Assembly (NCBI GenBank): GCA_937966115.1
Contig: CALCKX010000083.1
Location: forward strand, 1-64,000
DNA: 64,000 bases
Source of the DNA: an uncultured Chloracidobacterium sp.
GTDB lineage: Bacteria; Acidobacteriota; Blastocatellia; Chloracidobacteriales; Chloracidobacteriaceae
Direction: 5' to 3'
Under the pieces are notes generated by a model that saw only the letters and a program-made list of their open reading frames with translations, was not told the origin of the DNA and did no database searches. Shown piece after piece: positions 1-64,000 of this stretch. The first letter of the stretch is position 1. The number at the start of each line of letters is the position of its first letter. The translations under genes and the position numbers were made by a program.

Positions 1-1
1 C

Positions 2-406
2 GACAAGCCGGCGGCGGTGAAGGTCGCGCAGCGGCTGCATCGCCTCGGGTTTCACCTGGTGGCGACGCGCGGAACGCAGGAGATGCTGGCCGCGGCCGGG
101 CTGCCGGTCGAGATGGTCTTCAAAGTGAACGAAGGACGGCCCAACATCGTTGATTTGATTCGCAGCCGTCGGATTGACCTCATCGTGAACACACCGCTGG
201 GCAAGGCTTCGCACTTTGACGAAAAGGCGATTCGCGCAGCGGCCATTCAGTACAACGTCCCATGCATCACCACCATCACCGGCGCGATTGCCGTCACGAG
301 CGCCATCCAAGCGCTCCAGCATGAGCAGTTTGTCGTGGGTCGGCTACAGGACTACCACGCCGTGAAGCCGCGCCTGACGAATCCCTCGCCAGCGGCCCCG
401 GCCTGA
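2..406 (+). CDS. carB: Carbamoyl-phosphate synthase large subunit, C-terminal part (MGS-like domain), truncated by the window start
   Basis: Frame is open from base 2; ...LVATRGTQEMLAAAGLPVEMVFKVNEGRPNIVDLIRSRRIDLIVNTPLGK... is typical of the CarB allosteric domain. Confidence 0.93.
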   Translation, partial: DKPAAVKVAQRLHRLGFHLVATRGTQEMLAAAGLPVEMVFKVNEGRPNIVDLIRSRRIDLIVNTPLGKASHFDEKAIRAAAIQYNVPCITTITGAIAVTSAIQALQHEQFVVGRLQDYHAVKPRLTNPSPAAPA

Positions 407-470
407 CGCCCGCCGGGCGCGCTTGCCCTAGGAAAGCCTATGATGTTGAAAGACTTGCGATAGCTGGAGC

Positions 471-510
471 TTGACACTTGTCGGCTCTGCTCCGTAAAAG
501 TGCAAGTGTC
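471..510 (+). promoter_or_regulatory. Inverted repeat GACACTTG-N22-CAAGTGTC overlapping a TTGACA -35-like hexamer, upstream of mlaE
   Basis: Perfect 8-bp arms at 473-480 and 503-510; TTGACA at 471-476, weak -10 (GTAAAA) 17 nt downstream. Confidence 0.4.
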
Positions 511-572
511 GGCGGTGTCTCCCTGCGAAAACCGTCGCTGGCTGACGATTCTTTGGCTTTCTTCCGCCGTCT

Positions 573-1337
573 GTGAACTTCTTTCTCGGCTTACTGCTTG
601 AGCTTCAGGAAAGCGCGCTCCTGGTGTGGCGCGCTTTGCGGCATCCGTTTCGGCGGCCGATGTACTGGCGCGAGACCGTCGCCCAGATGGACTCGATTGG
701 CTTTGGAACGCTGCCGATTGTGTTGCTGGCCGGATTCTTCATTGGCGCGGTGCTCGCGCTTCAGACCGCCGGCACGCTCCGGTCGTTTGGCGCGCAGAAC
801 TACACGGGGCGACTGGTCGCCACATCGTTGCTGCGCGAGCTGGGCCCGGTGCTGACGTGCATCTTGCTGGCTGGGCGCGCCGGATCGGGCATCGCCGCCG
901 AGCTGGGCGCGATGTGCGTCAGCGAGCAGGTGGACGCCATGCGCGCCCTCGGCACCGACCCGTTCCGCAAGCTGGCGCGCCCGCGCCTGCTGGCCCTGGT
1001 GACGATGGCGCCAATCCTCACGGTGTTTGCCAATGTCGTGGGAATCATTGGCGGGCTGATTGTGTCCGTTGCCCTTTTGCAAATTCCTTCATCGGTGTAT
1101 TTGTCATCGGCGCGCGAGGCCCTCAACTACGAGGACATTTTGGGGACATTCCTCAAAACCGGGGTGTTCGGGCTGATTGTCGCGGTCGTGGGGTGCCGGT
1201 GCGGGCTACGGACGCGCGGCGGGACGGTAGGCGTCGGGCAGTCCACGACCACATCGGTCGTGGTGTCTATCGTGCTCATTTTGGTGTCGGACTTCTTTTT
1301 GACCCGCTTGATTCTGACCCTGAGCGGAACGGCGTGA
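573..1337 (+). CDS. mlaE: MlaE-type ABC transporter permease (lipid asymmetry / MCE system), GTG start
   Basis: 254 aa; FIGAVLALQTAGTLRSFGA...LLRELGPVLTCILLAGRAGSGIAAELGAM is the MlaE family signature; followed by ATPase and MCE protein. Confidence 0.93.
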   Translation: MNFFLGLLLELQESALLVWRALRHPFRRPMYWRETVAQMDSIGFGTLPIVLLAGFFIGAVLALQTAGTLRSFGAQNYTGRLVATSLLRELGPVLTCILLAGRAGSGIAAELGAMCVSEQVDAMRALGTDPFRKLARPRLLALVTMAPILTVFANVVGIIGGLIVSVALLQIPSSVYLSSAREALNYEDILGTFLKTGVFGLIVAVVGCRCGLRTRGGTVGVGQSTTTSVVVSIVLILVSDFFLTRLILTLSGTA

Positions 1338-1400
1338 GCGACGGCGGCGGCTTCGGCAGCGGCTTTCGCCTCCCGAGGCTCGGCGCCTTCCGAGGCCCTG

Positions 1401-2207
1401 ATGAGCGACTACGCCATCGAGTTTCAGGATGTCCACCTTGCGTTCGGAGAGCAAAAAGTGCTCGACGGCGTGAGCTTTGGCGTCTATCCGGGCGAGACCA
1501 AAATCCTCATGGGCGGATCGGGAACAGGGAAATCCACCGTGCTCAAGCTGGCGCTCGGGCTTCTCAAGCCTGACAGCGGTCGCATCCTTATTGATAATGA
1601 GGACATTACGGACTTGAGCGAATCGCAGTTGACCGCCAGACGGCAGAAGATTGGCATGGTTTTTCAGGAAGGGGCGTTGTTCGACAGCTTGTCGGTCTAT
1701 GAAAATGTTGGCTACCGGCTCTTCGAGCAGGGGGCGGACGAAGAGGAAATCGAGGAAACCGTGCGCCGGATGCTGCGTTTTGTCAATCTGGAGGAAGCCA
1801 TCAACAAGATGCCGTCCGAGTTATCGGGAGGGATGCGGCGGCGGGTCGGGATTGCGCGGGCGCTGGTGGGGAATCCGAAAATCATCCTCTATGATGAGCC
1901 AACCGCCGGACTCGATCCGCCGACGGCGCGCACCATCTGCGAGCTGGCGATCAAGCTGCGCGACCTCGAAGGCGTCAGCTCGCTGTTCGTGACGCACCGG
2001 ATTCAGGACGCCATCACGCTGGCCGACCACCATGCGACGATTGACGACGATGGCGGGATTGTGATCGTGAAAAATCCGCGCGGCGGGACGGGAAACTCGA
2101 CCACGTTCGTCATGCTGCGCCAAGGCAAGGTTCTGCTGGAAGGCGAGGCCGATGCCTTCTGGAATTCGTCCGATCCCTATATTCGGACGTTTTTGGAATT
2201 GGACTAA
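1401..2207 (+). CDS. mlaF: MlaF-type ABC transporter ATP-binding protein
   Basis: Walker [10 protein letters not shown], signature [15 protein letters not shown], Walker [14 protein letters not shown]. Confidence 0.93.
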
Positions 2208-2260
2208 GCTTCAGGGGGAAGCAAGCGCGGGACGCAATCTCGCGCGCGGAGACGCAAGCT

Positions 2261-3379
2261 ATGGCAAAGAAAAAGCTCTCCATTCTCGACTTGCGGGTCG
2301 GTCTCATGACGCTGGTAGCGATTGGCATCTTGATCGCCACGATTTTGACCATCAGCGGCGACCTCAACCCCTTTCGCCGGGAGCTGATTGTCCGCACCCG
2401 CCTAGCCAGCGTGGACGGGCTGCGACCCGGCGCCGAGGTTCGACTGGCCGGCGTCAAGGTCGGCAAGGTTCAGCGGGTGATCCTGCTGCCGGTGCCCGAG
2501 GATCAAAACGCGACCCAGACGGTCGAGCTGGAGTTGGCGCTCGATCCCGTCATCGATGGCAGGCCCGCGGGCGAGCGCGTGCGCAAGGATTCGCAGGTCA
2601 TTTTGGGATCGGTGGGCCTGCTGGGCGATAAGGTGGTGGATATTACGCCCGGCACGCTGAGCGCGTCGCCGGTCAACGACGGCGATTTGATCGGCGGCGC
2701 GTCGGAAACCACGATTCGCCAGATCATCTCCGGCGCGGACGATATTCTGGCTAACTTCACGACCCTTTCCGATTCGCTCAAGCAGATTGCTGACAAAATC
2801 AACCGCGGCGAAGGCACGGTCGGACGGCTGGTGTCGGACGCCGACTTGTACGACAACCTGGCGCGCACGGCGGCCGAGGCGGCGCGGCTGGTTCAGGAAG
2901 CGCGCGCCGGGCCGGGAACCGCCGCCAAGCTCATCAACGATCCGCGTCTCTATGACGACCTCGACGCCTCCGTGCGCCAGGTGGAGAAGCTCCTGGCCAA
3001 CATCAGCGACGGCCGGGGGACGCTTGGCAAGCTCGCCACGGATGACCGAGCCTATGCGGAGGTCGTCGCCGTGCTGGAGCGCCTCGACCGCGCATCGGCG
3101 AAGCTGGAAGACGCCATGACCCGCCTGGAGCGCGGCGAAGGGACGGTCGGACGCCTGCTCCGCGAGGACAAGCTCTACCGCGACGCCGAGCAAACGCTGG
3201 CCAGCCTCAATAGCCTGCTGGCTGGGCTAGAGCGCGGCGACGGCTCAGCCGGAAAGCTTCTGCGCGATTCGCAACTGTACGATAACCTGACGGCGACTTC
3301 CGCCCAGGCCAATCAACTGCTCATTGATTTTCGGCAAGATCCGAAAAAATATCTCACGATTCGCCTGAAGCTGTTCTGA
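2261..3379 (+). CDS. mlaD: MCE domain protein (MlaD-like)
   Basis: 372 aa; N-terminal TM then LRPGAEVRLAGVKVGKVQRV MCE motif; adjacent to mlaEF. Confidence 0.88.
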   Translation: MAKKKLSILDLRVGLMTLVAIGILIATILTISGDLNPFRRELIVRTRLASVDGLRPGAEVRLAGVKVGKVQRVILLPVPEDQNATQTVELELALDPVIDGRPAGERVRKDSQVILGSVGLLGDKVVDITPGTLSASPVNDGDLIGGASETTIRQIISGADDILANFTTLSDSLKQIADKINRGEGTVGRLVSDADLYDNLARTAAEAARLVQEARAGPGTAAKLINDPRLYDDLDASVRQVEKLLANISDGRGTLGKLATDDRAYAEVVAVLERLDRASAKLEDAMTRLERGEGTVGRLLREDKLYRDAEQTLASLNSLLAGLERGDGSAGKLLRDSQLYDNLTATSAQANQLLIDFRQDPKKYLTIRLKLF

Positions 3380-3465
3380 GCGCAGCTCGAGCGCCTGCCG
3401 CGGCGGGCGCCCCCCCCCAGCCTGATTCCGCCTTGCCAAGTGGCTTCGGCCCGGGTGAAGCTACC

Positions 3466-4242
3466 GTGAATCTGCCCAACACGCTGACGGTCTCGCGCAT
3501 TTTCGTTGTTCCGATCATGGTGGTCGTCTTGATGACGAGCGTGTCGGAGTCTGTCTTGGGCCTGCCGCGCCAGTTGCTGGCCGTGGCGCTTTTCTTGGCC
3601 GCGTCGGTGACGGATTTGCTTGACGGCTATCTGGCGCGGCGGCGCGGCCAAGTCACGACGCTGGGCACGCTGCTCGATCCGATTGCCGATAAGCTGCTCA
3701 TTTCGGCAGCGCTGATTTCGCTGGTTGAAAATAAGCTGGCGCCCGGCTGGGCGGTCGTGATCATCATCGGGCGCGAGTTTGCCGTTTCCGGGCTGCGCAG
3801 CATCGCCGCGCAGCAGGGCGTGACGATTGCCGCCTCGAAGATGGCCAAGTTCAAAATGCTGTCGCAAGTCGTGGCTATCACCTGCCTCATGCTGGGCAGT
3901 CATGAGGGGAAGCCGCCGCTCCCGGTTGGCACCTCCTCGGCCGCCGCTGTGCAGCAGGCGCTCGTCACGCTCTGGCATGGCGCGTTTGGCATCGAGTCGC
4001 TGCGGATCATCGCCTATGGCGCCGGTCGGCTGATGCTCTGGATCGTGGTCTTTTCGGCGCTGTGGTCAATGTGGAACTACTTCAAGGATTTTTACGTCGC
4101 CGTCCGCGACCGGATTGAAACGGCGCCGCGCGTGCCGCTGCGCGAGCGATGGCGCGCGCGCCCGCGCATCCGCTGGAAGCGGGCGCTCTTTTCCAAGGCT
4201 CGGGCGCGGAAAGCGACGCCCGGCGCGCCCGAAGCTCAATGA
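3466..4242 (+). CDS. pgsA: CDP-diacylglycerol--glycerol-3-phosphate 3-phosphatidyltransferase; GTG start at 3466 preferred over the ORF-track TTG at 3433
   Basis: MNLPNTLTVSRI...; CDP-alcohol phosphotransferase motif DLLDGYLARRRGQVTTLGTLLDPIADK. Confidence 0.9.
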   Translation: MNLPNTLTVSRIFVVPIMVVVLMTSVSESVLGLPRQLLAVALFLAASVTDLLDGYLARRRGQVTTLGTLLDPIADKLLISAALISLVENKLAPGWAVVIIIGREFAVSGLRSIAAQQGVTIAASKMAKFKMLSQVVAITCLMLGSHEGKPPLPVGTSSAAAVQQALVTLWHGAFGIESLRIIAYGAGRLMLWIVVFSALWSMWNYFKDFYVAVRDRIETAPRVPLRERWRARPRIRWKRALFSKARARKATPGAPEAQ

Positions 4243-5162
4243 CGCCAGCCCTAGACGCCAGCCCTATGACGCCGACCGCCTCGCCCGCGCTGATCCAAGC
4301 CGACTTTCTCCCGCTGCCGCGCTTCCGCTCCGGCAAGGTGCGCGAGCTTTACGACCTCGGCGACGCCCTGCTGATGGTCGCCACCGACCGCATCTCAGCG
4401 TTCGACTGCATCCTGCCAACGCCCATCCCCGACAAGGGTCGCCTCTTGACGGCGCTATCCGCTTTCTGGTTCAAGCGGCTTGAGGGCCTTGCGGACCATC
4501 ACGTCTTGTCCTGCGATGCGGCTGATTTTCCGGCGGAAGCCCGCGCCTGCGCCGACCAACTGGCTGGGCGCGCGATGCTCGTCCGCAAGACCGCGCCGCT
4601 GCCGGTCGAATGCGTCGCGCGGGGCTACCTGGCCGGCTCCGCCTGGAAAGACTACCAGCGAACCGGGCGCGTGTGCGGGTTGGCGCTGCCGCCAGGGCTG
4701 CGCGAAGCCGACCGGCTGCCTGAACCGCTCTTTACGCCGGCCACCAAGGCCGAAAGCGGTCACGATGAAAACATCTCGCTCGAGCGGATGGCTGACCGGA
4801 TCGGAGACGAGCTGACCAAGCGGCTGCGCGACCTGACGCTGACGCTTTACGCCGCGGCGGCTGAGTATGCCGAGAGTCGCGGGCTGATTCTCTGCGATAC
4901 GAAGTTCGAGTTCGGGCTGGACGCCGCTGGGCGGCTGGTCTGGATTGACGAGGCGCTCACGCCGGATTCGTCCCGCTACTGGGATGCCGCCCTGTACGCG
5001 CCGGGGCGCAGCCCGGCTTCGTTCGACAAGCAGTTCGCGCGCGATTACCTTGAAACGCTCGACTGGGACAAGCGCCCCCCCGCGCCGGCGCTCCCCGACG
5101 CGATTGTCGAGGCGACGCGCGCGCGTTACTGGGAAGCCTACCGCCGACTGGCGGGGCAATAG
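4239..5162 (+). CDS. purC: Phosphoribosylaminoimidazole-succinocarboxamide synthase
   Basis: RSGKVRELYDLGDALLMVATDRISAFDCILPTPIPDKGRLLT; ATGA overlap with pgsA stop; a second in-frame ATG lies at 4266. Confidence 0.94.
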   Translation: MTPALDASPMTPTASPALIQADFLPLPRFRSGKVRELYDLGDALLMVATDRISAFDCILPTPIPDKGRLLTALSAFWFKRLEGLADHHVLSCDAADFPAEARACADQLAGRAMLVRKTAPLPVECVARGYLAGSAWKDYQRTGRVCGLALPPGLREADRLPEPLFTPATKAESGHDENISLERMADRIGDELTKRLRDLTLTLYAAAAEYAESRGLILCDTKFEFGLDAAGRLVWIDEALTPDSSRYWDAALYAPGRSPASFDKQFARDYLETLDWDKRPPAPALPDAIVEATRARYWEAYRRLAGQ

Positions 5163-5181
5163 CTTGGAAAGGTCGCCCGCG

Positions 5182-5814
5182 ATGCCCGCTCCTGCGTCCG
5201 AGTCCGCCGCCCGCGCCGCTTACGACCAGCTCATCGCCGACATCGAGCGTTTTGGCGAAATGCTGCGGGCGCGCTTTTTGACGGCCATCGCCTGTCGGCT
5301 GGGTTGCACGGGCTGTTGCCAGCAGCATTTGACCGTGTTGCCCATCGAGGCCGCGCGGCTGCGCGAATACGTCGCCGGCTTGGATGCGCCGACTCGGGCG
5401 CGCTTGCGCCGGCAGGCGCAGGCGACGCTCCAGCGCGAAGCCGCCCTGTTTCGCGACGCGCCGCCCCAGCCGACGACCTTTCCTCCGGAGCCAGAGCGAA
5501 GCGTTCCCTGTCCGGCGCTGCTGGATGGCGCCTGCGCCGTCTATCCGGCGCGGCCGGTTCTGTGCCGCACCCATGGCTTTCCGCTGCTTTATCTCGACGA
5601 TGACGAAGAAAGCGGGCTGCTCGATGTCTGTCCGCTCAACTTCACGGATGACGAGGCGACCATCACCCATCGGGACGTGTTCGACATGACGGTTGTCAAC
5701 GCCCGGCTGGTCGCCGCAAGCTTGGCTTTCGACCCGGAAGGCGAGCGCCGCTCCATCGCGGAGATTATCCTGTCCGCGCCGGATGAATCGGGCGCCCCAG
5801 GAAACGCCCTATGA
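5182..5814 (+). CDS. YkgJ-type cysteine cluster protein
   Basis: CRLGCTGCCQQHLTVLPIEAARL...CPALLDGACAVYPARPVLCRTHGFPL zinc/iron-chelating cysteine pattern. Confidence 0.82.
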   Translation: MPAPASESAARAAYDQLIADIERFGEMLRARFLTAIACRLGCTGCCQQHLTVLPIEAARLREYVAGLDAPTRARLRRQAQATLQREAALFRDAPPQPTTFPPEPERSVPCPALLDGACAVYPARPVLCRTHGFPLLYLDDDEESGLLDVCPLNFTDDEATITHRDVFDMTVVNARLVAASLAFDPEGERRSIAEIILSAPDESGAPGNAL

Positions 5815-7454
5815 AGCGCGCGATGCAAGACGCGCTTCGCCGACTCGCGGGCTGGAGCGTCGGGTGGCTCTTGAGCGTCGGGTGGCTGCTTGGCGGCGTC
5901 AGCGTCAGCGCGCAGCAGGCGTCGCCCGCTTTTGAGCCGCGCCAGCCCGTGAAGCGCTACTTTGACGACACCCGCGCGCTGTTGCCACCCAAAAGCACGA
6001 TTCGGATTCGGAATCCGCGCGGGAGCATTCGGGTGCGGATCGTCAACCGGCCGGACGTGGTTATCGCGGCGACGCGCCATGCCGCGCCGGGCCCGCCCGT
6101 CCGCGCCGAGGAAGTCATCCTCGAGGAGCTGGCCAATCAACTCAACATCGTGACCGACCCGCCCGAAACGACCACGGGCGTGGACCTGGACGTGTTCGTG
6201 CCGGAGCAGACCTATCTCCGCCTGTTCAGCGAGGTTGGCGTCCTGCGCGTGGAAGGGCTGCCGGCCGGCCTCATCGCTACGGCTTATCAGGGCAACATCG
6301 AGCTATGCCTGCCGCCGGACGCCGATGCCGACGTCACCTGGACGAGCGTTCACGGGAGCGTTCGCGCCGAGCTGCCGCTGATCCGCTTTGGGACGCCAGA
6401 TGACCGCTCGCTCCACGGGCAAATGGGGCGCGGCGGGGCGATTCTGGTCGCGCAAGCGGACCGGGGCGACGTGGTGGGGATGCCGATTTCGCCAGCCGAC
6501 GGCGACCGCGAGCGCCCGATGTTGCAACGCCCGCCCCGCGCGGCGGCGGACGAGCCATTCAGCGCGGCCGAAGATAGCGATGTCGTTTTGGAGTCCATGC
6601 TGGTGATGCTCAACGCAGTGATCACGACGCCGAGCGGAGCGCCGGTCCGCGGCTTGCACGCATCCGACTTTATCGTGCTGGAAGACGGCGAGCCGCAGGA
6701 GGTGACTTATTTCGGCACGCTGGACACGCCGTTCAATCTGGTGCTGCTGCTCGACCTGAGCGGCAGCACGCGCGAAAAGCTCGCCGTGATTCGCCGCGCC
6801 GCGCTTGGCTTTCTGGGCGCGCTCCGCCCCGAGGACCGCATGGCGGTGGTGACGTTCGCCGACACGGCCCGCCTAATCTGCCCGCTGACCAATGACCGGC
6901 GCAAGCTGCGGGAGCGCCTTGACGACATTCGCCGTCCCGAAGGCGGCACGAACTTCTACGACGCGCTGGCGGGGACAATCAACTCCGTGCTGCGCGACGC
7001 GCGCGGCGAGCGGAACGCCGTGGTCATCGTCTCGGACGGCATGGACAACGTCCTGCCGCCGGGCGGGCCCGACTATGGCTCGGTGACGACCTATGAGGAG
7101 CTGCGCGCGTTGGCGCAGGAGTGCGACGCGATGCTCCTGCCGATTTACCTCAACACGGAACCAGAGGTCGTCGAGCGGTACGGCCCGCGCGCCCGCGCCG
7201 GCTATGCCATTGCGCGCAACCAGTTGCGCGAGCTGGCGACGCTGACTGGCGGGCGACTGTTTTACGCCGAGACGGTCGCTGACTTGGAGGATTGCTATGC
7301 CGCGGTGGCGGCCGAGCTGCGCTCGGTCTACAGTCTCGGCTACTATCCAAAGGACACCCGGCGGGATGGCCGCTTTCGGCGCATCCAGATTCAGGCGCGC
7401 CGCGAAGGAGCGGTAGTGCGGACGCGCCGCGGCTATGTGATGCCGAAGAAGTAA
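5811..7454 (+). CDS. Secreted von Willebrand factor A-domain protein (Acidobacteria VWFA-related family)
   Basis: Signal peptide; MIDAS-like NLVLLLDLSGSTREKL; ...YSLGYYPKDTRRDGRFRRIQIQ...RTRRGYV C-terminus typical of the family; ATGA overlap with upstream gene. Confidence 0.85.
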   Translation: MKRAMQDALRRLAGWSVGWLLSVGWLLGGVSVSAQQASPAFEPRQPVKRYFDDTRALLPPKSTIRIRNPRGSIRVRIVNRPDVVIAATRHAAPGPPVRAEEVILEELANQLNIVTDPPETTTGVDLDVFVPEQTYLRLFSEVGVLRVEGLPAGLIATAYQGNIELCLPPDADADVTWTSVHGSVRAELPLIRFGTPDDRSLHGQMGRGGAILVAQADRGDVVGMPISPADGDRERPMLQRPPRAAADEPFSAAEDSDVVLESMLVMLNAVITTPSGAPVRGLHASDFIVLEDGEPQEVTYFGTLDTPFNLVLLLDLSGSTREKLAVIRRAALGFLGALRPEDRMAVVTFADTARLICPLTNDRRKLRERLDDIRRPEGGTNFYDALAGTINSVLRDARGERNAVVIVSDGMDNVLPPGGPDYGSVTTYEELRALAQECDAMLLPIYLNTEPEVVERYGPRARAGYAIARNQLRELATLTGGRLFYAETVADLEDCYAAVAAELRSVYSLGYYPKDTRRDGRFRRIQIQARREGAVVRTRRGYVMPKK

Positions 7455-7601
7455 CGCCCGGTCGCTTTGGGCGCGCGGCAGGCGCGTCCGGCGCATCGCT
7501 TGCCTCGGCGCTGTCCTGTCGCTTGCGCTCGGTCGCCGCGCTGCCTCAGACTGAAGCAAGCGCCACTTTGACCTGCATCTTGACTTTCAGCCTAGCGCCC
7601 T

Positions 7602-8234
7602 ATGGCTCATATCCTTGTGGTCGAAGACGACGCTGATCTGCGAGAACTCATTCTTGAGGCGCTCGGCGCAAACGGGCACACCGTCGCCGTCGCCGCCGAC
7701 GGCATCGAGGCCCTGGCGCGCCTGAGAGAGGTCGCCAGGGGCGCGCCGCCTTTCGCGCTCGTGATCTGCGACGTTCGCTTGCCCGGATTATCGGGTCTGT
7801 CGGTGTGCGATTTTGTCCGGCTTGCTCCGGACCTGACGCATACTCCCTTCCTTTTCCTGAGCGGTCTGGGCGATACCGAGCACCGCCTGGCCGGGATGGC
7901 GTGCGGCGCTAACGACTATCTCGCCAAGCCGTTCGCGCTGCGTGAGCTCCTCGAGCGGGTCGAGTGGCTTCTGAGCCATGCGGCGGCTAGTCCCCCGGAC
8001 GCGGCGGCCGCGCCCAACCCGCTGGAACAACAAACCTTGAACGATCTGCTCCGGGACATTGTCGATAAAGCCCGCGACGGCACGCTGTATTTCCTCCTCG
8101 CTGACGGCTCGCGCGGGCAAATCGCCTTTCGAGCGGGGAAGGCGGCGGCGGTGACGGGCGACGGCGCGGCGCCCATCGAAGATCAGTTGCGGCGCTTGTT
8201 CACTGGACAAGCGAAGCTGTTTCACTTCGCGTAG
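7602..8234 (+). CDS. Response regulator with C-terminal extension (possibly DUF4388/PATAN-like)
   Basis: REC domain HILVVEDDADLRELILEAL...LVICDVRLPGLSG...NDYLAKPF; C-terminal LLRDIVDKARDGTLYFLLADGSRGQIAFRAGK. Confidence 0.85.
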   Translation: MAHILVVEDDADLRELILEALGANGHTVAVAADGIEALARLREVARGAPPFALVICDVRLPGLSGLSVCDFVRLAPDLTHTPFLFLSGLGDTEHRLAGMACGANDYLAKPFALRELLERVEWLLSHAAASPPDAAAAPNPLEQQTLNDLLRDIVDKARDGTLYFLLADGSRGQIAFRAGKAAAVTGDGAAPIEDQLRRLFTGQAKLFHFA

Positions 8235-8692
8235 GGGATATGGGCCAGGCGGGCCAGCGCCCGATAAACCTGCTCGGCCGCCAACGCCCGCGCCATCTCA
8301 TGGGTGAACGTCAGCGGGGACAGCGACCAGCGCCACGCCGCCCGCGCCCGAACCTCCTCCGCCACGCCCCAGTGACCGCCAATGACAAAGCACAGGTCGC
8401 GGACGCCTGTCTCGCGCCATCCTTGCAGCTTTGTGGCAAAAGCCTCGGAGGACACAGCTTCGCCCGCGACATCCAGCACGACGACCAGCGCCCCGGCCGG
8501 CAACGCCGCCAGAATATGTTTCGCCTCGCGGGCGCGGGCTTGCTCTGGCCGGGAAGCTATGGAAGCCTCCGCCTCGCGCGCGATCCTGGTTTCGCAGGGC
8601 AGAAAGCGGCGGATGCGATCGCTGTAATCCTGCGCCAGCGCGTCCCAATGGGGGGATTTCATTTTGCCAACCGCAAGAAACGCAATGCGCAT
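8222..8692 (-). CDS. rlmH: 23S rRNA (pseudouridine1915-N3)-methyltransferase RlmH
   Basis: 156 aa; MRIAFLAVGKMK...LCFVIGGHWGVAEEVRARA...LSLSPLTFTHEMARALAAEQVYRA-like ending. Confidence 0.92.
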   Translation of the reverse strand: MRIAFLAVGKMKSPHWDALAQDYSDRIRRFLPCETRIAREAEASIASRPEQARAREAKHILAALPAGALVVVLDVAGEAVSSEAFATKLQGWRETGVRDLCFVIGGHWGVAEEVRARAAWRWSLSPLTFTHEMARALAAEQVYRALARLAHIPYAK

Positions 8693-8752
8693 GAAGAGCC
8701 AACTTTCCGGCAGGCGAGGCGTCGGGCCTGGCCCAGAGGTCAGGTTTCGGTG

Positions 8753-9859
8753 ATGCGTCAACCGCCGTTTTCCGTCAGCGTCGTCATTCCGACGTACGAA
8801 GGCAAGGCGCTGCTGGCGCGTTTCTTGCCGTCGGTCGTGACGGCGCTCCGCAACTATACGACTAGCACCGGCGCGCCCGTCGAAATTCTGGTCGTGGATG
8901 ACGGCAGCCGGGATGGCACCGCGGACTGGCTCGCGGCGCAGGCGTTCGACTTCACGCGGGCGCTGGCGCAGCCGGTCAACCGCGGCTTCGCGCCGACTTG
9001 CAACGTCGGCTTCGCCGCGGCGCGCTATGACCTCATCTGGCTGCTCAACAACGACATCGAGGCGACGCCTGACGCGCTCTTGCCGCTCGCGCGGCACTTT
9101 GCGACGCCCGCCGTGTTCGCCGTCGCCTCGCGCGCGCTGCGCTTGGGCGGCGACGCCATTGACGGCGCGGGCCGGCTCGGGCGTTGCGTTCGGGGCTACT
9201 GGAAAGTTTTTGAAGGCTACGACGTGCTGCCCAATCAAACGCCCCCCGACGTCGTCCTGCCGACGCTCGCGGCCAGCGGCGGCTACAGCCTCTTTGACGC
9301 GGCCAAGCTCCGCGAGCTTGGCGGCTTCGACGAGTTGCTAGCCCCCTTTTACTGGGAAGACGTGGAGCTGTGCTACCGCGCCTGGAAGCGCGGCTGGGAA
9401 GTTCGCTACGAGCCGCGCAGCTTGGTCTTCCACCTGTCGAGCGCCACGATCAAGGCGCGCTTCGAGGCGCGCCGGGTGGAGGTGATCGCCGCCCGCAATC
9501 GTCTGCTCATGCACTGGATCAACCTTCATGACGCATGCTGGTGGCTGATGCACCTGGCGATGACGTGCTTGCTGCTGCTGGCGGATGTCGTCGCGCGGCG
9601 CGGCTTCCGGGAGGCGTTCCGGCAGGCCTGGGCGGTTCGGCGGGAAGCGTTGCAGCGTCGGCAGCGGGAAAAAGCCCAGCGCCAGCGAACCGACCGGGAG
9701 GTAGCCGCGATTTTCGCGGCGATTCGGAAGCTGCCCTACGCGCGCGCCTTCCGCGACTCGGATGAAGAGGCGTTGTTTCGAGAGGCGCTCGCGAGCGACC
9801 TACGCGTCGCCCTGCCGCTGGCGGATGACGAACCGGCAGCAGGACGCGCCCTCCGATAA
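8753..9859 (+). CDS. Family 2 glycosyltransferase (internal start in the ORF-track ORF 8240..9859)
   Basis: FSVSVVIPTYEGKALLARFLPSV...ILVVDDGSRDGTADWL...NRGFAPTCNVGFAAARYDLIWLLNNDIEATPDAL...FYWEDVELCYRAWKRGWEV. Confidence 0.9.
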   Translation: MRQPPFSVSVVIPTYEGKALLARFLPSVVTALRNYTTSTGAPVEILVVDDGSRDGTADWLAAQAFDFTRALAQPVNRGFAPTCNVGFAAARYDLIWLLNNDIEATPDALLPLARHFATPAVFAVASRALRLGGDAIDGAGRLGRCVRGYWKVFEGYDVLPNQTPPDVVLPTLAASGGYSLFDAAKLRELGGFDELLAPFYWEDVELCYRAWKRGWEVRYEPRSLVFHLSSATIKARFEARRVEVIAARNRLLMHWINLHDACWWLMHLAMTCLLLLADVVARRGFREAFRQAWAVRREALQRRQREKAQRQRTDREVAAIFAAIRKLPYARAFRDSDEEALFREALASDLRVALPLADDEPAAGRALR

Positions 9860-10447
9860 GGCGCACTGCCGGGTGACTTCCGCGCCGAGCGATTCGGAGG
9901 CGATCGCGCAATCGCCGTCGCAGATTTCCGGGAAGTCGCGCGCGATGAGCAGCACCGGGCAGTGGTGCATGACCACGACCCACTCATCCTGCGCGCCGTT
10001 TTCGGTCCGCACGAGATAGCCCATTTCCTCGAAAGCGCGAGCAAACTCCTCGACGCGCTTCTTGAGCGGCTTGCCGCTGAGGCGCGGCTTGATCTTGGTC
10101 GTGATGGTGTCGGCGCGACTGCGCAAGATCGAGGTGACGACCTCGCGTCCGAACCGGCGCTCGATTTGCTGCAGGATTTCGACGCTCGCCACGTCGTAGG
10201 CGTGCGGAAATAGCTCGTCGGCGCGCTCGGTCAGGCGGTAAAGATGCACGGGGCGGCCGCGCTCGCGCCGCTGCACGGTTGACTCGATCAGACCGTCGCG
10301 CTCCAGCGCGTCGAGATAGCGCCGAACGTTGACGCCAGAGGTGGCCAGCTCGGTCGCCAGCTCCTCGACGCTCAGGGGGGCGCGCGTTTTTAGTAGAAAA
10401 ACGATTTTCTCGCGCGTATCTTTTCCGCTTATGGGGTTAACCTTCAT
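9800..10447 (-). CDS. SufR-like DeoR/ArsR-type winged-helix regulator with putative Fe-S-ligating cysteines
   Basis: Winged HTH (REKIVFLLKTRAPLSVEELATELATSGVNVRRYLDALERDGLIE) and C-terminal MHHCPV...FPEICDGDCAI...TRQCALSEGASCCRFVI. Confidence 0.75.
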   Translation of the reverse strand: MKVNPISGKDTREKIVFLLKTRAPLSVEELATELATSGVNVRRYLDALERDGLIESTVQRRERGRPVHLYRLTERADELFPHAYDVASVEILQQIERRFGREVVTSILRSRADTITTKIKPRLSGKPLKKRVEEFARAFEEMGYLVRTENGAQDEWVVVMHHCPVLLIARDFPEICDGDCAIASESLGAEVTRQCALSEGASCCRFVIRQRQGDA

Positions 10448-10547
10448 GGCGGCATTTTGCCACAGCCGCGCCATCTGATAAACCCGCCCAGCCTGGCGAC
10501 GCGGCGCCGCGCCGCGCCCTTGGCAAGCGATACCCGGAGCGACCCTG

Positions 10548-11630
10548 ATGTATCAGACCAGAGGCCTCATCACGAGACAGGCGCACGTTGACATTCCCGC
10601 CGGAACCTACGAGGAGCAGCACGGGCGCGAAGGCTTTTTCGGACCCGTTTCCCATCTTTACCACCGTCATCCCCCGACCGGCTGGACGCGCATCGAAGGC
10701 GAGTGCCGGCCGCAGGCGTTCTACGCCGACCGGGCTGAAACCGCCGATGAGCGGCCGACGACGCTGCTCGAAAACGCGGATGTCAGGCTGGGCGTCGCCC
10801 GGCGGCGCGGGACGCCGCCTTACTTTGAGCGCAACGCCGACGGGGACGAGCTGTGGTTCGCGCATGCGGGCGGCGGGGCGCTCGAAACCGACTATGGGCA
10901 GTTGCGCTTCGGCCGCGGCGACTACTTGGTGATTCCGCGCGGGACGACCTATCGCTTCGCCTGCGCCGAGGAATGCTTTTTCCTGGTCATTCAGAGCGCG
11001 GGCACGCGCCTGCGCCAGCCGGACCGGGGCTTGCTCGGGCAGTATTCGCTCTATGACGCCACGGCGATTCGGACGCCCGAGCTGCTGCCAGTCGCGGCGA
11101 CCGAGGCGGAGTATGAAGTGCGCGTTTGGCGGGAAGGGAAGCTGACCCGCCTTTTCTATCCGTTTCATCCGCTGGATGTCGCCGGCTGGAAAGGCGACCT
11201 TTACCCGTGGGCGCTCAGCATCCAGGACTTCTGCCCGGTCTTGAGTCACCGGGCGCATCTGCCGCCCAGCGTGCACGTCACGCTGGTCGGGGAAGGCTTC
11301 GTGGTGTGCTCGTTCGCGCCGCGTCCGCTGGAAGAGGCGCCCGGCGCCCAGCGCGTGCCGTTTTTTCATCGCAACATCGACTTTGACGAAGCGCTCTTTT
11401 ACCACGCCGGCGACTTCTTCAGCCGCGACAACATCGCCGCCGGGATGCTGACCCTGCATCCGCACGGCGTCCACCATGGGCCGCACCCGAAAGCCATCGA
11501 AAAGAGTTGGGCGCCCGGCAAAACCCATACCGATGAGTACGCCGTGATGCTGGATACGCGCCGTCCGCTCCGCGCCACGGAGGCGGCCCGCGCCGTCGAA
11601 TGGAAGGAGTATCACCTGTCGTGGCGGTAG
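10548..11630 (+). CDS. hmgA: Homogentisate 1,2-dioxygenase (HmgA family)
   Basis: 360 aa; EQHGREGFFGPVSHLYHRHPPTGWTRIEG...DELWFAHAGGGALETDYG...GDYLVIPRGTTYRF...TLHPHGVHHGPHPKAIEKSW. Confidence 0.87.
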   Translation: MYQTRGLITRQAHVDIPAGTYEEQHGREGFFGPVSHLYHRHPPTGWTRIEGECRPQAFYADRAETADERPTTLLENADVRLGVARRRGTPPYFERNADGDELWFAHAGGGALETDYGQLRFGRGDYLVIPRGTTYRFACAEECFFLVIQSAGTRLRQPDRGLLGQYSLYDATAIRTPELLPVAATEAEYEVRVWREGKLTRLFYPFHPLDVAGWKGDLYPWALSIQDFCPVLSHRAHLPPSVHVTLVGEGFVVCSFAPRPLEEAPGAQRVPFFHRNIDFDEALFYHAGDFFSRDNIAAGMLTLHPHGVHHGPHPKAIEKSWAPGKTHTDEYAVMLDTRRPLRATEAARAVEWKEYHLSWR

Positions 11631-11751
11631 CCTAGGCGGACGGCGCGATCACGAGCTTGACACGCAAACGTTACACCCGCCGCCTAGCGTGGGCGGGCCG
11701 CTCCACGCCCAGTCCCATTCGACCAGTCTCATTTGAAAGGAAGACCCCGCT

Positions 11752-12801
11752 GTGAGTTCCTCACCTTCTTCCCCGGCTTCCCCGGCGGATTACGGCATTG
11801 ACGCCATTCGGGAAGCGCTCGAGCGCTTGTATCCCAACGCGGAGCCAATCCATTTCGGCACGATCATGCGTTACAGCCTGGGCGGCCCCGACCCGCTCGA
11901 TGGCATTTCCTTCTACGCGCGCGAGACGCCGATTCCGCACTGGCATTGCATTTCCTTCGGGATGAGCGAGCTGTACGTTAAAACGCCCGGCAGCGCCCCT
12001 GACGTGAGCGGATGGGGCTTTGAGTTCACGTTCCGCCTGGCGTGCGCGCCCGAAGACAAAAGCGCGCCGACCTGGGTGATTCCCTTTCTCAACAACCTGG
12101 CCCGCTATGTCTTCAACTCGGGCAATCCCTTTCGTCCCGGGCATCACATGGACCTGCGCGGCCCGCTCGCGCCCGAATCGCCCGCAACGCTCCTCTCAGC
12201 CATCGCTTTCACGGATGACCCGGAGCTAGACCCAATCGAGACGCCCAACGGGCGCTTGCATTTCTTGCAGGTCGTCGGGCTGACCAAGGACGAGCTGCAA
12301 GGCGTCAAGCGGTGGAACGCGCGCGGCGTCCTGAAGCTCCTGGAGGAAAGCTGCCCGCTGTGGATTACCGACCTGGAGCGCGCCTCCATCACGGAGCGGG
12401 CGGAGGTCGCGGCGCGCATCCGCGACGGCATCACGGCGGAAGGCTCGTCGCTGCAGGGCGAATATGTCGAAATCGCCCGGTGGCGGCTGACCGACCCGCC
12501 GCGCCAGGGCGTGGAGATCGAGCTTGACGCCGATGGGCTGAGCGATTTCGCGGAGTTGTTTCCGGCGCGCCTCAAGTTTGACCGGGAGTTTCTCATCTGG
12601 GGCGCGAAGCAAACCATCGTGTTCCGCCCATCGGCAACGGCTGGCTTTCAGGATGCCGGCAGCGGCGTGCTGGTGCTCGACATCACGCCGGAGCTTGTTG
12701 ACCAGTTGGCGCAGGCGCTCAAGCCGGTTCCGGGAACGCGCCGCTTTGACATTGGCGGCGAGGCGGTCGTGACGGTCATCCCAACCGAAGATGCCGGGTG
12801 A
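11752..12801 (+). CDS. Suppressor of fused (SUFU) domain protein, GTG start
   Basis: DAIREALERLYPNAEPIHFGTIMRYSLGGPDPLDGISFY...PHWHCISFGMSELY...SGWGFEFTFRL matches the SUFU domain pattern. Confidence 0.83.
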   Translation: MSSSPSSPASPADYGIDAIREALERLYPNAEPIHFGTIMRYSLGGPDPLDGISFYARETPIPHWHCISFGMSELYVKTPGSAPDVSGWGFEFTFRLACAPEDKSAPTWVIPFLNNLARYVFNSGNPFRPGHHMDLRGPLAPESPATLLSAIAFTDDPELDPIETPNGRLHFLQVVGLTKDELQGVKRWNARGVLKLLEESCPLWITDLERASITERAEVAARIRDGITAEGSSLQGEYVEIARWRLTDPPRQGVEIELDADGLSDFAELFPARLKFDREFLIWGAKQTIVFRPSATAGFQDAGSGVLVLDITPELVDQLAQALKPVPGTRRFDIGGEAVVTVIPTEDAG

Positions 12802-13609
12802 CGCGCGCCCGATTGGGATTTTCGACTCCGGGGTGGGCGGGCTGACGGTGTATCGCGCGCTGCGCGCCCGCCTGCCGCGGGAGTCGTTTATCTATCTGGG
12901 CGATACGGCGCGCATTCCCTACGGCACGCGCTCGCCGGAGACCGTTCGCCGCTACGCCCGCGAGGACGCCGCTTTTCTGGTCGGCCAGGGCGTCAAGCTG
13001 ATCGTCATCGCTTGCAATACGGCCTCGTCGCTGGCGCTCGAGCTTTTGCAGGACGAATGCCCCGCGCCGGTCATCGGCGTCATCGAGCCGGGCGCGCGGG
13101 CGGCGGTCGCCGCGACGCGCCTTGGAAACATTGGCGTCATTGGCACGGAAGCCACCATTGCCAGCGCCGCCTATCCGCGCGCCATCCTGGCGATCGCGCC
13201 CGACCTGCGGGTGCAGGCTCGGAGTTGCCCGCTGTTTGTCCCGCTGGCGGAGGAAGGCTGGGCGACCCATCCGGTGACAACCGCGGTCGCCGCCGAATAC
13301 CTCGCCCCGCTGCGTCAGGCGGAGGTGGATACGCTCGTCTTGGGTTGCACGCACTATCCGGTTCTGGCGGCTGCCATCCAGCAGGCGATGGGCGAGGGCG
13401 TGACGCTGGTGGATTCAGGCGCCTGCGCCGCCCAGGAGGTCGCCGCCGCGCTCGAGCGGCAAGCCGCTTGCGCGCCGCCCGACGCGCTGCCAATGGTCAC
13501 GCGCTTCTTCGTCACCGACGCCGGCGAGCGCTTCCGCCGCGTCGCCGAGCTGTGCCTTGGCGAGCCGGTGACGCGGCTTGAAACGGCGCAGGTCGAGCCA
13601 TCGCCCTGA
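12791..13609 (+). CDS. murI: Glutamate racemase
   Basis: IGIFDSGVGGLTVYRAL...YLGDTARIPYGTRSPETV...IVIACNTASS...TLVLGCTHYPVL. Confidence 0.96.
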   Translation: MPGDARPIGIFDSGVGGLTVYRALRARLPRESFIYLGDTARIPYGTRSPETVRRYAREDAAFLVGQGVKLIVIACNTASSLALELLQDECPAPVIGVIEPGARAAVAATRLGNIGVIGTEATIASAAYPRAILAIAPDLRVQARSCPLFVPLAEEGWATHPVTTAVAAEYLAPLRQAEVDTLVLGCTHYPVLAAAIQQAMGEGVTLVDSGACAAQEVAAALERQAACAPPDALPMVTRFFVTDAGERFRRVAELCLGEPVTRLETAQVEPSP

Positions 13610-13660
13610 CTCGCGCCGCCCTGAGCGGCCCGGTCGGGCGCGGGCCTTTGACGCGCGCTT

Positions 13661-13705
13661 GCCGCGACGCTTTTCGCCGCAACGCTTTTTGCCGCAACGC
13701 TTTTC
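13661..13705. repeat. Three tandem copies of a 15-bp unit (GCCGCRACGCTTTTY)
   Basis: GCCGCGACGCTTTTC / GCCGCAACGCTTTTT / GCCGCAACGCTTTTC between convergent murI and meaB. Confidence 0.9.
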
Positions 13706-13710
13706 GCGCG

Positions 13711-14682
13711 TTACCGGAGCGCTTTTTGGACGATGTAATCCGCCACCGTGTAGGGATCGAGCTCGCGGCTTTCGATGCGCTCCAGAGCCGCTTCGAGCTG
13801 CCCGTCGCGCAGCTCGCGCTCCCACACCTGCTGCATGATGCGGTCGCGGATGAGTTCCAGCAGTCGCCTTCCCAGGACGCGCCGCCGCCGCTGCGCGCGC
13901 ATCGCAGGATGCCGCTCCGCGAAGTCGAAGTAGCTCGCCACGGCCGCCGCCAGCTCTTCCAGACCGACCGGCGGCGTCGCCGTGGCGATGGTGCGGACAA
14001 TGGGCGGCTGCCAGCCGTCGGGGCGGGCGGCCAGCTCGAGCAGCGCTTCCAGCTCCATTTGCGTCCGCTCGACGCCGTCGCGGTCGGCTTTGTTGATGAC
14101 GAAGACATCGCCGATTTCCATAATGCCGGCCTTGATGGATTGAATGTCGTCGCCCATGCCCGGCACGACCACCACTACCGTCACATCGGCAGTCTTGACG
14201 ATGTCCACTTCATCCTGTCCGACGCCAACGGTCTCGACGATGACGACATCGTAGCCGGCCGCGTCGAGCAGCAGGACGGCTTCGGTCGTCGCGCGCGCCA
14301 GCCCGCCAAGATTGCCGCGCGTCGCCATGCTGCGGATGAACACGTTGGGGTGCGTCGCCAGCTTGGGCATGCGAATCCGATCCCCAAGAATGGCGCCCCC
14401 CGAAAACGGGCTGGACGGGTCCACGGCGACAATTCCGACGCGCTGGCGACGATCGACGTAAACTTGCGCCAGCTTATCCGTCAGCGAGCTTTTGCCAGCG
14501 CCTGGCGCGCCAGTCAGTCCGACGACATTCGCTCTGCCGGTGCGCGGAAAGATCAGCCTAAGGAGCGCGCTGGCTTCCGGGCGGTCGTTTTCAACCAGAG
14601 AAATCCCGCGCGCGACGGCGCGGGGTCGTCCGGCCAGGATGCCTTCGGCCAGGATTGCGGCGGCGGATTCGGCGTTGGACAT
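13711..14682 (-). CDS. meaB: MeaB/ArgK-type GTPase (methylmalonyl-CoA mutase chaperone); ORF may extend to 14742
   Basis: VVGLTGAPGAGKSSLTDKLAQ...VGIVAVDPSSPFSGGAILGDRIRM...VIVETVGVGQDEVDI...NKADRDG. Confidence 0.9.
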   Translation of the reverse strand: MSNAESAAAILAEGILAGRPRAVARGISLVENDRPEASALLRLIFPRTGRANVVGLTGAPGAGKSSLTDKLAQVYVDRRQRVGIVAVDPSSPFSGGAILGDRIRMPKLATHPNVFIRSMATRGNLGGLARATTEAVLLLDAAGYDVVIVETVGVGQDEVDIVKTADVTVVVVVPGMGDDIQSIKAGIMEIGDVFVINKADRDGVERTQMELEALLELAARPDGWQPPIVRTIATATPPVGLEELAAAVASYFDFAERHPAMRAQRRRRVLGRRLLELIRDRIMQQVWERELRDGQLEAALERIESRELDPYTVADYIVQKALR

Positions 14683-14725
14683 GGGGCGAAATCGTGTCGG
14701 GCGTTCCTGCGGGTCGTGGTTGGGA

Positions 14726-16648
14726 TTAGCGATGGTCGTCAAGCTGCGTCAGCTTTGCCGCCGCCTCGCGGCGCGCCGTCGCGTCGGAACTCGTTTCGAG
14801 AACTTTATGGTAACAGGCGCGGGCTTGCGTAACGTTTCCCGCCTTGGCGTGGAGGTCGCCGAGCGCGATCCGCCAGCCGGCTTGATGCGGCGCGCCTTCT
14901 AGCGCCTGCGCGTAGTGCGCGATGGCCTCCGTCGCCCGTCCCTGCCGGCGACGAATGACCGCCATCTGGGCGTGGAGCTGGGCGTCGCCGGGCGCCAGGG
15001 CCAGCGCGGCTTCAAACTGCGCGGCCGCTTCGTCCGGGCAGTCGCTTTCAAACAGCAGCGCGCCATATAGCTCGCGGTATGGCATCCAGTCCGGGTCGCG
15101 CGCGACGGCTTCCGCGGCGGCGGCGAGCGCCGGCCCTTGCTGGCCGAGCGCCCGGCGCGCTTTCGCCTGCCCGGCGCATATCTCAGCCAGCGGCAGAATC
15201 GCATAGGCGCGCTCGAGCGCCGCGCTGGCCTCGCCGGGGCGTCCGGCGTTGAGCAGCTCCGTTCCGTAAGCCTGCCATAGCCAAACGCTCCGCTGGTTGC
15301 CAACCTCCAGCGAGCGCGCCAGCGCGGTTTGGCTGTCGCGGTAAAAGTGAGCTTCCTGCCGCGTCCGCCACGCCGCGCTGCCGATGAGCAGCGCCATCGC
15401 CGCCGTCAGCAACCCGCGCGCCCTTGCCCGGGGCGCGGCCTTCCAGGCAGCGCGAAAGGCGACCGCGACTGCCAGGCAGTAGCCGGCGCTGGGCAAATAC
15501 ATCACGCGCTCGGCCAAGACGAAGCCAAGCGGTTGCAGGAAATGCGAGAACGCCGCTGCGCCCGCCAGCAAAAACGCCAAGCCGACCCAGGCGGGCGACT
15601 GGAAGCGGTAAGCCGTCCACAGCAGCGCCCCGACGCCCGCCAGCCCCGCGCTGGCCATCCACAAGCGCCCTTCCCGCCAGTCGGTGACGATGGGAATGCT
15701 GTCGAAGGAATAATCCACTTGCAGCGGGAATGACCACAGGTGCAGGGCGACATACTTCATCAGCAACACAAGCCCGGTCGCCCAGCGTTCCGCCAGGCTC
15801 GCGTAGGCCAGCGGATTCATGGCGAAGTCGGTCGGGGCGAGCCGCGCGCCGGCGCGCAGGCTCTGGTGGGCGAGCCAAAAGGCGAGCGTGGACAGCCCGC
15901 AGGCGACGCCGACCCGCCATCCCGCCGCGACCCCGGCGCGCCAGCGGCTTGCCCCCTCGCCCTGAACGGTTGACCACAGGATGAGCGTCCAGAGCGGGAA
16001 AAACAGCGCCGCCGATTCCTTGGCCAGCCAGCCTAAGAGCAGGCAAAGCCCAGCGGCGGCGGCCCCCAGCCAGCGTTGCCGCGTCGGCGCAAGCCGCGAC
16101 TCGGACAGCGCCAGGATGAGCGCGCCCAACGCGCCTGCGGCGGCGAGCATTTCCGCTCGACCGACGATCATGGCGACCACCTCGGTATGCAGCGGGTGCG
16201 CGACGAAATACAGCCCCGCCAGCCCGGCGACGACCGCGTCTCGAAGCCAGACGTACGCGCTGAGCAGGACAAGCCAGGCGACGACCACGTGGGCCGCCAC
16301 ATTGACCGCGCGCTGCCATTGCGGACCCTCCCCCAGCAGCCGCGCGACCAGCGCGTAGGAGGCGATGGTCAGCGGGCGATAGTGGAAATTTCGGCTTTCA
16401 GCCGGTGCCGCCAACGTGTCCTGCCAGTAGTGTTTCCCGAAGAGCCGTCCGAGATCGGCCGTCGCCTTCGCGTTGGGGTTGGCCTGCACGATGCCCACAT
16501 CGTCAATCACGTAGCCATGCGCGATGGTCTGACCAAAAACGCCCCACCCGAGCGCGCCGATGAGCAAGCTCCAGAGGAGCATCATCCCGACCGGCGACGC
16601 TTTCCGGGCGACTCCGATGAATGGCGGGCGGTCGTCCAGGTCAGTCAT
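14726..16648 (-). CDS. Polytopic membrane protein with C-terminal TPR repeats (TMTC / DUF1736-like)
   Basis: HGYVIDDVGIVQANPNAK...HYRPLTIASYALVARLLGEGPQWQRAVNVAAHVV...; multiple TMs, then TPR motifs. Confidence 0.78.
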   Translation of the reverse strand: MTDLDDRPPFIGVARKASPVGMMLLWSLLIGALGWGVFGQTIAHGYVIDDVGIVQANPNAKATADLGRLFGKHYWQDTLAAPAESRNFHYRPLTIASYALVARLLGEGPQWQRAVNVAAHVVVAWLVLLSAYVWLRDAVVAGLAGLYFVAHPLHTEVVAMIVGRAEMLAAAGALGALILALSESRLAPTRQRWLGAAAAGLCLLLGWLAKESAALFFPLWTLILWSTVQGEGASRWRAGVAAGWRVGVACGLSTLAFWLAHQSLRAGARLAPTDFAMNPLAYASLAERWATGLVLLMKYVALHLWSFPLQVDYSFDSIPIVTDWREGRLWMASAGLAGVGALLWTAYRFQSPAWVGLAFLLAGAAAFSHFLQPLGFVLAERVMYLPSAGYCLAVAVAFRAAWKAAPRARARGLLTAAMALLIGSAAWRTRQEAHFYRDSQTALARSLEVGNQRSVWLWQAYGTELLNAGRPGEASAALERAYAILPLAEICAGQAKARRALGQQGPALAAAAEAVARDPDWMPYRELYGALLFESDCPDEAAAQFEAALALAPGDAQLHAQMAVIRRRQGRATEAIAHYAQALEGAPHQAGWRIALGDLHAKAGNVTQARACYHKVLETSSDATARREAAAKLTQLDDHR

Positions 16649-17739
16649 GTCAGTCCCGAATAGGTCAGTCCCGAAGGCGGCGGCGCGCCGTCCAGCCGCA
16701 GCGAGGGCGCTGGCTCCAGCGACCAGTCATGACGCTCGCCGCGCGCCAGGCGCGCATAGCCGGCCGCGGCGATCATCGCCGCGTTGTCGGTGGCGTAGAT
16801 CGGGCGCGGGACACGAATCTCGACGCCTTTCCGCTGCGCTAGCTCGGCCAGCGCCTGCCGGAGCGCCGAGTTGCACGCCACGCCGCCGCCGGTCACGACC
16901 AGGCGCGGGCGGCAGGCTTCGATGGCCCGCTCCAGAACGCCGATGAGCGTGCTGACGACGGCGCGCTGAAAGCTAGCCGCCAAGTCGCGGATGTCGTCTG
17001 AAGCCTGGGCGAGCGCCGCCTCCTGGCTCAGGCCTTCCGGCAGCGATGCCACCTCGCGCTCGCGGATGTAGCGCAGCGCCGCCGTTTTCAGACCGCTAAA
17101 CGAGAAGTCGTAGGGCGCATCGGGGATGAGCGGCGGGCGGTACGCCAGCGGCGCCCGGTCGGCGCGCCCGACTTGCGCCAGCCGGTCGAGAATCGGGCCG
17201 CCGGGATAGCCCAGACCAAGGCGGCGGGCGGTTTTGTCGTAGGCCTCTCCGGCGGCGTCGTCGCGGGTGCGCCCAAGCCGCTCGTAGGTCAGCGGCGCTG
17301 GGATGTAGAACAAGTCGGTATGTCCGCCGGACACGATCAGCCCCAACGCCGGATAGTCCCAGTCGCCATATTCAAACGCCGTTGAAAACAAATGCCCCTC
17401 GATGTGGTGCACGCCGAGGAACGGCACGCCCAGCGCGAGCGCGAGCGCCTTGGCGTAGGAAAGCCCGACCAGCAGCGCGCCGGCCAGGCCCGGGCCGTAG
17501 GTCGCGGCGACGGCCTCCACGCCGCGAAAGCCCTCCGGGAGGACGGCGACGGCGCGCTCGGCGACATCCGCGATGGCGTCCAAGTGCTGCCGCGCAGCAA
17601 TTTCTGGAACAACGCCGCCATGCGCGCGATGAACGGCGACTTGGGAGGCGATGACGTTCGACAGCGCCCGCCGCCCGTCCAGCACCGCGGCGGCGGCTGT
17701 TTCGTCGCAAGAGGTTTCAATGCCCAGCACCACGCGCAT
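16645..17739 (-). CDS. tsaD: tRNA N6-adenosine threonylcarbamoyltransferase TsaD
   Basis: MRVVLGIETSCDETAAAAVLDG...YGPGLAGALLVGLSYAKALAL...GVHHIEGHL...LIVSGGHTDLF; ATGA overlap with downstream gene. Confidence 0.96.
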   Translation of the reverse strand: MRVVLGIETSCDETAAAAVLDGRRALSNVIASQVAVHRAHGGVVPEIAARQHLDAIADVAERAVAVLPEGFRGVEAVAATYGPGLAGALLVGLSYAKALALALGVPFLGVHHIEGHLFSTAFEYGDWDYPALGLIVSGGHTDLFYIPAPLTYERLGRTRDDAAGEAYDKTARRLGLGYPGGPILDRLAQVGRADRAPLAYRPPLIPDAPYDFSFSGLKTAALRYIREREVASLPEGLSQEAALAQASDDIRDLAASFQRAVVSTLIGVLERAIEACRPRLVVTGGGVACNSALRQALAELAQRKGVEIRVPRPIYATDNAAMIAAAGYARLARGERHDWSLEPAPSLRLDGAPPPSGLTYSGLT

Positions 17740-17895
17740 GACGGGGACGATACAAGGAATCTTGTCGGCGGTACAGGGCGACGAGCTTCCCGCCGCCATG
17801 CTAGGGTGGCGACGCGCTGCGCGACCGCCGACGCGCACCGCTCGATTTGCATCGGCGCGCAGCGTATGATTTCCCCCTCTGGAGGCTAAACCCCA

Positions 17896-18348
17896 ATGCT
17901 CTACGGATTTGACATGGAGCGCGCGCTCCGAGCCATGCGCGCGGAACTGACCGATCACGGCGTGCAGGAGCTGCGCGCCCCGGAAGAAGTGGACGCGGTG
18001 CTTTCCAAAAAGCGCGGCACGGCGCTGGTCGTCGTCAACTCGGTCTGCGGCTGCGCGGCCGGCGCGGCGCGCCCCGGCGTCGTCGAGGCGCTCAAGACCA
18101 GCGCCGTCTTGCCCGACCACGTGACGACGGTCTTTGCCGGGCAGGACAAGGAAGCGACCGCGCGCGCGCGGGAGTACTTCAAAGGCTTCGCGCCGTCTTC
18201 GCCCTCCGTCTGGCTGCTCAAGGATGGCGATGTGGTTTTCAAGCTGGAGCGTCACCAAATCGAGCATCGCAGCGCGGGAGACATTGCGGCTGACATCCGC
18301 GCCGCGTTCCAGCAACACTGCGCGCGCGGCAGCGCGGCATCCGTATAG
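17896..18348 (+). CDS. Bacilliredoxin, BrxA/BrxB (YphP/YqiW) family
   Basis: 150 aa; VVVNSVCGCAAGAARPGV (CGC motif), PSSPSVWLLKDGDVVFKLERHQIEHRSAGDIAADI. Confidence 0.9.
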   Translation: MLYGFDMERALRAMRAELTDHGVQELRAPEEVDAVLSKKRGTALVVVNSVCGCAAGAARPGVVEALKTSAVLPDHVTTVFAGQDKEATARAREYFKGFAPSSPSVWLLKDGDVVFKLERHQIEHRSAGDIAADIRAAFQQHCARGSAASV

Positions 18349-18388
18349 CCTCTACAAGCTTGCCTATTCCCCCCCCGCCCGCATCCTT

Positions 18389-19708
18389 ATGAGTCATTTC
18401 CCGGCGCCCGACTTGGCTGCGCCCGATGCCCGGCTCGCCGACGCTGACGCGGAAGCGTCAGCGTCACGCTATGCCTGGTACGTTTTGCTCATCCTGACGC
18501 TCGTGCAGGTGGTCAACTACATTGACCGGCAAATCATTCCGCCGCTCCTCAAGCCCATTCAGGAAGAGCTGCAACTGAGTAACACGGCAGCGGGCTTTCT
18601 GGGAACGGCCTTTATGCTGGTCCACTCCCTGGCGACCGTTCCGCTGGGGATTCTGGCCGACCGCGTGGCCCGGCGGAAAATCATCGCCTTCGGGATTGGC
18701 TTCTGGAGCATCGCGACGGCAGGGGCTGGCTTTGCGACCTCTTTCACGCATCTGCTGGCGGCGCGCGGCGCGGTTGGCGTTGGAGAGGCCGCCTACGCTC
18801 CAGCCGCCACCTCGCTGCTGAGCGATATGTTCCCGGCGCGGATGTGGGCTAAGGTCATCGGCATTTTCAACCTTGGATTGGTCGTTGGCGCCGCCTTGGG
18901 ATTGGTTTTGGGCGGCGTTCTGAGCGACAAGATCGGCTGGCGGGCCTGCTTCCTGGTGGTGGGGCTGCCGGGACTGCTGCTGACGGCGGTTGTGTGGCTG
19001 TTCCGCGAGCCGCCGCGCAACCACGCGGCCCCCGCCCTGAGCTGGGGCGACATCGCGCAGGTGCTGCGCATCAAGTCGTTCTGGCTGGTCATTGTCGGGG
19101 CCGCGAGCGTGACTTTCGCCGCCGGGGCGCTGGTTCACTTCCTGCCAAAGCTCGTGACTGAAGTGTATGACATTGACTCGTCGAAGGCGGCGATTCGCCT
19201 CGTGCCAATCGTGATTGCGGCATTCTTTGGCGTGATCGTCGGCGGCGTGGTCGCCGACTGGCTGCATCAGCGATTCGCCGCCGGGCGCGCCATCACGATG
19301 GCCGTCGCCTTTCTGCTTGGCGCGCCGTTTTTGTACTGGGGCCTCTACGCGCCAACCCTGAGCCAATTCATCATCGCCGGGTTCATGGCGACCTTCTTCA
19401 TGAGCTTCTACCACGGCCCGGTGGCAGCGATGGTGGCCGATCTCGTGCCGCCCTCCTTGCGGGCCACGGCCATTGGCTTCTACATGTTCGCCATTCATAT
19501 CCTGGGCGACATGCCATCGCCGGTGATTGTCGGATTCTTGTCGGATGTCATTGCCGGGGAAGGCGCGCCGCCGTCGGTCGCGACCGAGGCGCTCCGGCAG
19601 GCGATGACGCTTTGCGTGTTGGCCACGGCGCTGAGCGGGCTGATTTTCATCGCGGTTTCGCCGATTCTGCGCCGTCGCGCGTCGTCATCGGCGGCGATGC
19701 CGGCCTAG
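18389..19708 (+). CDS. MFS transporter (spinster-like)
   Basis: VNYIDRQIIPPLLKPIQEELQLSNTAAGFLGTAFMLVHSLATVPLGILADRVARRKIIAFG; about 12 TM segments. Confidence 0.9.
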   Translation: MSHFPAPDLAAPDARLADADAEASASRYAWYVLLILTLVQVVNYIDRQIIPPLLKPIQEELQLSNTAAGFLGTAFMLVHSLATVPLGILADRVARRKIIAFGIGFWSIATAGAGFATSFTHLLAARGAVGVGEAAYAPAATSLLSDMFPARMWAKVIGIFNLGLVVGAALGLVLGGVLSDKIGWRACFLVVGLPGLLLTAVVWLFREPPRNHAAPALSWGDIAQVLRIKSFWLVIVGAASVTFAAGALVHFLPKLVTEVYDIDSSKAAIRLVPIVIAAFFGVIVGGVVADWLHQRFAAGRAITMAVAFLLGAPFLYWGLYAPTLSQFIIAGFMATFFMSFYHGPVAAMVADLVPPSLRATAIGFYMFAIHILGDMPSPVIVGFLSDVIAGEGAPPSVATEALRQAMTLCVLATALSGLIFIAVSPILRRRASSSAAMPA

Positions 19709-19758
19709 CTTCCGCAGGTTTCGGGCTGCGCGGCCCGAGCCGAGCGACGGCGCGCGTC

Positions 19759-19787
19759 TTGCATTGCGTTGGCAAAGTTGCTCTAAT
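19759..19787 (+). promoter_or_regulatory. Candidate sigma-70-type promoter for the GWxTD gene (TTGCAT-N17-TCTAAT)
   Basis: -35 at 19759-19764, -10 at 19782-19787, in the spacer upstream of 19883. Confidence 0.4.
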
Positions 19788-19882
19788 TTCGGCAATGCCG
19801 CCCGCCAGCGTTCAGGGCTGGCTTTGGTCAGGGTTGGCTTTGGCATGAAACGCGAGAGCGGCCGAGGAGGTTTTGCCCGCTT

Positions 19883-21553
19883 ATGACGGCGTCACGGAAA
19901 AATCGCTTTCGGCGCGCGCTCTGGCGCGCCGGCTTGGCTTTGAGTCTTGGCTTGGCGGCGGCGTGGTCGCCCTTCGCCGCCCAAGCGCAGGACGATGCGC
20001 CGGCGAAGAAAAAGAAGCCGCGTAAGATCGAGCTTGACAAAATCTATGAGCGATGGGTCAAGGAGGACGTGGACTACATTATTACCTCCGAGGAGCGCGC
20101 CGCCTTCAAGAAGCTGCAAACCGATGAGGAGCGGGAAGAGTTCATCGAGCAGTTTTGGCTGCGCCGCGACCCCGACCCGGACACGCCGGAAAACGAGTAC
20201 CGCGAGGAATACTACCGGCGCATCGCCTACGCGAATGAGAAGTTCACCTCCGGCATCCCGGGCTGGAAGACCGATCGCGGGCGCATTTACATCACGTGGG
20301 GGCCGCCGGATAGCGTCGAGTCGCGCCCGGCGGGCGGCCCCTACGAGCGCCCGATTTATGAAGGCGGCGGGTCAACCTCGACCTATCCGTTCGAGATTTG
20401 GTTTTACCGCTACCTGGAGGGCGTCGGCTCCGGCGTCGAGATTGAGTTTGTCGATCCGACCGGCAGCGGCGAGTATCGCATCGCCCGCAACGCGGACGAA
20501 AAAGACGCCCTGCTGTTCGTGCCCAACGCCGGCTTGACGCTGGCTGAGCAGCTTGGGCTGGCCTCGAAGGTGGATCGCCCGTTTTTCAACCCCGGCAACC
20601 GGAACGGCAACAATCCGCTCTATCCCATGCGGACGCAGGACATGCCTTTCGAGCGCTTGGCGCTCATTACGAACCTGCAACGCGCCCCCTCCGTGCGCTA
20701 TCGGCAACTGGCTGAAAAGGTTGACCAGCAGGTCGAGTTTGACGTGCTGCCGTTTGACGTGCGGACCGACTTCCTGCGCGCCGGCGAGTCAGCCATCGTG
20801 ACAACCTTCACGCTGATGTTCAATAACGGCGACTTGGGCTTCAAGGATGAGGGCGGGATTCAGAAGGCGCAGCTCAACATTTACGCCCGCGTCTCGGCTC
20901 TGACCGGCCGGCGGGTTGGAATTTTCGAGGAAGCGCCCATCATCACGTATCAGCAGTCGCTGTTTGAAGCCGGGCGCAAGCTCAGCTCGGTCTATCAGAA
21001 GAGCCTGATTCTGCCGCCTGGCAACTACAAGATTGACTTTGTCGTCCGCGATGTGACGAGCGGTCACACGGGGATCGTGCGGCAGGGCTTTGAAGTGCCG
21101 CGCTATTCGCCGGAAGCCCTCTCGACCAGCTCGCTCATCCTGGCCGACTTGGTCGAGCCGGTGACGCGCGTTTCAGGCAGCCAGTTCATCATCGGGGCGA
21201 ACAAGGTGCGTCCGAGCGTGACGCAGCGCTTCAAGCAAAATCAGAATCTGGGCGTGTACATGCAGGTTTACAACGTTCAGATTGACCAAGCGTCGCTGCG
21301 GCCGGCAATCGAGGTCGAGTACGTCCTCACGAGCGCCAAGACGGGACAGGTCGTGCAGCGCATCCGCGAGGATGGAAAGAATGGCGTTTCCGATCTGAGC
21401 GGCTACGGGCAACAGATTGTGCTGGGGCGGCTCATTCCGCTGACCGAGCTCGAGCCGGGCAGCTATGAGATCACGGTGATGATTACCGACAAGGTGGCGC
21501 GAAAGACTTTGTCGCCCAAGACTTTTTTCACCGTTGAGCCGGCGAAGCCCTAA
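19883..21553 (+). CDS. GWxTD domain-containing secreted protein
   Basis: Signal peptide; [71 protein letters not shown] ribosome-binding site. Confidence 0.92.
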
Positions 21554-21859
21554 GCGCGCCGCGCCCGACTCGGCGCGAGCGGAGACATTGGCGCGGCGAC
21601 GCTCAGGGCCTGCCCGGACGCGATTGCCGCTTGCGGAGGCGAGCGCCGGGCTTCGCCGAGAGGCCTGCAAGTCGCCCCTCGGCTCAGGGGCGGCGTCTCA
21701 GCCTGGTCTCCGGCGGGCGGCCCCAACGCCGCGTCAAGCTCTAGGCTGGGAAGGGTTCGCGCCTGTCCCCGAGCCATATCCCTGTTCCCGAGCCAGGTCT
21801 CGGCGGCAAGCGCGCAGGCGGCCCCGGACGCCCGGCGCTTGAGTCTCCCTCTCGCCCGC

Positions 21860-24259
21860 ATGCGACTCATTGATCGCTATCTCATTCGGGAAATCCTGCC
21901 CTACGCCGCGACGGTCTTCTTTTTGCTGACGGCGGTGATTTTCATTCACGAGGCGGGGCGCTTTTCAGAGCTCTTTGTCGTGTTTTCTCGGCGCGGCTTG
22001 TCGAGCGCGCCGCTGATCCGGCTGGTTTTGTCGCTGCTGCCGGGCATTGTCATTTTCACCCTTCCAATTGGCTTCCTGGTCGGCGTCACCATGGCGATGG
22101 GGAGACTGTCGGGGGATCGCGAGATTGTCGCGCTCCGGGCGAGCGGCGCGGGTCTCTGGCCGCTGTTGCGCCCAACGCTCGCCGTCGGCCTCGTCGTCAT
22201 GGCGGCGACCGGCTACAACACGTTCTACCTTCTCCCGACGGCGGTCAACTCGCTCAATCAACTCAAGAAAACGCGCTCGGAGCTGTTGCTGCGCAGTATT
22301 GAGACATACATCAAGCCCGGCGCGTTCACGGAAGACCTGCCGGGTAAGATCCTCTACGTTGATCGCGGCGACGGCGAGGGCGCTTGGCAGCGGATTTTTA
22401 TCGCCGAGATAGCGGAGCGCTCAGATCAGGAGCCAAAAATCTATGCCGCCGAGTCAGGGCGGCTGGCGCTGGGCAAGACCTTGCAGGATAGCGAGCTACG
22501 GCTCGAGCGGGCGCGGATTTACAGCCAGGAGCCGCGTCAGCCGGATGAGGCGGTCAGCTACTTTATGAATGCCTCCGGCAAGCTGACGGCCAGCTTCTCG
22601 CTTGGCAGGGGCGATGAGACCAACCCCGACCTCCAGTCCCGCCCGCCCGGGCCGGAGCTGATGACACTCCCGGAGCTGTGGGTCTTCAAGCCGGCTGATC
22701 CGAGCCAGTCGCGGACCGTCGCCGCTGAAATCCAGCGCCGCCTGGCCCTGCCGGCGGCCTGTCTGATATTCGCGCTTTTCGGCATCGCGCTTGGGGTGAC
22801 GACGCTGCGCAGCGGACGGTCAGGCGGGCTGTTTGTCGGCGTCGCGCTGGCGTTGTCCTTTTACTTGCTGACGCTGGGCGGGGAGCGTTCCGCCCGTAGC
22901 GGCGCCGTCCCGGTGGCGGTTGGCATTTGGCTGCCCAATTTGCTGTTTCTGGGGCTGGCGCTGGCGATGCTGAGCGGCGGCGGCCGGCGGTTCGGGCGGT
23001 GGGCTGGGTGGAGGCGGCTCTGGCGCGCATGGGCGCGAATCGCGGAACTGTTCCCGCGCCTGGCCGCTTGGGCGCGGCGGGGGCGACCGGGGCGCGAAGG
23101 CGCCCGCCGCCCGCCGGGCCTGCCAGTCGCCTCGCCCTCGTCGCGTCGAATACGGCTTGGCTTCCCGCGGATCATCGACGGCATGATTTTTCGCGACGCG
23201 GCTCGATATTTCTTCCTCGTTTTGCTGAGCTTAGTCGGCATTTTCCACGTCTTCACCCTCTTTGAGCTGATTAACCCGATTGTGCAAAACCGCATTGGCT
23301 TTGGCGTCGTCGCGGGGTACCTGCTGTTTCTCACGCCGCAAATCTTGAACTACATGACGCCTTTCGCGGTGTTGGTCGCCACGCTCGTCACCTTTGGATT
23401 GCTGGCGAAATCGGCTCAACTGGTCGTGCTATACGCCAGCGGGCAGAGTCTATATCGGCTGTTCATTCCGGTTCTGCTCGGGGCCGGGCTGGCCTCTCTC
23501 GCCATGGCGGCGATGCAGGAGCTTATCCTGCCCGCCTCAAACCGGCGCCAGGATTACCTGCGCTATCAGATTCGGGGCGGCACGCTGCCCCCTCAGACCT
23601 TTCATCAAAAGAACCGCAAATGGTTTCGCGGACGCGATCACCGGATATTCAACTTTGCCGTGTTCGACACTGACCGCAATGAGTTCGCGAGCTTTAGCGT
23701 GTACGAGCTGCACCCGACCACGGCCATGCTGCTTTCGCGCACCTACGCCGCCAAAGCGCGCTGGGACGCGCTGACCGAGGAATGGGTGCTGACCGGCGGC
23801 TGGCGGCGAGCGTTTTCAGCCGACGGGCTGGAAACGAGTCGCCAGCCGCTGGCGGAAATGCGCCTCAGGCTGAGCGAGACGCCTGATTACTTCAAGCAGA
23901 GCGCGACCGATATTGCCAAGATGAGCATCGGGCAGTTGCAACAGCAAGTGACCGAGCTAACCGCCCAGGGGCTGGATGTCGAGAGCTTGCAGCGAGCGAT
24001 CCAAGCCAAGATCGCGGCGCCGCTCGCCTGTCTCGTCCTGGCGCTGGCGGGCGTTCCTTTCGCGCTGACGATTGGCCGCCGCGGCGCGATGGTCGGGGTC
24101 GCCATCGGCGTCGGCCTGGCGGCGCTGTTTTTGGGAACGACGAGCTTGTTCGAGCAGTTCGGCAACTACCGGATCCTGCCGCTGTTTTGGTCGGTCTGGG
24201 GGCCGAGCCTGCTGTTTGGGAGCGGCGGGGCGTATCTCTTGCTCTCCGCCAAGACATGA
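21860..24259 (+). CDS. Fused LptF-LptG lipopolysaccharide export permease
   Basis: N half MRLIDRYLIREILPYAATVFFLLTAVIF...GDREIVALRASGAGLWPLLRP; C half RIIDGMIFRDAARYFFLVLLSLVGIFHVFTLFELI...LLVVLYASGQSLYRL-like, ending PLACLVLALAGVPFALTIGRRGAMVGVAIG; one uninterrupted frame. Confidence 0.88.
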   Translation: MRLIDRYLIREILPYAATVFFLLTAVIFIHEAGRFSELFVVFSRRGLSSAPLIRLVLSLLPGIVIFTLPIGFLVGVTMAMGRLSGDREIVALRASGAGLWPLLRPTLAVGLVVMAATGYNTFYLLPTAVNSLNQLKKTRSELLLRSIETYIKPGAFTEDLPGKILYVDRGDGEGAWQRIFIAEIAERSDQEPKIYAAESGRLALGKTLQDSELRLERARIYSQEPRQPDEAVSYFMNASGKLTASFSLGRGDETNPDLQSRPPGPELMTLPELWVFKPADPSQSRTVAAEIQRRLALPAACLIFALFGIALGVTTLRSGRSGGLFVGVALALSFYLLTLGGERSARSGAVPVAVGIWLPNLLFLGLALAMLSGGGRRFGRWAGWRRLWRAWARIAELFPRLAAWARRGRPGREGARRPPGLPVASPSSRRIRLGFPRIIDGMIFRDAARYFFLVLLSLVGIFHVFTLFELINPIVQNRIGFGVVAGYLLFLTPQILNYMTPFAVLVATLVTFGLLAKSAQLVVLYASGQSLYRLFIPVLLGAGLASLAMAAMQELILPASNRRQDYLRYQIRGGTLPPQTFHQKNRKWFRGRDHRIFNFAVFDTDRNEFASFSVYELHPTTAMLLSRTYAAKARWDALTEEWVLTGGWRRAFSADGLETSRQPLAEMRLRLSETPDYFKQSATDIAKMSIGQLQQQVTELTAQGLDVESLQRAIQAKIAAPLACLVLALAGVPFALTIGRRGAMVGVAIGVGLAALFLGTTSLFEQFGNYRILPLFWSVWGPSLLFGSGGAYLLLSAKT

Positions 24260-24446
24260 CGCTTCAGCCCGCCGTCGCGTCAGTCGCCCGCCTTTTCGGA
24301 AGTTTTCCAGAAGTTCGGCAAGACAATGCCGCCTGCGCGGTGTTAGGCTTGATACACTCCGTAGGCTGAGGTAACAAGCCTCGACCAAAACCCATGTTTG
24401 TCACCCTCCCGTCCCGCTCGCGTCTCGAAGGCCCCCGCGCGACGGA

Positions 24447-24474
24447 GCGAATGAATGAGTCGTCATTCATTCGC
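24447..24474. promoter_or_regulatory. Perfect 12-bp inverted repeat GCGAATGAATGA-GTCG-TCATTCATTCGC; candidate FadR-like operator
   Basis: Read directly; lies 20 nt upstream of the ATG of the Fe-S oxidoreductase; half-sites TGAATGA-N4-TCATTCA. Confidence 0.8.
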
Positions 24475-24494
24475 CGGGAGCGTCCGCCCGCCCT

Positions 24495-26564
24495 ATGACC
24501 ATCAAAAACGCTATTTTTATCCTGTTCTTCTTCGCCGCGGTTGGCTATTTCCTGTTCAACGCCTGGCGATTGATTGAGTACATCCGCGTTGGCAAGCCGG
24601 AAAACCGCTTTGATAACCTGCCGCGCCGGCTCTGGGATTTGCTTGTCATCGGCTTTGCCCAGACGAAAATCATGCGCCACTGGTGGGCCGGGGCGCTTCA
24701 CGTCACCGTGTTCTGGGGCTTCTGCATCTTGACGCTGGCCTCGCTGGAGGTGGTTCTGGAGGGCTTTCACCCGCAGGCGTCGCTGTATTTCTTGCCGGGC
24801 TATGGCGCGCTGACGCTACTGCAGGACATTTTTGGCGCGCTGGTGTTGGCCGCTTCGGCGACCTTTCTCTTCCGCCGCTATGTCACGAAGCCAAAGCGAT
24901 TCTCCGGCGCGGAAATGAAGCCTGAGAGCCGCCTCGACGCCACCATCATCCTGGCGATGATCATCGCCCTCATGGCGACGATGTTTGTCGCCAATGGCAC
25001 GCACCCTGCCACCAACAGCGTCTATTTCGGGTACCGCCCCATCTCGGATGTCGTCGGCTTCTATCTGGGCGGGAATCAAAGCGAGCTGCTCTTCGAGGCG
25101 GCCTGGTGGACGCACGCGATCGTGCTGTTTGTTTTTCTCAACTACTTGCCTTTCTCCAAGCACCTGCACGTGATCGCCTCGCTGCCGAATGTGTTCTTCG
25201 CCTCGCATCAGTCGTCAGGCGTTTTGCCCAAGATGGACCTGGAAGCCGAAGACATCGAGACGTTCGGCGCCTCGGATGTCGAACACTTTACCTGGAAGCA
25301 ACTGTTTGACAGCTATACCTGTACCGAGTGCGGCCGCTGCACGGCAGTCTGCCCCGCCAACAACACCGGCAAGCCCCTCTCGCCTCGCAAGATCATGATG
25401 GACTTGCGCCATCGCATCGAGGAAAAGGGCGAGCTGACCATCGGCAAGCTCGGCGCCTTCACGAAGGGCGTCGCGGCGAATGGCGCCGGCAATGGCCACG
25501 GCGAGCTGCCGGAAGGCGTCAAGGATGCGCTAGCGCGCAAGATCATTGGCGAGGGGTTTATCACGCCCGAAGAGCTTTGGGCCTGCACGACCTGCCAGGC
25601 CTGCATGCAGGAGTGCCCGGTCAGCATCGAGCACGTTCCCACCATCGTGGACATGCGCCGCAATCTCGTTCTCCAGGAAGCCGATTTCCCCAGCGAGCTG
25701 AACACGCTCTTTACCAATCTCGAAAACAAATACTCGCCGTGGGCCTTCAGCCATGACGGGCGCGCCGATTGGGCGGATGGCCTGGAAATCCCGCTGATGT
25801 CCATGATCGAGGCCGACCAGAAAAACGTGGACGTGTTGTTCTGGGTCGGCTGCGCCGGCTCGTACGACGACCGCTACCGCAAAGTGGTGCAATCCGTCGC
25901 CCGGCTGCTCAAGCGGGCCGGCATCCCCTTCGCCATTCTCGGCAAGGAAGAGAAGTGCACTGGCGATCCGGCTCGGCGGGCCGGCAACGAATACCTCGCC
26001 CAGACCCTCATCCAGGAAAATGTCGCGACGCTCAACAGCTACAAGGCGCGCTTCAAGACCGTGCTGACTTCCTGCCCGCATTGCTTCAACGCCATCAAGA
26101 ACGAATGGTCGCAGTTTGGCGGGACCTTTGAGGTCATGCACCATAGCCAGTACTTGTCAAAGCTGGTCGCCGAAGGCCGCATCACGCCCACGCAAAAAAT
26201 CGAAGCCACGGCGGTCTATCATGATTCGTGCTATCTCGGGCGCTCGAACAACGTCTATGAGGAGCCGCGGCAAACGCTGGTTCAGATTGGCGCGAGGCTG
26301 ACCGAAATGGAGCGTTCGCGCGATAAGGGCATGTGCTGCGGCGCGGGCGGGGCGCGCATGTGGATGGAAGAAGCCGGCGAGCGAGTCAACGTCGAGCGCG
26401 CCCGGCAGGCGCTCGAAACCAAGCCGGATGTCGTGGCGGCGGCCTGCCCGTTCTGCCTGACCATGCTGACCGATGGCCTCAAGGCCCATGAGGAAGAGCG
26501 GGTGAAAGCCTTCGATATCGCCGAGTTGCTCGATCAGGCGACCGGCGGCGAAAAGCGCGTTTGA
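24495..26564 (+). CDS. Membrane-anchored (Fe-S)-binding oxidoreductase (FadF/YwjF / ETF:menaquinone oxidoreductase-like; HdrD-type CCG domains)
   Basis: N-terminal TM/heme-b-like region, CTECGRCTAVCPANNTGKPLSPRKIM and CTTCQACMQECPVSIEHV clusters, CCG motifs (SCPHC, KGMCCGAGGARMWMEE, AACPFCLTML). Confidence 0.85.
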   Translation: MTIKNAIFILFFFAAVGYFLFNAWRLIEYIRVGKPENRFDNLPRRLWDLLVIGFAQTKIMRHWWAGALHVTVFWGFCILTLASLEVVLEGFHPQASLYFLPGYGALTLLQDIFGALVLAASATFLFRRYVTKPKRFSGAEMKPESRLDATIILAMIIALMATMFVANGTHPATNSVYFGYRPISDVVGFYLGGNQSELLFEAAWWTHAIVLFVFLNYLPFSKHLHVIASLPNVFFASHQSSGVLPKMDLEAEDIETFGASDVEHFTWKQLFDSYTCTECGRCTAVCPANNTGKPLSPRKIMMDLRHRIEEKGELTIGKLGAFTKGVAANGAGNGHGELPEGVKDALARKIIGEGFITPEELWACTTCQACMQECPVSIEHVPTIVDMRRNLVLQEADFPSELNTLFTNLENKYSPWAFSHDGRADWADGLEIPLMSMIEADQKNVDVLFWVGCAGSYDDRYRKVVQSVARLLKRAGIPFAILGKEEKCTGDPARRAGNEYLAQTLIQENVATLNSYKARFKTVLTSCPHCFNAIKNEWSQFGGTFEVMHHSQYLSKLVAEGRITPTQKIEATAVYHDSCYLGRSNNVYEEPRQTLVQIGARLTEMERSRDKGMCCGAGGARMWMEEAGERVNVERARQALETKPDVVAAACPFCLTMLTDGLKAHEEERVKAFDIAELLDQATGGEKRV

Positions 26565-26568
26565 GCCT

Positions 26569-26629
26569 GGCTTGCGCGCCTTCCGCTTCGCCCCTTCCGC
26601 AGGATGGAGCGGGGATGGCCGCGCAAGCC
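26569..26629. terminator. Candidate bidirectional terminator between convergent genes
   Basis: Perfect inverted repeat GGCTTGCGCG (26569-26578) / CGCGCAAGCC (26620-26629) immediately after the stop at 26564. Confidence 0.4.
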
Positions 26630-26663
26630 CGCCCAGCCAGCATCCGCCCAGCCATCCCGCAGG

Positions 26664-27884
26664 CTACGCGCGCGTCGCCCAGGCGCTGGGCGCCGTCTCC
26701 CCCGCGACTTGAATGAGCCGCAGGACCGTCTCGCCTAGCGAGCGGTCCGGCGTAGATGCGCCGGAGGTCAGCCCAATGACGATTTCGCCCTGAGGAAGCC
26801 AGCCGCGCGTTTCAATCTCCCGCGCTTCAAAAGCCGGCTTGTGGCGAATCACGTCAGCCGACGCGATGCAGTCCGGGGTAGCGATGTGGTAAGTCGGGCA
26901 AACCGCGGAGGCTAGCTCGCATAGATGTCCGGTGTTGCTGCTGTTGTACCCGCCCACCACTAGCATCAGCGTGGGCGGGAAGGCGAGCAGCTCGGCAATG
27001 GCGTCTTGCCGCACCTGGGTGGCGCTGCAAATGGTGTCGAAGGACCGGAAGCGGAAAAGCGTTTCGTCTTCGCCATACCGCGCGACCATCGCCGCGCGCA
27101 GCCGCTCGGCAATGGCGAGCGACTCGCCAGCCAGCATGGTCGTCTGGTTGGCCAGCCCGATTTTCTCAAGGCCGCTCGCCGGGTCAAAGCCAGGCGAAGC
27201 CGCCTGCGCGAAAAAGTCGCGCAGCGTCGCCGCGGGCCGCGCGCCGGCAATGACCTCCGCCAAGCGCTCCGCTTCCGCAATGTCGCGCACCACGACATAG
27301 CGTCCGCCCGGTATGGAGGTCACCTGCGAGCGAGTGGCGGTCGTTTCCTCATGATCGTGCTTGCCGTGAATGATGGTGGTGAAGCCGTCGCGGGCATAGC
27401 GCTCGACGCGCTTCCACACATGGACGACCGAGCCGCAAGTGGTATCCACGATGGTGCAGCCCGTATCGCGCAAATGCGCCAGGTCTGAAACCGGGAGGCC
27501 AAACGCGGGAATGACGACGACATCCTGCGGCGTCACCTGCGCGACGTCGTCGAGCCGACGGATGCCAAGCGCGGCGAGCCGGCTATTGACGACTGGATTA
27601 TGGATAATTTCCCCGGTCAAGTAGATCGTCCGGCTGTCAAATCGATAGCGCGCTTCATAGGCGAGGTCTAGCGCGTCATCCACGCCATAGCAGAAGCCAA
27701 ACTCGCGCGCAAGGTGGAAAGCGAGCCTTCCAACGCGATACCGATAGCCTCGCTGACGAATGGCCTCGATAACGGGGCTGCCAAAGTCGCGCGCCACGAT
27801 CTGCCGAGTCGCCGCTTGAACGAATAGGCGCGCTCGCCCAGGATTGGCAATTTCTGGAAGCGTGACCGTAGCCTGACTTGCCAT
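26664..27884 (-). CDS. ispH: 4-hydroxy-3-methylbut-2-enyl diphosphate reductase, long (cyanobacterial/plant-like) form
   Basis: 406 aa; LAREFGFCYGVDDALDLAYEARYRF...IYLTGEIIHNPVVNSRL...TIVDTTCGSVVHVWKRV...IIHGKHDHEET. Confidence 0.92.
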   Translation of the reverse strand: MASQATVTLPEIANPGRARLFVQAATRQIVARDFGSPVIEAIRQRGYRYRVGRLAFHLAREFGFCYGVDDALDLAYEARYRFDSRTIYLTGEIIHNPVVNSRLAALGIRRLDDVAQVTPQDVVVIPAFGLPVSDLAHLRDTGCTIVDTTCGSVVHVWKRVERYARDGFTTIIHGKHDHEETTATRSQVTSIPGGRYVVVRDIAEAERLAEVIAGARPAATLRDFFAQAASPGFDPASGLEKIGLANQTTMLAGESLAIAERLRAAMVARYGEDETLFRFRSFDTICSATQVRQDAIAELLAFPPTLMLVVGGYNSSNTGHLCELASAVCPTYHIATPDCIASADVIRHKPAFEAREIETRGWLPQGEIVIGLTSGASTPDRSLGETVLRLIQVAGETAPSAWATRA

Positions 27885-28045
27885 TGGCTAAACGTCTCTG
27901 CCTTGCGGGGATGGCTTGGGGGCAAGACCGACGCGAGCGCGCCGAGCGGTCACGACGTAGCCAAGAATCTACCGGCCTCCGCCAAAGCCCGCCAAGCCAA
28001 AATGACGGATGGCATCCGACAACGCGGGGGGGGGCATTGTGGGTG

Positions 28046-28074
28046 GCGGGTCTGCCCTGGGATGGCAGACCCGC
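28046..28074 (-). terminator. Hairpin at the 3' end of the csmA cluster
   Basis: GCGGGTCTGCC-N7-GGCAGACCCGC, perfect 11-bp stem, 13 nt beyond the minus-strand stop at 28088; no clear U-tract. Confidence 0.6.
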
Positions 28075-28087
28075 GGCATCGCGCGCG

Positions 28088-29305
28088 CTAACTTGCCGCG
28101 CCAGCTAGCTCCGAGGCTGCCGTCGCCGGCGCTTTCCGTTCATACGGAATGGAAAGCGCCGACCCGCTTGGCGCGGTTTCAGGCGGCGACGCGGCATCCT
28201 TGGCGAAGCTGACCTTGACCGCCGTCCGACGCGGCGCGGCGGTATCTCCGGCGGCGGCTGGGCGTCCGCTGGCGGGCGATGGGGCGGCGGCCGCTTGTCC
28301 GATGGGCGCCTCAGCTGGCTTGGCGGCTGGCTTGCCCGCATTTTGGATGAAGGATAAGAGCTGTTTGAAGGGGCTGCCCTGTTCCACCATTCGGTCAATC
28401 GCTTGAAGGAGAAACTCCCTGGCGGCCGGATTTTCGCTCACGGTGACGAGCAGCTTGTTGAGCGCCTCGATCAGCGCCGTAATCTGTCCGATGTCTTCGA
28501 CCTTGGGAATGCGATCCACGAGCTTTGCGAGCGTTTCATCCAACCCGATGGTTTTGCCCAGGTCGGTCGGAAGCGTGCCAACCGCGTCCTTGGCCGCCTG
28601 CGCGACTCGATAGACGGCGTAGCTGGCATTGGAAACCGGACGGCCCGTTCCGAATGGCGAATCGAGTCCGGGCGGCGAATCCGGCGCGGCGTCTCTGGTC
28701 GGCGCGCCGGGGCGCGGGGCGCCCGGGCGCCCCGCTGGCGCGGCGGCCGGCGCTTTGAACGACGTTCCGCGCTTGGCGTGGGCTTCTTGCACAATCGCGC
28801 GAATGCGCTCGATGTAGGCCGCCGCGTCGGGCGAGTCCGTCGCCGGCGCGGTCGGTCCGGCGGGCGGCTCGCTTTGGCGAGTCGCCAGGGCCTTGGCGAG
28901 ATTGAACAGCTCCTCCAGCGCCGGCAAGTCCATAATCGGCAAGAGGTCCACCCGCGCCGTGAGCGGCTTGGGCACTGCCGGCGGCGTGAACTCCAGCGCC
29001 AGCTCGCCGTGCAGGGTATCGGCCGGCTTCGCGCTCAGGCGCACGCCGCGGTAATCCAGGCGGTCAAGCACGTCCGATTGCAGGCCGCGCGCCCAGAGAA
29101 TGAAGCGCTGGTCGGTCAGGATAACGTAGTCGTGCAGGGTCAACCCGCCAACTCGCTTGCCGTCGCCATCGAAAACAATGCCGTCAAAGAGCGCGATGAC
29201 CACCTCGTCCGGCTCGCGGTGATATCGGAAGAATTCCTCGACGTGTTTTCGCTCGACATTTTTACCGATATAAGGAACGGGCAACTCCAGCGCGACGTTG
29301 GCCAT
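28088..29305 (-). CDS. Uncharacterised protein with N-terminal bacterial PH-like region, low-complexity linker and C-terminal helical region; candidate chlorosome-associated protein
   Basis: 405 aa; VALFDGIVFDGDGKRVGGLTLHDYVILTDQRFILWARGLQSDVLDRLDY resembles PH-like domains; directly follows csmA on the same strand. Confidence 0.6.
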   Translation of the reverse strand: MANVALELPVPYIGKNVERKHVEEFFRYHREPDEVVIALFDGIVFDGDGKRVGGLTLHDYVILTDQRFILWARGLQSDVLDRLDYRGVRLSAKPADTLHGELALEFTPPAVPKPLTARVDLLPIMDLPALEELFNLAKALATRQSEPPAGPTAPATDSPDAAAYIERIRAIVQEAHAKRGTSFKAPAAAPAGRPGAPRPGAPTRDAAPDSPPGLDSPFGTGRPVSNASYAVYRVAQAAKDAVGTLPTDLGKTIGLDETLAKLVDRIPKVEDIGQITALIEALNKLLVTVSENPAAREFLLQAIDRMVEQGSPFKQLLSFIQNAGKPAAKPAEAPIGQAAAAPSPASGRPAAAGDTAAPRRTAVKVSFAKDAASPPETAPSGSALSIPYERKAPATAASELAGAAS

Positions 29306-29426
29306 CGTCGTTTCTCCTCAAACCGCCTGAGCTGGGCGTATGTGTAATGTCGTTGGGAAAACGGAGAGCCGGGCGGCGCGCCGCTATCGCTGTGCGCCAG
29401 ACGCCAAGCTCCCCGCGAGCGCGCTC

Positions 29427-29657
29427 CTAGCCCTCGGCCGTGAAGCGAGACGCTGTGGTTTTTCCTGCCGGAGCGGTCGCGCCCATGCTGCGCCGAGCGC
29501 CGCCGCCGTCGTACAGGTTGTCGAACATGCGTCCTTGAATGCGGTCGAAGTTGTAAGCGATGGCCCGGTAAATGTCGCCAACGAGGTTGATGTGGCCTTC
29601 AAGGTTGATCTCGCCAATTTCGACGATGGAGTCAACGACTTTTTTGAACTGACCCAT
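29427..29657 (-). CDS. csmA: CsmA-like chlorosome baseplate protein
   Basis: 76 aa MGQFKKVVDSIVEIGEINLEGHINLVGDIYRAIAYNFDRIQGRMFDNLYDGGGARRSMGATAPAGKTTASRFTAEG; length, EGH motif, [ILMV]-rich amphipathic helix and GGG...S-rich C-terminal tail parallel Chlorobi CsmA; GGAGGA Shine-Dalgarno upstream of the ATG. Confidence 0.8.
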   Translation of the reverse strand: MGQFKKVVDSIVEIGEINLEGHINLVGDIYRAIAYNFDRIQGRMFDNLYDGGGARRSMGATAPAGKTTASRFTAEG

Positions 29658-29828
29658 AGTGACAAGTCCTCCGAAGTTCGGATGGAAAGGAAGTGAGCTG
29701 AACTTTGGGGACGTAAACCAGGCGCGTCGTCAGCCGTGCTGCCCGCAGCTCGTTCAAAGCCGCCTGCGCGGCGGAAGCGCGACTTGGCTCCGCTCGCGGG
29801 CATCGGCGCGACAGCCCTTGACGGCGCT

Positions 29829-31016
29829 TCAGCCAACGCCGACCGGGGCTTCAAAGCAAATACTCAGCCACTCGTTCTGATACTCGGCATGACTCGGCTC
29901 GAGACCGATCATCGAAGTGGGCAGGCCCACCATGCGCCGCTGGTTGCCGATTTGGATGACCAGCTCATCGCCGGCAATCCACGTTTCGAGCCGATCCGGC
30001 TCCAGAAACGGCAGGCGAATGCGAATCCGGCAGTCCTGCTCCGATTTGCACATTTCAAAAGGACGCTCGTCGTAAAGCCGCGCGGACGGATCGCTGTCCC
30101 CGAACAGGTCGCGCCCCAGCGTTCGCAGACGGTCAATGCCGACGACTTCCGAACCGTACATCGGCGCGCGCAGGATTGGCAATGGCTGAAACGAGTCCTC
30201 GATTTCCGCCAAATAGCGCTGCTGCACGCCTTTCCAGCCTTCCAGGAAGCCGCTGTCCTCATGCGCCGGCAGAAGCCGGTTGACCACGATGCTGTCCGAA
30301 AGCAGCCCGTATAGGTTCAGGTACGTCAGCGCCCGCTTGGATTCCTTGATGGCCATTTTCTCAGCGTTCATCACCAAGCGCACTGTCGTGGTCGTCCCGT
30401 CACAGAGGATGTCATGCATGACCTCCAGATTGCGGAACATGCGGTCAACTTCCGAAAAGACTTTTTCCGAAGCCATGTACTTCCGCAGCCCCGGCGTGGC
30501 ATTGGCCAGCGGGCGCACAATCGGGCGCACAATCGAGCTTTCCAGCCCGCGGACCAGCCGCATGACCCAGCTCAGCGTTTGCGGCATCGAGAGCAGGCGC
30601 AGCGTCTCGCCAGTCGGCGCGGCATCCACCACGAGCAAGTCATAGTCGCCGCTTTCGCGGTATTTGCGAATGCGCGTCAAGCTGAACAGCTCTTCCATGC
30701 CGGGCAGAATGGCGGATTCGTCCGCGAGGACGCCGTCCACCCCCTGGCCGGCTAGGATTTCGGCGAAGTGCGCCCGCACGATGCCCCAGTTTTCTTCCAA
30801 GTCCTGGTAGACGTTGGTTTCGAGCGCATCGAGCTGGTCGGCGACGCGCAGCGGCTCAGGTCCAAGCGGAATGTCGAGCGAATCGGAGAGGCTGTGGGCT
30901 GGGTCGGTGCTCATGACAAGCGTGCGCAAGCCGCGCTCGGCGGCCAGCAGCGCGGTCGCCGCGGCCACGCTCGTTTTTCCTACCCCGCCTTTGCCAGTGT
31001 AGATAATGATTCTCAT
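29829..31016 (-). CDS. ArsA/Get3-type ATPase with C-terminal ArsA_HSP20-like domain
   Basis: MRIIIYTGKGGVGKTSVAAATALLAAERGLRTLVMSTDPAHSLSDSLDIPLG...LLVVDAAPTGETLRLLSMP. Confidence 0.9.
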   Translation of the reverse strand: MRIIIYTGKGGVGKTSVAAATALLAAERGLRTLVMSTDPAHSLSDSLDIPLGPEPLRVADQLDALETNVYQDLEENWGIVRAHFAEILAGQGVDGVLADESAILPGMEELFSLTRIRKYRESGDYDLLVVDAAPTGETLRLLSMPQTLSWVMRLVRGLESSIVRPIVRPLANATPGLRKYMASEKVFSEVDRMFRNLEVMHDILCDGTTTTVRLVMNAEKMAIKESKRALTYLNLYGLLSDSIVVNRLLPAHEDSGFLEGWKGVQQRYLAEIEDSFQPLPILRAPMYGSEVVGIDRLRTLGRDLFGDSDPSARLYDERPFEMCKSEQDCRIRIRLPFLEPDRLETWIAGDELVIQIGNQRRMVGLPTSMIGLEPSHAEYQNEWLSICFEAPVGVG

Positions 31017-31088
31017 GCGTTCCGTCTTTTCGTCTTGCGCAAGACTGCGCCTGGGCGCGCGCCGCGCAGGTCGTCCGTGATGAGCGAG

Positions 31089-32003
31089 TCAGCGAATGGC
31101 AATCGCATACGCCATCATGCCCAGCACGTAGAGGGTTGTGCCCGTCGCGTTGTACCACGGCGCGCGGGCTTCGGGGTCGCGAATGAGCTTGACCTGGAGC
31201 GGAAGCTGCGCCGCGAGCAGCCCCATCAGGACAGCTGCCCAAACCCATTCTCCATACCACCCGAGCAAGCCCACGCAGAGCAGTTGAGGAATGTTCATCA
31301 CGTAGCAGGCGACGCGCGCCGCGCGCGGAATGCCAAGCTGCACCGGCACGGAGCGAATCCCCAGGGCGGTGTCGCCAGACACGCTTTTGAAATCGTTGAG
31401 CGTCATAATGCCGTGGGCCCCGACGCTGTAGAGCACCGCGCCGGCAATGCTGGCCGGAGGAAACGCCCCGGAAACCGCCAGGCAGCCGGTCGCCCAGGCG
31501 ACGCCTTCATAGGCGAAGCTCACCAGCCCGTTGCCAAGCCAGCCGTTGCGCTTGCCCCGCGCCGGCGGGGCGCTGTAAAGCAGCGACATCACAAAGGCGG
31601 CCACGGTAATCGCCAGCACTTTCCACCCGCCCACCGCCCACGCCATGGCGAAGGACGCCGCCGTCAGGAGCGCGCACAGCAGCAGCCCCTGCGCTTCGGT
31701 GATGCGCCCGGATGGAAACGGGCGCTGCGGCTCGTTCAAGCGATCCACTTCCCGGTCGCAGTAATCGTTCATCACCTGCGACATCGAGCACATGAGCGGC
31801 CCGGCCAGGATTGCGCCTAGAAACAAGCTCCAGAGGAACTCGCCGGTTGGGGCCGCGCCGCTGCTGACCGCTCCGCACAGAAACGCCCACATCGGCGCAA
31901 ACCAGGTGAGCGGCTTCATCAATTCAAGCGCGGCGCGCCAGAAATCAGCTTGCGAAGGCGCGAGCGGCACGGAATAAGCTTGCGGCGCGTATTGGTTGGA
32001 CAT
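31089..32003 (-). CDS. UbiA-family (bacterio)chlorophyll synthase (BchG/BchK/ChlG type); ORF may extend to 32066
   Basis: LELMKPLTWFAPMWAFLCGAVSSG...MSQVMNDYCDREVDRLNEPQRPFPSGRITEAQG...LYSAPPARGKRNGWLGNGLVSFAYEGVAW...GIMTLNDFKSVSGDTALGIRSVPVQLG. Confidence 0.88.
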   Translation of the reverse strand: MSNQYAPQAYSVPLAPSQADFWRAALELMKPLTWFAPMWAFLCGAVSSGAAPTGEFLWSLFLGAILAGPLMCSMSQVMNDYCDREVDRLNEPQRPFPSGRITEAQGLLLCALLTAASFAMAWAVGGWKVLAITVAAFVMSLLYSAPPARGKRNGWLGNGLVSFAYEGVAWATGCLAVSGAFPPASIAGAVLYSVGAHGIMTLNDFKSVSGDTALGIRSVPVQLGIPRAARVACYVMNIPQLLCVGLLGWYGEWVWAAVLMGLLAAQLPLQVKLIRDPEARAPWYNATGTTLYVLGMMAYAIAIR

Positions 32004-32261
32004 GGGCGTTGGCGACCGGCTCGGCGACTGACGCGATGTCAGCCTGAAAGGCATTGGCTTGAGCATCGGGACGTTTCCCTTCCAACTTCGCTCATGGCGT
32101 AGCTGACTGCAACGGAAACTTTGTCGGTCGAAAGGTTTTCGCCAAACGTGCTAACGTTGCCCAGCGCGTTGGCGCCGCGCTAGAAAGCCCCGCGCCGGAA
32201 CGAAGCCCGCGCCGGGCGAGGGGCGCGCGATCCAGTATCGAAACCACTGTGAAGAAAAGAG

Positions 32262-33854
32262 ATGCCTAATCAACCGTGGCGGATGCGAAGCGTTCTGGGG
32301 GCGGCGCTCATCGGCGGCTGGCTGTCCCTGTCGCCGCCGGCGGACGCGCAGCGCGCCGGCGCGCCGCCAAAGGTCGCCGCGCCCGCCCGGGCGGACGCGC
32401 CGCTCCAGGCGCTAGCGGAAAGCCTTGCCGGCCGGCCGGCCCTGCAGGGCGCGCGCCTCGGCATTCGCGTCGAGGACGCCGAAACCGGCGCCGTGCTGGC
32501 GGATGTCGGTGGCGACAAGCGCTTTCTGCCGGCTTCAAACATGAAGCTGCTGACCACCGCCGCCGCGCTCGACGCGCTGGGCCCTGATTTTCGCGTCCGC
32601 ACGTCGGTTTACGCCGCCGCGCCGGACGCCAACGGCGTCGTGGCGGGCGACCTGACGCTGGTCGGGCGCGGCGACCCGACCATTTCGAGTCGCTTCAACG
32701 CGGATAAGAAGGACGCCCGCCTGACGCCGCTCGAAAATCTCGCCGACCAGGTGGCGGCGGCGGGCGTCAAGGAGGTCGCCGGCGATATCGTCGGGGATGA
32801 AAGCTACTTTCGCGCGCTGCCGCTCGGCGACGGGTGGGGCTGGGACGACCTGCAGTGGTACTACGGCGCGGAAGTCAGCGCGCTTTCCGTCGCCGACAAT
32901 CATGTGACGCTGACCGTGACGCCGACGCGCCCAGGCGAGCCGCCCCAGGCGACGCTCGCGCCGGCGACAAGCTATGTGACCGTGCGCAATGGCGCGACGA
33001 CCGCGGCCGGCAAGGACGCGGATACCTTTGGGCTGCGCCGGGGCTTGGCCGACAATGACATCGAGCTTTACGGCCTGCTGCCGGCCAACGGCGGACGGGA
33101 GCTGGGCGTCGCCGTCCACGATCCGGCGCGGTTTGCGGCGCATCTGTTTCGGGACATGCTTTTGCGGCGCGGCATCGTCGTCCGGGGCGGCGCCCGGCGC
33201 GCCGACGCCAACCTGCGCCAGCGGCAGCCGCTCGACACGGAAAAGCTCGCGGAAATCGCCTTCATCGAGTCGCCGCCGCTTTCGGTCTGGGCGCGGACGA
33301 CAAACAAGGTCAGCTCCAACCTTTTCGCCGAGCTGCTCTTGCGCCACTTGGGCAAGCTGCGCGGCCCAGCCGACAAGGACGCTGACGCCGCCGGATGCGA
33401 GGTCGTCGCCGATTTCATGCAGCGGGTCGGCGCGCCGGTCGCCGAGTTGAAAATCCGCGACGGCTCGGGCCTGTCGCGCCTCGACAACGTCACGCCGGCG
33501 GCGCTGACAGCGTTGCTGCGTTATATGCGCAAGCATCCGGCCTGGGACGTCTTCTATGACTCGCTGCCGATTGCCGGCAAGGACGGCACGCTGCGCAGCC
33601 GCATGAAGGACACGCGGGCCGCCGACAACCTGCGCGCCAAGACCGGCACGCTGGATGACGTGAGCGCGCTGGCAGGCTACGTCGTCGCCGCCAACGGGCG
33701 CGTTCTCGTCTTCAGCTTCGTGGCCAATCACCTCAACACGGCGCGGACGGCCGGCGTCGCCGCCGGCGACGACCTCGGCAAGGCGCTGGCGGAATACGCC
33801 GGCGCCGCGGTCGGCGACGAGCCGCCGCCAGAAAGGAAGCCGGAAAGGAAATGA
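32262..33854 (+). CDS. dacB: D-alanyl-D-alanine carboxypeptidase/endopeptidase, PBP4 (S13) family
   Basis: LPASNMKLLTTAAALDALGPDFRVRTSVYA (SxxK), WARTTNKVSSNLFAELLLRHLG (SxN), NLRAKTGTLDDVSALAGYV (KTG). Confidence 0.93.
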   Translation: MPNQPWRMRSVLGAALIGGWLSLSPPADAQRAGAPPKVAAPARADAPLQALAESLAGRPALQGARLGIRVEDAETGAVLADVGGDKRFLPASNMKLLTTAAALDALGPDFRVRTSVYAAAPDANGVVAGDLTLVGRGDPTISSRFNADKKDARLTPLENLADQVAAAGVKEVAGDIVGDESYFRALPLGDGWGWDDLQWYYGAEVSALSVADNHVTLTVTPTRPGEPPQATLAPATSYVTVRNGATTAAGKDADTFGLRRGLADNDIELYGLLPANGGRELGVAVHDPARFAAHLFRDMLLRRGIVVRGGARRADANLRQRQPLDTEKLAEIAFIESPPLSVWARTTNKVSSNLFAELLLRHLGKLRGPADKDADAAGCEVVADFMQRVGAPVAELKIRDGSGLSRLDNVTPAALTALLRYMRKHPAWDVFYDSLPIAGKDGTLRSRMKDTRAADNLRAKTGTLDDVSALAGYVVAANGRVLVFSFVANHLNTARTAGVAAGDDLGKALAEYAGAAVGDEPPPERKPERK

Positions 33855-33858
33855 CGGC

Positions 33859-34212
33859 ATGCTGACGCGCAAGATGACGGCGCTCTGGCTGGTCGCCGGC
33901 TGTAGCCTCGGCGCGACCGCCTTCGCCCTGGGCGTGGTCGCCGGGCAGGCGCTCTCGGCGCGCGCCGCGCAAGGGGCGATTCAGCAGGCGCTTGGCGGTC
34001 GTTACGACCGCAGCCGAATTCGCATCCGGCGCGTTTTGCCGGGCTTTTCGCCAAACGACGCCATTGTCGAGGCGCAGATTGACGCGACGTTCAAGTTCAC
34101 TCGCGCGGCCCAGGGCTGGCAGGCGACCGAGGTTCGGCTGACTGACCGCGACTGGCGACGGCTCGACGCCCTGACCCGCGAGCTGGCGCAAGCCCCCGCC
34201 GCGCAACCCTAA
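33859..34212 (+). CDS. Small signal-anchored hypothetical protein
   Basis: 117 aa ORF tightly packed between dacB and mpl; N-terminal hydrophobic segment; no family recognised. Confidence 0.6.
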   Translation: MLTRKMTALWLVAGCSLGATAFALGVVAGQALSARAAQGAIQQALGGRYDRSRIRIRRVLPGFSPNDAIVEAQIDATFKFTRAAQGWQATEVRLTDRDWRRLDALTRELAQAPAAQP

Positions 34213-34216
34213 CGCC

Positions 34217-35650
<1,434 letters not shown>

Positions 35651-35661
35651 GCCGGCGCGCG

Positions 35662-37197
35662 TCAGGGATGGCCCGGCGCTGACCGCTTGCGCGTCGCGAG
35701 ATAGATATCCCCGTCGGAAAAGCTCGCGACGAGCTTCATCTCCGCGACCGTCCGGAGCTTTTCAACCAGTTCCCGACAGTCGCCGCGATAGGCGCGGTCG
35801 AAGCGCAGAACATAGGCCGTCCCTTCCTCGGGCCACGAGGCTCGAACGCGAAAGGGCAAGTGCGCAGCCGGCAGGTCGGCAAGGAAGTGCAGCGCCTCCG
35901 GATCGTTAGCATAGAGCGGATGCCCGGCGAAGTCGTCGCGATGTCGAGCGATATGGCGAATTAACGCCCCCTGTTGCCAGTGCCGACCGTGGTAGCCCTG
36001 TCCATCGGCGCGCGTTTCCAGGACCAGCGTAGCCGCCGCCAGGGCGGGCTGCGTGAGCCAGGCGAGGATGCCCGCCCCGAGCGCTACCCGCTGAAGGCGT
36101 TTTGGAACGTGACGCTCAAACCCCGGAGAGAGCGCTCGGGCGACGAAAAACAGCAAGATAATCGCGAGCGGCGTGAAGGCAGGCGCTAAAAGGCGGCTGT
36201 CAATCGGATCATACGCGACAAAGGTCGAGGACAATAAAATGAACGCAAAGTAAGCGAGGCAGAAAAGGCACAGCGATAGAAGCGGGAAGCGCTTATCCGA
36301 GAAGCAAGCGTAGGTTGCGTAAAGCAGAAAAATGAAAAGACCCGGAGCCAGTGGCCAGAGGAATGGGAAGTGGTCTTGGCATAGGAAAAGCGGAAGCATG
36401 AACCAAGCGGCGATGGTATTGGAAAAAAGAGCGACGCTTTCTTGAAAATCGAGCGACGGCGAGACTCTTGGCCCGAATGGCGAGCCGGATATCGCGTAGT
36501 TTCTGAGAGCCCAAAATAAAACTGGCGACAATGAAATAGAGGCCGCCAATGAGACGCTTTTGAGCAACGCCGGTCGCTGCCTGTGGTGGATGAGCGCCAA
36601 AATCGCCAAGTTCGACGCTGCCAAGGTCAGGCCCGCATAGCGCGTAAGGCTGGCCAAGCCGGCAAGCGTCGAGAATGAAGCGAGAGCGCAAAGGGAAGGT
36701 TGCCTGGCGTAGACGCAAGTCAGCCATAAGCTTGATACAAGCAGAGAGATGAATAAAAGCTCGCTCCAGGCGAATAGGGCGACCCACAGGAGCGGAACGC
36801 TCAAAAGCGTTGAAAGCGAGGCGGCGAAGGCGAGCGCGGCCGACCGCGTCGTCTCAAAGGCCAGCTTTCCCGAGAGATATGTCAAAAAGCCGAAAAGCGC
36901 GACATTGATCAGGGCGGGCGCCGCGACCGGAGCGATTTGGAAAAGAAAGGCGACGAAAGCGATGGCGAGCGGGTAAAGCGGCGGCTGCGAGACCAGCGGC
37001 TCGGCGCGGTGCGTGGTCAGGCCAAGCCCAGCGAGCGCGTTCTTGGCGACCGCCAGATAGCCAACCGAGTCAGGGGAAAGCCCGATGCCGCGCGGCGCGA
37101 GCGCCAGCCAAAGCAGCCCCGCCCCGCCCAAGCCGAGCGCGGCCAGCCCTAGCTCCTGGCGCCGCGACAACGTTGAGGGCGAAGCGATGGCGGACAT
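35662..37197 (-). CDS. Polytopic membrane protein, glycosyltransferase-39-like
   Basis: 511 aa from internal ATG at 37197; LSPDSVGYLAVAKNALAGLGLTTHRAEPLVSQPPLYPLAIA, about 10-12 TM segments. Confidence 0.7.
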   Translation of the reverse strand: MSAIASPSTLSRRQELGLAALGLGGAGLLWLALAPRGIGLSPDSVGYLAVAKNALAGLGLTTHRAEPLVSQPPLYPLAIAFVAFLFQIAPVAAPALINVALFGFLTYLSGKLAFETTRSAALAFAASLSTLLSVPLLWVALFAWSELLFISLLVSSLWLTCVYARQPSLCALASFSTLAGLASLTRYAGLTLAASNLAILALIHHRQRPALLKSVSLAASISLSPVLFWALRNYAISGSPFGPRVSPSLDFQESVALFSNTIAAWFMLPLFLCQDHFPFLWPLAPGLFIFLLYATYACFSDKRFPLLSLCLFCLAYFAFILLSSTFVAYDPIDSRLLAPAFTPLAIILLFFVARALSPGFERHVPKRLQRVALGAGILAWLTQPALAAATLVLETRADGQGYHGRHWQQGALIRHIARHRDDFAGHPLYANDPEALHFLADLPAAHLPFRVRASWPEEGTAYVLRFDRAYRGDCRELVEKLRTVAEMKLVASFSDGDIYLATRKRSAPGHP

Positions 37198-37246
37198 GGC
37201 GGCGGGAAGCGGCAAGGCTCGGGTTGGCCCGCTCTCGTGGCCGGCG

Positions 37247-37906
37247 CTAGGGCGCGAGATGCTCCAGGGCTTCCGCGAGCGATGAGAAAATCCGCGCGGC
37301 GCGCCGCCGGGCGTCCGGCGACGGCGCTTTGAAGTCGGGCACCATGATGACGGCGACGCCGGCCGCATGCGCCGCGCAAACGCCCGGGTCCGAATCCTCA
37401 AAGGCCAGCGCTCGCTCCGGCGCGACGCCGAGCTTGGCGCAGGCGGCGAGGTAGATGTCGGGCGACGGCTTGGGCCGCGCCGCTTCATCGCCGGTGACGG
37501 CGAGGGGAAAGCGCCGGTCCAGCCCTGCGCGAGCGAGTCGCTCCAGCGCCGCCGGACGGTGGGTCGAGGTCGCCAAGGCTTTGGGCAGGCGCAGCGCGTC
37601 CGCTTTATCCAGCATCGCCCAGACGCCCGGCTTGACCGGGATGGGCGCCTCGGCGAAGCAAACGCGCTCATAGTGAAGGACGCGCTCGTGAAAGGCCGGC
37701 ATCGGCGCGACGTCGCCGAAATGGTCGAGAACGATCTGAAGCGCGTCGGCGCGCGAGCGCCCCACGAGTTGACCGTAAAACGTCGGCGTGATGCTGAAGC
37801 CGCAGTCGGCGGCGGCGCGCTGCCAGGAGCGACAGTAGATGGCTTCCGTGTCGAGCAGCAAGCCGTCCATGTCGAAAATGACGGCGGCGAAGTCGCTAAG
37901 CTTCAT
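37247..37906 (-). CDS. HAD-superfamily hydrolase (phosphoglycolate phosphatase / beta-phosphoglucomutase-like)
   Basis: AAVIFDMDGLLLDTEAIYCRSW...LPKALATSTHRPAAL...ALAFEDSDPGVCAAHAAGVAVIMVPD. Confidence 0.9.
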   Translation of the reverse strand: MKLSDFAAVIFDMDGLLLDTEAIYCRSWQRAAADCGFSITPTFYGQLVGRSRADALQIVLDHFGDVAPMPAFHERVLHYERVCFAEAPIPVKPGVWAMLDKADALRLPKALATSTHRPAALERLARAGLDRRFPLAVTGDEAARPKPSPDIYLAACAKLGVAPERALAFEDSDPGVCAAHAAGVAVIMVPDFKAPSPDARRRAARIFSSLAEALEHLAP

Positions 37907-37987
37907 GGTGTAAGCATAACCATAAATCGTTACAATGCGGCAAGTCAGGACTGACGCAACGCCAAGAGCCAAGGAGCGCCTGCGCTT

Positions 37988-39016
37988 ATGACGCCTGCGC
38001 GCCGCATCGCCGTCATCGGCGCGGGGAGCTGGGGCACCGCGCTAGCGCTGGTCGCCGCCGCTCGCCCGGCTTCCGATCAGTCGCCGCGCGCGGTCACGCT
38101 CTGGGGCCATCGCCCGGAGCACATCGCCCAGCTCGCCGAGCGGCGCGAAAATCAGCTCTATTTGCCCGGCTTCCGGCTGCCCGACAACCTCCTGCCGACG
38201 GCCGAGCTGTCCGTCGCGCTGGAAGGCGCGCAGATTGCGCTGCTCGTCGCGCCGTCGCACGTGACGCGCGGGCTGCTCGTGGCGATGCGCCCCTACATTA
38301 CGCCCACCATGGTGTTTGTGAGCGCGACCAAGGGGATCGAGACGGATACCCTGATGCGCATGTCGGAAGTCGCGTTCGACGTTTGGCACGACCGCTTCGA
38401 GCCGCGTTATGTCGCGCTGTCCGGCCCCAACTTCGCCTACGAAGTCGCCAAGGGCGATCCGGCGGCGACCGTGGTGGCGGCCTTCGCGCCCCGCTGGGGC
38501 GAATACGTGCAGAGCGAGCTGAGCCTGCCGAGCTTTCGGCTTTACTACAACCAGGACATCGCCGGCGTTGAAATCGCCGGCGCGGCGAAAAACGTCATCG
38601 CCATCGCCGCCGGCGTGATGACCGGGCTGGGCTTTGGCCACAATACGGTCGTGACCCTGATCACGCGCGGGCTGGCGGAAATAACGCGCCTGGCGACGGC
38701 GCTCGGCGCGCGGGCGGAAACCATGTCCGGGCTGGCCGGCGTAGGCGATCTCTTCCTGACCGCGACCGGGGCGCTCTCGCGCAACCGCTACGTCGGGGTC
38801 GAGCTGGGCAAGGGGCGCCAGCTCGATGAGATTCTCGCCGGGATGACCAACGTCGCCGAAGGCGTCAAGGCCACAAAGGCCATTTATGCCCTGGCGCAAA
38901 GGCACGGCGTGGACATGCCCATGACGCGCGGCATGCATCAGGTGCTGTACGAGGGGCGCAGCGTTCAGGACGCCATGGCGGAAGTCCTGGGCCGCCCGCT
39001 GCGCCGCGAATACTAA
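37988..39016 (+). CDS. gpsA: NAD(P)-dependent glycerol-3-phosphate dehydrogenase
   Basis: IAVIGAGSWGTALA...VSATKGIETDTL...ALSGPNFAYEVAKGDPAATVVA...AGAAKNVIAIAAGVMTGLGFGHN. Confidence 0.96.
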   Translation: MTPARRIAVIGAGSWGTALALVAAARPASDQSPRAVTLWGHRPEHIAQLAERRENQLYLPGFRLPDNLLPTAELSVALEGAQIALLVAPSHVTRGLLVAMRPYITPTMVFVSATKGIETDTLMRMSEVAFDVWHDRFEPRYVALSGPNFAYEVAKGDPAATVVAAFAPRWGEYVQSELSLPSFRLYYNQDIAGVEIAGAAKNVIAIAAGVMTGLGFGHNTVVTLITRGLAEITRLATALGARAETMSGLAGVGDLFLTATGALSRNRYVGVELGKGRQLDEILAGMTNVAEGVKATKAIYALAQRHGVDMPMTRGMHQVLYEGRSVQDAMAEVLGRPLRREY

Positions 39017-39094
39017 CGCCAATGCCAACTGTCAACGCGACTGCCGGCGCGCGCCCTGGGCGCCCTCCGAGGTCGCGCTTGGCGCGGCCGCGGG

Positions 39095-40786
39095 CTAGCG
39101 CGGCGACGCCAGCAGCAAGCGTTGCGCGGCTTGCGCGTCGGGGTCGTCGGGGCTTTGGTCGAGCGCCTGCCGAATGTGCAGGGCGGCGCGCGCGCGGTCG
39201 CCCTGCGACAAGAGCACCCGGCCCAGCAGGACATGCGCCGCGGTCAGCTTCGGATTCCAGAACACCGCCGCCTTGAGCGCGTTGATGGCGGCTGGCAAAT
39301 CCCCGCGCCGTTCATGGACGCGCCCCAGCAGCAGGTGCGCTTCGCTGTAATCGGGGGCGATCTGAATCGCTTGCGCCAGCTTTTCGCTCGCTACGTCCGA
39401 CTGGTTGTTGAGGAAAGCCGCCTGCGCCTCCTGCATGAGCGCCGCGACCCGCTGCAGCGCCGACACGCCGAGCAAAGCCTGCTGGCGGCTTTGCTCCTCG
39501 CCGCGCGCGTAGCGGTGGAACGCCTCGCGGTTGAAGCGCGCCTTGAGGTAGGGCAGCCAGGGCGGCTTGCCGGCGGTTTCCCACTTGGCGAAGTCGGGGC
39601 TGTGCCGCTTGGCGGCGTCCAGCGCGGCGGCGGCTTCGCTCGCCCGGCCCAGCTTGGCGTAGCTTTTGGCCAAGACGTACCAGGCGCGCCCCTGCTCCGG
39701 CGCGCGCTTGGCGAGCGTTTCCAGCGGAACCAGCGCCGCCTCCGCCCGCCCATCGCGCCAGAGGGCGTAGCCGTAGTTGAAAAGCGCCTCGTCATCCTGC
39801 GGCACGGTGTCCGACGCGAGCTTGGTCAGCCGGGCCGCCTCGGCGAAATCGCCCTTCTGCATGTGCGCGACGCCGGCGTTGACATAGGTCTCGAAAAGCG
39901 GCATCGGCCCAAGCAGCGCCGTATGGGTCTTGATGGCGGCTTCGGCTTTGTTGCTTAGGATTTGGCACACGCCAAGGTAAAAGCTCGATTCCAGCCCGCG
40001 CGGGTCGGTCGGGCGCACCCGCTCGAGCCACTCCAGCGCGTCGCCGTAGCGTCCGGCGCGATAGTAGCTGAGCCCCAACTCGAAATACGCCTGGGGAAAG
40101 GCGAGCTGCGCGTTGCGCGTCGCTTCCTCAATCGCCCGAATGAGCAGCCGCTGCCGGTCCGCGCCTTCCTCGGTGACAAGCGCCTTGATGTAAATCTCAT
40201 AGGCGCTCGGCGCGGTCCGCGTCGCCCGCGCGATGATGCGGTCGCGCGAGAAGGGCAGCGCCGGATTGCGCTGGTAAAGCAGCTCCCACGCCAGCTTGCC
40301 CTGAACCACCTGCAGGTTCGCCAGGGGCGCGCTGATCGTGTGCTCGCTGCCCAGCAGCTTGCCCTCGCGCAGGGAAATCATCTGCGCCCGCGCGGTGAGG
40401 ACGCTGTCCTTGCCCTCGCCGGTCACCATGTACGTGCCGCGCACGAGCAAGTCCGCGCCAACGGCTTCGCCAAGCTTGATCTCCGTGGCGCGGGTGAGCA
40501 GGGCCGTCCGTGGCAGGCCGAGCTTTTCGTACGCTAGGTGGCACTCATCGAGCGGAACCGCGATCAAGCCCGGCGAATCAAGCAGCTCCGCCATCGCCAC
40601 CGTGAAGCTTTCGCGAATCCAATTATGCTCCGGGCGCGCCGTTGTATGCTCGAAGGGAAGGGTGAGGACGACATCCGTCGCCGTCGCCGCGCCGCCGAGC
40701 AGCCCTAGGCTGAGCCATAGCCAGGCCACGGCCGCCGCGAGCCGTCGCCCGCTCAGACCCTTCCGCTTATGGATGCGCTTGGTCAT
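39095..40786 (-). CDS. TPR-repeat secreted protein
   Basis: 563 aa with signal peptide; FxxxPxx/TPR helix pairs such as EAHLLLGRVHERRGDLPAAINALKAAVFWNPKLTAAHVLLGRVL. Confidence 0.85.
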   Translation of the reverse strand: MTKRIHKRKGLSGRRLAAAVAWLWLSLGLLGGAATATDVVLTLPFEHTTARPEHNWIRESFTVAMAELLDSPGLIAVPLDECHLAYEKLGLPRTALLTRATEIKLGEAVGADLLVRGTYMVTGEGKDSVLTARAQMISLREGKLLGSEHTISAPLANLQVVQGKLAWELLYQRNPALPFSRDRIIARATRTAPSAYEIYIKALVTEEGADRQRLLIRAIEEATRNAQLAFPQAYFELGLSYYRAGRYGDALEWLERVRPTDPRGLESSFYLGVCQILSNKAEAAIKTHTALLGPMPLFETYVNAGVAHMQKGDFAEAARLTKLASDTVPQDDEALFNYGYALWRDGRAEAALVPLETLAKRAPEQGRAWYVLAKSYAKLGRASEAAAALDAAKRHSPDFAKWETAGKPPWLPYLKARFNREAFHRYARGEEQSRQQALLGVSALQRVAALMQEAQAAFLNNQSDVASEKLAQAIQIAPDYSEAHLLLGRVHERRGDLPAAINALKAAVFWNPKLTAAHVLLGRVLLSQGDRARAALHIRQALDQSPDDPDAQAAQRLLLASPR

Positions 40787-40942
40787 GCGCTGTCGTCTCC
40801 TCCGCGCCGCGCCGCCGCCGGCAATTCCGGGCGACCCTGCCGCGGCGCGGGTCGCAGGCGCGCCGCTAGCCCAGTCGGAAAGCTTATCACGGATGCGCGT
40901 CGCCTTGGATGACCCGTCTTCGGCACTTCGAAAAAAAAATAC

Positions 40943-40972
40943 TTGACAGTAGCCGACTAAGATTTTTATATT
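40943..40972 (+). promoter_or_regulatory. Candidate sigma-70-type promoter of clpB (TTGACA-N18-TATATT)
   Basis: -35 at 40943-40948, -10 at 40967-40972; 48 nt upstream of the probable ATG at 41021. Confidence 0.7.
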
Positions 40973-41020
40973 GCTAACCGGCTAAGAAAAGTAGCCAGTT
41001 CGCTTATAATGAGGTGCGCT

Positions 41021-43654
41021 ATGCGACACGACCAGTTTACCCTCCGCGCCCAGGAAGCCATTGCCGCCGCCGTCACGCTAGCCCAGGAGCGGCAGCACCC
41101 GCAGGTGGAGCCGGAACACTTGCTAGCCGCCCTGTTGGGGCAGGCGGACGGCATCGCGAAGCCAATCCTTGAGAAGATCGGCGTCGCCGCGTCGCCCTTG
41201 CTCAGGGAAGTCGAGGCGGCGTTAGGGAAGCTGCCGCAGACGAGCGGCGGCGAGCGGTATTTCTCGGGTCGCGTCTCGACGCTATTCGTCAATGCGCGCA
41301 AGGAAGCGGACAAGTTGCAGGACGCTTACGTCAGCACCGAGCACTTGTTGCTGGCGATGGTCGAGGACAAGGAAAGCGTCGCGGGGCGTCTGCTGCGTCA
41401 GGCTGGCGTGACGCGCGACGCGATGCTCAAGGTCATGACCGAGCTGCGGGGCAACGAGCGCATCATGGATCAGGACCCGGAGTCGAAGTATCAGTCGCTT
41501 CAGAAGTATGGGCGCGATCTGACCGAGTTGGCGCGGGCCGGCAAGCTTGACCCGGTCATCGGGCGCGACGATGAAATCCGCCGCGTCGTTCAGGTCCTGT
41601 CGCGGCGAACGAAAAACAACCCGGTCCTCATTGGCGAGCCGGGCGTCGGCAAGACGGCGATTGTCGAGGGGCTGGCCATGCGGATTGTTTCCGGCGACGT
41701 GCCGGAATCGCTCAAGAACAAGCGGCTCTTGACGCTTGACCTCGGCGCGATGCTCGCTGGGGCCAAGTATCGCGGCGAGTTTGAGGATCGCCTCAAGGCC
41801 GTGCTGAAGGAAGTCGTGCGCTCCAATGGCGAGATCATTCTCTTCATTGACGAGTTGCACACGCTGGTCGGCGCGGGCGCGAGCGAGGGCGCGCTGGACG
41901 CTTCCAATATGCTCAAGCCGGCGCTGGCGCGCGGCGAGCTGCACTGCGTCGGCGCGACGACGCTCAACGAGTACAAGAAGCACATCGAGAAGGACGCCGC
42001 GCTGGAGCGCCGCTTCCAGCCGGTGTACGTGCCGGAGCCGACGGTCGAGGACACCATTGCCATCTTGCGCGGCTTGAAGGAGCGCTATGAAGTCCACCAC
42101 GGCGTGCGCATCAAGGACGCCGCCATCGTGGCCGCGGCGACCCTGTCGAACCGCTACATCGCGGATCGCTTCCTGCCGGACAAGGCGATTGACTTGATTG
42201 ACGAGGCGGCGTCGCGCCTGCGCATCGAAATCGACAGCTTGCCGACTGAGATTGACGAGATCGAGCGCGACATCATGCAGCGCGAAATCGAGCGGCAGGC
42301 GCTCCAGCGGGAAGACGACCCGGCATCGCAGGAGCGGCGGTCCAAGATCGAGCAGGAAATATCCGAGTTGCGGGAGCGGAGCGCGGCGCTCAAGGCGCGC
42401 TGGACGAATGAAAAGACCGTCATCGAGTCCATCCGCGCCGACAAGGAGAAGCTCGAGGAGCTCAAGCTTGAAGCCGAGCGGCACGAGCGGGCGGGCGACT
42501 ACGCCCGGGTGGCGGAAATCCGCTATGGCTCGATGAATGAGATTCGGCAACGGATCGAAGCCAATCGGGCCAAGCTGGTCGAGCTGCAATCGTCCGGGGC
42601 GATGCTCAAGGAAGAGGTGGATGAGTCCGACATCGCCCTGGTCATTGCCAAGTGGACAGGCATCCCGGTCGCCAAGATGCTTGAAAGCGAGGTTCAGAAG
42701 CTCGTTCAGATGGAAGCCCGCCTGGGGCAGCGGGTGATTGGGCAGCCGAACGCCCTGCAGGCCGTCGCCAACGCCGTGCGGCGGGCGCGGGCCGGGCTTC
42801 AGGATCCGAACCGCCCGATTGGCTCGTTCATCTTCCTTGGGCCGACCGGGGTGGGGAAGACGGAAACCGCCCGGGCGCTGGCGGAGTTTCTATTCGATGA
42901 CGAGCAGGCGATGGTGCGGCTGGACATGTCGGAATACATGGAAAAGCACGCGGTCGCCCGGCTCATCGGCGCGCCCCCGGGCTATGTCGGCTACGACGAG
43001 GGCGGGCAGTTGACCGAGGCCATCCGGCGGCGGCCCTATTCCGTCATCCTGCTCGACGAAATCGAAAAAGCCCATCCCGATGTCTTCAACGTCCTGCTCC
43101 AAGTGCTGGATGACGGGCGACTGACGGACGGCAAGGGCCGGACGGTGGATTTCAAGAACACGGTCATCGTCATGACTTCCAACATCGGGAGCGGCGAGAT
43201 TCTGGACTGGGGCGGCGACCCGGAACAAGACGCCGAGACGCGCCAGCGCGTGCTGACCCTGCTGCGCGGCGTGTTCAAGCCGGAGTTTCTCAACCGCGTG
43301 GATGAAATCGTGATCTTCCACCCGCTCGGGCGGCGGCATCTGCACCAGATCATCGAGGCGCAGCTGGGGCGCCTGCGAGCGATGCTGGCCGACCGGCATA
43401 TCACCCTCGAGCTGACCGATATGGCGAAGGATTTGCTTGCCAGCGAGGGCTTTGATCCGACGTATGGCGCGCGCCCGCTCAAGCGGGCGATCCAAAGCCT
43501 GCTGCAAAACCCGCTGGCGCTGAAGTTACTCGACGGGACTGTTCTGGAGGGGCAGACCCTGCGAGTGGATGTCAACGAAACCAGCGATGCCTTCACGTTC
43601 ATCCCTCAGACGCCGACCGCCGCGCCGGTCGGCGCCGGAGCGGCGAGCGTCTGA
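41021..43654 (+). CDS. clpB: ATP-dependent disaggregase ClpB; ORF opens at 41009, ATG 41021 has the better RBS (GAGG)
   Basis: [39 protein letters not shown]; two AAA+ modules, coiled-coil M-domain ([38 protein letters not shown]...). Confidence 0.96.
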
Positions 43655-43732
43655 GCGGCGCGCTGAAACCGAAGCCAAGGACTAAAACCAAGCCACAACT
43701 GGAAACCATGTCCGCTCTGGAGGTAACAAGCC

Positions 43733-44182
43733 ATGACGCTTCAACGCTTTGATCCCTTTCGTGAACTCATTACGCTGCAAAATCGGATGAACAGTCTGTT
43801 TAGCGAAGCTGGTCTCCTGCCGCGCCCTGGCGCCGAGGATCAGGCGACGGCAATGTGGTCGCCGGCCGTGGACATCTATGAAACCGAAAAGGAAATTGTC
43901 CTCAAGGCCGAGTTGCCGGATATCAAGCAGGAAGACATTCGCGTAAGCGTGGACAACAACCGGCTCTCCGTGACGGGCGAGCGGAAGTTTGAATCGGAGG
44001 TGAAGCGTGAGAACTATCACCGCATCGAGCGCGCTTATGGTAGCTTTGCGCGCACTTTTTCGCTGCCGCCCACGGTTGACCAAGAAAACATCCGGGCTGA
44101 GTATAAGCAGGGCGTCCTGACCATCTCGCTGCCGAAGCGCGAGCTGGCGCAGGGCAAGAACATCAGCGTTCAAGTCGGCTGA
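43733..44182 (+). CDS. Small heat-shock protein (Hsp20/alpha-crystallin)
   Basis: 149 aa; WSPAVDIYETEKEIVLKAELPDIKQEDIRVSVDNNRLSVTGERKFE...YGSFARTFSLPPTVDQENIRAEYKQGVLTISLPK. Confidence 0.95.
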   Translation: MTLQRFDPFRELITLQNRMNSLFSEAGLLPRPGAEDQATAMWSPAVDIYETEKEIVLKAELPDIKQEDIRVSVDNNRLSVTGERKFESEVKRENYHRIERAYGSFARTFSLPPTVDQENIRAEYKQGVLTISLPKRELAQGKNISVQVG

Positions 44183-44236
44183 CGGCGCCGCTGGCTAGCC
44201 CGAGCTTGAGCGCTGACATCTCAGGGATGCCGTTCC

Positions 44237-44288
44237 GGCGAGCGATGCGCTTGCGCCTGCGACGTCTGGCGCGAGCGCATCGCTCGCC
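44237..44288. terminator. Long perfect-stem hairpin between hsp20 and grpE (terminator / attenuator / processing element)
   Basis: Arms GGCGAGCGATGCGCT (44237-44251) and AGCGCATCGCTCGCC (44274-44288), extendable inward by one G-U and five G-C pairs. Confidence 0.65.
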
Positions 44289-44327
44289 CATTGAGCAAAA
44301 TCTTCTCTCCCAAGGAGCAAGCTGGAG

Positions 44328-45050
44328 ATGAGCGACGAATCACGTGAAACGACCGCCGCCGTGCCGGTCGTGCAGGTTACCGACAAGCGCCGGCTCCACA
44401 TGGAAGCCGACGAGCGCGCCGCCGACTCGTCGGGGGAGGTCCTGACGGATCCGCCGGCTGACGCCCAGACTGACGCCCAGGCTGATGCCCAAGCTGATGC
44501 CCAAGCTGATGCCCGGCGCGCGGAGCGCCTCGGCTTTCAGCAGCTTCAAATGAAGCTCGCCGAGCGCGAGGCCCAGCTTGCGCGGCTGCGGGCGCAGGTG
44601 GTCGAGTTCGAGGCCAAAACGCAGGACGAATTGCGCGAGACGCGACGACGGCTGGAGCGCGTTTTCGAGCAGCGCGTGACCAGCGCTCGGCAGTCGCTCA
44701 TCGAGGAATTGCTGGCCGTTTTCGATAATCTCGACTTGATGCTGGCCGGCGCCGAGAAAGCGACTCGCGACGACCTGCTGACGGGCATTGACGCGATGCG
44801 GCGCTTGCTGATCCAGACGCTGCAACGCCAAGACATCGAGCGCATCGAAGCCCTTGGGCAGCCGTTCGACCCGGAGCTTCACGAAGCCGTCGAGACCGCG
44901 GCGGTCGGGCCAGAGCAGGATGGGCAAGTCGTCGCGCAAACGCGTCCCGGCTATCGCATGGACGGGCGGCTCATTCGCCCCGCCCTGGTTTCGGTCGGAC
45001 GCGCCGAGCCATCGTCGGTTGTGCTTTCGGAGACGGAAGTTCCAGCCTGA
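44328..45050 (+). CDS. grpE: Nucleotide exchange factor GrpE
   Basis: EFEAKTQDELRETRRRLERVFEQRVTSARQSLIEELLAVFDNLDLMLAGAEK...GQPFDPELHEAVETAAVGPEQDGQVVAQTRPGYRMDGRLIRPALVSVG. Confidence 0.9.
   Translation: MSDESRETTAAVPVVQVTDKRRLHMEADERAADSSGEVLTDPPADAQTDAQADAQADAQADARRAERLGFQQLQMKLAEREAQLARLRAQVVEFEAKTQDELRETRRRLERVFEQRVTSARQSLIEELLAVFDNLDLMLAGAEKATRDDLLTGIDAMRRLLIQTLQRQDIERIEALGQPFDPELHEAVETAAVGPEQDGQVVAQTRPGYRMDGRLIRPALVSVGRAEPSSVVLSETEVPA
44458..44517 (+). repeat. Five 12-bp tandem units in grpE encoding (A/T)DA(Q/R)
   Basis: GCTGACGCCCAG / ACTGACGCCCAG / GCTGATGCCCAA / GCTGATGCCCAA / GCTGATGCCCGG. Confidence 0.95.
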
Positions 45051-45210
45051 CATCAGGTAAAGAACCGTTCGCCGCGCCCCGCGCATATGGTATTCTCGAC
45101 CTCGCAGCTCACCACTCCCCTTACTGCGTCTGCGCTGCGTTTCCATCTGGCCAAGGTCCGCTGGACGCGCACCACATCAATGATTGACATCATCCTCACA
45201 GAGGCACGCT

Positions 45211-47508
45211 ATGATTGACTTTGGCGATTTCGCAGACCGATTTTCAGAGAGCGGACAGCGCGTTATGCGCCGCGCCTATGAGGAATCGAAGACCCGCGAG
45301 CACAACTTTCTTGCGCCAGAACATATTTTCCTCGCCCTGACGGAAGTCGAGCGTCCGCTCGTCAATGAGATCATGCAGAGTCTCAATCTCGACCCGCAGG
45401 CCATTCGTAACGCGCTCGATGGACGGCTCTCCGTTCAGCGGCAGTTCGTCGGCAAGCGAATGAAGCTCCATGACGCTACGCGCGACATCCTCAACAAGGC
45501 CATGCGGCGCGCCCGCCAGAGCGGGCGGCAGGCGATTGACTCGACCGACCTGCTGATCTCGCTGTTTCAGGACGAGGATGGCGTGACGGCGTCGGTTCTG
45601 AGGCAGTTTGGGGCTGACCCGCAGGATGTCGTCGAGCGCGTTGGCTCGCGCCTCAAATCCCGCGAGGAGCGCGAGGCGCGCATCAGTCGCAAGTTTGAGC
45701 TGCCGCCCTATATCAAGCACTTCGGGACGAGCCTCAACAAGCTGGCGCGGGAAGGCAAGCTGCCGCCGGTGATTGGCCGCGAGCGCGAAATCCAGCAGAT
45801 GATCGAAATTCTCTGCCACCGCGAGCGCGCTAACTCGCCCATCCTCATCGGCGAGCCGGGCGTTGGGAAAACGGCGGTGGTCGAGGGCCTCGCCCAGTTG
45901 ATCGAGCTGGAGCCGGATCGCGCGCCGCGTCGCCTGCGCAATGCGCACATCGTCTCGATGCAGATTTCCAACGTCGTCGCTGGCACGATGCTGCGCGGCA
46001 TGTTCGAGGAGCGCATTCAGGGCGTCATCAATGAAGTCAAGGAGCGCGAGAACCTCATTCTCTTCATTGACGAGGTGCACACCATCATCGGGGCCGGCTC
46101 GGCGATGGGCGCGGCGGCCGACGCCGCCAATATGTTCAAGTCGGCGCTGGGCCGCGGAGAGCTGCGTATCATCGGGGCGACCACCACGACCGAATACAAG
46201 GAATACATTGCCGAAGACGAGGCTTTGGCGCGGCGCTTCCGAACCGTGGTCATTGCCGAGCCAAGCGTGGAGGACACCCGCAAGATTCTCCACGGCGTGC
46301 GACCCCGCCTGGAGCAGAACTACTCCGTGCAGATTTCCGACGAAGCCCTTGAGACGGCGCTGGAGATGGCCCCGCGCTACATTCGCAGCCTGCACATGCC
46401 GGACAAGGTCATTGGCTGGCTCGACACGGCGTCGGTCAAGGTTGAAATCAACCAGCCGGAAGACCCAGTCGTGCTCAAGCATCATGTCATTGACGTGATT
46501 GCGCAGGATTCGCGCATTCCGCATGACATGATTTTCCGCGAGACGACCGAGCGGTTTGCCAATATGGAGGAGGCCCTGGCCAAGCGGGTCATCGGTCAGC
46601 GCGAGGCGGTGGAGAGCGTGGCGCGGCGCTTGCGCCTCAACAAGGGCCCGCTCAAGGAAAACTTCTACAAGCCGGATGGCGTGCTGCTATTCCTGGGGCC
46701 GACCGGCGTCGGCAAGACGGAGCTGGCGAAGTCGGTCGCCGAGTTCATGTTCGGCGATGAGCAGAAGATGATTCGGATTGATATGTCCGAATACCAGGAC
46801 GGCGTCGTGGCGGTGGAGAAGCTCATCGGCATGCCGCGCGGCATCGTCGGGTCGGAGCGTGGCGGCGTCCTGACCGAGCGCCTGCGCGACAACCCGTACA
46901 CGGTGCTCCTGCTTGACGAAATCGAGAAGGCGTCGCCCTACCTGTTGAACCTGTTCTTGCAGGCTTTTGACGAGGGCTGGCTGACGGACGGGCGCGGCAA
47001 GAAAGTCTATTTGTCCGACGCGATCATCATCATGACCTCGAACCTGGGCAGCGAGAACTTCAAGAAATACATGAAGCCGCTTGGCTTTGGCGCGAAATCG
47101 CTGGGCGACATGAAGGAGATCAAGGGCGAGGTGATGAAGGCGGCCGAGGCGCGCTTCTCGCCCGAGTTCCGTAACCGCATTGATGAGATCGTCGTCTTCT
47201 CGCCGCTGACGCAGGATGAGGTGCGACAGATAGCGGTTCTCTATCTGAAGAAGATCGAGCGACAGATGACCAAGTTCGGCAAGTCGCTTCAGGTGACGGA
47301 AGCCGCCGTTGACCAGCTTGTACAGCAGGGCTTCAGCCCAGCCTATGGCGCCCGCTTCCTCAAGCGAACCATTGATGAAAAGGTCAAGCTGCCGATTACG
47401 CTGCAGTGGAATGCGTCCAATCGCTTCACGGTGGACGCCCGCGACGGGCAGGTGGTCGTGACGGAAGAGCGTCCCGAAACGACGCCGGCGACCTTCTCGG
47501 TCAACTGA
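45211..47508 (+). CDS. Atypical Clp-family AAA+ unfoldase (two AAA modules, no ClpB-type M-domain); probable ClpP partner
   Basis: Clp N-domain, GEPGVGKT and GPTGVGKT Walker A motifs, MDEI/IDEVHTI-type Walker B, LGF motif in the region preceding SPEFRNRIDEIVVF. Confidence 0.9.
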   Translation: MIDFGDFADRFSESGQRVMRRAYEESKTREHNFLAPEHIFLALTEVERPLVNEIMQSLNLDPQAIRNALDGRLSVQRQFVGKRMKLHDATRDILNKAMRRARQSGRQAIDSTDLLISLFQDEDGVTASVLRQFGADPQDVVERVGSRLKSREEREARISRKFELPPYIKHFGTSLNKLAREGKLPPVIGREREIQQMIEILCHRERANSPILIGEPGVGKTAVVEGLAQLIELEPDRAPRRLRNAHIVSMQISNVVAGTMLRGMFEERIQGVINEVKERENLILFIDEVHTIIGAGSAMGAAADAANMFKSALGRGELRIIGATTTTEYKEYIAEDEALARRFRTVVIAEPSVEDTRKILHGVRPRLEQNYSVQISDEALETALEMAPRYIRSLHMPDKVIGWLDTASVKVEINQPEDPVVLKHHVIDVIAQDSRIPHDMIFRETTERFANMEEALAKRVIGQREAVESVARRLRLNKGPLKENFYKPDGVLLFLGPTGVGKTELAKSVAEFMFGDEQKMIRIDMSEYQDGVVAVEKLIGMPRGIVGSERGGVLTERLRDNPYTVLLLDEIEKASPYLLNLFLQAFDEGWLTDGRGKKVYLSDAIIIMTSNLGSENFKKYMKPLGFGAKSLGDMKEIKGEVMKAAEARFSPEFRNRIDEIVVFSPLTQDEVRQIAVLYLKKIERQMTKFGKSLQVTEAAVDQLVQQGFSPAYGARFLKRTIDEKVKLPITLQWNASNRFTVDARDGQVVVTEERPETTPATFSVN

Positions 47509-47588
47509 CCGCTTTCCGCCCGGGCGAAACCACGGCGAAAAGCGGGCCGCGGCTGGCGACCGTCTGGCGCGGGGCGCGTAAAGCCAAG

Positions 47589-47623
47589 CGACGCGAAGCT
47601 CATCCTTCGCGTCGTCATTTTTT
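47589..47623 (+). terminator. Intrinsic terminator of the Clp-like gene
   Basis: CGACGCGAAG-CTCATC-CTTCGCGTCG followed by TCATTTTTT. Confidence 0.85.
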
Positions 47624-47653
47624 GCGCGATTTTTTCCTTCGCTTTTTCTTCGC

Positions 47654-48910
47654 CTATGGGTTGAGAGCCTCGCTCAGCGCGGCGACCGCGAAAGCGATGT
47701 CGTCTTCGGCGAGAATGAGCGGCGGCAATAGGCGGATGACATTGACCCCGGCGTTGAGAACCAGCAACCCGCGCGCCTGGGCCGCCGCAATGTAGGGCGC
47801 CGCCGGCTCGGTCAGCTCGATGCCAATCATGAAGCCGCGCCCGCGCGCCTCTCGAATTCGCGGGCTGGGCAAGGCTCGCAGTCGCTCGAAAAACAGCGCG
47901 CTGTGGCGCGCGACCTGCGCGGGAATTCGCTCTTGCTTGAGGACGCGCAAGGTCGCGCGAGCGGCTGCGCAAGCCAGCGGCGCGCCGCCGAAGGTAGTGC
48001 CATGCTGCCCCGGCGAAAGCTGGATGACGCGCTCCCCAAGCGCGACCGCGCCCATTGGGAAGCCGCTGGCAATCCCCTTGGCCATGGTGAGGATGTCCGG
48101 CTGGAGGCCGACGCCCTCGCAGGCGAAAAACGTTCCAGTCCGCCCAAAGCCCGATTGGACCTCATCCGCGATGAGCAGCGCGCCGCGCTCGCGGCACAGG
48201 CGTTGCGCCGTCTGGAGAAATTCGACTGCGCCGGGACGGACGCCCCCCTCGCCCTGGATGACTTCCAAAATGACGGCTCCAACCTCGTCCGTCACGGCGG
48301 CCTCGAGCGCCGCCTCGTCATTGTAGGGAATATACTTGAAACCGGGCAGCAGCGGCTCGAACGGCTCGCGGTACTTTGGCTCCCAAGTTGCCGCGAGCGC
48401 CCCGGCCGTGCGTCCGTGGAAGCCCCGCATGGCCGCGACGACGCCGTGGCGGCCGGTGGTCAGGCGGGCGAACTTGAGCGCCGCCTCATTGGCTTCCGCG
48501 CCGGAATTACAGAAGAACAGGCGCGTTAGCCCGGGCGGCAGAATCTCCGCCATCTCAGCGTAGAGCTGGGCGCGCTGGTCGTTCCCGAATGAGCCGGAGC
48601 AGGCGATGAGCGTCGCGGCCTGCCGACGGATGGCCGCGACAACGGCTGGGTGGCAGTGGCCTAGGCTAGCTACGCCATAGGCCGCCGTGCAATCAAGATA
48701 GCGTCGCCCTTCGGCGTCCCAGACGTAAGCCCCCTCGCCACGGGTCAGGGTAATCCCGCGCGGGACATACAGCCCCGGGCCGCGCTCCGCCTCGATTCCG
48801 GCCCAGTCGGAGGGCGCCCCGCTTGTCGCCGTCGCTTGGCTCGCGCCGGCTTGCGCGACGCCTTGGTCCATCCCGCGCTCAAGCATTCGGATTTTGGTGG
48901 CTGTTGCCAT
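47654..48910 (-). CDS. Class-III aminotransferase, acetylornithine aminotransferase-like (ArgD/LysJ); start could be 48871
   Basis: YLDCTAAYGVASLGHCHPAVVAAI...CNSGAEANEAALKFAR...RGFHGRTAGALAAT...LIADEVQSGFGRTGTFFA...TMAKGIASGFPMGAV. Confidence 0.88.
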   Translation of the reverse strand: MATATKIRMLERGMDQGVAQAGASQATATSGAPSDWAGIEAERGPGLYVPRGITLTRGEGAYVWDAEGRRYLDCTAAYGVASLGHCHPAVVAAIRRQAATLIACSGSFGNDQRAQLYAEMAEILPPGLTRLFFCNSGAEANEAALKFARLTTGRHGVVAAMRGFHGRTAGALAATWEPKYREPFEPLLPGFKYIPYNDEAALEAAVTDEVGAVILEVIQGEGGVRPGAVEFLQTAQRLCRERGALLIADEVQSGFGRTGTFFACEGVGLQPDILTMAKGIASGFPMGAVALGERVIQLSPGQHGTTFGGAPLACAAARATLRVLKQERIPAQVARHSALFFERLRALPSPRIREARGRGFMIGIELTEPAAPYIAAAQARGLLVLNAGVNVIRLLPPLILAEDDIAFAVAALSEALNP

Positions 48911-51104
48911 TGGCCAGGCTCTTTTTGATGAGCAGCTCAGCCAGGTCAGGCACGACTTCCCATGCGATTTCGCGCACGACGCGGTCGGACATTTCGGCTA
49001 CGACACGCCGCACGATATCGTCCACCAGGGCCGGCGGCAAGGTGAAGCTTGACCAGTCCATGAGCGTGGGGGAGGCATCCTCCGCGATCTGAGGGGCTGG
49101 CGCCGTTACCGGCGCGCCCGCCGTCGGCATCGGTCGGGTCACGTCCGCGGGCTCGGCTGTTTCCAGCGCCGTCGCCGCGGTTCCCTCTGCAGCGAGCGGC
49201 TCGGCGGCGTCAGCCGCCGTTGGCAGCGCTTCCGCTTCCTTGCCAACCGGCGTTTCCACAAACAGCGCGGGCGGCGGGAGCGTCGCCGCCTCCAGGGACA
49301 GGGGCGCGAAAGTCGGCGGCGGAATGACTTCCGCCGCGCCGTCCATTCGCTCCGCCGGGGCGGCGTCCGGTAATGCGGCGCGACCCTGCGCCGAAGCATC
49401 CGCAGCCTCTGGGGCAGGCTGGAACTTTGTGATAGGCGCGTCCTCTGGAACAGGGGCGGCGGCCGTCTCGATTGGGGCGGATAGGTCCGCGATGGTCGCC
49501 ACGACTGAAAACGGCGCCGGAGCAAAGTCTGCGGCCGCCGGCTCTTCTTCCGGCGGCGCCAGCGCGAATGCCGGCGGCGCGGCTTCCGCTTCCCCGCGAT
49601 GAGCGGCTTTCTCTAGCGCGACCGCCATTTCTGGCGCGACTGCCATTTCTGGCGCGACCGCCGTGACTTCCGACGGCTGGGGGAAAGCTTCCGCCCTGAC
49701 TTCGTCCTGCGCCCGTTGGCGCTCGCGGATGGCGCGCAGCTCATCCGGGAGCAGGTCGGTGATCCGCGCCGGCGGCTCATCTTCCATGACGACTTCGAAG
49801 GTCGGCGGCGGCGCTTGCGCTGGCGGCGTCGAAACCATCCCAACCAGGAAGTCAGGCGGCGAAATTGGCTCGTCTATCAAGCTCGCGGCTTCGCGTGACG
49901 AGGTTGTCGGACGAAGCGCCGCGGCTTCAGCCTGCGCCTCGGGCAGGGCCGTCATTGGCGGCGGCGCTTGCGCCGGCGGCATGACCAGCGGCGCGATGCG
50001 CGGCTTCGCAGGCAGGATTGGCTCTGACTGTGCCGCCGGAGCCTCGGCAGCTTCGGCCGTTATAGGTTCGGCCGTTACAGGCGGGGCTTCAGCCGCTACG
50101 GCTTCGACAGCTACGGCTTCGACAGCTACGGCCGGGGCGACTGGCGGCGCTTCCACGGTCTCGGGCGCGGCGACGGGTTGCGGCTTGAGCGGCGTCACCG
50201 GCGCCGGCAAGTCCGTGTCCTCCAACTCGAGCGGCGAATCCATATCGACCGCGATGGGCGCCGCCGCGAGCAACTCTGGCAGCTCGGACGGATCGAGCTT
50301 GGCCGTGGCGGTTCCAAAGTCCGGCGGCGCCATCGGCGAAAACGTCGGGCGAGAAATCGGCGCGGAGAGCGTCTTGGGCGGCTCCGGATAGCTCAGCGCC
50401 GGCGGCGCTTGATCGGCCGGCGGAAGGTCGAGAATAAAATCCGGCGCATCCGCCGCCGCCGCCGGCAGCGGCGCGTCGAGCGGCAGCAGCGGGTCGAGGT
50501 CGGGAAGCCGTCCGTCGTCCAGCTTGGACGGGCTGAGCATGGGAGGTGAAATCTTGATGGTCGGGGGCGGCGCTTCCGAGAGCGGGTCGGGCAGGAAGCT
50601 GTCCAAGTTGAACTTGGGCAAGCTGCTGCCCAGCGCCGAAGGCTCTTTTGGAAGCTCTTTGGGCGCGGCGGGCGGCGGAATTGACCCCAGCGCCAGCGTC
50701 GGCGCTACCGGCGTCGGCGCTACCGGCTTCGGCGCGACGCGCTCCAGCGTGGCGCGCACGAGCGAAACGAACTCCTGCTCCGCAATCGGCTTGACGATAT
50801 GCCCATCCGCCTTGACGCGCTTCGCTTCCTGCGCGTCGTAAGGCTCAAACTTGCCGGTCAGAAGCAAAACCGGGATATGCTTGAAATCTGGATGCTGCTT
50901 GACGTATTCGCACACTTCGTAGCCGGTGCGCCCCGGCATGAAAACATCGGCCAGGATCAGGTCGGGCTGGATGGCGGAAAGACGCGAAACCGCCATTTCG
51001 CCATTACTCATCGTGACAACGTCGATTTCGCACTTCTCAAGGTACAGCCCAAGCATCTTTTGAATGCTCAAGCTGTCATCTGCCAGCAGGACTTTACGAC
51101 GCAT
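48879..51104 (-). CDS. Response regulator with ~560-aa Pro/Ala-rich linker and short conserved-looking C-terminal helix
   Basis: N-terminal REC (KVLLADDSLSIQKMLGLYLEKCEIDVVTMSNG...LILADVFMPGRTGYEVCEYV...GHIVKPI) and C-terminal LVDDIVRRVVAEMSDRVVREIAWEVVPDLAELLIKKSL. Confidence 0.88.
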   Translation of the reverse strand: MRRKVLLADDSLSIQKMLGLYLEKCEIDVVTMSNGEMAVSRLSAIQPDLILADVFMPGRTGYEVCEYVKQHPDFKHIPVLLLTGKFEPYDAQEAKRVKADGHIVKPIAEQEFVSLVRATLERVAPKPVAPTPVAPTLALGSIPPPAAPKELPKEPSALGSSLPKFNLDSFLPDPLSEAPPPTIKISPPMLSPSKLDDGRLPDLDPLLPLDAPLPAAAADAPDFILDLPPADQAPPALSYPEPPKTLSAPISRPTFSPMAPPDFGTATAKLDPSELPELLAAAPIAVDMDSPLELEDTDLPAPVTPLKPQPVAAPETVEAPPVAPAVAVEAVAVEAVAAEAPPVTAEPITAEAAEAPAAQSEPILPAKPRIAPLVMPPAQAPPPMTALPEAQAEAAALRPTTSSREAASLIDEPISPPDFLVGMVSTPPAQAPPPTFEVVMEDEPPARITDLLPDELRAIRERQRAQDEVRAEAFPQPSEVTAVAPEMAVAPEMAVALEKAAHRGEAEAAPPAFALAPPEEEPAAADFAPAPFSVVATIADLSAPIETAAAPVPEDAPITKFQPAPEAADASAQGRAALPDAAPAERMDGAAEVIPPPTFAPLSLEAATLPPPALFVETPVGKEAEALPTAADAAEPLAAEGTAATALETAEPADVTRPMPTAGAPVTAPAPQIAEDASPTLMDWSSFTLPPALVDDIVRRVVAEMSDRVVREIAWEVVPDLAELLIKKSLANGNSHQNPNA

Positions 51105-51150
51105 TGGCCGCTTTCTCCCCTTTCGCGGTGAGGACTGGTGTCAATGTCGA

Positions 51151-52653
51151 ATGCACGAATACAAGCTAATCAGCGGGCGAAAATTAACATCCTTGCCGAA
51201 GCCTGTCAAAAACTTCACTGATAGACCGAGACCACGGGCGCGGCCATCCGCGCGGGCGGCGGTCGGTCCGCCGCGGCCGGGCAAAACCATCCGTGACGCC
51301 ATTCATGGCGACATGCCGTTTTCAGCCGATGAGATGCGCCTGCTCGACACCGCCGCCGTGCAGCGCTTGCGCGGGGTCAAGCAGCTTGGGCTCAGTCATT
51401 TGGTTTATCCGTCGGCGGTTCACACGCGCTTCGAGCATGCCTTGGGCGCGTGTCATTTGGCTGGAAAAATCATCGAAAGTCTCGATAAAAAAGGCGTCTA
51501 TCGCTTTACCGAAGATGATCGGCGACTCATTCGCGCCGTGACATTGCTACACGACGTTACCCACGTGCCCTTTGGTCACACCTTCGAGGACGAGCGGCGG
51601 ATCGCCCCGCGTCATGATGCTGACTTGGCTCGGCTTGACGCCCTCCTGGCGGGCGACCTCGGCGACGAGCTGGTCCGGCAGGGCTTGCTCGAGCCGGTTC
51701 GAGCGCAGCTTGCCAGCGAGATTTCAATGGCTGTGAAACCCGCCGCCGAGACCCAGTTCATCCGCGATATTTTTGCCGGAACGATTTGCGCCGATCTGCT
51801 GGATTATCTTCGGCGCGATGCCCGCTTCTGCGGGCTGACAATTGATTACGATGATCGCATTTTTTCGCTCTTCACGCGCCTGGGCGGACGGCTCGCGCTG
51901 GACCTCCAGCGTCACGGGCTGTTTCGTCACGACGCCCTTTCGGAAGTCGTTCAGGCGCTGCGCATGCGCTATTTGCTGACCGAGCGGGTGTATTTTCACC
52001 ACGCGAAGATCGCGGCCGGGGCCATGCTTTCCAAGGCGCTCGAGCTGGCCCTGGCCGCCGGGCGCTTCCGCTATGACGAGCTGATTTGGCTGCGGGACGA
52101 CGCTTTTTTACACGTGCTCCGCGAGCGGACGGCGCCGCTGCCGAGCGCGCAGCGGCTGCTCGCCGCGCTTGAGGCGCGCCAGCTCTATAAGCCGGTTTTT
52201 CTCGCCACGCGCGATGGGTTGGATGACGCTGGCTTGCTCGCGCTCAAGCGGCGGTTTTACGACAACCGGGAGGGCGCGCGCGAGCGGCTGGAGTCCGAGC
52301 TGTGCGCCGCCGCGGGCGCGCCGGAGGGGAGCGTGATCGTGTATTGCCCTGCGCCGGATATGTCGCTCAAAGAGGCGGGCGTGACCGTGCAAGTGTCGGA
52401 AAACCGCTCCGAGCCGCTTTCAAGCTTGCGACATGCCGAGATCGAGACCTTGCTGGCGCGCCACCGCCAGCTCTGGCGGTTGGTGGTGTTGGCCGCGCCA
52501 AGCTTTGGGCGACGCGATGGCAAAATCCGGCGCGCCCTGACGCGTCTCTGCGAAGAGCGCCTCGGCTTGCCTGATGCGCGCGCGACGCCCGGCATCGGGC
52601 AGCGGCCGCTCGCCTTTGCTCCCGCCCCAAGGGAGCATCAGTCGGAGAAGTAG
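51151..52653 (+). CDS. HD-domain phosphohydrolase (dGTPase-like); start uncertain
   Basis: IRDAIHGDMPFSADEMRLLDTAAVQRLRGVKQLGLSHLVYPSAVHTRFEHALGACHLAGKII...AVTLLHDVTHVPFGHTFEDE. Confidence 0.88.
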   Translation: MHEYKLISGRKLTSLPKPVKNFTDRPRPRARPSARAAVGPPRPGKTIRDAIHGDMPFSADEMRLLDTAAVQRLRGVKQLGLSHLVYPSAVHTRFEHALGACHLAGKIIESLDKKGVYRFTEDDRRLIRAVTLLHDVTHVPFGHTFEDERRIAPRHDADLARLDALLAGDLGDELVRQGLLEPVRAQLASEISMAVKPAAETQFIRDIFAGTICADLLDYLRRDARFCGLTIDYDDRIFSLFTRLGGRLALDLQRHGLFRHDALSEVVQALRMRYLLTERVYFHHAKIAAGAMLSKALELALAAGRFRYDELIWLRDDAFLHVLRERTAPLPSAQRLLAALEARQLYKPVFLATRDGLDDAGLLALKRRFYDNREGARERLESELCAAAGAPEGSVIVYCPAPDMSLKEAGVTVQVSENRSEPLSSLRHAEIETLLARHRQLWRLVVLAAPSFGRRDGKIRRALTRLCEERLGLPDARATPGIGQRPLAFAPAPREHQSEK

Positions 52654-52807
52654 CGATTTCAGAGCTGGCGGCAAGCGCCAGTCTGGGCGACTGGCTGGCG
52701 CGCTTGGGCGGGGCGTCAGCCCCGGCCAACCCGAGCTGCCGCCCGAGGGCGGGCTGAAACGGACGAGCGCCGCCGCGATAGGCGGCTGGAGCCAAGCGCC
52801 CGTCACA

Positions 52808-52835
52808 TTGACAAGCTGTTCGCCAGCCCTATAAT
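52808..52835 (+). promoter_or_regulatory. Consensus sigma-70-type promoter upstream of rpmF-plsX (TTGACA-N16-TATAAT)
   Basis: Both hexamers match consensus exactly; 53 nt upstream of the rpmF ATG. Confidence 0.8.
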
Positions 52836-52888
52836 CGCATGCTTTTGCATTTCCGTCGAAAGCTCCCGAAAGGCGGTCCAGAAACCTC

Positions 52889-53083
52889 ATGCCGAATCCA
52901 AAACGACGGCACTCTTCATCGCGGCGCGGCAAGCGTCGCGCTCATGACGCCCTGGCCAACCCGACCATCGTTCGTTGCCAGAACTGTGGCGCGCCCCGGT
53001 TGCCGCACCGCGTGTGCGGCGAGTGCGGCTACTATCGCGGTCGCCAAGTGATGACGATTCGCCGCAAAAACGCCGAGGAGTAG
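52889..53083 (+). CDS. rpmF: 50S ribosomal protein L32
   Basis: MPNPKRRHSSSRRGKRRAHDAL...CQNCGAPRLPHRVCGECGYYRGRQVM with the two CxxC zinc motifs. Confidence 0.97.
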   Translation: MPNPKRRHSSSRRGKRRAHDALANPTIVRCQNCGAPRLPHRVCGECGYYRGRQVMTIRRKNAEE

Positions 53084-53204
53084 AGGCGCTGGCCGCGCCG
53101 GCGCGGAACCCCCAGGGCTTTGACGCCGCAAGCCAGCTAGGCCGCGAAAAGCCGCAAGCGGCGCGCCGGCGGGCGCCGCTTGCCCGTTGATTGGCAAGAC
53201 CGCA

Positions 53205-54239
53205 ATGCTCAAAATTGTTCTTGACGCGATGGGCGGAGACCGCGCCCCGGCGCCCGAAATCGAGGGCGCGCTGCTGGCCGCCCGCGATCTCGATGTAAAG
53301 GTCTTGCTGGCCGGCCCGCCCGAGCGGCTCAAGCCGGCGCTGCGGGCGGCGGGATGGACGACCGAGCCAATCGAGATCCTGCCGGCAAGCGAAGTCATCA
53401 CCATGGAGGATGTGGCGACGCGCGCCGTGCGCGCCAAGCGCGACTCGTCCCTGCGCGTCGGCATCGAGGCGCTCAAGCAGGGCGCGGCGGCTGGCTTTGT
53501 CAGCGCTGGCAACACCGGCGCGGTTGTCGCGGCCGCGACGCTGTGGCTGGGAACGGTGCCCGGCATTGCGCGCCCGGCGCTGGCCACGCTGCTGCCTGCC
53601 CTGAGCGGGCGCGGCGCGCTCCTGCTCGACATTGGCGCCAACGCGGATTGCAAGCCTGCCATGCTCGACCAGTTTGCCGTCATGGGCGCCGCCTACGTCG
53701 AGCGCATCCTGGGCGTGAGTCACCCGCGCGTCGGCCTGCTCTCGATTGGCGAGGAAGATGCCAAGGGAAACGAGCTGACCCGCGAAGCCCACGCCCTGCT
53801 GCGGCGACAGGACGCGCAGCGGTCTTTTGCCTTCATTGGCAACGTCGAGGGGAAGGACATCTACGCCGGCTTGGCGGATGTCATTGTATGCGACGGCTTT
53901 ACCGGCAATGTCGCGCTCAAGGTCAGCGAGGGGCTGGCGACAACCCTGCTCGCGCGCTTTCAGCGCGAGCTGAGCGCTTTGCCGACATCCGCCCGCGACG
54001 CGCTGGCCGGGCTGGAGCGCGTGAGCCGCCAGTTCGACTATGCCGAGTATGGCGGCGCGCCGCTCCTGGGCGCGCGGCAGCCGGTGGTCATCGGCCACGG
54101 TCGCTCGACCGGGCGCGCCATCTACAATGCGATTCGGGTGGCGCGGGATGCGCACTTGCGCAATCTGAACAATCAAATCGCGGCCGATCCGGCCGTGGCC
54201 GCGATGCTTCGCTTCCCGCATCGCAACGGGGTTTCCTAG
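53205..54239 (+). CDS. plsX: Phosphate acyltransferase PlsX
   Basis: MLKIVLDAMGGDRAPAPEIEGALLA...GFVSAGNTGAVVAAATLWLG...IVCDGFTGNVALKVSEG; follows rpmF as in many bacteria. Confidence 0.95.
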   Translation: MLKIVLDAMGGDRAPAPEIEGALLAARDLDVKVLLAGPPERLKPALRAAGWTTEPIEILPASEVITMEDVATRAVRAKRDSSLRVGIEALKQGAAAGFVSAGNTGAVVAAATLWLGTVPGIARPALATLLPALSGRGALLLDIGANADCKPAMLDQFAVMGAAYVERILGVSHPRVGLLSIGEEDAKGNELTREAHALLRRQDAQRSFAFIGNVEGKDIYAGLADVIVCDGFTGNVALKVSEGLATTLLARFQRELSALPTSARDALAGLERVSRQFDYAEYGGAPLLGARQPVVIGHGRSTGRAIYNAIRVARDAHLRNLNNQIAADPAVAAMLRFPHRNGVS

Positions 54240-54251
54240 GTCGCTTCCGCT

Positions 54252-54737
54252 ATGACTTCCAACGCTTCGCTCTCGATTGGCGACCAAGCGCCAGCTTTCG
54301 CCCTCAGGGACGCCAGTGGCCAGATCGTCAAGCTCGCCGATTTCGCCGGGCGGCGGGTCGTGCTGTATTTCTACCCCCGCGACAACACGCCAGGGTGCGC
54401 CAAGGAAGCCTGCGCCTTCAACGCGGCGCTCGGCAAGCTCGCCGCGCTTGGCGCGCAGGTGATTGGCATCAGCCCGGATGACGTGGCTTCCCACGGGAAG
54501 TTCGCCGCAAAGCTTGGGCTGGCGTTCCCGCTTTTGTCCGACCCCGATCATGCCGTCGCCGAGCGGTACGGGGTGTGGCAGGAAAAGAAAAACTACGGAA
54601 AGACCTACTTTGGCATCGTCCGCTCGACGTTCATCATCGACGAGCAGGGGCGGATTGCGCGCATCTTTCCCAAGGTCAAGGTGGATGGCCACGAGGCGCA
54701 GGTTCTTCAGGCGCTGGCGGAAATGAATCGCGCGTAA
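54252..54737 (+). CDS. bcp: Thioredoxin-dependent peroxiredoxin (Bcp)
   Basis: VVLYFYPRDNTPGCAKEACAFNAALGKL...VIGISPDDVASHGKFAAKLGLAFPLLSDPD. Confidence 0.93.
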   Translation: MTSNASLSIGDQAPAFALRDASGQIVKLADFAGRRVVLYFYPRDNTPGCAKEACAFNAALGKLAALGAQVIGISPDDVASHGKFAAKLGLAFPLLSDPDHAVAERYGVWQEKKNYGKTYFGIVRSTFIIDEQGRIARIFPKVKVDGHEAQVLQALAEMNRA

Positions 54738-54783
54738 GGGTTGTCTCGCGTCAACCGACTCGGATTCCGGAAAGGCGCCGACC

Positions 54784-55356
54784 ATGGCTCGACGAATCGC
54801 AATCGGACCCTGGCTGCTCGCGCTGGCAGGTCTCGCCGCGGCCGCTTGGGCGCAGAGCGTTCCGTCGCCGTCGCCGGCTGGCGAGCGAGCCGCTGAATCG
54901 CGCAAGTTCGCTGACCCGGAAGCCGGCTTTGAAATCGAGCTGCTCCCCGGCTGGCGACCGGAAAGCGCCATCGAGAACGATGGGCGGCGCGCGCTGGAGA
55001 TCATTTACCGCGACCGCAGTCAAGCGCTGCTCAAAGCGCGGCGGGAAGGCATTCCGGCGGATTGCGACGACGACCCGCCCCGCTGCCTGGCCGACCGGGA
55101 AGCGGAAACCTCGCTTCAGTTTCGCCCTGACTTCCAGTTGAAGAAGCGCGAGCGCTTCTCCACCGCTATCGCCCGCGGCGCGCTGTTGACTTTCACGTTC
55201 CGCCGGGTAGGAAAGCCCATGACCGGGCGCTATTACTATTTGCAGACCGACGACCAAACGGTTTGGACGCTTCGCTTCGAGGGCGAAACCCGATTTCACG
55301 ACACGCTGCGCTACCAGACGGATCGCCTGGCCTATTCGTTCCGCCCGCTCCCTTGA
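54784..55356 (+). CDS. Secreted hypothetical protein
   Basis: 190 aa with N-terminal signal; PEAGFEIELLPGWRPESAIENDGRRALEIIYRDRSQALLKARR; no family confidently recognised. Confidence 0.7.
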   Translation: MARRIAIGPWLLALAGLAAAAWAQSVPSPSPAGERAAESRKFADPEAGFEIELLPGWRPESAIENDGRRALEIIYRDRSQALLKARREGIPADCDDDPPRCLADREAETSLQFRPDFQLKKRERFSTAIARGALLTFTFRRVGKPMTGRYYYLQTDDQTVWTLRFEGETRFHDTLRYQTDRLAYSFRPLP

Positions 55357-55547
55357 AGGAGCCTTGAAGGTCGCCTGTCTCGCAAGCGCGGTGCCGGCGC
55401 CCGCGTTGCGGCGCTGACCGCTCTCCCGCCCGGCGCGGCAAGTCGTTTGACATGCCGCGCCGGCTACGCTCACAGTACGCTCCCGGGCGCCCCCTCGGGA
55501 CAGGGTTAGGAAAACCGCCTCTCGCGCGAGGTCGCGCGCTTGCCGCC

Positions 55548-56846
55548 ATGCTCGGACTCGACTTCATTCGCCAAAACCTGGAGCTCGTGCGCCAGTCGCT
55601 GGTCAACCGCCGCTCTGATTTGACGCTGGACGCTTTTGCCGAGCTTGACGCCGCGCGCCGGCGGCTGATTGGGGAAGTCGAGCAGCGCAAGGCGCTGCTC
55701 AACCGCATCAGCCCGCAGATCGGCGCGCTGCTCAAGTCTGGTCAACAATCCGCCGCCGACGCCAAGCGGGCGGAAATGCGGCAGCTCAAAGCCGACATCG
55801 AAGCCCTCGAAGCCGAGCGCGAGGGCGTCGAGCGGCGGTTACAGGAGCTCGTCCGCGTCATTCCAAATGTTCCGCACGCGTCGGTTCCGCCGGGCGACGA
55901 ATCGGCCAACCAGGAAGTCGCCCGCTGGGGGGCGCCGCGCGCCTTCGACTTCGAGCCGAAAGACCACGTCGAGCTGGGGGTTGCCCTGGACATGCTCGAT
56001 CTCGATCGCGCCGCAAAAATCTCCGGCGCGCGCTTTGCCGCGCTCAAAGGGCTGGGGGCGAAGCTGGAGCGGGCGCTCATCAACTTCATGCTCGACCTGC
56101 ATCTGGGCGAGCACGGCTATGTCGAAGTGCTTCCGCCCTTCATCGTCAATGCCGATTCGCTGTTTGGCACCGGGCAGCTCCCCAAGTTCGAGCAGGATTT
56201 GTTCAAGCTGACCGATGAGCGCGGTCTGTATCTCATTCCCACCGCCGAAGTGCCAGTCACTAACCTGCATCGCGGCGAGTTGCTCGACGGCGCGCGCCTG
56301 CCCATTCGCTACGTTGCCTACACGCCTTGCTTTCGGAGCGAAGCCGGCAGCTACGGGCGCGACACGCGCGGTTTGATTCGCCAACATCAGTTTGACAAGG
56401 TCGAGCTGGTGGCATTTGCGAAGCCGGAGGAAAGCTATGCTGAGCTGGAGCGCCTGACATCCCATGCGGAGGCGGTTTTGCAACGGCTGGAGCTGCCGTA
56501 CCGCAAGGTGACGCTGGCGACCGGCGACCTAGGGTTCGCTTCAGCCAAGACCTACGATCTGGAAGTTTGGCTGCCAAGCCAGGGGACGTACCGGGAAATA
56601 TCCTCCTGTAGCAACTTTGAAGCCTTCCAGGCGCGGCGCGCCGATATTCGCTTCCGGCGCGAGCCAGGGGCGAAGCCGGAGTTTGTCCATACGCTCAATG
56701 GGTCGGGGCTGGCGGTTGGGCGGACGTGGCTGGCGCTGCTTGAGAATCATCAGCAAGCGGACGGCTCGGTGACTATCCCGCCGTCCCTGCGGCCCTACTT
56801 GGGCGGGCTGGCGCAGTTGGGCGGCGGCCCTCGGAGTTCGGCATGA
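55548..56846 (+). CDS. serS: Seryl-tRNA synthetase
   Basis: [24 protein letters not shown]...[63 protein letters not shown]; internal ATG chosen. Confidence 0.96.
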
Positions 56847-59020
56847 GCGAGAAGCCGGTCTCAGCGCAGGCAGCCGATGAGCCGATGTTTCACGGCCGCC
56901 TGCACTACAAGATTCTGCTTGCGACGCTCCTGTGCGCCGCGCCGTTCATTTTCGGCGTGGACTACTTGTTCTATCGCAACCTGCGCCGCGACAAGATTGC
57001 CGAGCAAGGTCGCCAGTTACAGCACATTGCCGCCACCACCGCCACGTTGCTCGACGCGGGCGAGCTAGCGCCGGACGCGGAAGGGTTGCTACTGGACAGG
57101 CGCGCGCTAGTCGCCTTGACGGCGCGCCTGTCCGCAGTGCAGCGCGTCAACGAGCTTGACCAGCCCATCGGGCTGTTTTATTGGCGGGAGGGGAAGTTTT
57201 CGCCAATCGAAGGCCCGGCCGACGCGCCGCCGGCGCGCGATTTGCGTCCGGAGGCGCGGCAGGCGGTCGAGCGTCAGGAAGCGCTGTCCACGGATATCTA
57301 CGCCGACCAAGACGGCGCCTGGATTTCAGCCTACGCCCCGTTTCGCCGCGCGCCGGGCGCGCCTGTGGCGGGCGTCGTGGCAGTCAGCGCCCGCGCCGAT
57401 CGCATGAACCTGCTCATCATTGATCACTTCAAGCTGTTGTTTCTCGAAGTGACGCTGACCGGGCTGTTCATCATCATCTTTTTTTCGCTGATCCTGCGTT
57501 ACTTTGTCACGCAGCCGCTGATGAAGCTGCTGGAGGGCGTGCGCGCCATGACCCAGCGCGATTACGCCTATCCGATTCCGACTGCGGCCAATGACGAGCT
57601 GGGGGCGCTGGCGCGCGCTTTCGTGCAGATGCGCGAGACGCTTCAGCATTATGTCGCCGAGCTGGAATCATTCGCTCAAACGCTTGAGGAAAAAGTCGAG
57701 GAGCGCTCGATAGATTTGATGAGCGCCAACCAGGAGTTGCTGCTGGCCAACTCCGAGCTATACGAGAACCAGCGCCAGTTGCGCAAAATCAACGAAGACC
57801 TGCGCCGCGCCAACCTGGCCGTCATGGAGACCAACCGGCTCAAGTCGGAGTTCGTCGCCAATATGTCGCACGAATTGCGGACGCCGCTCAACGCCATCAT
57901 TGGCTACGCCTCGCTGCTCCAGCGCGGGCGCTACGGCCCGCTGGCCGAAGCGCAACTGCGGGCGCTGACGCGCATTGCCGAAAACTCGGCCAACTTGCTC
58001 GAGCTGATCAACACGTTTCTCGATTTCTCCAAGATCGCGGCCGGCAAGATGGAAGTCAACGCGAGTGAAATTGACCTGGCGCGGTTTCTGTCCGAGACCA
58101 TTGCGCCGCTCGACGCCCTTGCCCGCGCCAAAGGCTTGACGCTCAGTCTGGAAACGCCGCCGCGGATGCCTCCCGTGACGACCGACCCATCCCGCCTGCG
58201 ACAAGCCGTGACGAACTTGGTGTCGAACGCGCTCAAGTTTACCGAGCAGGGCCGCGTGACGGTCGCGCTCCGGCTGGAGGCCGACGCGGAAATGTTCGTC
58301 ATCGAAGTGCGCGACACCGGCATTGGCATCGCTGAAAAGGACCTCCCGCACATCTTCGAGGAGTTTCGGCAGGTAGATGGCTCGGCGACGCGCAAGTACG
58401 GCGGCACTGGGCTGGGACTGGCCATCGCCAAGCGAAACATCCTGCTGCTGGATGGCGTGATTGAGGCCGAGAGCGAAGTCGGCAAGGGGTCGGTGTTTCG
58501 CGCGCGGCTGCCGCTGCGCCTGCGCGAGCCTGAGATGATGGAGGCGAGCGAGAAGCCGGTCGTCCTTCCGCGCCCATCGCCGGACAACCGCATCGTCCTA
58601 TGCATTGACGATGAGCCAGACCTCGCCCAGCAGCTCAAAGCCCTGCTGGATTTAACCAACTACACGGTCATCAGCGCCCGCAACGTCACCGAGGGGCTGG
58701 AACTCACGACGGTGCTGCGCCCGCGCGTCGTCGTTCTCGATCTCATTCTGCCCGGCGTCAGCGGGCTGGCGTATCTCGAGCGATTGGCCGAGGACCCCCA
58801 GCTCAAAAGCATTCCGGTGATTGTGGTGAGCCAAGCCGACCGGCGCATGGCCCAGGCGGCCTTCGAGTTCTCGATGGTGATTGGCTACCACCCCAAGCCG
58901 CTTGACCGAGCTTGGCTGCTCGGCAACCTTCAGAAAATCGAGCAAGACTCGCTGAGCCGCCAACGAGGCGGCGCCGACCGTCAATCAGCCGCTCCCCAGC
59001 CGGAAACCTTGTTGTCATGA
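56843..59020 (+). CDS. Hybrid sensor histidine kinase/response regulator
   Basis: Two TMs, HAMP, H-box [17 protein letters not shown]-box [12 protein letters not shown]-terminal REC with [21 protein letters not shown] overlaps both neighbours. Confidence 0.93.
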
Positions 59021-59409
59021 CCAAGGTGCTGATTGCCGAAGACAATGCCGACAGCCGCGAGATTCTGTCGCTTGAGCTGGAAGCCGAAGGCTACGCGGTA
59101 CGCGCCGTCAGCGATGGCCTGAGCGCCGTCGAGGCGGCGGCCGACTTCCGCCCCGATGTCATTGTCATGGACATCTCGCTGCCGACCCTTGACGGGCTCG
59201 AAGCCACGCGGCGCATCAAGGCGCAGCCGGGCTTTGCCAACACGCCGGTGATCGCGCTCACCGCGCATGCCATGACCGAAGACGAGGCTCGTTTCCGGGC
59301 GGCCGGATGCGACTACTATCTGGCCAAGCCGGCCAGCCCGGAGGCGGTTTTGAAGGTCATCAGCCGCTTCCTGCCGCCGTCCGCCCCTGACTTGCCGCCC
59401 GGCGCGTGA
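59017..59409 (+). CDS. Single-domain response regulator
   Basis: [26 protein letters not shown]...DVIVMDISLPTLDGLEATRRI...GCDYYLAKPA. Confidence 0.93.
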   Translation: MTKVLIAEDNADSREILSLELEAEGYAVRAVSDGLSAVEAAADFRPDVIVMDISLPTLDGLEATRRIKAQPGFANTPVIALTAHAMTEDEARFRAAGCDYYLAKPASPEAVLKVISRFLPPSAPDLPPGA

Positions 59410-59465
59410 CGCGCCCGCGTCCGAGCGGTGGACAATGCGCTTCAAATGGTGGAAAGTGTAGGGCG

Positions 59466-59488
59466 GCCAGTCGCTAGGCGCGACTGGC
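59466..59488. terminator. Hairpin between the two response regulator genes
   Basis: GCCAGTCGC-TAGGC-GCGACTGGC, perfect 9-bp stem. Confidence 0.5.
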
Positions 59489-59516
59489 GCACCTTGCCAG
59501 TCCCCGCTTGCCTCTC

Positions 59517-59963
59517 ATGGGACGCTCTCCCTCCGCCAAGCCGCGCATTCTGGTCATAGACGACAACCAGGACGTACTCGATCTCCTCCGCGATGAACTC
59601 TCCGCTGAAGGCTACGATGTGGAGACCGCCGCGGACGGGCTGGCCGGGCTGCGCTCGCTCAAGCGAGCGAAGCCTGACTTGGTCATCATTGACATCATGA
59701 TGCCCCACATCAGCGGGCCGGCGGTGATGACCCTGATCGGCGAGAAGGAACACTACCGGGAGCTGCGCGATGTTCCGATGCTGATCATCTCGGCCCAGTC
59801 AAACATCGAGTATGTCCGCGAGGAAGGTCTGGCCTTGACCGAGTGGGACTACCTGGCCAAGCCCATTGATTTTGACCGCCTGCATTACTTGATTCAGCGC
59901 AAGTTGGCGCGCGCCGCCCCGGCGCCGCCCCAAGCCGATGTCTCCCCTTTGAAGCCGGCCTAG
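59517..59963 (+). CDS. Single-domain response regulator; ORF opens at 59508, ATG 59517 preferred
   Basis: PRILVIDDNQDVLDLLRDELSAEGYDVETAADG...LVIIDIMMPHISGPAVM...WDYLAKPIDF. Confidence 0.92.
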   Translation: MGRSPSAKPRILVIDDNQDVLDLLRDELSAEGYDVETAADGLAGLRSLKRAKPDLVIIDIMMPHISGPAVMTLIGEKEHYRELRDVPMLIISAQSNIEYVREEGLALTEWDYLAKPIDFDRLHYLIQRKLARAAPAPPQADVSPLKPA

Positions 59964-60115
59964 GCTGCGCCCGCAGGCGGGTTCACAGGCTGGCGTAATT
60001 TAGGCCGCGGCCCTGGGCCGGAGACGCGCGCGGTTAGCCAAGCCGCCGTGGCGCGCAGCCGGCGAAAAGGCGGCAAAGCGCTCGGCAGAAATGTGCGTTC
60101 GCGCACCAAAGGCCA

Positions 60116-60143
60116 TTGCAATCGCTGGGGCGCGGCCTATAAT
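60116..60143 (+). promoter_or_regulatory. Candidate promoter of the sdh operon (TTGCAA-N16-TATAAT) with ~170-nt leader
   Basis: -35 at 60116-60121, -10 at 60138-60143, upstream of sdhC ATG 60321. Confidence 0.6.
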
Positions 60144-60320
60144 CACGTCGGTTTTCCTCCGCCGGCGGACAGCATTTTGGCTAGGAAAGCGCCTGCTCTC
60201 GACGATGCGCCGCCGAGACTCGTCACCGTCTGAACCCTCCCAGGCCATCCTCCTTGCTCCTTGTGCGTTTGTGACGCGGGGTCCGCTTGGGAAGCGCGCT
60301 ACCCGGTTTGCTGAGGTTTC

Positions 60321-60968
60321 ATGAGCATCGCCCTGAGTAACCATTTCCTTGCCCGTCGGCTGCACTCGCTGAGCGGCGTCGTCCCGATCGGGGCTTTTCT
60401 GCTGGAGCATCTTTACACCAACTTCCACGCCGTGAACGGCCCGTCCGCCTTCAACGAGGCGGTCAAGGGCATTCAGGAGCTGCTGCCCGGCGCGCTGCTG
60501 CCGCTGGCTGAGTTGTTGCTGATCGGGCTGCCGATTGCCTTTCACGCCATTTACGGTCTCTATATCGCGTACACGTCAAAGAACAACGCCCTGAGCTACA
60601 GCTATGCGCGCAACTGGAACTATCTTCTCCAGCGCGTCACCGGCGTCATCCTGCTGCTTTTCATCACGGCGCACGTCCTGACGCTGCGCTTTGGCGTCGG
60701 CGGGATGGGGCTTGCCGTCGCTCACCACCCCGACCAAGCGTTTACCATCGTGCAGTATTGGCTGGCGCAGCCGATCTTCCTGGCGTTTTACGTGCTGGGC
60801 ATTTTCTCGGCGGCCTTCCACCTCGCCAACGGGTTGTGGACGTTCGCCATCGTCTGGGGCATTACGGTCAGCGCTCGGTCGCAGCAGGCGTTTTCCTACG
60901 CCTGCGCCGTCTTTGGCGCGGGGGTGTTCGCCGTTGGCGTGAGAGCCGCCTTCGCTTTCGTTCCATAG
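60321..60968 (+). CDS. sdhC: Succinate dehydrogenase cytochrome b558 subunit
   Basis: NHFLARRLHSLSGVVPIGAFLLEHLYTNFHA...NYLLQRVTGVILLLFITAHVLTLRFG...FSAAFHLANGLWTFAIVWGITVS. Confidence 0.93.
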   Translation: MSIALSNHFLARRLHSLSGVVPIGAFLLEHLYTNFHAVNGPSAFNEAVKGIQELLPGALLPLAELLLIGLPIAFHAIYGLYIAYTSKNNALSYSYARNWNYLLQRVTGVILLLFITAHVLTLRFGVGGMGLAVAHHPDQAFTIVQYWLAQPIFLAFYVLGIFSAAFHLANGLWTFAIVWGITVSARSQQAFSYACAVFGAGVFAVGVRAAFAFVP

Positions 60969-61002
60969 GATTTTCCGCTTCCGCGAGTCAGAAGTATCAT
61001 TC

Positions 61003-62781
61003 ATGAGCAACAAACCAAGCATCATTGTCGTTGGCGGCGGGCTGGCTGGATTGATGACCACCATCAAGGCCTGCGAGCTTGGCCATGTCGTCGATCTGTT
61101 TTCACTCGTTCCCGTCAAGCGGTCGCATTCGGTCTGCGCGCAGGGCGGCATCAATGGCGCCGTCAACACCAAAGGCGAAGGCGACTCGACCTATGAGCAT
61201 TTCGATGACACGGTCTATGGCGGCGACTTCCTCGCCGAGCAGCCGCCGGTCAAGGCCATGTGCGATATGGCCCCGGACATCATCTACATGTTCGACCGCA
61301 TGGGCGTTCCCTTTTCACGCACGGCCGAAGGTCTGATTGACTTCCGCCGATTCGGCGGCACGAAGCACCACCGCACGGCCTTTGCCGGCGCGACCACAGG
61401 CCAGCAGCTCCTCTACGCGCTTGACGAGCAAGTTCGTCGCTACGAGGCCGAGGGGAAGGTGCGCAAGTATGAAGGCTGGGAGTTCCTGTCCGGCGTGATG
61501 GACAATGGCCGCTGCTACGGCATTACGGCGATGAACCTGCAATCGCTGGAGGTCAGGGCCTTCGCCGGCGCGGCCGTGGTCATGGCCACTGGCGGCATCG
61601 GGGCGATTTTCGGCAAGTCCACCAACTCGGTCATTTGCACCGGCAGCTCGCAGGGGGCGCTCTATCGCCAGGGCGTCAAGTATGCCAACGGGGAGTTCAT
61701 TCAAGTGCATCCCACGGCCATCCCGGGCGAGGACAAGCTTCGGCTGATGTCGGAAAGCGCGCGCGGCGAAGGCGGTCGCGTCTGGGTGCCACGCTCGCCC
61801 AAGGATCAGCGCGCGCCGAAGGATATTCCGCCCTCGGAGCGGTGGTACTTCCTTGAGGAAAAGTATCCCGAATACGGCAATCTCGTCCCGCGCGACATCG
61901 CTACCCGCGAAATCTTCCAGGTCTGCCTCGATGGCTATGGCGTTGGCGGCAAGTTCCAAGTCTATCTGGATTTAACGCACATCCCCCGCGAGCAGCTCGA
62001 CCGCAAGCTGGGCGGCATTCTTGAAATTTACGAGATGTTCGTGGGCGACGACCCGCGCGAGACGCCCATGCGCGTCTTCCCCGGCATGCACTACACCATG
62101 GGCGGGCTGTGGGTGGACTACGAGCAGCAAACCAATATCACCGGCCTCTATGCCGTCGGCGAGTGCGATTACTCGATTCACGGGGCGAACCGACTGGGCG
62201 CGAACAGTCTGCTGTCGTGCGTCTATGCGGGCATCGTCGCCGGGCCGGCCGCGGTCAACTTCGCCAAGAACAACTCGGTCAAGGACCTCCATGACCCCAT
62301 CTTCGAGCGCGAGCGGGCGCGCCAGGCCGCGCTCAACGAAGCGCTTAAAAACAAGCGCGGCGCGGAAAGCCCGCGCATTTTGCACGAGGAGCTGGGGCGC
62401 GTCATGACGGAGAACGTGACGGTCATTCGGTACAATGACCGTCTCCGCCAGACCGACGAGAAAATCCAGGAGCTGCTTGAGCGTTACGAGCGCATCAACC
62501 TGAACGAGCAAAACTACTGGGCGACGCAAGCCATCCCGCATGCGCGCCAGTTGGAAAACATGCTTCATCTGGCGCGCGTCATCACGCTGGGCGCCCTCAA
62601 TCGGGATGAATCGCGGGGCGCGCACTATAAGCCGGATTTCCCGGAGCGCGATGACGAGCGGTTTCTCAAAACTACAATGGCGACCTGGACGCCGGAAGGC
62701 CCGCAGTTGACCTACGAGGATGTCAACGTCAGCCTCATCAAGCCGCGCAAGCGGGATTACTCGAAGAAGAAAGCCGCCTAG
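61003..62781 (+). CDS. sdhA: Succinate dehydrogenase/fumarate reductase flavoprotein subunit
   Basis: IIVVGGGLAGLMTTIKA...SVCAQGGINGAVNTKGEGDSTYEHFDDTVYGGDFLAEQPPVKAMCDMAPDII...HYTMGGLWVDYEQQTNITGLYAVGECDYSIHGANRLGANSLLSCVYAG. Confidence 0.96.
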   Translation: MSNKPSIIVVGGGLAGLMTTIKACELGHVVDLFSLVPVKRSHSVCAQGGINGAVNTKGEGDSTYEHFDDTVYGGDFLAEQPPVKAMCDMAPDIIYMFDRMGVPFSRTAEGLIDFRRFGGTKHHRTAFAGATTGQQLLYALDEQVRRYEAEGKVRKYEGWEFLSGVMDNGRCYGITAMNLQSLEVRAFAGAAVVMATGGIGAIFGKSTNSVICTGSSQGALYRQGVKYANGEFIQVHPTAIPGEDKLRLMSESARGEGGRVWVPRSPKDQRAPKDIPPSERWYFLEEKYPEYGNLVPRDIATREIFQVCLDGYGVGGKFQVYLDLTHIPREQLDRKLGGILEIYEMFVGDDPRETPMRVFPGMHYTMGGLWVDYEQQTNITGLYAVGECDYSIHGANRLGANSLLSCVYAGIVAGPAAVNFAKNNSVKDLHDPIFERERARQAALNEALKNKRGAESPRILHEELGRVMTENVTVIRYNDRLRQTDEKIQELLERYERINLNEQNYWATQAIPHARQLENMLHLARVITLGALNRDESRGAHYKPDFPERDDERFLKTTMATWTPEGPQLTYEDVNVSLIKPRKRDYSKKKAA

Positions 62782-62798
62782 GGTCGGCGCCGGACAAC

Positions 62799-63497
62799 AT
62801 GCTTTTGCCACGTATCGCCATAGGCTGCCTTCTCGTCGCGGGACTGGCCATCGCGGGGGGGCCGCCCCCAATGGTCAGGGCCGCCGCCGGCTTGCCTGGC
62901 AGGCAGGGGCGCGGGCAGCCAATCGCCGTCGCCTCTGTCGAGCGCATTCCGCCGGGGATGCAGAGCCTGCTCAAGGGCAAGCTCAAGCAGGGCTTCCGCT
63001 GGAGCGACCTCAATGGCGACAACTGGCTGATGCTGACGGAGACCGGCGAATTCGCGCCGCCCGCTCGGAGACGAAAGTCGGAAGGGACGGACGATCTGCG
63101 TCAGGCGGAGCTTTACGCCTATCGCTTTGTCAGTGTCGGCGGCGCTTTTTCGCAGGCCTGGCGAGTGACCGACTTCGTGCGCGACTGCCCAGTGGACATC
63201 ACGGCGGAGTTCATTCCCGCCGCCACCGAGGTGACTGATCTGGACGGCGATGGCTTTGCCGAGGCTTGGGTGATGTATCGGATCGCTTGTCGCGGCGATG
63301 TCAGTCCGGCGACCGTCAAAATCATCATGTACGAGAACAATCAAAAGCACGCGCTGCGCGGCAACGCCCGCGTCGCGCTGCCGGACTTCGCCGAAGGCGG
63401 CGACTATCAGCCGGATGCCGCGCTGCGCGCCAACCGAGCGTTTCTTCAGCATGCCGAGCGCAAGTGGAGGCGGTTTTGCCAGGAAACGTTCCAGTGA
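62799..63497 (+). CDS. Secreted hypothetical protein located between sdhA and sdhB (resembles the M949_RS01915-type family)
   Basis: 232 aa, signal peptide; EVTDLDGDGFAEAWVMYRIACRGDVSPATVKIIMYENNQKHALRG. Confidence 0.7.
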   Translation: MLLPRIAIGCLLVAGLAIAGGPPPMVRAAAGLPGRQGRGQPIAVASVERIPPGMQSLLKGKLKQGFRWSDLNGDNWLMLTETGEFAPPARRRKSEGTDDLRQAELYAYRFVSVGGAFSQAWRVTDFVRDCPVDITAEFIPAATEVTDLDGDGFAEAWVMYRIACRGDVSPATVKIIMYENNQKHALRGNARVALPDFAEGGDYQPDAALRANRAFLQHAERKWRRFCQETFQ

Positions 63498-63574
63498 GCT
63501 GAGCTTGCGCGCCCGGCCATCGCTCAAGCGTCAAGATATAGCCCGATGTCGCCCCCCCGAATGGAGATAGCTCA

Positions 63575-64000
63575 ATGACCCGTGAAAAAATCGTCCTCAA
63601 AATCAAGCGCAAAGACGCGCCGGACCAGCCAGCGCGGTGGGAGGAGTTCGCGATTCCGTACCGCCCGAACATGAACATCATCAGTTGTCTGATGGAAGTG
63701 CAAAAAGCGCCCGTCACCGCATCCGGGCAGGCGACGACGCCGGTGGTGTGGGAGTGCTGCTGTCTGGAGCATGTCTGCGGCGCTTGCTCGATGCTCATCA
63801 ATGGCAAGGCCCGTCAGTCGTGCAGCACGCTCGTGGACAAGCTCGAGGATGGCCCCATCGTGCTTGAGCCGCTGACCAAGTTTCCAGTCATCCGCGACCT
63901 GCAGGTTGACCGCTCGCGCTTGTTCAATGACCTCAAAAAGGTCAAGGCCTGGATCCCAGTGGATGGCACCTATGCCATGGGGCCGGGGCCGCGGCTTGAC
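63575..64000 (+). CDS. sdhB: Succinate dehydrogenase iron-sulfur subunit, truncated by the window end
   Basis: Open frame to window end: MTREKIVLKIKRKDAPDQPARWEEFAIPYRPNMNIISCLMEVQKA...CCLEHVCGACSMLINGKARQSCSTLVDKL. Confidence 0.93.
   Translation, partial: MTREKIVLKIKRKDAPDQPARWEEFAIPYRPNMNIISCLMEVQKAPVTASGQATTPVVWECCCLEHVCGACSMLINGKARQSCSTLVDKLEDGPIVLEPLTKFPVIRDLQVDRSRLFNDLKKVKAWIPVDGTYAMGPGPRLD

Follow-up and report, generated by a model that had tools for sequence, protein, structure and literature searches.

The perfect palindrome at positions 24447–24474 of the window (the whole stretch of 64,000 nucleotides from an uncultured Chloracidobacterium sp. analyzed here) is, judging from sequence comparisons, almost certainly where a FadR-type repressor of fatty-acid degradation docks on the DNA. 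We consider it very likely that this site is the operator of the genome's own FadR (YsiA)-type TetR repressor, and that release of the repressor by acyl-CoA derepresses together a fadF/etfD gene, a fad gene cluster and a gene for a lipase-like protein. Computation established the sequence of the operator, its conservation, its specificity at genome scale, the genes that follow it and the orthology of the regulator to Bacillus FadR.

The palindrome and the gene behind it

The sequence GCGAATGAATGAGTCGTCATTCATTCGC (24447–24474) is made of two 12-nt arms, 100% complementary and separated by the 4-nt spacer GTCG. Written as GCGAATGAATGA-GTCG-TCATTCATTCGC, this 28-bp palindrome has zero mismatches, in agreement with the original prediction, and it is the sole inverted repeat of at least 10 nt within positions 24300–24560. 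Its end lies 20 nt upstream of the ATG at 24495, as had been proposed, while the end of its 18-bp core lies 25 nt upstream. The core, TGAATGA-GTCG-TCATTCA (24452–24469; like the palindrome, not assigned to a strand), is a FadR-type operator predicted from sequence match and conservation, with a left half-site TGAATGA on the forward strand (24452–24458) and a right half-site, the reverse complement of TGAATGA, on the reverse strand (24463–24469), both delimited on the same grounds. The pattern TGAATGA-N4-TCATTCA occurs once in the window, with 0 mismatches; chance alone would give about 0.8 sites at 3 mismatches or fewer in a sequence of this length, so that it is the perfect match that counts. 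The outer 5 bp of each arm are particular to the window genome and vary among relatives, and the functional unit is therefore the 18-bp core and not the 28-mer. A promoter scan found no sigma-70-like promoter near the box.

The predicted target of the operator is the gene at 24495–26564 on the forward strand, coding for a 689-amino-acid fadF/etfD-like membrane Fe-S oxidoreductase. The only solved relative of this protein is the mycobacterial EtfD (9ojn, E-value 1.2e-134), which joins ETF to quinone and differs by a long disordered C-terminus (PMC13083937). The protein shares 39% sequence identity with Paenibacillus FadF and has the membrane region, the 4Fe-4S dicluster and the two CCG domains of EtfD/FadF-type ETF:quinone oxidoreductases. 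Its assignment to the FadF-like family, made in the original prediction, thus holds for family membership but has to be qualified for the cysteines: the VGC, EEKC and SCPHC cysteines of the first CCG domain are retained, whereas Paenibacillus FadF has lost them, which brings the protein nearer to mycobacterial EtfD in cysteine content. Because these cysteines are kept, the protein probably carries a linear [3Fe-4S] cluster, as described for mycobacterial EtfD and other Acidobacteriota (PMC13083937). The gene is preceded by an lptF/lptG-like permease gene on the same strand and followed by lytB (ispH), and since the latter is on the opposite strand, fadF/etfD is probably transcribed alone. To our knowledge, no FadR box has been described at mycobacterial EtfD. 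Positions 21839–24259 of the window encode an 806-amino-acid protein that matches LptF/LptG permeases twice and may be a fused or duplicated permease for LPS export.

The FadR regulator and the three boxes of the genome

We scanned the 2.80-Mb assembly of the window genome, which is 85% complete, so that further sites may be missing. Three perfect cores were found, together with no site at 1 mismatch and five at 2 mismatches, while the reversed pattern used as a control gave 2 matches in all, none of them perfect; with uniform bases, about 0.004 perfect cores would be expected per Mb. The three perfect cores precede fadF, the cluster fadR-fadD-fadN-fadA-(250-aa gene)-fadE, and a gene encoding a secreted lipase-like hydrolase. 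The cluster behind the second box encodes a TetR protein (fadR, G000:C2:70821-71498), an acyl-CoA ligase, a 3-hydroxyacyl-CoA dehydrogenase/enoyl-CoA hydratase, a thiolase, a 250-amino-acid protein without family assignment and an acyl-CoA dehydrogenase that scores above the cut-off of the Bacillus FadE model (853.6 bits against 600). The genome-wide scan recommended with the original prediction therefore returned copies at fatty-acid genes, namely at fadR-fadD-fadN-fadA-fadE in this genome and at etfBA and fadE in relatives, and the genome does possess a TetR gene of the FadR type.

The regulator has its best PDB matches with B. subtilis FadR (1.5e-36, 129.6 bits) followed by B. halodurans FadR, the next family scoring 64 bits, about 65 lower; its closest named records are from Blastocatellia, Acidobacteriota. 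It combines a TetR helix-turn-helix domain (PF00440, 55.4 bits, cut-off 24) with a YsiA-like C-terminal domain (PF08359, 83.6 bits, cut-off 21), the architecture of the broad TetR-family FadR (YsiA) clade, whose Bacillus members are its closest relatives in sequence, fold and tree. Sequence identity with B. subtilis FadR reaches 58% in the DNA-binding domain, where the recognition helix GVADGT[V/I]YLYF is nearly identical in the two proteins, and 27% in the ligand domain, where motifs such as E-R-S and GALDE are conserved across the clade. The AlphaFold model (mean pLDDT 83.5) superimposes on the Bacillus FadR entries 3whb, 3whc and 5gpc, the stearoyl-CoA-bound form among them, with a TM-score to target of 0.91–0.94 and an rmsd of 1.4–1.8 Å, compared with a TM-score of 0.70 for Thermus FadR. 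In the tree, 35 FadR sequences are grouped against two other TetR proteins with support 100/99. On the NCBIfam model NF053878, the Bacillus FadR equivalog, the regulator obtained 186.3 bits for a cut-off of 200, the next model being at 71.5 bits; because this score is 14 bits below the cut-off yet 115 bits above every other model, sequence comparison places the regulator as an orthologue in a wider FadR clade, outside the Bacillus-tuned model.

The third box (C77:2202-2219) is perfect and lies 23 nt upstream of the start of the lipase-like gene (L011:2243-3118, on contig G000:C77). Gene and box recur together in genomes of the same genus and in two further relatives (G007 and G009). The name lipase is based on a GHSMGG-type serine motif (HSMGG) and weak alpha/beta-hydrolase matches; no Pfam or NCBIfam cut-off was reached, and the AlphaFold model of the protein is poor (mean pLDDT 43). 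The etfBA genes of the window genome have no box. A 2-mismatch site before fadE (C2:77871) was discarded, as it is the coding sequence for MFERSFK, constant as protein and drifting as DNA in the relatives, one of which has a separate perfect box 160 bp beyond the equivalent position; the other 2-mismatch sites were set aside since their count is near the control level. The FMO bacteriochlorophyll protein is encoded in the window genome and in the two same-genus relatives tested, and in no control genome, so that the organism is very probably a chlorophototroph.

Conservation of the box and alternative readings

Across ten genomes of the family, no block other than the 18-bp core is conserved in front of fadF, the flanks, spacer and outer arms being variable, and the original prediction thus passed the check that the palindrome be conserved in related species. 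The box precedes fadF in all ten, including one where the end of the contig falls one base within the box, every other core base being correct. In one relative (G007, L024:1440-1461), two boxes overlap upstream of fadF at a 4-bp offset, one perfect and one with 1 mismatch, in a single extended palindrome.

A set of 60 relatives (305 Mb) contains 108 perfect cores, for about 1 expected with uniform bases and 0 matches to the reversed pattern. FadR and box are both present in 50 of these genomes and both absent from 7, FadR being found alone in 1 and the box alone in 2 (Fisher p = 7e-7, a value that treats related genomes as independent and so overstates their independence). Among the distinct boxes examined in Blastocatellia, 40 of 46 are directly upstream of fadR, fadN, fadE, fadF, etfB or the lipase-like gene, and six other Blastocatellia (G047, G053, G035, G050, G043 and G058; loci L063-L065, L068, L070 and L217) have an etfBA with its own perfect box. 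In family f8 (G020, G024, G032, G036, G040, G051), regulator and operator appear from the sequences to have been lost jointly, as both the FadR orthologue and the box are absent; a FadF-like gene is found in five of the six genomes.

The proposal that the operator is conserved across distant phyla was borne out. We examined 80 named fadR-like loci, mostly from metagenome assemblies and assigned by record label to Acidobacteriota, Desulfobacterota, Myxococcota, KSB1 and Methylomirabilota: in 70 of them a box that is perfect or has 1 mismatch lies close to the fadR start, and the reversed pattern gave no such match. At least one perfect core, and up to 7, was found in 17 of the 20 whole genomes tested from other groups, and in a phylum sample of 197 genomes the box occurs in all 22 of the class and in 21 of the 175 others. 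The comparison with Bacillota is based on two natural sites. A B. subtilis record has TGAATGAATAGTCATTCA just upstream of fadR and no other site within its 20 kb, with half-sites and spacing identical to those of the window, as originally claimed, and the Paenibacillus record has TGAATGAGGATTCATTCA, with the same core, between the divergent fadF and fadR. TGAATGA-N4-TCATTCA is thus found at fad genes and at fadR itself, as in the broad FadR (YsiA) clade. A B. subtilis record labelled as a plasmid (NZ_CP035408.1, L248) holds the chromosomal genes uvrC, sdhCA, etfA and fadR; it seems to be a piece of the chromosome that was wrongly filed.

The possibility that the palindrome arose by chance, which could be raised for one palindrome in 64 kb since this is a single observation, is already refuted by conservation: the three perfect cores of the genome are all upstream of fatty-acid or lipid genes, the core is invariant in ten genomes and the reversed pattern is absent from the 60 relatives. 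A role as RNA, either as a 12-bp hairpin in the fadF leader or as the terminator of the upstream lptFG-like gene, would suit perfectly complementary arms placed between two same-strand genes; it is nevertheless highly improbable. The terminator scan found neither a terminator nor a T-run at the palindrome, so the hairpin followed by a T-run typical of an intrinsic terminator is absent, and the same core precedes unrelated genes. Furthermore, relatives keep the exact letters of the 7-nt half-sites and lose the outer stem, with no compensatory pairs; since the letters are conserved and not the pairing, a protein-binding DNA site is to be preferred to an RNA element.

A protein-binding site might still serve another TetR-family paralogue, or a FadR induced not by long-chain acyl-CoA but by another compound, such as an acyl-CoA that is branched or of medium chain length. 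The inducer could indeed differ because only 27% identity to B. subtilis FadR is left in the ligand domain, and the genome contains three further TetR-like matches. We consider this reading unlikely, though less so than a role as RNA, because the box sits at fadR itself in 70 of the 80 loci, its presence tracks that of FadR, and the recognition helix matches that of Bacillus FadR, whose own gene has the same core, while the TetR matches other than FadR orthologues score below 80 bits.

Predicted regulon, comparison with known systems and age of the pair

In the preferred reading, where the box is an operator of the genome's own FadR, the binding of the protein, repression and the role of acyl-CoA as inducer are attributed by analogy with the FadR family. 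In B. subtilis, FadR represses five fad operons, fadF included, and is inhibited by C14-20 acyl-CoA (PMC4525379). Here, a FadR dimer would occupy TGAATGA-N4-TCATTCA, 25 nt upstream of the fadF/etfD start codon, and would block the initiation or the clearance of transcription. Long-chain acyl-CoA made from incoming fatty acids would then bind FadR and release it from DNA, leading to the joint derepression of three units: fadF/etfD, for ETF-to-quinone electron transfer; fadR-fadD-fadN-fadA-(250-aa gene)-fadE, which would provide activation and beta-oxidation, with fadR autoregulated; and the secreted lipase-like hydrolase. A phototroph is thus predicted to induce the ETF:quinone link, beta-oxidation and a secreted lipase-like enzyme at the same time.

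This kind of system, a TetR FadR/YsiA regulon, is already known, whereas the present member, its spread over phyla and its lipase-like target seem not to have been described before, going by the literature searched. The B. subtilis and B. halodurans regulons share with it the half-sites, the 4-bp spacing, the recognition helix, the fold (TM-score 0.91–0.94), the autoregulatory position at fadR and the targets fadR, fadN-fadA-fadE, fadF and etfBA, the last in relatives only. They differ in that the spacer bases vary, the ligand domain is 27% identical, the Chloracidobacterium genes form one compact fadR-fadD-fadN-fadA-fadE unit with an extra secreted lipase-like target, and the Fe-S enzyme among the targets retains the additional cluster cysteines seen in EtfD. 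The Thermus thermophilus FadR (TTHA0101) is likewise a TetR protein controlling fatty-acid degradation with an acyl-CoA ligand (PMC5597230; 3anp), but its operator TTRNACYNRGTNYAA is unrelated in sequence to the box, which is not of the Thermus type, and the protein itself is much more distant from the regulator (46 vs 129 bits, TM-score 0.70 vs 0.93). The FadR of Sulfolobus acidocaldarius and the proteobacterial PsrA and FadP are also TetR regulators of fatty-acid degradation (PMC6449355, PMC5343134); they were set apart as separate TetR groups, as published, none being the regulator's closest match. Within the limited coverage of our search, the literature yielded no reconstruction of a FadR regulon in Acidobacteriota, nor any experimentally studied fatty-acid regulator in this phylum and the other, mostly uncultured ones. 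The box provides a rule, at the level of sequence, with which fatty-acid regulons can be predicted both in Acidobacteriota and in several phyla that are mostly uncultured.

In the midpoint-rooted tree, the Bacillota FadR form a single branch next to the remaining sequences and the Acidobacteriota group together, a topology that fits better with an old descent of FadR than with a recent transfer, without proving it. We give roughly even chances to a scenario where FadR and its box are an ancient pair that already existed when Bacillota separated from Acidobacteriota, Desulfobacterota and Myxococcota, the letters of the operator having hardly changed while the ligand domain diverged to about 27–29% identity; in the Chloracidobacterium family, the pair would have been extended to the secreted lipase-like hydrolase, linking in a phototroph the breakdown of extracellular lipids to beta-oxidation and electron transfer. 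As the operator has barely changed while the sensor domain diverged, the evolution of TetR sensing could be tested with one DNA probe. Five loci of Acidobacteriaceae type (L100, L102, L105, L107 and L115) share an asymmetric form of the box whose right half-site is TCATTCG. At two others, about 170 bp (L141) and about 65 bp (L154) upstream of fadR, the palindrome ACTGAAT-N4-ATTCAGT, with half-sites 4 bp closer, replaces the usual box and may reflect either a changed operator spacing or chance.
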